Origin: Synergistota bacterium
GTDB taxonomy: Bacteria; Synergistota; GBS-1
Direction: 5' to 3'
Length of the DNA stretch: 30,747 nucleotides
Assembly (NCBI GenBank): GCA_025060595.1
Contig: JANXBX010000017.1
Location: 1-30,747 of the forward strand
In this document: positions 1 to 30,747 of the stretch, piece after piece
How the letters are laid out: each line of letters opens with the position of its first letter
Numbering within the stretch: position 1 is the stretch's first letter
Program-made: the position numbers and the translations under genes
The notes under the pieces: model-generated
What the model was told of the DNA's origin: nothing
Seen by the model: the letters and a program-made list of their open reading frames with translations, nothing else
The model's database searches: none

Positions 1-1315
1 CCTTCGCATCCTCTGCAGATTTAAATATCCCCTCAATCACAGCTTCAACGGAAGCTGTATTATCTGCTATAAGTTTCTGAATTTCAACTATCCTATCCAA
101 GGAAGCTTTTGCACGGCTTCTAGAAAGCTGAACTCCCTTTTCTATTTGTTCTAAGGCTGAACTTAACTCCTCAGTTGCAGAAGCCTGGGTCTGTGCCCCT
201 TTTCTTATCTGCTCAAGCGCAACCGAGATCTGGGAAGCAGAACGATTTATTTCTTGCAATGTAGAGGAAAGCTCTTCAGCAGCAGAAGCTACTTCCTCAG
301 CGCTTTTTGTAATATCCGTTGAGCTTCTCAGCTCATCAGCAAGCTCAGAAAGCTCCCTTGCAGCCTGTTCTGCCCCCTGCAAAGCCTGAGTTTGCTCAGT
401 TATCGTCCTCATGATCTCTTCAATTGCAGAAGCCTGCTCTTCCGCCGCAGAAGATATGCTTTCCACGCTCTTTAAAGCTTCCTGCGTCGCTACATCAGAC
501 TGGTGAGCACCTGCAGCTATATCTTGAGCCCCTTTAACTATCTCCAACATATCTTTAACAATCTTTTCAAGCTGAAGAGTTATCTCTTTGCCTTTTTTAG
601 CTTCTTCCTTTACACTTTGGGCAGATGAGCTTATACCTTCAGCAACCGTTTTAACAGCAGCTTGTATTTGAGAAATAAGATCCTGTATCTGCTTGGCGCT
701 TTTCTCTGATGTCTCGGCAAGAGCTCTCACTTCATCTGCAACAACAGCAAATCCTTTGCCATGCTTGCCAGCACGAGCTGCCTCAATAGCAGCATTTAAA
801 GCAAGTAAGTTAGTCTGATCAGCTATTTTAGCCACAGTTTTCACTATCTCACCAATGTTTGCAGACTGTCTCTCAAGCTCAGAAACTTTGTTAACCGATT
901 CAGACTGTCTCTCTGCAGCTAAAACTATATTCTTAACCATGACCTCAATCAAACCGCTCACTTTTTTAATTAGCGTCTGAGCACCCTCTATCTTAGATAC
1001 AGATGCTTCAGAGTTTTGCATTTGCTTCCTAATTAGATTAGCAACTTGCCTAAAAGCTGATAAACACTCCTGAGACGCTCCAGAAGCTTCTTCTGCCCCA
1101 GCAGCAATTTGCTCTACCGACTTTCTAAGCTCCTCAACAGCAGAGGCTGCTTCACTAACTCCAGATGCAAGTTGAGCGCTAGCCGAGGCAATTCGCTCCG
1201 CTATTTGCTGTTGCTTAGCTAAAGTTCTTGCTCTTTTTCTTTGAGTTGCAGCCTTCTCAGACACACCTTCACTTACAACATCAACACTTTCTACACCCTT
1301 CTTAACCAGGGCCAA
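1..1315 (-). CDS. Soluble methyl-accepting chemotaxis protein, partial (C-terminus beyond window)
   Basis: The gene is open to the left window edge, and at least 438 codons are visible. It is a cytoplasmic chemoreceptor that would pass signals to CheA/CheW. The hairpin-tip core [15 protein letters not shown] lies at residues 169-183 and is followed by [15 protein letters not shown]. Everything visible is Ala/Glu/Ser-rich helix. There is no membrane segment or periplasmic domain, so the protein is soluble. About 170 residues precede the tip but more than 255 follow it, so the C-terminal side is longer than a symmetric hairpin and may carry an extra coiled coil or a C-terminal sensor beyond the window. 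The start is TTG at 1315, preceded by a G-rich Shine-Dalgarno (six G at 1322-1327). An in-frame stop lies 11 codons upstream, and no ATG or GTG is available between it and the TTG. Family assignment is very secure; the ligand is unknown. Confidence 0.93.
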
Positions 1316-1411
1316 CCTTCTCCCCCCTTTTGTAAGAGCATAAAACTAAACCTTAACAGTACAACACTATTAAATTATTTTTATATAGCTGATATATAAA
1401 AGCAAGTGATC

Positions 1412-1430
1412 AAAAAAAAAAAAAAAAAAA
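1412..1430. repeat. 19-bp poly-A tract in divergent intergenic region
   Basis: An uninterrupted run of 19 A on the plus strand sits between the chemoreceptor start (1315) and the peroxiredoxin promoter (1500). A pyrimidine-rich stretch follows at about 1442-1470. Such a tract can bend DNA, and its length is prone to slippage. It lies about 97 bp upstream of the chemoreceptor start and 69 bp upstream of the peroxiredoxin -35. Any effect on either gene is inference. Confidence 0.9.
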
Positions 1431-1499
1431 CTAATACGAACAGTTTTCTTCTGTTTTTCTTCTTTTTTTCAAAATCTTTTCCAAACAAGATCTTTTTAC

Positions 1500-1528
1500 T
1501 TGACAAATAACCTAACCTATATTATAAT
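1500..1528 (+). promoter_or_regulatory. Sigma-70 promoter of the peroxiredoxin gene
   Basis: A perfect -35 TTGACA lies at 1500-1505 and a perfect -10 TATAAT at 1523-1528, separated by exactly 17 bp. Transcription should start near 1535, giving a leader of about 30 nt that carries the AAAGGAGGGG ribosome binding site at 1552-1561. It is the strongest promoter match in the window. Confidence 0.88.
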
Positions 1529-1536
1529 CATTACAG
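1522..1536 (+). promoter_or_regulatory. PerR-box-like operator overlapping the -10
   Basis: The 15-mer TTATAATCATTACAG matches the PerR consensus TTATAATNATTATAA at 12 of 14 defined positions: 7/7 in the left half and 5/7 in the right. It overlaps the -10 hexamer and the expected start site, where a bound Fur/PerR-family repressor would block RNA polymerase. The downstream gene is a peroxiredoxin, the classic target class of PerR. Site and position are seen directly; binding by a PerR homologue (not encoded in this window) is inference. Confidence 0.62.
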
Positions 1537-1566
1537 AATTAAAATTATTACAAAGGAGGGGTTAGT

Positions 1567-2208
1567 ATGGAGTGTGGTTTACCGCTTTTAGGGGAAAAGA
1601 TAGCAGAGAGAAAGGTTAAAACTACTCACGGAGTTATTAACTTCCCGACCGATTATCAGGGCAAATGGGTAGTTCTATTTAGCCATCCTGCAGACTTTAC
1701 ACCTGTTTGCACTACAGAGTTTGTGGCATTTCAAAAAAGGATTGATGAGTTTAAGAAGTTAAACTGCGAGCTTATAGGGCTTTCTATCGATCAGGTTTTC
1801 TCTCATATTAAATGGGTTGAGTGGATAAAGGAGAAGCTTGGGGTTGAGATTACCTTCCCCATAATAGCTGATGATAATGGAGATATAGCCAAGTCCTTTG
1901 GAATGATAAGTCCGGCAAAGGGAACAAATACAGTTAGAGCCGTTTTCATAATAGATCCCAAGGGGATTTTGAGGCTTGTGCTCTATTACCCACAAGAGGT
2001 GGGAAGAAACATAGATGAGATAATAAGGGCTCTTAAAGCTCTTCAAACCTTCGACAATCATGGAGTTGCTACACCAGCCAACTGGCCTAATAACGAGCTA
2101 ATCGGAGATAAGGTGATAATCCCGCCAGCCACGGATGTCAAAACAGCTCAGGAAAGACCGAAGAAGTACGAATGTTTTGACTGGTGGTTCTGCTACAAAA
2201 AGCTCTAG
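1567..2208 (+). CDS. Peroxiredoxin, Prx6/AhpC-TSA family
   Basis: A thiol peroxidase that reduces hydrogen peroxide and organic peroxides in the cytoplasm. At 213 aa it has the size of the archaeal/thermophile Prx6-type enzymes. The catalytic peroxidatic Cys48 lies in the PVCTTE motif, with FTPVCTTEF at 44-52. A C-terminal pair, Cys203 and Cys209 in CFDWWFC, has the six-residue spacing of the extra cysteines of archaeal thioredoxin peroxidases of this clade, which supply resolving thiols. The start is ATG, 5 nt after AAAGGAGGGG. The gene is monocistronic, from its own consensus promoter with a PerR-box-like site to the terminator at 2228-2267. The reductant is not shown by the sequence. Confidence 0.95.
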
Positions 2209-2227
2209 AAGCCTTGACCACCCCCCC

Positions 2228-2267
2228 ATGGCCTCTCGCCCCCCCCCGCGAGAGGCCATTATTTTTT
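2228..2267 (+). terminator. Rho-independent terminator after the peroxiredoxin gene
   Basis: An 11-bp perfect stem pairs ATGGCCTCTCG (2228-2238) with CGAGAGGCCAT (2249-2259). The loop is nine C plus a G, and TATTTTTT follows the stem. The T tract is only on the plus-strand side, so it stops plus-strand transcription only. A run of seven C (2221-2227) also precedes the left arm. Confidence 0.92.
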
Positions 2268-2268
2268 A

Positions 2269-2277
2269 TGATAAAAT
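2269..2277 (+). promoter_or_regulatory. Extended -10 promoter of the marC-family gene
   Basis: TGATAAAAT matches the extended -10 form TGnTAtaaT with one mismatch. It starts 2 nt after the T tract of the preceding terminator. No good -35 is present at the usual spacing, since the terminator stem occupies it. The last base of the hexamer is 6 nt from the ATG, which would put the transcript start at or next to the A of the start codon. Confidence 0.5.
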
Positions 2278-2283
2278 ATTCCT

Positions 2284-2925
2284 ATGAGCGATTTTATAGA
2301 TTTCTTGGTTTCCATATTTACCATAGTGAACCCATTAGGAAATCTAACGATACTTTTAAGCCTGACAGAGGACCTCTCCTGGGAGCAGAGAAAGAAAGCC
2401 TGTATAGTTGCCTCGGTTACCTGCGGAATTACGCTTTTTGTAGCTCAGTTTCTGGGGAGGGCCCTGCTTAATTTATTCGGTATTAGCATAGCATCCTTTG
2501 AGCTCGCAGGTGGAATAATACTAGTGGTCTTAATAGCCTTACCACTATTAAGAGGCCAAACTCCTAGCGCAAAGTTCTCCCCTGAAGAGCAAGATGAAGC
2601 AGCCATAGAGGGAAGGATAATAGAAACAGGAATAATGCCCTTAGGTATACCTTTACTTTCAGGACCCGGTGCCTTCACAACCGTTATGATACTTGCGGGA
2701 AAACAGGTTACCTTCGAGGGACATGCGCTTTTGGCTATAGCTATAATAATCAATGCGTTTCTATCTTACGCCATAATGATGTCCGCAAATCCAATTGCAG
2801 AGGCCTTAGGAAGATTAGGATTAAGGGTAATGAGCAGAATAATGGGATTATTCATAGCGGTAAGAGGAACACAGTTTATAATAAATGGAATAAAAGATGC
2901 TTTACCGCAAATCTTTGGAGGTTAG
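2284..2925 (+). CDS. MarC family (UPF0056) integral membrane protein
   Basis: A 213-aa inner-membrane protein with about six hydrophobic segments in two groups, separated by a charged loop near residues 90-115 (SPEEQDEAAIEGR). The family signature NPLGN is at 17-21, and GIPLLSGPGAFTTVM opens the second half. MarC-family proteins are widespread and their substrate is unsettled; the old link to multiple antibiotic resistance is not a demonstrated function. The ATG is the first possible start because an in-frame TAA lies 12 nt upstream. There is no Shine-Dalgarno before it, consistent with leaderless translation. The 3' end overlaps by 4 bp the convergent glycosyltransferase gene. Confidence 0.9.
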   Translation: MSDFIDFLVSIFTIVNPLGNLTILLSLTEDLSWEQRKKACIVASVTCGITLFVAQFLGRALLNLFGISIASFELAGGIILVVLIALPLLRGQTPSAKFSPEEQDEAAIEGRIIETGIMPLGIPLLSGPGAFTTVMILAGKQVTFEGHALLAIAIIINAFLSYAIMMSANPIAEALGRLGLRVMSRIMGLFIAVRGTQFIINGIKDALPQIFGG

Positions 2926-4076
2926 AGGAAATCAAGAGCTTGTAGAGCCCGCAAGCGTGTTGGGGGAGAAAAATCCCTTTTCAGGCTTTCATAGGTCCAG
3001 ATAAGATGCGAGGCCATCATGGATATATCCCAGAGCTTTGCCCACTCTCTTGAGGCTATGGAAAATCTCCTGTGAAGCTCCTCATTGCTAAGAAGGAGCT
3101 TTATTTTAGAAGCGAACTCTTCCTCATCCTCCACAAGGAAGCCCGTATACCCAGAGTGAACGAAATCTGAAACCCCTAAGGCTTTAAGAGCTATAACGGG
3201 AAGACCAGAGGCCATGGCTTCAAGAACAACAAGTCCCTGTGTTTCCGTTAAGGAGGAAAATATGAAAATATAGGCCTTTTTATAAAGCTTTTTAAGCTCA
3301 TCCTGAGAAAGCATCCCTGTAAAGGAAATCCTATCCCCTAATCCTAACTCCTTCACTTTTTTACTGAGGAAAACTCTATCCGGCCCATCGCCAACAAACA
3401 ACGCTTTCCAGTCAAGCTCTCTTACCTTGTAGAGAACCTTTAAGAGAAATAGAAGGTTTTTCTCCTCCCCAAGTCTTCCAACGAAAAGAAGGATCCTTTC
3501 CCTCTTTGAGTCCCCTCCCTGAAAGTCTTTCCATTTAATACCTGTAGGGATAACCTCTATTGGCTTTCTAACTCCCTTTTCCATAAGATACCTCTTGATA
3601 GAAAAGGAGGGAGCAATTACAAGATCAACCTGGTTCGCATACTTTCTCACATATCTTTTTAGGAAAGCGATCGCAAGCTCCCTTTTCAGCGGAGCATAGT
3701 GAACATAGGCCTCATAAAGGGTGTGGAAGGTGTAAACTATGGGTATTTTAAGGGCGCGAGCCCAGAATAAACCTATCCTTCCTAAGAAGAAGGGGTGGTG
3801 AGCGTGAATTATGTCTAAATTAAGCCAAGAGGGGATAAACTGCTTCCAGGAAGTTAAGGGAAAGACTATGGGAGTTTGATGTATCCTCAAAGGAATAGGT
3901 GGAAGCCTTATGATCTTCTTATCATCGTCAGGAGGATTTTTATCCTTACCGTAGGATGGAGAAAACACATAAACCTCATGTCCTCTCTCCTCAAGAGCAT
4001 CCCTAAAGAGCTTTATAGAAACAGAAACACCAGATATCATGGGAAAGTAGTTTTCAGTGAAGAAGGCTATCCTCAT
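2922..4076 (-). CDS. GT4-family glycosyltransferase
   Basis: A 384-aa GT-B-fold retaining glycosyltransferase. The N-terminal acceptor domain begins MRIAFFTENYFPMISGVS, typical of lipid-directed GT4 enzymes such as diacylglycerol glucosyltransferases and PimB-like mannosyltransferases. The C-terminal nucleotide-sugar domain has FVGRLGEEKN and the E-x7-E motif ETQGLVVLE near residues 277-285, followed by AMASGLPVIA. There is no signal peptide, so a peripheral inner-face membrane enzyme is expected. It is the last gene of the long minus-strand operon, starting in an ATGA overlap with ftsY. The acceptor is not determined; a glycolipid or LPS-core role is inferred from context. No terminator is visible after its stop, which lies inside the 3' end of the convergent marC gene. 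Confidence 0.9.
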   Translation of the reverse strand: MRIAFFTENYFPMISGVSVSIKLFRDALEERGHEVYVFSPSYGKDKNPPDDDKKIIRLPPIPLRIHQTPIVFPLTSWKQFIPSWLNLDIIHAHHPFFLGRIGLFWARALKIPIVYTFHTLYEAYVHYAPLKRELAIAFLKRYVRKYANQVDLVIAPSFSIKRYLMEKGVRKPIEVIPTGIKWKDFQGGDSKRERILLFVGRLGEEKNLLFLLKVLYKVRELDWKALFVGDGPDRVFLSKKVKELGLGDRISFTGMLSQDELKKLYKKAYIFIFSSLTETQGLVVLEAMASGLPVIALKALGVSDFVHSGYTGFLVEDEEEFASKIKLLLSNEELHRRFSIASREWAKLWDISMMASHLIWTYESLKRDFSPPTRLRALQALDFL

Positions 4077-4924
4077 GATAAAAGCCTCGCTAAGAACTCC
4101 TCAGAGGAAAAGGTCTCAAGGTCTCCCTCCCTTTCACCGGTCCCAACGAGGAGTATAGGAAGATTAAACTCGCTCCTTAAAGCTATGACGATTCCTCCCT
4201 TAGCCATAGAGTCATATTTAGCTAGGATAACTCCGTCTATAGGGACGCTTCTTGAAAACTCCTCAGCCTGCCTTAGAGCGTTTTGACCTGTTGTAGCATC
4301 AAGAACAAGCAACCCTCTAGGAGGTCTGTTTAAAACCTTTTGGGTAACCCTACCAAGCTTCTTAAGCTCTTCCATTAGATTATGCTTGGTGTGCAGTCGC
4401 CCAGCAGTATCAACAAGAACATAGTCAGCACTTTTGCTTAGGGCAGAAGATAGGGCATCATAAAGTATAGCCCCTGGATCGCTACCAGGCTCACCCTTAA
4501 CCACCCTTAATGAAAGCCTATCACCCCATATCTGAAGCTGCTCTATAGCGGCAGCCCTGAAGGTGTCACAAGCGGCTAAAATAACCGAAAAGCCTCTCTC
4601 TGAAAGAAACTTCCCTAACTTGGCTAAGGTGGTGGTCTTACCGCTTCCATTGACTCCCACGAAAAGCACTACCTCAGGCTTAAAAAGAGGCTTATTTAAC
4701 CAAGAGGGAAGCTCATAAGAAAAAAGAGCCCTAAGCTTCGTCTTAAGAAGCTCCTTAGCCCCTTCAGGGGAGGAGGGCTTAGCCCTCTTAAGGTCCTCAA
4801 CTAAATTTAACGCGTAATCTACTCCCACATCGCCCTCTATCAAAGACTCCTCCAAACTATTCCAGAACTCCTCATCTATCCTCTTTAAGGAGAATATCGC
4901 CTTGAACTTCTTCCACCAGCTCAT
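4073..4924 (-). CDS. ftsY: Signal recognition particle receptor FtsY
   Basis: The SRP receptor GTPase, which docks SRP-ribosome complexes at the inner membrane. At 283 aa it is the short NG-only form lacking the long acidic N-terminal domain of the E. coli protein. A four-helix N domain occupies about 1-80. In the G domain, G1 is GVNGSGKTTT at 90-99, the insertion-box motif DTFRAAA is near 120, and DTAGR is at 172-176. G4 is AKYD at 235-238 where most relatives have TKLD, followed by SMAKGG. The start is ATG with AAGGAGGT at 4935-4942 (10-nt spacer). This lies inside the end of ricT, giving a 53-bp overlap and probable translational coupling. Confidence 0.96.
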   Translation of the reverse strand: MSWWKKFKAIFSLKRIDEEFWNSLEESLIEGDVGVDYALNLVEDLKRAKPSSPEGAKELLKTKLRALFSYELPSWLNKPLFKPEVVLFVGVNGSGKTTTLAKLGKFLSERGFSVILAACDTFRAAAIEQLQIWGDRLSLRVVKGEPGSDPGAILYDALSSALSKSADYVLVDTAGRLHTKHNLMEELKKLGRVTQKVLNRPPRGLLVLDATTGQNALRQAEEFSRSVPIDGVILAKYDSMAKGGIVIALRSEFNLPILLVGTGEREGDLETFSSEEFLARLLS

Positions 4925-5738
4925 CCTTAGGCGGACCTCCTTTTTCCTTTACCTTGAGTTCGTTAGCATGAAAGCTCAAGAAACGCCCACCATCAACCTC
5001 AACTATAAGCCTCCTATCGCTTAAATTTATACCAACTATCTCTCCCTTTTCACCATCAGGAGTTATAACCTTGCTTCCCACAGGAGGAAGACCATTCCAG
5101 AGCTCCTTGTAAACAGGATATTCATAAAGCAGACAACAAAGAAGCCTACCACAGACCCCTGAAATTTTAGCAGGATTTAGAACGAGGTTCTGCTCTTTAG
5201 CCATTCTTATAGATATAGATTCAAACTTGCGGAGAAAACCTAAACAACATACGGGCCAACCACACGGACCCAAACCCCCAAGAATCTTAACTTCGTCTCT
5301 GACACCTATCTGTCGCATCTCTATGCGAGTCTTAAAAATAGCGGCAAGATCCCTTACTAAAGCTCTAAAGTCAATCCTATCCTCAGAGGTAAAGTAAAAG
5401 AATAGCTTCTTCCTATCAAGCATATACTCAACTTCAACAAGCTTCATAGGTAGATTATGTTCAGCTATCTTTACCTTTGCTATATCGTAAGCCTTTTTCT
5501 CGTCTTCCAGGTTTTTCCTATAAGACTCAAGGTCCTCCTCTTGAGCTTTTCTTAAAATCACCGGAACTTCACTACCATCCAGAGAGTCGATCTCAAGGGG
5601 ACGGCTTAAAATTCTGCCAAGCTCTAAACCCCTTGAGCTTTCCAAGACCCAAATTTCTCCAATCTCAGGGTTACATTCATTTATCTTAAATAGCTCTATA
5701 TTCCTACACTTACTATATTTAACCCACACCAACCTCAC
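4872..5738 (-). CDS. ricT: PSP1-domain protein, RicT (YaaT) family
   Basis: A 288-aa PSP1-domain protein. In B. subtilis the homologue forms the RicA-RicF-RicT complex, which binds iron-sulfur clusters and promotes RNase Y-dependent mRNA processing. The family cysteine pattern is intact: Cys159, 164 and 165 in GPCGWPVCC, and Cys196, 201 and 202 in VCGRLLCC. The start is GTG at 5738 after AAGGGGGAG, 3 nt beyond the holB stop. The tmk-yaaR-holB-ricT order matches the Firmicutes arrangement, with yaaQ absent. RicA and RicF partners are not in this window. Family assignment is secure; function in this organism is inferred. Confidence 0.92.
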   Translation of the reverse strand: MRLVWVKYSKCRNIELFKINECNPEIGEIWVLESSRGLELGRILSRPLEIDSLDGSEVPVILRKAQEEDLESYRKNLEDEKKAYDIAKVKIAEHNLPMKLVEVEYMLDRKKLFFYFTSEDRIDFRALVRDLAAIFKTRIEMRQIGVRDEVKILGGLGPCGWPVCCLGFLRKFESISIRMAKEQNLVLNPAKISGVCGRLLCCLLYEYPVYKELWNGLPPVGSKVITPDGEKGEIVGINLSDRRLIVEVDGGRFLSFHANELKVKEKGGPPKDELVEEVQGDILLKEDR

Positions 5739-5741
5739 GAT

Positions 5742-6524
5742 TCACCACTCCCCCTTAATCTTGAAGAGTATCCTGTCAACAGCCATCTGAACGTTCAAGA
5801 ACCTATCAGAAAGGCCCTCCCTTACAGCCGATATCTCATCTACTAGCTCCACCATATCCCCTCTTTTAAGCAGGATCTCTATAAGTGAATCAAGTAGGGC
5901 TACCACCTTCTCCCTATCCATATCGCCAAGCATACTTGAAAGCTCATAAAGCTCCCTTACTCCTCCGCTTTTGAGGTTAACTATCCTCTGCAAAAGTTCA
6001 TCCTCAAGGTCGATTTCTCCCTCTTCCCCAATGAAAAGCACTTGACACCTTGAGGAAACAGTCGGAGGAAGAGCAGAAGGATGAGAAACGAGAAGAATCA
6101 GGTTGGCCCATGAAGGGGGTTCCTCAAGAACCTTAAGAATAGCATTAGCCGCAGGAAGGTTCATCTTCTCACACTCTTTTAAGATGAAGACCTTCCTCTC
6201 CGCCTCAAATGGCTTCAGCAAAACCTCCCCCCTAAGCTCTCTAATCTGAGATATTTTAAAGATAGCTCCTTCAGGCTTAATAACCTTAAAATCAGGATGC
6301 GTTAAACCTTCAACCTTGCGACAGTCATGACATTCACCGCAAGCATCATCCTCCATAACCTTGCAAAAAAGCGCCTGAGCAAACCTTATAGCAAGTTCCT
6401 CCTTAAGGCCCCCTTCACCGTAAAACATGTAAGCATGAGATACCCTCTTTGACTTCAAGGCTCTTTTTAAAAGCTCAGCAGCTTGCGGACATCTATCTTT
6501 AATCTCTTCTATCCTTCCAATCAT
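5742..6524 (-). CDS. holB: DNA polymerase III delta' subunit
   Basis: The clamp-loader delta' subunit, which helps load the sliding clamp at replication forks. It is 260 aa, shorter than the E. coli protein. The zinc-module cysteines are Cys54, 62, 65 and 68 (CGECHDC). The SRC motif of clamp-loader AAA+ subunits is present as VSSRCQVL. The P-loop region near 35-42 is degenerate (YGEGGLKE, no GKT), as expected for a subunit that does not hydrolyse ATP. The start ATG overlaps the yaaR stop in ATGA. Its own Shine-Dalgarno is weak, so coupling to yaaR translation is likely. Confidence 0.93.
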   Translation of the reverse strand: MIGRIEEIKDRCPQAAELLKRALKSKRVSHAYMFYGEGGLKEELAIRFAQALFCKVMEDDACGECHDCRKVEGLTHPDFKVIKPEGAIFKISQIRELRGEVLLKPFEAERKVFILKECEKMNLPAANAILKVLEEPPSWANLILLVSHPSALPPTVSSRCQVLFIGEEGEIDLEDELLQRIVNLKSGGVRELYELSSMLGDMDREKVVALLDSLIEILLKRGDMVELVDEISAVREGLSDRFLNVQMAVDRILFKIKGEW

Positions 6525-6976
6525 CGATATATGTCTATCAGCAACCCCCTTATCTCCTCAAGCTTTGAGGCTAACCACAAAGCATCAAATTGCTTCCTTA
6601 AAACCCTATCAATAAGCTCCTCTAAGGCCTTATTAACCCTCTCAACCAAGATGAAGAGCTTCCCGCTTCTTCTGCTTATAACTTCCCTAACCTTATAGGC
6701 CTTCGATAGTACCTCTTTCAAGAAAGCCCTAACGAGCTCCTTGTATTTATTTAAGTTCTCAAGGCTCGGATCATCCTTAAGGGAAGATGCCGCCTCGTCA
6801 AGCTCTCTAAGTATATCATTAAGATCTCTCTCTTCTCCTTTCTCCTCGGTTTCGAGGGAAAGCTCAGCCTCCTTCAAGGTCTCAAAAAAGGGAGAAACGG
6901 TTAAGGAAACTCTCTTTTTCTTTCTTATCTCTCTTTCGGAAGCTCCTCCCCTATCGGAAACACTATCTATCCTCAA
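6521..6976 (-). CDS. YaaR-like protein (DUF327)
   Basis: A 151-aa, highly charged, helical protein. The C-terminal two thirds match the pattern of the YaaR/DUF327 family, which has no assigned biochemical function. Position between tmk and holB supports the call, since yaaR occupies the same slot in Firmicutes. There is no signal peptide or membrane segment. The start is TTG in a TTGA overlap with the tmk stop, preceded by AAGGGGGGAG. The N-terminal ~30 residues (SDRGGASEREIRKKKR) are polar and probably disordered. Confidence 0.78.
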   Translation of the reverse strand: MRIDSVSDRGGASEREIRKKKRVSLTVSPFFETLKEAELSLETEEKGEERDLNDILRELDEAASSLKDDPSLENLNKYKELVRAFLKEVLSKAYKVREVISRRSGKLFILVERVNKALEELIDRVLRKQFDALWLASKLEEIRGLLIDIYR

Positions 6977-7575
6977 ATGAGCTTCTCCCCCCTTAAAACC
7001 TCCAGGATTCTTTCAAACACCTCTTCCTCCCTCCCTGAAGCGTCTACTATCTTAACGTTCTTCCTATCCCTTGCAAGCTCAAGATAAGCAAGCCTAAGCC
7101 TCTTAAAAAAATCAAAGGACTCCATCTCTATTCTATCATCCCTTCTTTTCCTCGAAAGGGCAAGCTCAGGAGAAAGATCAAGAAGAACATAGAAGGGCTT
7201 TTCAGGTAAATCCAGAAGCTCCCTTTCAAGATCTTCAATAAAACTCAAACTTACCCCTCGAAGAAAGCCTTGATAGGCATAAGTAGATAAGGTAAATCTT
7301 TCCGCCACAACGTAAAACCCCATTTTTAAAGCCCCCTTTATAATCTCCTCACATAACTGTCTCCTTGAAGCGAAGTAAAGAAGAGCCTCTACAAATCCAT
7401 CTATCTTCAAGGAGGGATCAAGGAGAATATCCCTTATTCTCTCCCCTAAGGGAGTCCCCCCTGGCTCCCTTACCCTTAAGGTAGAAAACCCCTTATCCTT
7501 CAAATGCCTTTCAAGAAGGTGAGCCTGAGTAGTTTTTCCAACGCCATCTATACCTTCAAACACTATAAAGGGCAC
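6973..7575 (-). CDS. tmk: Thymidylate kinase
   Basis: Phosphorylates dTMP to dTDP with ATP in the cytoplasm, an essential step for DNA synthesis. It is 200 aa, standard for the family. The P-loop EGIDGVGKTT is near residues 7-16, and REPGGTPLGERIRDILL is the dTMP-site motif. The usual DRY/DR motif appears as VAERFTLSTYAYQG, with Glu replacing Asp before Arg. The lid region is RKRRDDRIE. The start is GTG after GAGGGAG, directly abutting the TAA of the preceding O-antigen ligase gene. It heads the tmk-yaaR-holB-ricT-ftsY block at the operon's distal end. Confidence 0.95.
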   Translation of the reverse strand: MPFIVFEGIDGVGKTTQAHLLERHLKDKGFSTLRVREPGGTPLGERIRDILLDPSLKIDGFVEALLYFASRRQLCEEIIKGALKMGFYVVAERFTLSTYAYQGFLRGVSLSFIEDLERELLDLPEKPFYVLLDLSPELALSRKRRDDRIEMESFDFFKRLRLAYLELARDRKNVKIVDASGREEEVFERILEVLRGEKLI

Positions 7576-9690
7576 TTATCTCCCTCTCTTTCTAAGCAGT
7601 TCATCTATTACTTCCTTAGGTATGTTAGGAAGAGGAGAGGTCGATGCTGTAGAGGAGGTTTCGGGAGAAGCCTTGCTAGTTAAAATGGCCCTCAGGTCTC
7701 TTATCTTAATAGCAAGATCCCCTGGTGGATTCCTCTTTTGAGCCTCTTCAAGATACAATAACGCTTTATCACTATCTCCCTTCTTATAGTAAAGGTAACC
7801 TAAGTTATAATAGGGAACAGGGTTTTTAGGATCGATCTCGGTAGCTTTTTTAAGATAGGGTTCCGCTTCATCAAACTTGCCTTTCTCCACCAAAAGCCCT
7901 CCTAATATGTTATACCCTTCAACAAGCTGAGGCTGTACCCTTACTATCTCGCGAGCCACCCTTTCAGCCTCCTCAAGCTTGCGCAAATTAACTAAAACTA
8001 TAGAGTAATTTATCATCGCATTCCAATCGGTCTCTATTTCGAAGAACCTTTTCCATTCCTTCTCAGCCATGGGCCAGTTTCCCACAAGCATGTACGCCCT
8101 CGCTAGGGCAAATTGAGCCATTCTCTCCGTTGGATCAAGCTGAACCGCTCTACCAGCCATAGGCCCAACAACCTCATTTATGAACTTAGGGGACTTATCG
8201 CGAGACATTAAGACGAAGCATCGTGCTGAAAGAACCTGAGACCTAAAGGAGTGAATGTTGTAATAAAACACCCAAGATGAGATAGAAAGAAGAGGTATGA
8301 AGACTAAGGCTATCCTCCATTTCCCCTCTACCTTGAAGGATTTCCAAGCGCTTAATAGGTCGTCGCTTAGGCCAAAAGCCGTTGAAAACAAGATGACAAT
8401 CAAAGGTCCATGAGCGGGAAGACGGAAAGGAAAGCTAAAGAAAGCGCTCGTTAATCCGGCCGAAATCCCTGAAGCTACAGCTAAATAGCCAAGGTTTCTC
8501 TCCCCCTTAACTTTTATAAGCAAAACCAATCTCTTATATAGGAAATATAAAAACAGCATAAAAGAAAGGAATCCACCTATACCGGTTTCGGCGAAAACTT
8601 GTAGATACTCGTTATGAGTACGACCAGCGTTTAAAGGAACTCCCCCCTTTAAGTCCTTGAGAAAGTCAGCTTGATAGTAAATATAATGGTAGTTGAATCT
8701 CCCCAGGCCCACACCTAAAATAGGATTTTCCTTTATCATCTTTAAAGTGGCTTTCCATATAAGGTTTCTTCCGCTTGTGGCTTGAAACACCATGCCCTCC
8801 GCTAACTGCTCAACCGTCCCGAAAACCCTTTTTCCAACACCTTTACCATGAGTCAAGGGAGAGGGAAGGTAGTATATAGCGAAAACTAACACTGCCACAG
8901 TCAGTATAACCCCTATTCGCTTTTTCAGCTCTAACGCTTTATACAGTATTCCTCCCCGCCAGGCAAACCAAATAATGGAAAATATAGCTATAGCCCAAGC
9001 AGCGAAGCCTTCTCTGCTTTGAGTGAGGTATATGCCCAAGCTTTGAATTATGGTAAAGCTTCCCCACAACCATCTTCTCCACCCTTCGCCTTTAAGAAAC
9101 TTTATAAGAAGAAACGGAAAAGCGGTAGCAGCATAACCAGCGGCGAAGTTTTGATGTCCCATAGTAGAGTAAAGCGTAGGCGGTGAACCATCTCCTTTCC
9201 CTATCCATATATATATCCCATAATATTGAAGGATAATATATCCTCCCACAAGAAAGCCTAAAATAGCAACTAGGTTTTCAAGCTTATCAAACCAACTCTC
9301 GTCATTGCGTAACTCCCTTCTCCAGAGATAAAACATAAATATATAAAGAAAAAGAAATATGCCCAGCCTTAAGCTAACCAGTATGTTATTGGTTTTGATT
9401 AAAGAAAGAAGCGAAAATAAAAGCAGTCCTAGGACGGTAAGATCATCTTTCCAAAGAACCACGTTAAGTCCTTCTCCCGTCCTTAAAAACCATAGAGAGA
9501 CCCATATACCAAGGAAGGCTATACCACCCACCAAAAAGTAGTACTTTACCCCATCATAGTAGTAAGTATATGGAGAGTAAGCAAGCGTTATAATTACAAG
9601 GGTGGCAAATAAGCCATAAACAACTCCCTTTGTTAGCCAGAAATCACTTCTTATTTTAAACTCTTCCCTTTTAGGTTTCCTTTTAGCCAA
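7576..9690 (-). CDS. O-antigen ligase/polymerase-like membrane protein with C-terminal TPRs
   Basis: A 704-aa inner-membrane protein with about twelve hydrophobic segments over residues ~18-480. The O-antigen ligase/Wzy_C region contains SREGFAAW, and the His-plus-GxxG motif HNEYLQVFAETGIGG lies near residue 357. The region from ~505 to 665 holds tetratricopeptide repeats, for example NPVPYYNLGYLYYKKGDSDK, followed by a Ser/Thr-rich tail. The family transfers or polymerises undecaprenyl-linked glycans at the periplasmic face. In the Kdo/lipid A operon, ligation of surface glycan to lipid A-core is the likeliest role, but polymerase or protein glycosylation cannot be excluded. The start is TTG after AAGGAGGGGAG. 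The next upstream gene, kdsB, ends 14 nt before it. Confidence 0.88.
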   Translation of the reverse strand: MAKRKPKREEFKIRSDFWLTKGVVYGLFATLVIITLAYSPYTYYYDGVKYYFLVGGIAFLGIWVSLWFLRTGEGLNVVLWKDDLTVLGLLLFSLLSLIKTNNILVSLRLGIFLFLYIFMFYLWRRELRNDESWFDKLENLVAILGFLVGGYIILQYYGIYIWIGKGDGSPPTLYSTMGHQNFAAGYAATAFPFLLIKFLKGEGWRRWLWGSFTIIQSLGIYLTQSREGFAAWAIAIFSIIWFAWRGGILYKALELKKRIGVILTVAVLVFAIYYLPSPLTHGKGVGKRVFGTVEQLAEGMVFQATSGRNLIWKATLKMIKENPILGVGLGRFNYHYIYYQADFLKDLKGGVPLNAGRTHNEYLQVFAETGIGGFLSFMLFLYFLYKRLVLLIKVKGERNLGYLAVASGISAGLTSAFFSFPFRLPAHGPLIVILFSTAFGLSDDLLSAWKSFKVEGKWRIALVFIPLLSISSWVFYYNIHSFRSQVLSARCFVLMSRDKSPKFINEVVGPMAGRAVQLDPTERMAQFALARAYMLVGNWPMAEKEWKRFFEIETDWNAMINYSIVLVNLRKLEEAERVAREIVRVQPQLVEGYNILGGLLVEKGKFDEAEPYLKKATEIDPKNPVPYYNLGYLYYKKGDSDKALLYLEEAQKRNPPGDLAIKIRDLRAILTSKASPETSSTASTSPLPNIPKEVIDELLRKRGR

Positions 9691-9704
9691 AACTTCTCCC
9701 CTCC

Positions 9705-10436
9705 TTAAAAGCTATTATACCTCTTTAAGGCCTCTTCGGCTAACGGTATATCCTCAGGGGTGTCTACCTCAACGCTTTCATAAAAGACCTCTACCAGCTT
9801 TATCCTATATCCGTTCTCTAATATTCTAAGTTGTTCCAGAGATTCAATCCTCTCAAGGTATGTAGGCTCCCATGAGGTGAAGGTAAAGATAAACTCCCTT
9901 CTAAAAACATATGGGCCTATGTGCTTATAATAGATGGCCCCTTTATTCCTCTCATAGGGAATTGGAGAGCGAGAAAAGTACAAAGCGTTATAGTTCTTAT
10001 CAAATACCACCTTTACTACATGTGGAGAAAGTATTTCTGTTTCTCTTTCTATCTTCTTACAAAGAGTGGATACCTTAGCTAAAGGATCCTCAAGCAGGGC
10101 TTTAATAGCCATGTCTATCGCCTGAGGGCGGATCGTCGGATCATCCACCTGAAGGTTAACAACTATATCACAATCAATTTCCTTAGCGACCAAAGCAACC
10201 CTGTCAGTACCAGAAGCGCAATTAGACGGTGTCATAACAGCCTTAACTCCATAGCTTAAGGCTAAGCCCATTACTCTCTCATCATCGGTAGCAACTATAA
10301 CTTCGCTTAAAAGAGAGCTTCCTAGAGCTCTATCTATTACATGAAGGAGAAGCTCTTTTCCAAGAAGCTTAACCAAGGGCTTACCAGGTAAGCGAGTTGA
10401 GCCATATCTTGCAGGTATGACAGCTATAGCTTTCAA
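9705..10436 (-). CDS. kdsB: 3-deoxy-manno-octulosonate cytidylyltransferase
   Basis: Activates Kdo with CTP to give CMP-Kdo, the donor for the inner core of LPS, in the cytoplasm. It is 243 aa, typical for KdsB. The N-terminal nucleotide-binding signature is VIPARYGSTRLPGKPL, and other family motifs are ATDDERV, CASGTDRVA, NLQVDDP and the C-terminal VEVDTPEDIP. The start is TTG in a TTGA overlap with the lpxK-fusion stop, preceded by AAAGGGGGAAAGG; no ATG upstream fits the family's N-terminus. Together with kdsC in the same operon it shows Kdo use, although no Kdo transferase gene (waaA) is in this window. Confidence 0.95.
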   Translation of the reverse strand: MKAIAVIPARYGSTRLPGKPLVKLLGKELLLHVIDRALGSSLLSEVIVATDDERVMGLALSYGVKAVMTPSNCASGTDRVALVAKEIDCDIVVNLQVDDPTIRPQAIDMAIKALLEDPLAKVSTLCKKIERETEILSPHVVKVVFDKNYNALYFSRSPIPYERNKGAIYYKHIGPYVFRREFIFTFTSWEPTYLERIESLEQLRILENGYRIKLVEVFYESVEVDTPEDIPLAEEALKRYNSF

Positions 10437-12562
10437 AAGCCTTTCCCCCTTTCTCCCTTTAAATAAGAAATGAGCTTCTCAAGTGCCCCTTTCTCTCCCA
10501 TCCTTTTTTTACCTTCTCTACTCATCTTTTCATAAACTTCCCTGTTCTTTAAGATATTATACAGCGCCTCCCTTAACGCTTGAGGATCATAGGGGACTAA
10601 AACCTCTGCTCCCCCTAAAAGTTTTTTCTGAATTCTCTTCCCTTTATCATCCACGCTAACTACAGGTTTACCAAGACCAGCAGCTTGTTGGTTAGCGGTC
10701 CCAGCAAGACCAAGGACAACCGTAGAAGATGAGAGCGCATCCCCAAGCTCAAAGGTTATAAATATTTTAGCATCTCCCTTTCTTAAGGCCCCCCAGAAGG
10801 GCGGGTTTTCTTCAGTAAACTGCCAACCTACCGATAAGGCTATCTCTCTAACCTTCTCAAGCTTAATAGAGGACGCAGGAATCATCAAAAATCCAAGCTT
10901 ACCGTTAGATTGGGTCAAAAGGTAAACGGTTTCAAGAAGCATCGGAAGATCTCTATAGGCTTGTTCCCTGCTCCCAGGAAGGATAGCCACTATCGGAGAA
11001 TCAAGGGATAAGGTTATCCCCTTTATATCCAAGGCATCCATTATAGGATTGCCCCAATAAAAGGCCCTTACGCCTCTTTTAGAAAGCTCTTTTGCGGTCT
11101 CCGGATCTCTAGTTAAAACTATCTCACACCATTTCCTCAAGAAATGCTTCTCAAAGGAGAAGTAGCCACGTATATAAACTGTCTTAGCAACGCCAAGGAA
11201 GACAGGCCTTACCCCTAAGGCAAATCTCGTAAAGGCTACAAGAAAGAAATCCCCTATACAGATATACTTATCGAAGTTCCTCTGCCTCCTTAAAGCCTTA
11301 AACTGCCTCCATAATATTTTGATAAGACCAGCCTTTATATCCCTTAAAAGATCCCTAAAGTAATATTTGACTATACCACCGCTTGGAAGAATAGCAGGAG
11401 GAGAAAGAACGGGAACGGTAAAGGTTCGACCGTCTCCAACCAGAGGAAAGGCATAAGGTTTAAACCCTTCCTTCTCAAGAAGATGACAGAGTTTAGTGGC
11501 TATAGCATCCTCTCCATGCCCATTTGATAAAACCAAAACCTTATATGTTAGAGCCTCTTCTACTCTCTTCCAGAAACTCTCGCTCTCATTAAGCTCGAGC
11601 TCAACTTCGCTAACGAGAAATGGAATAGAAGGCTTAAAATTGGGTGGCATGTTAACCTCATCCTTAGATGTGGTAACTATAAAATTAGCCCCTATGGAAA
11701 GGGCCTCCCTTTCAACCTCCCTTAACTCTTCCTCGCTATATCTATGGTGATCAGGGAAGAAGCGGGCAAAGCTCACTTTAAGACCCACACTCTCCAAATG
11801 CTTCACGAAAGATTCCGGATTTCCTAAAGCGCAAAGCGCATAAACAGGCTCACCTTCAAGCCAAAGCTTTTTCGCCCCAAAGAGCTCTCTTAAGCCGGTC
11901 GCTTTGTAGTCAGCGGTAAAAATACAGGCCCGAGGATTAAGCCTCCTTAAGGTAGCTTTAAGCTCCTTCAAGATAGAGGTAGATACCATTGAAGCCTTGG
12001 TAATTACTATCACATCCGCTCTTAACAAGGCTAAAGGAGGCTCCCTTAAAAGCCCTTGAGGAAGGAGCTTTCCTCCCCCAAAGGGATCTAAAGCATCTAT
12101 TAATACTATGTCCAAATCTCTTTTGAGAGGACGATATTGAAAACCATCATCAAGTATAAGAACCTGAGCCCCTAAAAAGCTTACAGCAAATCTTCCGGAA
12201 AAAAGCCTATCCTTACCCACTAATACAGGAACTCCCCTGAGGCTCTTAGCGAGAAGATAGGCTTCATCCCCTGCCTCAAGAGCATCTAATATCACTTTTC
12301 TGCCATCGCTCACTAAGCCAAAGCTCCCTTCCCTTTTACCCTTGTAACCCCTGCTTAATATGGCAACCTTATGGTGAAGAGAAAGCCTTTTTGCAAGGTA
12401 AAAAACAAAAGGGGTCTTACCGGTCCCACCGCTTGTAATATTTCCTACAGAGATAACCTTAGCAGGTAGCTTTTCCGAGGATAGAAGCTGAGCATCGTAT
12501 AAAAAGTGATATGTTCTTGAAAGAAGCTCGTAAATTGAAGATAGAAGAAACTTAAGGCTCAA
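10433..12562 (-). CDS. lpxK: Fusion: tetraacyldisaccharide 4'-kinase LpxK + LpxB-like glycosyltransferase domain
   Basis: At 709 aa this is about twice the usual LpxK length. Residues 1 to ~335 are LpxK, which phosphorylates the 4' position of the lipid A disaccharide. It has an N-terminal amphipathic helix, a P-loop in GNITSGGTGKTP near 40-51, and the motifs LILDDGFQYRPLKRD and PDHHRY. Residues ~338-709 form a complete second module related to lipid-A-disaccharide synthase (GT-B fold), opening LVLSNGHGEDAIA, with GNPIMD, ILPGSREQAYRDL and GLAGTANQQAAGLGKP. It resembles the LpxB-related proteins of unknown function found in cyanobacteria and Deinococcus. One continuous frame joins both halves. 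The start is TTG after GGAGGGAG, overlapping the asnB-like gene by 11 bp. Activity of the second half is unknown. Confidence 0.92.
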   Translation of the reverse strand: MSLKFLLSSIYELLSRTYHFLYDAQLLSSEKLPAKVISVGNITSGGTGKTPFVFYLAKRLSLHHKVAILSRGYKGKREGSFGLVSDGRKVILDALEAGDEAYLLAKSLRGVPVLVGKDRLFSGRFAVSFLGAQVLILDDGFQYRPLKRDLDIVLIDALDPFGGGKLLPQGLLREPPLALLRADVIVITKASMVSTSILKELKATLRRLNPRACIFTADYKATGLRELFGAKKLWLEGEPVYALCALGNPESFVKHLESVGLKVSFARFFPDHHRYSEEELREVEREALSIGANFIVTTSKDEVNMPPNFKPSIPFLVSEVELELNESESFWKRVEEALTYKVLVLSNGHGEDAIATKLCHLLEKEGFKPYAFPLVGDGRTFTVPVLSPPAILPSGGIVKYYFRDLLRDIKAGLIKILWRQFKALRRQRNFDKYICIGDFFLVAFTRFALGVRPVFLGVAKTVYIRGYFSFEKHFLRKWCEIVLTRDPETAKELSKRGVRAFYWGNPIMDALDIKGITLSLDSPIVAILPGSREQAYRDLPMLLETVYLLTQSNGKLGFLMIPASSIKLEKVREIALSVGWQFTEENPPFWGALRKGDAKIFITFELGDALSSSTVVLGLAGTANQQAAGLGKPVVSVDDKGKRIQKKLLGGAEVLVPYDPQALREALYNILKNREVYEKMSREGKKRMGEKGALEKLISYLKGERGKGF

Positions 12563-14426
12563 AATACTCCCTCCACCAATATTCTAAAACAAGAAGAAGC
12601 CATATTCTGTGAGCTTCGTTACTTTTCCCATCTATATGATATTCAACTATCTTCTTAACGGCATCAAGCCTTAAAAGCCCACCTTTAACAAGCGCTCCAT
12701 CATAAAGGGAACCCCTTAAGAAGGGAACCAGCTCACCTCTAAACCAGTGCTCTAAGGGGACGCCAAAACCCATTTTACCTCTATTTAATATCTCTTCTGG
12801 AAGGATGCCTTTTAGAGCCTTCTTAAATATGTACTTAGTCTTAAGCCCCTTAAGCTTAAGATTTGGGGGGATACGAGCCATCCTTTCCATGAAGATATGA
12901 TCTAAAAGGGGAGATCTGCCCTCCAAGGAAAAAGCCATAGTAGCCCTGTCCATCTTAACGAGAAGGTCCTCCGGAAGATAAGACCTTACTTCAACAGCAA
13001 GAAGCCTATCTATCCCGCTAAGGTTTGAAAATCTCTCAAAAAGCTCTCTTAAATAATCCTCACCAGGATACTTTCTATCTTCCCAATTCGAACCTAAGAC
13101 CTCATAGAAGTCCTCTTTCTTAAAGTAGGACATGCTTCCATAGTAAAAATAGAAGGAATCGCTTGATGATAGAAGCTCCAAGAACTTCCTAACCTTTCTT
13201 AAAAGACCTCTCCTCTTAGTGAGAGGGATTATTCTTCTTACGCCACCTAAAAGCCTAAAGCCAGGGATAGAAAGAAGCTTCTCCGATAAGATAAATCCTA
13301 TGTATCTTTCATAGCCTGCAAAGTTTTCGTCTCCCCCGTCACCATTTAATATGACTTTTACGGATCGCGAGGCCTCTCGAGATATGTAAAGAGAGGGAAT
13401 GGCTGATGAATCTCCAAAAGGCTCATCATAGTACTTTATTATCCAGGGAAGCGACTCCTCAAGGTTTGGAGAAACTATGAACTCCGTGTGATCTGTTGAA
13501 AACCTATCAGCCACTATCCTTGCATATTTTCTCTCATCATAATCGCTCCAGGTAAAACCAACGGAATAGGTCTTAACCTTAGAAGCGAACTCGCTTGCGA
13601 AGGCGGTAACGGCGCTCGAATCTATCCCGCCGCTTAAGAAAACGCCAAGAGGAACATCACTTATCAAACGGAGCTTAACCGATTCTCTCAAAAGCCCCCT
13701 TATAACTTCGCACCATTCCTCCTCAGATAGGCCCTCTTTGATCTCATAGCTTATATCCCAATATTTTTGAGGGGCGCTTACTCCCTTACGATCGACCACT
13801 ATGAAGCTTCCTGGAGGAAGCTTATTTATCCCTTTAAAGGCACTTAATGGAGAGGGAATATAACCCAAGGAAAGATAGTAGTTTAAGGCTTCGAAGTTCG
13901 GTTCACACGGTATAGAAAAAGCCTTAACTAAAACCTTAGGCTCAGAGGCAAAGGCGAAAAACCCATTTTGAATGGTATAGTAAAGGGGCTTTTTACCAAT
14001 TCTATCTCGAGCAATAAAGAGAGATCCGTTCTCCTTGTCATAAAGGCAAAAGGCAAACATACCCCTTAACCTCTCCAAAAGGGATATACCCCTTTCCTTG
14101 TAAAGAGCCAAGATGACCTCGGTATCGCTTCTCGTTCTAAAACTATAGCCTTTCTCCCTTAGTCTCTTTCTCTCCTCAAGAAAGTTATATATCTCTCCGT
14201 TAAAGACTATCCAGAGCTTCTCCTCCTCATCGCTCATCGGCTGATTAGCGGATTGTGATAAATCTATTATCGAAAGCCTCCTATGCCCTAAGGCAACATG
14301 CCTATCGAAGAAAACCCCTCCAGCGTCAGGGCCTCTATGACGAAGACACTCCCCAGCCCTCTCAAAGCTCTCAGGGTCCACCCTAAGATTGCCGCTTAAG
14401 CTAAAGATCCCATATATTCCGCACAT
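12552..14426 (-). CDS. Asparagine synthase-like glutamine amidotransferase
   Basis: A 624-aa two-domain enzyme. The N-terminal class II glutaminase begins MCGIYGIF with catalytic Cys2, and RHRGPDAGG follows. The C-terminal ATP-dependent synthetase domain has the PP-loop LSGGIDSSAV near 262-271, with KYYDEPFGDSSAIPS and MDRATMAFSLEGRSPLLDH. It uses glutamine-derived ammonia to amidate a carboxylate. It could simply make asparagine (AsnB), but its place between msbA and lpxK suggests amidation of a sugar acid in LPS, as proposed for WbpS-type proteins of O-antigen loci. Start ATG, 8 nt after GGGGAGG. Fold and chemistry are secure; the substrate is inference. Confidence 0.9.
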   Translation of the reverse strand: MCGIYGIFSLSGNLRVDPESFERAGECLRHRGPDAGGVFFDRHVALGHRRLSIIDLSQSANQPMSDEEEKLWIVFNGEIYNFLEERKRLREKGYSFRTRSDTEVILALYKERGISLLERLRGMFAFCLYDKENGSLFIARDRIGKKPLYYTIQNGFFAFASEPKVLVKAFSIPCEPNFEALNYYLSLGYIPSPLSAFKGINKLPPGSFIVVDRKGVSAPQKYWDISYEIKEGLSEEEWCEVIRGLLRESVKLRLISDVPLGVFLSGGIDSSAVTAFASEFASKVKTYSVGFTWSDYDERKYARIVADRFSTDHTEFIVSPNLEESLPWIIKYYDEPFGDSSAIPSLYISREASRSVKVILNGDGGDENFAGYERYIGFILSEKLLSIPGFRLLGGVRRIIPLTKRRGLLRKVRKFLELLSSSDSFYFYYGSMSYFKKEDFYEVLGSNWEDRKYPGEDYLRELFERFSNLSGIDRLLAVEVRSYLPEDLLVKMDRATMAFSLEGRSPLLDHIFMERMARIPPNLKLKGLKTKYIFKKALKGILPEEILNRGKMGFGVPLEHWFRGELVPFLRGSLYDGALVKGGLLRLDAVKKIVEYHIDGKSNEAHRIWLLLVLEYWWREYFEP

Positions 14427-14429
14427 AAC

Positions 14430-16166
14430 TTAAACCTCCCCATTTCCTCCCTGAAGCACATAGAGCCTCCAGTATAAACCCCTCTTTTTAAGTAGCTCCT
14501 CATGGCTTCCCTCCTCAACTATTCTTCCATCATTTAAAACTATTATCCTGTCAGCACAGCGAAGGGTAGAAAGCCTATGAGCCACAAAAAAGGTAGTTCT
14601 ACCCTTCATAACTCGCTCTAAGGCTTCCTGAACCAGCTTTTCAGATTCGCTATCTAAGGCGGAAGTAGCTTCATCAAAAACGAGTATCCTCGGGTTTCCA
14701 AGAATAGCCCTTGCTATAGCTATCCTCTGCCTCTCTCCACCAGATAGGGTAACTCCCCTCTCTCCAACTATCGTATCATATCCGTTGGGGAGCTTCATTA
14801 TGAAATCATGGGCGTTAGCGATTTTCGCTGCCTGAACTATCTCTTCAAAGGTAGCATTAGGCTTTCCATAGGCGATATTCTCCCTCACGGTGGTAGCAAA
14901 GAGCACGGTATCCTGAGAAACTATACCTATCTGTCTTCTTAAGCTATCAAGCTTTACCTTCCTTATGTCTATACTATCTATTAAAACCACGCCCTCAGTG
15001 GGATCATAAAACCTAGGTATAAGATCAACCAAGGTGGTCTTACCGGATCCGCTTGGGCCAACCACACCGATAACCTCTCCAGGTTTAACCTTCAAGTTTA
15101 TATCTCTTAAGATAAGCTCATCCCCATAAGAAAAGCTTACCCCCCTAAACTCTACCTCTCCCCTTATTTCAGGCATATCTATAGCATCTTCATGCTGGGG
15201 AACCTCAATAGGTATCTCCATGAACTCAAATATCCTATCGGCTGCAGCCAGAGCCTGCTGCAACCTACCGAAAACTGCGGAAAGCCCCTTTAACGGAGTA
15301 ACTATCATGGCTACATAACCCAAAAATGCTACAAGCTCACCAGGGGTAAGCTTTCCCTCTATAACCTTCCTTCCGCCATACCAGAGTAAGAATATCGTGG
15401 AAGCCGCAGCAACCAACTCAACGGTAGGAGAAAGCATCGCTCTGAGCTTAGCGCCCTTTAAGGAAGCCCTTAAGCTTCTTACATTAGCCTCCTCGAACCT
15501 TTCCACCTCTTTGTCAGAAGTGGCAAAAGCCTTAACCACCTTGATGGCTCCTATAACTTCGCTAGCTATAGAGGTAAGGCTTGAAAGGCTATCTTGAATC
15601 TGTCTGCCAAGCTTTCTCATCTTCTTACTATATTTTTCTATGAGAAAGGCGGTTAAAGGTAAAAGAGAAACGGAGATCAAGGAGAGCTCCCAGTTTATAT
15701 AAAAAATGAAGGCTATTATTCCAATAACGGTAACGGCCCTAATAACGAAGTCAACCACAGCATAGGTGAGAGTTTGTTCAATCAAAGCTATATCGTTAGT
15801 TAACCGAGATATTATGTTTCCCCCTCTTTCTCTTGTGAAAAAGGATAAAGACAAGTGAGACAGATGCTTCCAAAGCCTGTTTCTTAAATCGAAGACCAGC
15901 TTCTGAGCCACATAAGCCATAAGATACTCCTGCCCAAAGGAGAAGAGCCCCTTAAAAAAGTAGATACCTATACCAAGAATACAAATAAGATTAAGCATCT
16001 TTAAGTCCTTCTCCATAAGGACTTTATCTATCATATCCTTAACAAGCCATGGAATAAGTAAGGATAGACCAGCTACAGCAAGCATACAAAGCAAAGCTAA
16101 TACTATACGAGAGATATAAGGCCTTATAAAGCTAAGAACTCTCTTAAGACTCTTTCTATTTTCCAT
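14430..16166 (-). CDS. msbA: Lipid A export ABC transporter MsbA
   Basis: A 578-aa ABC exporter half-transporter acting as a homodimer to flip lipid A-core across the inner membrane. Six membrane helices occupy residues ~15-310. The nucleotide-binding domain has Walker A GPSGSGKTT near 369, signature LSGGERQRIAIARA near 472, Walker B ILVFDEATSALD and the switch His in FVAHRLS. Location among lpx genes supports MsbA rather than a drug exporter. ATG start, overlapping the upstream lpxB-like gene by 43 bp, and separated by 3 nt from the asnB-like gene that follows. Confidence 0.93.
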   Translation of the reverse strand: MENRKSLKRVLSFIRPYISRIVLALLCMLAVAGLSLLIPWLVKDMIDKVLMEKDLKMLNLICILGIGIYFFKGLFSFGQEYLMAYVAQKLVFDLRNRLWKHLSHLSLSFFTRERGGNIISRLTNDIALIEQTLTYAVVDFVIRAVTVIGIIAFIFYINWELSLISVSLLPLTAFLIEKYSKKMRKLGRQIQDSLSSLTSIASEVIGAIKVVKAFATSDKEVERFEEANVRSLRASLKGAKLRAMLSPTVELVAAASTIFLLWYGGRKVIEGKLTPGELVAFLGYVAMIVTPLKGLSAVFGRLQQALAAADRIFEFMEIPIEVPQHEDAIDMPEIRGEVEFRGVSFSYGDELILRDINLKVKPGEVIGVVGPSGSGKTTLVDLIPRFYDPTEGVVLIDSIDIRKVKLDSLRRQIGIVSQDTVLFATTVRENIAYGKPNATFEEIVQAAKIANAHDFIMKLPNGYDTIVGERGVTLSGGERQRIAIARAILGNPRILVFDEATSALDSESEKLVQEALERVMKGRTTFFVAHRLSTLRCADRIIVLNDGRIVEEGSHEELLKKRGLYWRLYVLQGGNGEV

Positions 16167-17164
16167 GATGCTCCCGGGCCTCCCACTATTTCCGGAAGTC
16201 TAGCTCTCATCCTCCTTAAAGGTTCCTCTTCCTCCTTAAGCCTGGCTATCTCCAAGGCCACATCTTTTGGAGAGAATTCCCCCACCATCTCTGGAACAAT
16301 CCTTTCTCCAGAGAGCCTGTTCGGCCAAGAAAGAAATTCCTCCCTCCTTAATAGGGCCTTAAGTAAAAGGAACTTAAGGCTTTTCCCTAAAAGAGGAAAG
16401 CTCGACAATAAACCATAAAAGCCTGACACGGGAACAAGATCAAGGAAAGAGAAGGGAAAAAGAAGAAGCATGGGCGTTCCTAAGGCCGCAGCCTCAAGGG
16501 TATTTGTTCCAGGAAGTGTCAAAAGAAGATCTGAAGCAGAAATGACAAGCTCTGGTGAAGCTTCCGGAAGGAAAGAGGGCTCTTTCTCCGGGATGAAGGG
16601 CGACCTTCCCACCAGGAAGTAAATATCCCTTGGAAGAAAGGATATCATCTTCTCAAGAAACTCCGAAGCCCTCCTCCAAATAGGAAGCCTGCTTCCAGGG
16701 AAGATACCTAAGAGAAATTCATTATTGATCCTCAAAACCTTCCTAGCCTCCTCGCGAGAAGGATAGTCACAAACTCTATCGGAAGATAAGCTACCTACTA
16801 TAAAAGCCCTTTTACCTCTTAAACCCTTTCGAATACCGTCATAAGGCAAAAGATAAGCATCATAAGCGAAACTAAAGTATCCTCCCAAGCCAAAGCCATA
16901 TCTTAAGAGAGGAACCCTATAGCGTATCTTCTCTTTCCATCCCCAAAAAGCATCCCCACCAAGCTGAAGAATTATATTGGGCTTTCCATCCCCATTAAAC
17001 TTAAGCCCTTCCGTAAAGGCCACATACTTTTCATAACCGCTTGAAAACTGACACGGAAGGATCTTAAGATAGACCTCCCATCCTCTCTTTTCCAAGTTCC
17101 TTGCAAGAGGAAGCCCCCAAGAGTAAAGCTCCCCAGGCCCATTAGCTAAAAGAAGTAACCTCAT
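16124..17164 (-). CDS. LpxB-related glycosyltransferase (second copy)
   Basis: A 346-aa GT-B-fold protein distantly related to lipid-A-disaccharide synthase. It opens MRLLLLANGPGELYSWGLPL, and carries GIFPGSRLPIWRRASEFL and TLPGTNTLEAAALGTPMLLLFP, the counterparts of the LpxB ILPGSR and SGT..E motifs. It lacks the GHPL.D motif of the true LpxB next door; a GSLSSDRV segment is at that place. It follows lpxB with a 23-bp overlap and precedes msbA, so it probably acts on lipid A or a related glycolipid before export. Not recognised as a characterised enzyme; the substrate is unknown. It is closer in its opening motif to the domain fused to LpxK than to LpxB. Confidence 0.75.
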   Translation of the reverse strand: MRLLLLANGPGELYSWGLPLARNLEKRGWEVYLKILPCQFSSGYEKYVAFTEGLKFNGDGKPNIILQLGGDAFWGWKEKIRYRVPLLRYGFGLGGYFSFAYDAYLLPYDGIRKGLRGKRAFIVGSLSSDRVCDYPSREEARKVLRINNEFLLGIFPGSRLPIWRRASEFLEKMISFLPRDIYFLVGRSPFIPEKEPSFLPEASPELVISASDLLLTLPGTNTLEAAALGTPMLLLFPFSFLDLVPVSGFYGLLSSFPLLGKSLKFLLLKALLRREEFLSWPNRLSGERIVPEMVGEFSPKDVALEIARLKEEEEPLRRMRARLPEIVGGPGASWKIERVLREFLAL

Positions 17165-18239
17165 TTAATATCAGGCGAGCGATCCTCCCTATCGCCCCCC
17201 TCTGTCCCAACCTCCCTCTTATAAGGCTTATCTTCTCCTTGACTTTTCGAAGCTCACCCTCATCTTCAAGCCATATTCGAAGCCTCCCTATGATCTCCTT
17301 GGGATTAGCCTTACCTTGAATGAGCTCCGGATAAAGCTCCTCACCCAACATTATGTTTGGCATCGATATGAACCTAGCATTAACTAATATTTTATAAAGA
17401 ATATAATTTATATGGTTCGCTCTGTATATTATAACCGCTGGTTTCTCGTATATTAGAGACTCAACAGCTATGGTCCCAGAAGCCGCTAAAACGAAGTCGC
17501 AAGAATTAAGTAGAACGTAAGAAGGAACTTCATAAAGGTTGGAAACCCCATTATAAAGTTCCAAAGGGAGATTCTTAACCTTGGAGAATAAGACATCTCC
17601 ATGCCAGGAACAAGCCACATCAAGCATAATGGGTAAAAGGTATTCCACCTCTTTCCTTCTGCTGCCAGGAAAACAAGCCAAAACGGGTCTCTTTAAATCT
17701 CCTTTAACTCCCTCAACAGATCCTTGAGGGAGGATATCAAGCAAAGGATGCCCTAAGAAGTAAGCTCTTACCCCTCGAAGGCTATACCACTGGGCTTCAA
17801 AGTCAAATAGCGTGATCACGAAATCACAATATCTTCTTATGATCTCCGCTCTTTCGCTTCTCCATATCCAAGCCGTGGGAGGAATAAAGTATATGATTTT
17901 ACCTTTATAACCCCTTTCCCTTAAAGCCTTAGCAAACCTCAGGTTAAAACCGGGGGAATCGACAAGAATAACAGCTTGAGGAAAGAAGCGCTGAACCTCA
18001 AGCAAAGACCTATTAAAGAGCTTCCAGAGCTTCCTAATATTCAGTAAGACATCTACAACCCCCATTATACTGAGCTCAGATATATCAGCTATAGATCTAA
18101 AAAAGGAAAGCGTATTAGTGTTAGGCCCCCCTATCCCTAAAACCTCAAGCTCCTCAGAGATAAGCTTCTTTAGCTCCCCTAAGAGGTGAAAGCTATAGAT
18201 GTCTCCAGAGAGCTCCCCTGTAAATAGCGCTAACCTCAA
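17142..18239 (-). CDS. lpxB: Lipid-A-disaccharide synthase
   Basis: Joins UDP-diacylglucosamine and lipid X to form the lipid A disaccharide at the inner face of the inner membrane. It is 365 aa. Family motifs include TGELSGD at the N-terminus (AGEASGD in relatives), IYFIPPTAWIWRSERA, FLGHPLLD, FPGSRRKEVEYLLPIM and AASGTIAVESLIYEKPAVIIYRAN. The start is TTG in a TTGA overlap with lpxI. Of the three LpxB-like modules in this operon, this one carries the canonical motifs and is next to lpxI, so it is the true LpxB. Confidence 0.94.
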   Translation of the reverse strand: MRLALFTGELSGDIYSFHLLGELKKLISEELEVLGIGGPNTNTLSFFRSIADISELSIMGVVDVLLNIRKLWKLFNRSLLEVQRFFPQAVILVDSPGFNLRFAKALRERGYKGKIIYFIPPTAWIWRSERAEIIRRYCDFVITLFDFEAQWYSLRGVRAYFLGHPLLDILPQGSVEGVKGDLKRPVLACFPGSRRKEVEYLLPIMLDVACSWHGDVLFSKVKNLPLELYNGVSNLYEVPSYVLLNSCDFVLAASGTIAVESLIYEKPAVIIYRANHINYILYKILVNARFISMPNIMLGEELYPELIQGKANPKEIIGRLRIWLEDEGELRKVKEKISLIRGRLGQRGAIGRIARLILNEVTSFS

Positions 18240-19030
18240 GAGGAAACCCCCACAAGGGCGATATTGCCCTCCGAAGCTATCCTTAAAACCTCCTCTTTAT
18301 CAAGGATAACGGTCATGCCAGCTTCAACCGCAAGGCAGGATGCTTTCACATCCCTAAGAAGCTTAAGAGTATCTGCCCCAATAGTAGGAAGATCATATCT
18401 TGGGTCTTGACCCTCTTTTATTACCTTTACAACCACGATGCCCTCGCCACCATATCTTGCTCCCCTCTTTATAGCCTCATCGGTTCCCTCTATGGCTTCA
18501 ACAGCTAAAACGGCCCCCTTCTTTAAAACGACGGTCTGACCGAAGCTCATCGCCGCCATCCTCTTAGCTATGTTAAATCCATAGGATATATCTCTCCACT
18601 CCTCGGGTGTGGGCTCTCTAGAACCAAAAGAGCCCTGAGGAGCAAGCATATCTTTCACCAATGTTCTATAATCGCCTATCTTAAATCCTTCCCTCTCAAA
18701 AAGCTCGACAAGCCTCCCTAATACCTCATGATCACTTTTATCCTTAAGAGAGCTTAAAAAGGCTAAGCTTTTAGAAGTAAGCTTTGATGGATCGAATATC
18801 CAAGTCTTGGGAACTTTACCCGCTAAAAAGACAAGCTTCACTCCTCTGCCTTTAAGGAAAGATATCACCCCTTCGATATCCGCATTCTGCATGAGAAGAT
18901 CAACCTTAAGGCTTCTATCAACATCTCCTAAACCTACAACCACAGGTTTAGGTTGAAGCCTTTCATAGATAAAAAGAGGAAGCCTTCCTTCACCAGCTAT
19001 AAGACCTATCACGTCGGTGCCCTCAAACAT
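18236..19030 (-). CDS. lpxI: UDP-2,3-diacylglucosamine pyrophosphatase LpxI
   Basis: Hydrolyses UDP-2,3-diacylglucosamine to lipid X and UMP, the step done by LpxH in E. coli. It is 264 aa (DUF1009/LpxI family). The N-terminal domain opens IGLIAGEGRLPLFI. The C-terminal catalytic domain includes LAPQGSFG, VLKKGAVLAVEAIEGTDEAI, YDLPTIGADTLKLL and CLAVEAGMTVILDKEEV, all typical of the family. ATG start with GGAGGGG upstream, overlapping the lptF-like gene by 22 bp. No LpxH homologue is seen in the window. Confidence 0.93.
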   Translation of the reverse strand: MFEGTDVIGLIAGEGRLPLFIYERLQPKPVVVGLGDVDRSLKVDLLMQNADIEGVISFLKGRGVKLVFLAGKVPKTWIFDPSKLTSKSLAFLSSLKDKSDHEVLGRLVELFEREGFKIGDYRTLVKDMLAPQGSFGSREPTPEEWRDISYGFNIAKRMAAMSFGQTVVLKKGAVLAVEAIEGTDEAIKRGARYGGEGIVVVKVIKEGQDPRYDLPTIGADTLKLLRDVKASCLAVEAGMTVILDKEEVLRIASEGNIALVGVSS

Positions 19031-20094
19031 AGTACCGTTCCCACCCCTCCTAGAATCAGATTAGGAAGCCAGGCCGCAAGGGAAGGAGGCACCTCCCCTG
19101 CATCTCCAAAGGCTTGCCCTAAAGAAAGTAAAACATAATAAACGAAAATTATCAATACGCTTAAACCTACACCCACAGATGAGGAAGTTCTATGATGAGT
19201 TAAGGCCAAAGGTGCTCCCACCAAAACGAATACCACGCTTGCCCACGGTATAGCAAATCTCTGGTTGTACCTTACCTCAAGCCTCCTCGAAGGCACACCC
19301 TGCGCTTTAAGAAGCTCTATGTTTCCCTTAAGCTCCTTTAAGGTCATCTCCTGCGGCTCTTTAGCAGTAGAATCTACGCGTGATCTAGAAAAGGAAAGGG
19401 CCATGACTTGCCTTTTAAAATTACCTACCGTGGTAACCTTCCCATCCCTATCCAAGTTATAGATCCTTCCATCGTTTAATACCCAAGAACCGTCATCTAT
19501 AAGGCCCTCTTCTGCGGTTATTATCCTTCTTAATCTCCTGCTTTCAAACTCCTGGATTATAACTCCCCTTAAGTATCCGGCCTTTGCATCCATCCGAGAA
19601 ACGTATATAACTCTCCTAAGCTCCCCACTTTCCATATCTCTAAAAAAGACATCCTCCTTCAAGGATGGAGCCCTTCTTCCAAACTCCCTTTCCAGCAAGT
19701 TTGCCACAGCCTTCCTCGTCAAGGGAACTACAGTTTCATTGAAAGTAAAGGAAAAGAGAGCGACCAATACGGCCATAACTATAACTGGAATTAAAATCCT
19801 TCCAAAGCTTACGCCTATGCTACGCAAGGCGATCATCTCTCCATGGGAGGACATCTTGCCAAAGGCTAAAAGGGTTGCAAGAAGCATTGACATGGGGAAG
19901 GTCATAACAACGACCTCAGGTAACTTATATAAGAAAAGCTTGATAGCAACCCATATGCTTAAACCTTGATTAACAACAAGGTTAGCAAGATAAAATAAAA
20001 CGTCCCCCGCTACTAGGAGGACGGTGAAAACCCCCACTCCGAAAAGAAAAGGAGGAAGAAGAGATTGTACTATATATCTATCCACTAAACGCAA
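19009..20094 (-). CDS. LptF/LptG family LPS export permease
   Basis: A 361-aa inner-membrane permease of the YjgP/YjgQ family, which with LptB extracts LPS from the inner membrane for transport to the surface. Three N-terminal membrane helices (~10-120), a periplasmic beta-rich domain (~125-265) and three C-terminal helices are visible. The start MRLVDRYIVQSLLPPF is typical of LptF/G. Only one permease gene is present here. E. coli needs both LptF and LptG, so a partner is probably elsewhere, or the protein works as a homodimer. LptA, LptB and LptC are not in the window. TTG start, overlapping kdsC by 17 bp. Confidence 0.92.
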   Translation of the reverse strand: MRLVDRYIVQSLLPPFLFGVGVFTVLLVAGDVLFYLANLVVNQGLSIWVAIKLFLYKLPEVVVMTFPMSMLLATLLAFGKMSSHGEMIALRSIGVSFGRILIPVIVMAVLVALFSFTFNETVVPLTRKAVANLLEREFGRRAPSLKEDVFFRDMESGELRRVIYVSRMDAKAGYLRGVIIQEFESRRLRRIITAEEGLIDDGSWVLNDGRIYNLDRDGKVTTVGNFKRQVMALSFSRSRVDSTAKEPQEMTLKELKGNIELLKAQGVPSRRLEVRYNQRFAIPWASVVFVLVGAPLALTHHRTSSSVGVGLSVLIIFVYYVLLSLGQAFGDAGEVPPSLAAWLPNLILGGVGTVLCLRAPT

Positions 20095-20557
20095 GGATTA
20101 AATCCACAACCTCCCTTACCGCTCCCTTTCCCCCTTCAAGGGAGGTTATATATTTAGCTACCCGCTTTACCTCTTTAACAGCGTTTTTAACCGCAACGGG
20201 AAAACCAACCCATAGAAGAAGAGGAAGGTCATTTAAATCATCCCCAATAAAGCAGATCTCCTGAGAAGATATCCCATACTTTTCCGAAAGCTCCTTAGCC
20301 TTAGCGAGCTTATCCTTCACCTCTTGATAAATCTCTCCAAAGCCAAGATCCTTAAACCTAAACTCAGTAGGAACAGACTTCCTCGCTGTGATTATAACAA
20401 TCCTTATGCCCCTATCATGAAGTAGCTTTAATCCCAATCCATCTAGAGAGTTAAAGAGCTTGGATTCTCTCCCTTCGGAGTCCCAAACTATCTCTCCCCG
20501 AGTTAAAACTCCATCCACATCAAGAATAAGCATCTTTATCTTTCTTATGGTTTCCAC
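20078..20557 (-). CDS. kdsC: 3-deoxy-manno-octulosonate-8-phosphate phosphatase
   Basis: A 159-aa HAD-superfamily phosphatase that removes phosphate from Kdo-8-phosphate. The nucleophile motif is ILDVDGVLT (Asp13, Asp15), with motif II in IVIITARKS and motif III/IV in KYGISSQEICFIGDDLNDLP. It is capless and short, as expected for tetrameric KdsC, and SLDGLGLKLL matches the family. GTG start after AGGGGAG, overlapping lpxA by 13 bp. With kdsB in the same operon it indicates Kdo-containing LPS. Confidence 0.93.
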   Translation of the reverse strand: METIRKIKMLILDVDGVLTRGEIVWDSEGRESKLFNSLDGLGLKLLHDRGIRIVIITARKSVPTEFRFKDLGFGEIYQEVKDKLAKAKELSEKYGISSQEICFIGDDLNDLPLLLWVGFPVAVKNAVKEVKRVAKYITSLEGGKGAVREVVDLILAFSG

Positions 20558-21330
20558 CTCATCACTCCCCTGCTCGATTTTAAAAAGAAATCCTTAATCT
20601 TTTCAGCAAACTTGGACCCAGGAAACTCCTCAGATAGCCTATCGATGGCCTCCTTCCAAGAGGCCTTGCTTAAATAGATGAACTTGTAAATCCTTTTTAT
20701 CTCCTCTCTCTCCTCAGATGAAAAGCCAGCCCTCTTTAACCCTACCACATTCAAGCCATGAATCTTAGCCGGGTGTCCATCCACCAAAAGGTAAGGAGGA
20801 ACATCCTTAACGACCTTGCTTAATCCTCCTATCATCGCTCTCTCCCCAACCCTAACAAACTGATGCAAGCCAGCCATACCACCGAAGACGGCACCATCCC
20901 CAACCTCAACATATCCAGACAATCCAACGAGATTGGCCATTATAACTCCATTACCAATCTTACAGTTATGAGCCACATGACAACCTACCATTAAGTAGCA
21001 ATTATCGCTTATAACCGTCTTCTCCCCCAAGCCTGTCGCCTTGTGCACTGTTACCCCTTCCCTTAAAACCACGTTGTTCCCTATCTCAACGAAGCTTTCC
21101 TCTCCCTTATAGGCGAAATGTTGAGGGGGCGCTCCTATAACGCAATGAGCCTCTATTATACAGTTTTTACCTATTCTCGTTCCCCTTCTTATATTGACAT
21201 AAGGTCCTATTTTAGTCCCAGAAGATATATAAACTCCCCCCTCTATGATAGAAAACGGTCCTATTTCCACATCATCTCCTATTTCCGCTTTTGGATCAAC
21301 TATCGCTCTCGGATCTATCTTCGTAGCCAT
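20545..21330 (-). CDS. lpxA: UDP-N-acetylglucosamine acyltransferase
   Basis: Catalyses the first acylation of lipid A synthesis: transfer of a 3-hydroxyacyl chain from ACP to UDP-GlcNAc. A left-handed beta-helix of hexapeptide repeats (for example VEIGPFSIIEGGVYI) occupies the first ~190 residues, followed by a helical C-terminal domain. The catalytic His is in GCHVAHNCKIG. I chose ATG at 21330 (261 aa) instead of the TTG at 21351, because AGGGGG at 21340-21345 is 9 nt from the ATG and the protein then starts MATKIDPRAIVDPKA as in relatives. Overlaps fabZ by 35 bp. Confidence 0.95.
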   Translation of the reverse strand: MATKIDPRAIVDPKAEIGDDVEIGPFSIIEGGVYISSGTKIGPYVNIRRGTRIGKNCIIEAHCVIGAPPQHFAYKGEESFVEIGNNVVLREGVTVHKATGLGEKTVISDNCYLMVGCHVAHNCKIGNGVIMANLVGLSGYVEVGDGAVFGGMAGLHQFVRVGERAMIGGLSKVVKDVPPYLLVDGHPAKIHGLNVVGLKRAGFSSEEREEIKRIYKFIYLSKASWKEAIDRLSEEFPGSKFAEKIKDFFLKSSRGVMRWKP

Positions 21331-21775
21331 GATACTCTTCCCCCTGGACAAGCCTTTCTCTTATCACGAAAAGGAAGGTAGCCTCAGCTACCACCTCACC
21401 ATCAACCGACCCCCTGGCCTCAACTATTCCCATATTCTTCTTAACCCTTTTAACCCATGCTTCCGTTATAAGCTGATCCCCAGGGAGCACAGGTCTCCTA
21501 AACCGAACCCTATCAAGCCCTACAAGATAGGTAAACTTACCCCTTAACTCCTCCCTATTAACTATCATTACGGCCGCAACCTGCCCCATAGCCTCCAGAA
21601 GAAGCACCCCTGGCATAACTGGCTCTCCAGGAAAGTGTCCCTGAAAGAAGGGCTCATTTATCGTCACATTCTTAAGGCCTACTATCCTATCCTCCTTAAG
21701 CTCCAATATCTTATCTACCAATAAAAAAGGATAACGATGAGGCAGAACCTTCATAATAGTATCTATCTTGAGCAC
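21296..21775 (-). CDS. fabZ: (3R)-hydroxyacyl-ACP dehydratase FabZ
   Basis: The hot-dog-fold dehydratase of fatty acid elongation. It competes with LpxA and LpxC for 3-hydroxyacyl-ACP, and lpxC-fabZ-lpxA clustering is common. It is 159 aa. The catalytic His is in [13 protein letters not shown] and the catalytic Glu in MPGVLLLEAMGQ. GTG at 21775 has GGAGGTG 10 nt upstream. ATG at 21754 is an alternative that would shorten it by 7 residues. It overlaps lpxC by 65 bp, the longest overlap in the operon. The fabZ frame is unfused to lpxC, unlike the LpxC-FabZ fusions of some Bacteroidetes. Confidence 0.95.
   Translation of the reverse strand: MLKIDTIMKVLPHRYPFLLVDKILELKEDRIVGLKNVTINEPFFQGHFPGEPVMPGVLLLEAMGQVAAVMIVNREELRGKFTYLVGLDRVRFRRPVLPGDQLITEAWVKRVKKNMGIVEARGSVDGEVVAEATFLFVIRERLVQGEEYHGYEDRSESDS
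21340..21345 (-). promoter_or_regulatory. Ribosome binding site deciding the lpxA start
   Basis: AGGGGG on the minus strand lies 9 nt before ATG at 21330. The upstream TTG at 21351 would place this site inside the coding sequence. Confidence 0.72.
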
Positions 21776-22616
21776 CTTTCTTATCCACCTCCTCTAATAT
21801 CTTAGAAACTAGACTCAAATGAAGCGCATGACCAGCCTTTATAGCTACAATGTGCGCACATATCCAATCGCCAAGTAAGGCCATATCTCCTATCAGATCC
21901 AATATCTTATGTCTAACGAACTCATCCTCAAACCTCAAGCCCATAGGGTTTAAAACCCCATTCTCATCGATCAAGATGGTATTCTCTAAGCTTCCACCCT
22001 TACCTAAGCCCCTTCCTAGAATGAAGTCTATCTCATGCTTAAAAGCATAGGTTCTCGCAGGAGCTATTTCCTTAATGAAGGTTTCCGGCAAAAGCTCATA
22101 GGATAAAAACTGAGATCTTAAAAAGGGATGATCATAAGCTATCGTATAACTCACCTTAAAGGTAGGATGAGGGAAGGCCGCTATAAGAGAATCATTTGCA
22201 CTTACCCATATGGGTTCAGAGAGGGAAATCACCCTTCTGGGGACATCCTGCTCTACTAATCCCGCCTCAAGAAGCTTCTCTACAAAGGGCAAAGCGCTAC
22301 CATCTAACGCAGGCGGTTCACTTCCATTCACCTCAATGATAAGGTTATCTATGCCAAGTCCCCTTATAGCGGAAAGAAGATGTTCAACGGTAAAGATCTT
22401 CGTCCCATCCCTTATCAACACAGAACCTCTCATCGTGTCAGCCTTACATTCCCTCAAGCAGACCCTTATAGGCTCCCTTGCCTCCACATCCAACCTCCTA
22501 AGTATAATACCGCTATTAGGAGGAGCGGGTTTAAAGATAACCTCTACGCTCTCGCCCGTATGCAATCCCACCCCGCTTACGTTAACGCTTCTTAATATAG
22601 TCCTTTGCATGTTCAC
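21711..22616 (-). CDS. lpxC: UDP-3-O-acyl-N-acetylglucosamine deacetylase
   Basis: The zinc-dependent deacetylase and committed step of lipid A synthesis. It is 301 aa. Zinc and catalytic residues are in place: Glu78-His79 in TVEHLLSA (same numbering as E. coli), HKILDLIGD supplying His and Asp ligands, and HALHLSL toward the end. The N-terminus reads [22 protein letters not shown] at 22616 overlaps the lpxD stop in GTGA; ATG at 22610 is a possible alternative. The order lpxD-lpxC-fabZ-lpxA is classic. Confidence 0.96.
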
Positions 22617-23644
22617 CCCTTAACTCTCCTTTCGAGCTCCTTTACCTTTTGGAAAAGCTCCGGCAACCTTCTAATTAAAGCCCCAATCCTCAGGTCCTCC
22701 TTATGATCCGTAGCAGGAAAACCTGAAACGAAACTCTTAGGCGGTATATCTTTAGTTACACCGCTTCGCGCAGCTATTATGCTCCCTTCGCCCACAGATA
22801 CATGATCCTTAACGCCAGCCTGTCCACCCATCATTACGCCATCGCCTATCTCAGAGCTACCAGCTATCCCACATAGGGCAGCTATCAAGACATTCCTACC
22901 CACTTTCACATTGTGAGCGATTTGAACAAGATTATCTATCTTAGTCCCTCTTCCAATTCTTGTTTCTCCGACCGTAGCCCTGTCTATGGTCACGTTCGCT
23001 CCTATCTCCACATCATCCTCTATTACTACTATCCCCACCTGAGGTATCTTTAATGCGCCCTCTGGTGAAGGAACGAAGCCAAATCCATCGCTACCTATTA
23101 CCGCGCCGCTGTGAATCACAACTCTATTTCCTATCTTGACATCCTCCCTTATAGAAACCATAGGGTATATCACACAATCCCTACCTATCTCCACATTCTC
23201 ACCTATAAAGACGAAGGGATATACGACGGTATTTGAACCGATCCTTGAACCCTTTCCAACATAAGAAAAGGGGGCTATTCTCACCCCCTCCTCTAAGATC
23301 ACGCCTTCCTCAAGATAGGCAAGCTCATGAACTCCCAAGGGTATAGGATGCTCCCTTTTAAAAAGCTCCCTTAAGAGCTTGATCATGGCTTTCCTAGGAT
23401 CTTTAACCTTTATTAAGGTTTTACCCTCAAGCTCAACACCAAGCTCGCAAGGCAAAACGATAACAGAAGCCTTTACATCCTTAAGCTTCTCACATAGGCT
23501 CTTATCCCAGAGGAAAGAGAGATCCCCCTCCTTGGAACAAGAAAGAGTAGAAATCTCTCTTACCTCTATATCTTCTCCTTCAAGGACTCCCTCGATAAGC
23601 TTAGCTATCTCAGAAGCCTTAACGGACCTATTTAGCCTTGCCAT
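22613..23644 (-). CDS. lpxD: UDP-3-O-(3-hydroxyacyl)glucosamine N-acyltransferase
   Basis: Adds the N-linked acyl chain to UDP-3-O-acyl-glucosamine. It is 343 aa: an N-terminal uridine-binding domain (~1-100), a long hexapeptide-repeat beta-helix (~105-300) with the catalytic His in [12 protein letters not shown], and a C-terminal helix ([19 protein letters not shown]). ATG start; the Shine-Dalgarno is weak and the start lies inside the end of the ompH/skp gene (17-bp overlap), so coupling to it is likely. Confidence 0.96.
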
Positions 23645-24101
23645 ACTTACTCTTTAACACGTTGAAGGCATCCTGAGTTAGATCGATCCCGCCAAAAAAT
23701 ACCGCTCCTTTAAGCAAAACTATCTCTATACCTTGCTTTTTGGCAACCTCCCTTATGGCAGTATCTACATCCTTCATTAAGGGATTTAATAACTCATTCT
23801 TATACTTATCAAACTCCGCCTGGGCCTTCCTAAACACCTCAGATTCCTTTTGCCTTAACTCCTTCTCATCCTTAATGTTTTTGCGCAAGTTCTCTATCTC
23901 CGTCTTAACCTGCGACTCCTGCTTCTGCACAAAGCTCTTTATCTGGGCCCTTACCTCCTCAGCCTTAGGATGATTGTTTAAGAGATAATCCACATCAACC
24001 ACCCCTATCTTAACGGGGCTCTGTGCCCAGGCTCCTTGAGCAAACGTAAAAGAAAGAACCATGATAGCTGTGAGACTTAAGGCTAACACCAAACGCTTCA
24101 T
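23628..24101 (-). CDS. OmpH/Skp-like periplasmic chaperone
   Basis: A 157-aa protein of the OmpH/Skp family, which escorts unfolded outer-membrane proteins across the periplasm. A Sec signal peptide occupies residues 1-26, with likely cleavage after AQGAWA. The mature protein starts with the beta strand [12 protein letters not shown], followed by two long charged helices (~45-115) forming the tentacle coiled coil, and ends with [19 protein letters not shown], typical of the family. A strong ribosome binding site, AAAGGAGGG, precedes the ATG. The bamA-(x)-ompH-lpxD order is conserved in many diderms. Confidence 0.93.
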
Positions 24102-24132
24102 AAAGTATCCCTCCTTTTATCTTTGACTTTTA

Positions 24133-25242
24133 TCACAATCTACCTACCACCCTTAGGAAGAACCTTTCATCCTCATGGGTGGAATAGGTAAATTCAACTC
24201 TAACCCAGGAACCAAACCAGTAGGAATAGGATAGCTCTATTCCTCCATCCTCATCCCAATATCCAGCTTGAAAGTTAGAGTATCTTAGAAAGAAGAAGTT
24301 TTCTCCCTCAGAAAAGCTGCGCTTATAGCCTATCCAAAGCTTAGGTCCAACCCTAAGCTCTATCCCTAAAAAGCTTTCTAACTTTATGCTTTCAAGAAGA
24401 GCCTTCACCTCTACATAAACTTCCCCTTCCTTAAAGACCTTACCGAAGTGAAGAACACCTTCAGGCTCAGCATCCTTTAACCCCACAGGGATCCTCCCTT
24501 CGGCGATTATCGACCAAACTCTCGACTCAAGGCTAACCACCATGGTAGATATCCTACCCAGGTAAAGCTCAGGAGACAGATCAACCCTATAAAAGGTAAG
24601 AGCCTTGGATAAGGATGCCCTCTTAACAACAAGGTCCTTAAAGAATTTCTCATGATGCTTAACAAACGCTATAGGTAGACCCTCCATGAGCTTCACATTA
24701 GGCAGAAACTCCTTTCTTAAACCCCTTAAAACTATATTGGGGACCGTTCTCGACCTCAACACTAAATCCACAGACAATACCACTGGGTCCTCCCCTCTTA
24801 AAGATACCTTTACCAAAAGGGCCTCAGGTAAAAAAATCAGTGATAAATAAGCACTATAACCCGGAAGAAGGGCGGAAATCTCCTTTTTCACCTCTAAAGA
24901 GGCAACCTCTTGAACCCAGTCCAGGGACTCAACAGGTAAACCTTGAAACAAAGAAACGACCTTATTTCCAAGCTTCTCATAAGGAACTTTATATAGGGGC
25001 TCTATCTCAGGAGGAAACCTTTCCGGAGAGAAACTTAAAAACACCTTATCCACTAAGGGAAAGATAGGTTCAAAAGATACCTTAATATACCCCTCCTCAA
25101 AGATAAGCTCTCTAACCTTATAACCCGGAAAGAGCTTTGGCAAAACGCCTTTAATTACCGCTTCCCTACCTGGAACCCCCTTTACCTCCTGAGCTATCCT
25201 CCTAATTACAGCTGAAACCGCCTCGTGTAAAAAGGAGGGCAT
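24133..25242 (-). CDS. Unknown exported protein between bamA and ompH (conservative ATG start)
   Basis: I do not recognise this protein. From the ATG at 25242 it is 369 aa, but the reading frame stays open upstream and encodes a signal peptide (separate entry), so the true product is probably ~400 aa and exported. The mature N-terminus, INKITIEGMPSFLHE, resembles the opening strand of a POTRA-like fold. The rest is beta-rich with few helices. The C-terminal third alternates aromatic and polar residues (GGIELSYSYWFGSWVRVEF) and ends FFLRVVGRL, suggesting outer-membrane beta strands. Position between bamA and the skp-like gene suggests a part in outer-membrane assembly. The fold and role are inference. 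Confidence 0.7.
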   Translation of the reverse strand: MPSFLHEAVSAVIRRIAQEVKGVPGREAVIKGVLPKLFPGYKVRELIFEEGYIKVSFEPIFPLVDKVFLSFSPERFPPEIEPLYKVPYEKLGNKVVSLFQGLPVESLDWVQEVASLEVKKEISALLPGYSAYLSLIFLPEALLVKVSLRGEDPVVLSVDLVLRSRTVPNIVLRGLRKEFLPNVKLMEGLPIAFVKHHEKFFKDLVVKRASLSKALTFYRVDLSPELYLGRISTMVVSLESRVWSIIAEGRIPVGLKDAEPEGVLHFGKVFKEGEVYVEVKALLESIKLESFLGIELRVGPKLWIGYKRSFSEGENFFFLRYSNFQAGYWDEDGGIELSYSYWFGSWVRVEFTYSTHEDERFFLRVVGRL

Positions 25243-25344
25243 TCCCTCAATAGTTATCTTATTTATAGCATAAGCAGAAAGTGGAAGGGAAAATAGGATG
25301 AAAACCGTTAAAGCTAAAAGATGTGACCGAAACCTATATAAGAT
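25243..25344 (-). other. In-frame signal-peptide coding extension lacking ATG/GTG/TTG start
   Basis: The frame of the unknown exported protein continues 34 codons upstream of its first ATG. It reads LYRFRSHLLALTVFILFSLP and then LSAYA, an ideal Sec signal peptide: Arg-containing n-region, hydrophobic core and AYA cleavage motif. The frame is closed by TGA at 25353-25351, and between that stop and the core there is no ATG, GTG, TTG or CTG. The best-placed candidate is ATC at 25344-25342, 7 nt after AGGAAGGTG (25352-25360). The first 31 nt overlap the end of bamA, whose C-terminal Phe and stop are intact. Confidence 0.6.
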
Positions 25345-27023
25345 TGGGTTTCACCTTCCTCGTTTTCCGCAAAGTCGGCCCTTATAATTCCAAAGGGAGT
25401 TCTAACCCTTAAGCCAAAACCAACTCCACGCTTAAGATCAGATAAAGATATGCTTTCATCCTTACTCCATGCATAGCCCCAGTCATTGAAAACCACCAAT
25501 TCTAGTCCCTTTTCGATTGGTATCCTCAGCTCCACGTTTGCTAAAACCATCTTCTCGCCAAAGAAGTAACTCCTTGGATAACCCCTAAGGGTGGTAGCCC
25601 CTCCTACAAAAAACTTCTCAAAATAGGGAAGGGTCCCGCTTGAATCTCCATATCTTGCCCTTGCCGCTATAATCCAGGGTCTTTCCTCCTCAGCTCCAAG
25701 CTCTATGCCAAGCCACTTGTTTAGCTCAAAAGGTAAGTAAAATTTAACCTCTCCTATGTACTTAGAGTAGTTGTAATCTCCTCCAAAAAGCCCCGCATGC
25801 TCAACTATTAGGCTTTCCACATCTCCAACAGAGTAGGGAACATATGGGTTTCTATTATCCCTCGTTAAACTAAGGGTTAAATACCTTACCTCTCCCTGAA
25901 GAACCTCCTCCCTATCAGGAGGCTCACCAGAAGTAGGAGTAATATTTACATTTTCATGCGTTAAGGTTAGATAGAAAGAAACCTTATTGTTAATTTTCCT
26001 TCCAAAGCCTATATAAAAACCTTCAGCGCTCTCATCATAAGTCCCCTTAACTTCCCCTGTCTCACGATCATACCAATTAACATCAGTGTAATCCCTTCTA
26101 AAGAAACCAAACTTATAGGCGAAGTGCTTCTCATCCATCCAGGGATCTTCCCAGCTAACCCATTGCCTCTCCTCTTCGCCCAACCCCAAACCTATACTCA
26201 CCCTTATACCTCTTCCCATAAAGTTAAAGTTCTCGTAAGCAGCCTCCCCTTCCCAACCGGTTACGCTCCCATAACCAATCCCCAACATGAGCCTCGTGGT
26301 ACTCTTTTCCTCCACCCTAAATACGATATTTATCCAACCTATCTCCTCCGTAGGCTCAGGATAAGCTTCAACTTTCTCGAAGAACTCCGTCGCCTCAAGG
26401 CGGGAAAGGGAAAGCTGAAGCTTCTTAGTATTTAAAACCTCGCCAGGTTTTATGTAAATATACCTTCTAACAACGTAATCCTTAGTTCTCTTATTTCCCT
26501 GAATTACTATCTCCTTAACCCTGGGCTCGAGTATCTTTAAAAAAACCACTCCCTTGGAAAAACCTGCATCCATTATCCTTATTAGACCGTATCCTTCTCT
26601 TCTATAGAGGTCCACTATCCTATCGATATCACGCTTAAAGAAACTAGCATTAAAGCGCATTCCTTCCGTTAAAAACATCACTTCCCTTATCTTCTTAGTT
26701 GGTATAACCGTGTTACCTTCAATAATTATCTCCTTTATGGGCTCAAACTCTTCCACCACAAATATAACCTTAACCCCATCCTCATAAGGCTGTCCCTTAA
26801 CGGAAACGCTCTTAAAGAACCCCATATCGTATATTCTCTTCACATCCTCCTTTATCTTCTCCTCATCAACCGGCTCCCCAACCTTGCTTTGAACAACAGC
26901 AAGAATTCTATCCTTTTGAACAGTTATATTTCCCTCCACATCTATAGCCTTTATTATAGGAGCAGCAAAAACTACACCCGCAGAAAGAAAAATCAAGAAT
27001 AAGCATAATAAAAGACTCCTCAC
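25314..27023 (-). CDS. bamA: Outer membrane protein assembly factor BamA
   Basis: An Omp85-family barrel that inserts beta-barrel proteins into the outer membrane. It is 569 aa, compact next to the ~800 aa of E. coli. A signal peptide occupies 1-20, with cleavage after GVVFA. About three POTRA domains (~23-95, 96-170, 171-245) begin with strands such as IKAIDVEGN, IKEIIIEGN and VKEIVIQGN. The 16-strand barrel spans ~255-569, with an RGYPRSYFFGE segment (the VRGF/Y-type motif of loop 6). It ends SYIGFGHIF, a terminal-Phe beta-signal. GTG start after GGGAGG. Third gene of the operon. Confidence 0.94.
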   Translation of the reverse strand: MRSLLLCLFLIFLSAGVVFAAPIIKAIDVEGNITVQKDRILAVVQSKVGEPVDEEKIKEDVKRIYDMGFFKSVSVKGQPYEDGVKVIFVVEEFEPIKEIIIEGNTVIPTKKIREVMFLTEGMRFNASFFKRDIDRIVDLYRREGYGLIRIMDAGFSKGVVFLKILEPRVKEIVIQGNKRTKDYVVRRYIYIKPGEVLNTKKLQLSLSRLEATEFFEKVEAYPEPTEEIGWINIVFRVEEKSTTRLMLGIGYGSVTGWEGEAAYENFNFMGRGIRVSIGLGLGEEERQWVSWEDPWMDEKHFAYKFGFFRRDYTDVNWYDRETGEVKGTYDESAEGFYIGFGRKINNKVSFYLTLTHENVNITPTSGEPPDREEVLQGEVRYLTLSLTRDNRNPYVPYSVGDVESLIVEHAGLFGGDYNYSKYIGEVKFYLPFELNKWLGIELGAEEERPWIIAARARYGDSSGTLPYFEKFFVGGATTLRGYPRSYFFGEKMVLANVELRIPIEKGLELVVFNDWGYAWSKDESISLSDLKRGVGFGLRVRTPFGIIRADFAENEEGETQSYIGFGHIF

Positions 27024-27030
27024 TTAAGCT

Positions 27031-27615
27031 CTACCTCCCTCCCGTAAGATAAATCTTAAACTCCTTTCTCCCAAGCTCTATCAACCTAAACAGCTCTTCC
27101 GCCGAAAGAGCGTGATTTTCCTCAACCTTAGTAAGCTTCGCTTCCTCCTTAACCTTCACCTTCTCTTTGCGAACCACATACAATATATGAGCATCAAAGC
27201 TCTTTATATTATAAAGCCCAATGCGTCCTTCGCAATAAGCGGTAAAAGTTATCCGAGGAAGATTAATCGAAAAATTAAGCCTTCCTGGGATACCTAACGC
27301 TAAGCGATGTCCAAAACTCGGGGAAATATTAAGCTCTTGCTCAACCCTTTGAGAGACCTCCATATAGGGATAGGAAACCAAGGCTAAAACCAAAAGAATC
27401 GTAAGGAAGCTTACCTCAAAGACAACCCTTAAGGGGCTCTTCTTAAGCTTTAAAGCCCTCTCCCATTCCCCCTTATGCAGAGCTCTTATTTCGGCCTCGG
27501 CCAAGGATAAACTTAAAAAGCCCTCTTCGCTTTTACCCTGAAGATAGGCTTCCTCCGCCTTTTCAAGCCACCTTTTGGCAAACTTTATCTTTTTTACTAC
27601 CCCCTTCTCACCCAT
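27031..27615 (-). CDS. Unknown single-pass membrane protein next to sigma factor (possible anti-sigma)
   Basis: A 194-aa protein I do not recognise. Residues 1-60 are charged and helical (FAKRWLEKAEEAYLQGKSEE), like a short helical-hairpin domain. A single hydrophobic segment spans ~63-84 (VVFEVSFLTILLVLALVSYP) and is preceded by KLKKSPLR, so by the positive-inside rule the N-terminus is cytoplasmic. Residues ~88-194 would then be periplasmic, beta-rich, then charged. It starts 10 nt after the sigma gene stop and ends 7 nt before bamA. A cytoplasmic helical domain plus one membrane helix plus a periplasmic domain, directly after a sigma gene, is the layout of membrane-bound anti-sigma factors; no known anti-sigma signature was recognised. 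Confidence 0.75.
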   Translation of the reverse strand: MGEKGVVKKIKFAKRWLEKAEEAYLQGKSEEGFLSLSLAEAEIRALHKGEWERALKLKKSPLRVVFEVSFLTILLVLALVSYPYMEVSQRVEQELNISPSFGHRLALGIPGRLNFSINLPRITFTAYCEGRIGLYNIKSFDAHILYVVRKEKVKVKEEAKLTKVEENHALSAEELFRLIELGRKEFKIYLTGGR

Positions 27616-27625
27616 GGCATTACTA

Positions 27626-28174
27626 TTATCCCAAAACCTCCTTCAACCTTTTCAGGGCCCTCTTATGAATCCTCTGAATTTTACTTAAGGAGAAACCTAA
27701 CTCTTTAGCTATATCTTTAAGCCCCTTTCCCTCATAGTATATTCCATTTATTACCTTTTTATCCTCAGAGGGCAAAACCTCAAGCCCTATGGAAAGCAGA
27801 TCCTCATCAAAGCTTCCCTCCTTGGGATCAGCTTCATCAACCAGCTCCCAAGCAGGCATCTTCCTAGTCAAGGCATTCAATATGGAGCCCTTTATCCTAT
27901 AGTAAGCGAAAGTATAAAACTTCCATCCCCTCTCAGGCTCAAACCTATCAACGGCTTCAATAAGACCGACTATTCCCTCTTGAAGCAGATCTAAGGTTAG
28001 CTCAGGAGGATGCCCTATCTTTGATAAAACCTTGAAAACAAGGGGCTGATAAGACTCTATTATCTTAGCACGACTCTCCTCGTCCCCCTCTTCCTTAAAC
28101 TTCCTCCAAAGCTCCTCCTCCTCAGCCTGCTCCAAAATCTTAACCTTGCTTAAGGCTCTTAGATACTCTTCCAT
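27626..28174 (-). CDS. Small sigma-70 family RNA polymerase sigma factor
   Basis: A 182-aa alternative sigma factor. Residues 1-35 look like region 1.2 (YLRALSKVKILEQAEEEEL, then GDEESRAKIIE). Residues ~40-105 are region 2, including the core-binding DLLQEGIVGLIEAVDRFEPE and the -10-recognition helix KFYTFAYYRIKGSI. An acidic linker follows (DEADPKEGSFDED). Residues ~133-181 are region 4 with the helix-turn-helix KGLKDIAKELGFSLSKIQRIH. Region 3 appears to be missing, so it is shorter than FliA, SigB or SigF (~240-260 aa). ATG start. It is the first gene after the operon promoter. Its regulon cannot be read from the sequence. Confidence 0.9.
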   Translation of the reverse strand: MEEYLRALSKVKILEQAEEEELWRKFKEEGDEESRAKIIESYQPLVFKVLSKIGHPPELTLDLLQEGIVGLIEAVDRFEPERGWKFYTFAYYRIKGSILNALTRKMPAWELVDEADPKEGSFDEDLLSIGLEVLPSEDKKVINGIYYEGKGLKDIAKELGFSLSKIQRIHKRALKRLKEVLG

Positions 28175-28213
28175 CCTTAAGACATCACTCCCTTCAAAAC
28201 GCCTTTTAATGAA

Positions 28214-28242
28214 ATTCTAACAGAAGGATAAAAAAATGTCAC
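28214..28242 (-). promoter_or_regulatory. Candidate promoter of the sigma factor/outer-membrane operon
   Basis: On the minus strand, GTGACA (28242-28237, 5/6 match to TTGACA) and TAGAAT (28219-28214, 5/6 match to TATAAT) are separated by exactly 17 bp. Transcription would begin near 28207, giving a leader of about 33 nt before the sigma ATG at 28174. The -35 lies in the 3' arm of the preceding terminator stem and the spacer contains its T tract. It is the only place before the 25-gene run with room for a promoter. Confidence 0.55.
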
Positions 28243-28274
28243 CCATCCCAATAATAGCTAGGATGGGTGACATT
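28230..28274 (-). terminator. Rho-independent terminator of the aldehyde oxidoreductase gene
   Basis: A 14-bp perfect inverted repeat pairs AATGTCACCCATCC (28235-28248) with GGATGGGTGACATT (28261-28274). The loop is 12 nt. On the minus strand a run of T follows the stem (A run at 28230-28236 on plus). It lies 24 nt after the stop of the aldehyde ferredoxin oxidoreductase gene. Confidence 0.9.
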
Positions 28275-28297
28275 CGCCTTAAAAACTAATATTTCAG

Positions 28298-30190
28298 TTA
28301 GATCTCCTTAAGAACAGAAACTGCCCAACCTAAACCAAGCTCATAAAGCTTACTCTCTTTAGGTACACCCTTTTCATTCCAGCCCATCATCTCATAGTAA
28401 AGAAGCTTTGCCTTCTCAAAGTCTTCCTTATCCATCTTCTGACCAGCCAAGGGACCATTCTCAAGAGGCTCGAAGAATCTCTCAGGTAGCTTATCCTCTT
28501 TTACATCTATGCCCTCCCTTAAATTAAACAGCCTAGCTAAGGTAGACGCCCTTTCACCGACCTTCAAAATCTCGAATAAGCTTGTATCCCAACCTGTAGC
28601 GTGGCCTAAAGCCTCAACCACCATGTTAACCGGCATTACGCTCCTTGGAACCACTACGAACTTACATATGCCTGCACAATCGAAGAAGTTCCACCAAGGA
28701 TAAAGATAAACATAGGTCCTTATCTTCTCAGGAACAAACTTCACAGGACTTGTGGGCTCAAGTATCCCGAAAGGAGCTATTCCCTTAAAGGTATACTGCT
28801 CCTTCGAGGAGAGCATCGTATCATGCCCAACAGTCATATGATCAGCCCCGTGCTCGCAAACTGCGTAACCAAGCCCGATCATATACTTTCCTCTCGGCTC
28901 ATGAAGAGGCATCTCCTGATTCTTAACAGCCATAGCAAACCTTTCAGCCCCTCTGCCAATGGCTTTCGCAGCTCTTGAGGCTCCCTCAGCTAAAAGGGCC
29001 CCAAAACCTTCCTTTTTAGCTATCTTGTGAATCATAGCTATAAGGGCCTCTTTATTACCAAAGGTTAACTCTATACCATCGGTATCAGATTTACTTATTA
29101 TACCGTTCTCGTAACACTCCATGGCAAAGGCTATCGACACACCGGTACTTATCGTGTCAATACCATAGGCATTACAAAGCTGGTTGGCCAAAGCCACAAC
29201 CTTTATATCATCTATTAAGCACATAGAGCCCATGGCCGCTATAGTCTCGTATTCAGGCCCTCCATATTCTGGTACAACACCGAGCTCAGGAACGGAAACC
29301 ACCCTTTTACACCTTACAGTGCAGGCATAACAATTCTCACGTCCCACAAGTATGCTTTCGTTCATCGCCTTGCCACTGATTCTCTCAGCACCATCAAATA
29401 CGCCCATTCTGAAGTTCTTGGTGGGAAGAATACCACCATTGTTGTTAACCATAACAGTAGCAGACGTCCCAAACTCGTAAAGCGTCTTTGTTATAGGATG
29501 ATCTTTTCTCATCTCCTCAAATCGCTTAACGATGCTCTTTATCCCATCAGAATTATAAACAGGTATAGAACCACTCCCACAGACAGCTATGGCCTTCAAG
29601 TTTTTAGAGCCCATAACAGCTCCAAGGCCGTTTCTACCATTGTAGTGTCTCAATTCATTGGTTATGCAAGAGAACCTTACTCCCCTTTCTCCAGCGGGAC
29701 CTATCAAGGCAACCCTCGTTCCCTTGGGCGTTTCTTCCTTAATCTTCCTGTAGGCTTCCTTTGTCTCAAGCCCCCAGATACTTGAAGCATCCCTTATCTC
29801 AGCCTTGCCATTCTCAATATAAATATAAACAGGCTTTGGAGCTCTTCCTGTTATAACGATGGCATCAAAGCCCGCCCTTTTAAGCTCAGGGCCAAAATAG
29901 CCAGCCGAGTCAGTTTCGCCGAAAGCCTCAGTTAAAGGAGACTTAGCGCAAACAACATATCTACACATTCCAGAGATAGGCACACCGGTTAAAACACCTG
30001 TGGCAAACAATAAGACATTATCTGGTGAATAAGGATCCACACCTCTTTTCATCTCCTTAAGGAGATAGTAACCACCAAAACCATAGCCTCCCATGTAAGT
30101 CCTATAAAACTCCTCACCCATCTCTTCAACGCCTATGCTATTTGAAGTTAAGTCCACTCGCAAAATCTTACCTATGAAACCGAAGGACAT
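28298..30190 (-). CDS. Tungsten-containing aldehyde ferredoxin oxidoreductase
   Basis: Oxidises aldehydes to carboxylic acids with ferredoxin as electron acceptor, or the reverse, in the cytoplasm of anaerobes. It is 630 aa with three AOR-family domains. The [4Fe-4S] ligands are Cys287, 290 and 294 (CYACTVRC) and Cys509 in DCAGIC (residues 504-509), matching the spacing and near-numbering of Pyrococcus AOR. Pterin-binding motifs GPAGE, GRNGLGAVMGSKNLKAIAV and KNQEMPLHEPRG are present. I chose ATG at 30190 with AGGGAGG 8 nt upstream. A TTG at 30217 would sit inside the preceding hairpin and add nine residues foreign to the family. Subtype (AOR, FOR, GAPOR and so on) is not settled. Confidence 0.94.
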   Translation of the reverse strand: MSFGFIGKILRVDLTSNSIGVEEMGEEFYRTYMGGYGFGGYYLLKEMKRGVDPYSPDNVLLFATGVLTGVPISGMCRYVVCAKSPLTEAFGETDSAGYFGPELKRAGFDAIVITGRAPKPVYIYIENGKAEIRDASSIWGLETKEAYRKIKEETPKGTRVALIGPAGERGVRFSCITNELRHYNGRNGLGAVMGSKNLKAIAVCGSGSIPVYNSDGIKSIVKRFEEMRKDHPITKTLYEFGTSATVMVNNNGGILPTKNFRMGVFDGAERISGKAMNESILVGRENCYACTVRCKRVVSVPELGVVPEYGGPEYETIAAMGSMCLIDDIKVVALANQLCNAYGIDTISTGVSIAFAMECYENGIISKSDTDGIELTFGNKEALIAMIHKIAKKEGFGALLAEGASRAAKAIGRGAERFAMAVKNQEMPLHEPRGKYMIGLGYAVCEHGADHMTVGHDTMLSSKEQYTFKGIAPFGILEPTSPVKFVPEKIRTYVYLYPWWNFFDCAGICKFVVVPRSVMPVNMVVEALGHATGWDTSLFEILKVGERASTLARLFNLREGIDVKEDKLPERFFEPLENGPLAGQKMDKEDFEKAKLLYYEMMGWNEKGVPKESKLYELGLGWAVSVLKEI

Positions 30191-30198
30191 AAACCTCA

Positions 30199-30205
30199 CC
30201 TCCCT
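30199..30205 (-). promoter_or_regulatory. Ribosome binding site deciding the AOR start
   Basis: AGGGAGG on the minus strand lies 8 nt before ATG at 30190. It fixes the start there and rules out the in-frame TTG at 30217, which has no site at a usable distance. Confidence 0.8.
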
Positions 30206-30208
30206 CTT

Positions 30209-30254
30209 AAAAGGCAAGGGGTAAGGCCCTTCCTTCAGGATCCTTACCCCTCGC
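30209..30254 (-). terminator. Hairpin with short U tract between alcohol dehydrogenase and AOR genes
   Basis: A 13-bp stem pairs GCAAGGGGTAAGG (30214-30226) with CCTTACCCCTCGC (30242-30254), containing one position that becomes a G-U pair in the minus-strand RNA. The loop is 15 nt. On the minus strand the stem is followed by CTTTTAA, a weak U tract. It sits 16 nt after the dehydrogenase stop and 8 nt before the AOR ribosome binding site, so it may be a partial terminator that lowers AOR expression relative to the upstream gene. Confidence 0.65.
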
Positions 30255-30270
30255 TATCTTAAGTTTCAAG

Positions 30271-30747
30271 TTACCACGCCTTATTGTAAATATCCTCTAT
30301 ATCTTTCAAGGTTAATACGCGCGGATTCTGAGAAAGAAGCCTAGTCTCATTTATCGCAGCAGCTGCCATCCCAGGAATAGCCTCCTTAGGTATATTAACA
30401 TCCCTCAACCTCATGGGAACACCTATATCCTTAGCTATCTTAACCATAGCATCTATCGCCTTAAAGGCAGCATCCCTTAAAGATAACCCTTCAACCTTCT
30501 CGCCCAAAGCCTGAGCTATCTTAACAAACTTCTCCAACCTGCTAACTACATTATACTCCATAACATAGGGAAGCATCAAAGTGTTAGCAACTCCATGAGG
30601 AATACGAAATTGCCCACCCAAGGGATAAGCTAAAGCATGAACCGCAGCACAGCTTGAGTTACCGAAAGCTATACCTGCGATCAAGCTTCCAAGAGACATG
30701 TAATACCTAGCCTCAGTGTTAGAACCATCGGTAACAGCAGTGCGAAT
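30271..30747 (-). CDS. Iron-containing alcohol dehydrogenase, partial (5' end beyond window)
   Basis: The C-terminal 158 codons of a group III (iron-dependent) alcohol dehydrogenase. The frame is open to the right edge, so the ATG at 30699 is internal. Family motifs: DGSNTEARYYMSLGSLIAGI, then GNSSCAAVHALAYPLGG and FRIPHGVANTLMLPYVMEYN. The His residues in AVHAL and IPHG are the two histidine iron ligands of this half, as in FucO. The all-helical C-terminal domain ends LKDIEDIYNKAW. It interconverts an alcohol and an aldehyde using NAD(P)H; the substrate is not evident. It is directly upstream of the AOR gene and is probably co-transcribed with it. Confidence 0.94.
   Translation of the reverse strand: MRTAVTDGSNTEARYYMSLGSLIAGIAFGNSSCAAVHALAYPLGGQFRIPHGVANTLMLPYVMEYNVVSRLEKFVKIAQALGEKVEGLSLRDAAFKAIDAMVKIAKDIGVPMRLRDVNIPKEAIPGMAAAAINETRLLSQNPRVLTLKDIEDIYNKAW

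Follow-up and report, generated by a model that had tools for sequence, protein, structure and literature searches.

What does a glycosyltransferase do when it is joined, in one polypeptide, to LpxK, the tetraacyldisaccharide 4'-kinase that phosphorylates lipid A? The question is raised by a gene in the 30,747-nucleotide stretch of DNA analysed here (the window), and it concerns lipid A synthesis, which is among the best-known bacterial pathways. The original prediction had placed a single 709-codon frame at 10433-12562, encoding a full LpxK followed by an LpxB-like module. We could confirm this frame and assign it to the minus strand: it begins with TTG and runs for 709 codons with zero internal stops, while stops are abundant on the plus strand across the same interval. 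Family matches to both halves, together with the preserved catalytic residues of LpxK, likewise bear out that a full LpxK is fused to a GT-B domain of the LpxB superfamily. The gene and its parts are as follows.

10433-12562, minus strand: fused gene, 709 aa, LpxK plus TIGR03492 GT-B domain (open reading frame, family matches)
11552-12562, minus strand: LpxK half, residues 1-337, N-terminal helix first (TIGR00682, PF02606, alignment to 4ehx)
10433-11551, minus strand: TIGR03492 glycosyltransferase (GT) half, residues 338-709, GT-B fold (TIGR03492, AlphaFold2, PDB matches)

It had been considered that a stop or frameshift near 11545, or two separate genes in relatives, might lie behind the apparent fusion. 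Upon inspection of the frame, neither a stop nor a frameshift was found near 11545. We searched 61 genomes, the window's own and 60 relatives from the same phylum, probably Synergistota, and found both halves in a single match within one stop-free open frame in 55 of them. In a 56th genome (G039), one 926-aa frame contains both halves, in two pieces; the remaining genomes are incomplete or gave partial matches, of which several lie at contig ends. With an uninterrupted fused frame in at least 55 of the 61 genomes, an artefact of assembly, sequencing or frameshift is ruled out. The fused protein is only 36–44% identical to most relatives, so the architecture has been kept over a long divergence. 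The fusion is common to the whole phylum and not a local feature.

The two halves are joined without a linker. Across 27 aligned sequences, the GT domain's first strand follows directly on the last LpxK helix, with almost no indels; given this essentially constant junction length, a flexible linker is absent. In a predicted model of the full-length protein, the LpxK half was unreliable (mean pLDDT 69, pTM 0.60), so that the domain arrangement is not readable from it.

Both halves were then compared with known enzymes. Residues 8-328 match nearly the whole lpxK model TIGR00682 (model positions 2-311 of 324; 214 bits, cut-off 92), the Pfam LpxK model PF02606 scores 268 bits against a cut-off of 27, and residues 7-280 align with the Aquifex aeolicus LpxK structure 4ehx. 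The P-loop GGTGKT of the original prediction is present at residues 45-50. These are the catalytic sites of the LpxK half:

12413-12430, minus strand: Walker A GGTGKT, residues 45-50, with K49/T50 corresponding to A. aeolicus K51/T52 (alignment to 4ehx)
12263-12268, minus strand: D99-E100, corresponding to A. aeolicus D99/E100 (4ehx alignment; invariant among aligned relatives)
12146-12151, minus strand: Walker B D138-D139 (4ehx alignment and aligned relatives)
11747-11749, minus strand: H272, corresponding to A. aeolicus H261 (4ehx alignment and aligned relatives)

In the A. aeolicus enzyme, D99 pairs with H261, the proposed proton acceptor, and E100 is a Mg ligand; catalytic roles of the Walker A Lys and Thr and of the Walker B residues are described in the same study (PMC6286764). 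Its main catalytic residues are all kept in the 4ehx alignment (K49, T50, D99, E100, D138, D139, H272), and so are the lipid-contacting R71 and R119. At a third lipid-contacting position, H143, the window's family has Tyr, and most of the other relatives have His. Apart from this substitution, the protein differs from known LpxK by its extra C-terminal GT-B domain of 370 residues. We infer from the sequence that the LpxK half is an active kinase. Beyond the window's family, every aligned relative carries GGTNKT in place of GGTGKT, an unusual Walker A change beside the catalytic Lys.

The second half belongs to a less familiar family. Residues 343-701 match TIGR03492, named "lipid-A-disaccharide synthase-related protein", a curated family without assigned function (234.8 bits, cut-off 219.2, model positions 1-392 of 396). 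The Pfam LpxB model (PF02684) reaches 13.9 bits, under its cut-off of 22.6, and a search of the GT half with the LpxB model TIGR00215 gave no match. AlphaFold2 predicts a confident GT-B fold (pLDDT 89.6, pTM 0.87), whose structural matches in the PDB are non-hydrolysing UDP-GlcNAc 2-epimerases, WaaA, LpxB and other GT-B enzymes, including UDP-sugar enzymes. GT-B enzymes and these epimerases share one common fold. The epimerases were the top matches (3ot5, Z 26.9), though all GT-B enzymes are close, and there is also a weak Epimerase_2 match of 23.4 bits. One could thus imagine an epimerase like WecB/MnaA that supplies a sugar to LPS synthesis. However, the Epimerase_2 score lies below the cut-off (30.6), the wecB model yields 19.3 bits against 210, the LPGSR motif is placed as in LpxB-type transferases, and the sequence models name TIGR03492 or LpxB. 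There would also be little benefit to an epimerase in being tethered to a membrane lipid kinase, and we consider this explanation very improbable.

A profile comparison with hhalign relates the GT half to LpxB at 97.9% probability and aligns the LPGSR and GT motifs, whereas the N-terminal half of the domain is not aligned residue by residue. The following motifs were identified:

11507-11527, minus strand: SNGHGED, residues 346-352, family motif opening the GT half, at the place of LpxB GExSGD (alignments)
11249-11251, minus strand: D438 within the GD motif, possibly the catalytic base (motif position like that of LpxB D98)
10967-10981, minus strand: LPGSR, residues 528-532, corresponding to LpxB L197-R201 (hhalign and alignments)
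10685-10702, minus strand: GTANQQ, residues 621-626, with T622 corresponding to LpxB T277 (hhalign and alignments)

The fused proteins have the SNGxGED, PSGG, GD, LPGSR and GTA motifs in common with the standalone TIGR03492 proteins of cyanobacteria and Bacillota. With LpxB, the lipid A disaccharide synthase (GT19, PF02684; E. coli structure 5w8n), they share the GT-B fold, the LPGSR phosphate loop, the GT threonine and a probable Asp base. In E. coli LpxB, the LPGSR and GT-motif positions hold the UDP phosphates, R201 is essential and D98 is the catalytic base (PMC5785501). D438 is invariant in fused, Bacillota and cyanobacterial TIGR03492 members and may be the equivalent base; since hhalign left that region unaligned, the correspondence is drawn from motif position. 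D438, LPGSR and T622 are retained at 37-44% identity to most relatives.

The most prominent change concerns residue 625. Q625 lies three residues past the GT threonine, at a position like that of MurG E269, which binds ribose (PMC5785501). It is Gln in all 31 fused copies examined, as opposed to Glu in 14 of 14 Bacillota and 47 of 47 aligned cyanobacterial copies (30 cyanobacterial rows with a gap at this position were left out of the count). Glu at 625 is our own observation and stands outside the curated family definition; because the curated model is passed, Gln would appear to mark a subgroup of TIGR03492. The position of the LpxB ribose-binding Glu, E281, is taken by Q626 or by a hydrophobic residue in fused copies, so an E281 equivalent is missing. 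Two more positions are specific to the fused proteins: D538, where other members have N, and K642, where they mostly have P.

The exchange in all 31 fused copies means that GT activity was possibly lost or changed. Together with D538 and K642, and with the fact that LpxK and KdtA alone suffice for lipid A in other phyla, it would fit a GT half of lost or weakened catalysis that serves LpxK as a lipid-binding, membrane-docking or regulatory module. Yet NGxGED, D438, LPGSR, T622 and N624 are invariant in fused copies at about 40% identity, which is beyond the needs of a scaffold, and the usual companion of the family, LpxB2 (see below), persists in 60 of 61 genomes as well. Such a module therefore seems to us rather unlikely. 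To the earlier concern that the domain might lack a usable nucleotide-sugar site, the answer is divided: the LPGSR loop, the threonine of the GT motif and the putative base have all been retained, whereas every fused copy examined has Gln in place of the expected ribose Glu. Judged by these residues, the site is largely intact yet systematically altered, and activity is likely, not certain.

The surroundings of the fused gene are those of a lipid A operon:

18236-19030, minus strand: LpxI (Pfam match)
17142-18239, minus strand: LpxB, separate and intact (family match; E9, S11, D94, PGSR191-194, T256 and E260 all present)
16124-17164, minus strand: LpxB2, another LpxB-like GT, showing the motifs FPGSR and PGTNTLE (sequence comparison)
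14430-16166, minus strand: MsbA-like lipid A exporter (named from orthologues in the Bacillota loci L050/L051)
12552-14426, minus strand: AsnB-like amidotransferase, lying between msbA and the fusion (family match)
9705-10436, minus strand: KdsB (CMP-Kdo synthesis), directly downstream of the fusion (family match)

LpxI acts at the step preceding LpxB. Given the distant LpxB homology of the GT half, the fused protein might replace LpxB, first making the disaccharide and then phosphorylating it. We reject this reading as exceedingly improbable: the window encodes a full LpxB whose catalytic residues are all present, and LpxB was found in 60 of the 61 genomes of the phylum. The presence of KdtA in all 61 also rules out that the GT half is a missing Kdo transferase. 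LpxB and KdtA being in place, the GT half is an additional transferase. The LpxB-like character of the second module thus holds as distant homology and GT-B fold; it is not LpxB, and a second LpxB activity is very probably absent. With a TIGR03492 domain here and the true LpxB elsewhere, the proposed substrate channelling from LpxB to LpxK loses its basis.

In most of the window's phylum, the gene order is lpxA-kdsC-lptG-lpxI-lpxB-lpxB2-msbA-(fusion)-kdsB. Deep diderm Bacillota (L050/L051) show lpxA-lpxI-lpxB-lpxB2-msbA-...-TIGR03492-...-lptG, and both of these genomes are without LpxK. In most loci compared, the slot after msbA is filled by lpxK in an LpxK-positive Bacillota locus (L175) and by TIGR03492 where Bacillota are LpxK-negative; in the window's phylum the fusion takes this place. 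This shared slot suggests that TIGR03492 works at about the stage of LpxK. Among the loci compared, the AsnB insertion was confined to the window's family and seen in the window and L156; an extra gene between msbA and the fusion also occurs in a few other relatives. The AsnB-like enzyme might amidate an LPS uronic acid. Two further frames of the window, 24133-25242 and 27031-27615, lie beside skp and bamA and have no Pfam or NCBIfam match.

Next, we looked at TIGR03492 outside the phylum. The best 80 of 308 confirmed TIGR03492 loci from a genome scan comprise 77 cyanobacterial loci, two Bacillota MAGs and one locus (L049) that alone has LpxK in frame and is apparently a contig of the window's relative G003. 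Among these 80, no fusion was therefore found outside the window's phylum. None was seen in the Bacillota sample either, where TIGR03492 open frames measure 381-638 aa; LpxK matches from a plasmid search were all unfused, and scans of viral contigs gave no match. Among 199 sampled Bacillota-type genomes, 29 were tallied above the TIGR03492 cut-off. Two full copies per genome were found in G252 (C1:388915-390054 and 1079136-1080290) and in G074 (C25 and C75), so the family can be duplicated.

We tested 45 Bacillota-type genomes for LpxK and KdtA: 30 TIGR03492-positive ones (G062 counted in) and 15 negative ones with an LpxB-like match, the latter chosen by weak cross-match. LpxK occurs in one of the 30 positive and 10 of the 15 negative genomes, and KdtA likewise (1/30 vs 10/15). 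The near-exclusion has a Fisher p of about 1e-5, a value that ignores kinship and may reflect perhaps two or three independent events. In the Bacillota-type genomes tested, TIGR03492 is a marker of LPS producers that lack LpxK and KdtA. The sole genome with all three, unfused, is G258, either a genuine exception or perhaps a mixed assembly. Cyanobacteria possess lpxA, C, D and B only, and their LPS is without Kdo, heptose and phosphate (PMC3087551). The named control genomes fit this pattern: among them, LpxK and KdtA were found together only in E. coli, Caulobacter and Bacteroides. TIGR03492 was above its cut-off in two controls, the matches named being Synechococcus elongatus, Deinobacterium chartae and, weaker, Bacteroides ihuae. 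A search of D. chartae with the LpxB model gave no match, so the acceptor of the family need not be lipid A. Of the groups sampled, the window's phylum is the only one in which TIGR03492 and LpxK regularly occur together, and there they form one chain. Its proteins thus differ from standalone TIGR03492 in the fusion to LpxK, in Gln for Glu at 625 and in their coexistence with LpxK and KdtA.

This distribution bears on a further possibility, namely that the GT half acts after Kdo addition as an ordinary inner-core transferase and was fused as an operon neighbour, the two reactions being uncoupled. KdtA and KdsB are indeed present and, in many relatives, encoded close to the fusion. Three Bacillota genomes (G091, G206, G236) moreover carry KdtA and LpxK in one open frame of 828-856 aa, so that neighbour fusions around LpxK do happen. 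As in the window, LpxK and a lipid A-stage glycosyltransferase share a frame there, but the GT is KdtA/WaaA (GT30) and is placed before LpxK, not after it. On the other hand, TIGR03492 occurs mainly in genomes lacking KdtA, which argues that its usual acceptor is not Kdo-lipid A, and it sits by msbA and lpxB, outside any core-sugar cluster. We regard an inner-core role as unlikely.

LpxB2 has a parallel distribution. Strong matches (E below 1e-70) were obtained in 30 of 30 TIGR03492-positive and 1 of 15 negative Bacillota-type genomes (Fisher p about 1e-10, kinship ignored). LpxB2 is also present in 60 of the 61 genomes of the window's phylum and in all 14 cyanobacteria tested; in family f2 its gene lies away from the lpx cluster. 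TIGR03492 and LpxB2 look like one module.

Taken on balance, we give about an even chance to a bifunctional enzyme, at once kinase and glycosyltransferase, from which the lipid A disaccharide would receive both a phosphate and a sugar before export by MsbA. The fused protein would be a membrane-associated enzyme of late lipid A synthesis, whose TIGR03492 half would use a nucleotide-sugar donor to glycosylate the very lipid that LpxK phosphorylates. Since glycosylation of the 4'-OH would compete with LpxK, the acceptor is more likely another position, or a sugar already there that was perhaps placed by LpxB2. The linker-free joining would keep both active sites at one lipid-bearing membrane face, just before MsbA export. 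The added sugar of the original prediction is the best-supported function. The analysis establishes the fusion with its conservation, the fold, the key motifs, the operon slot and the distribution; activity of the GT half, its donor, the acceptor position and any coupling of the two steps are what we infer. As a more tentative and less probable extension, TIGR03492 and LpxB2 may represent two undescribed post-LpxB steps of a Kdo-free, LpxK-free lipid A finishing in cyanobacteria and deep diderm Bacillota. The window's phylum would then run both routes, with the fusion as their physical link.

In the literature searched, which leaves out most subscription journals, we found no description of the fusion, of the near-exclusion pattern or of a function for TIGR03492, and nothing useful on the lipid A of the window's phylum. 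How bacteria without LpxK and a Kdo transferase, such as cyanobacteria, finish their LPS is unexplained there as well. Both halves are named families; what is new within that literature is their fusion and the near-exclusion pattern. The phylum-wide LpxK-GT fusion ties TIGR03492, an orphan family that elsewhere nearly excludes LpxK, to lipid A maturation. It points to an undescribed step in the building of the outer membrane and offers a direct way to test the function of TIGR03492.
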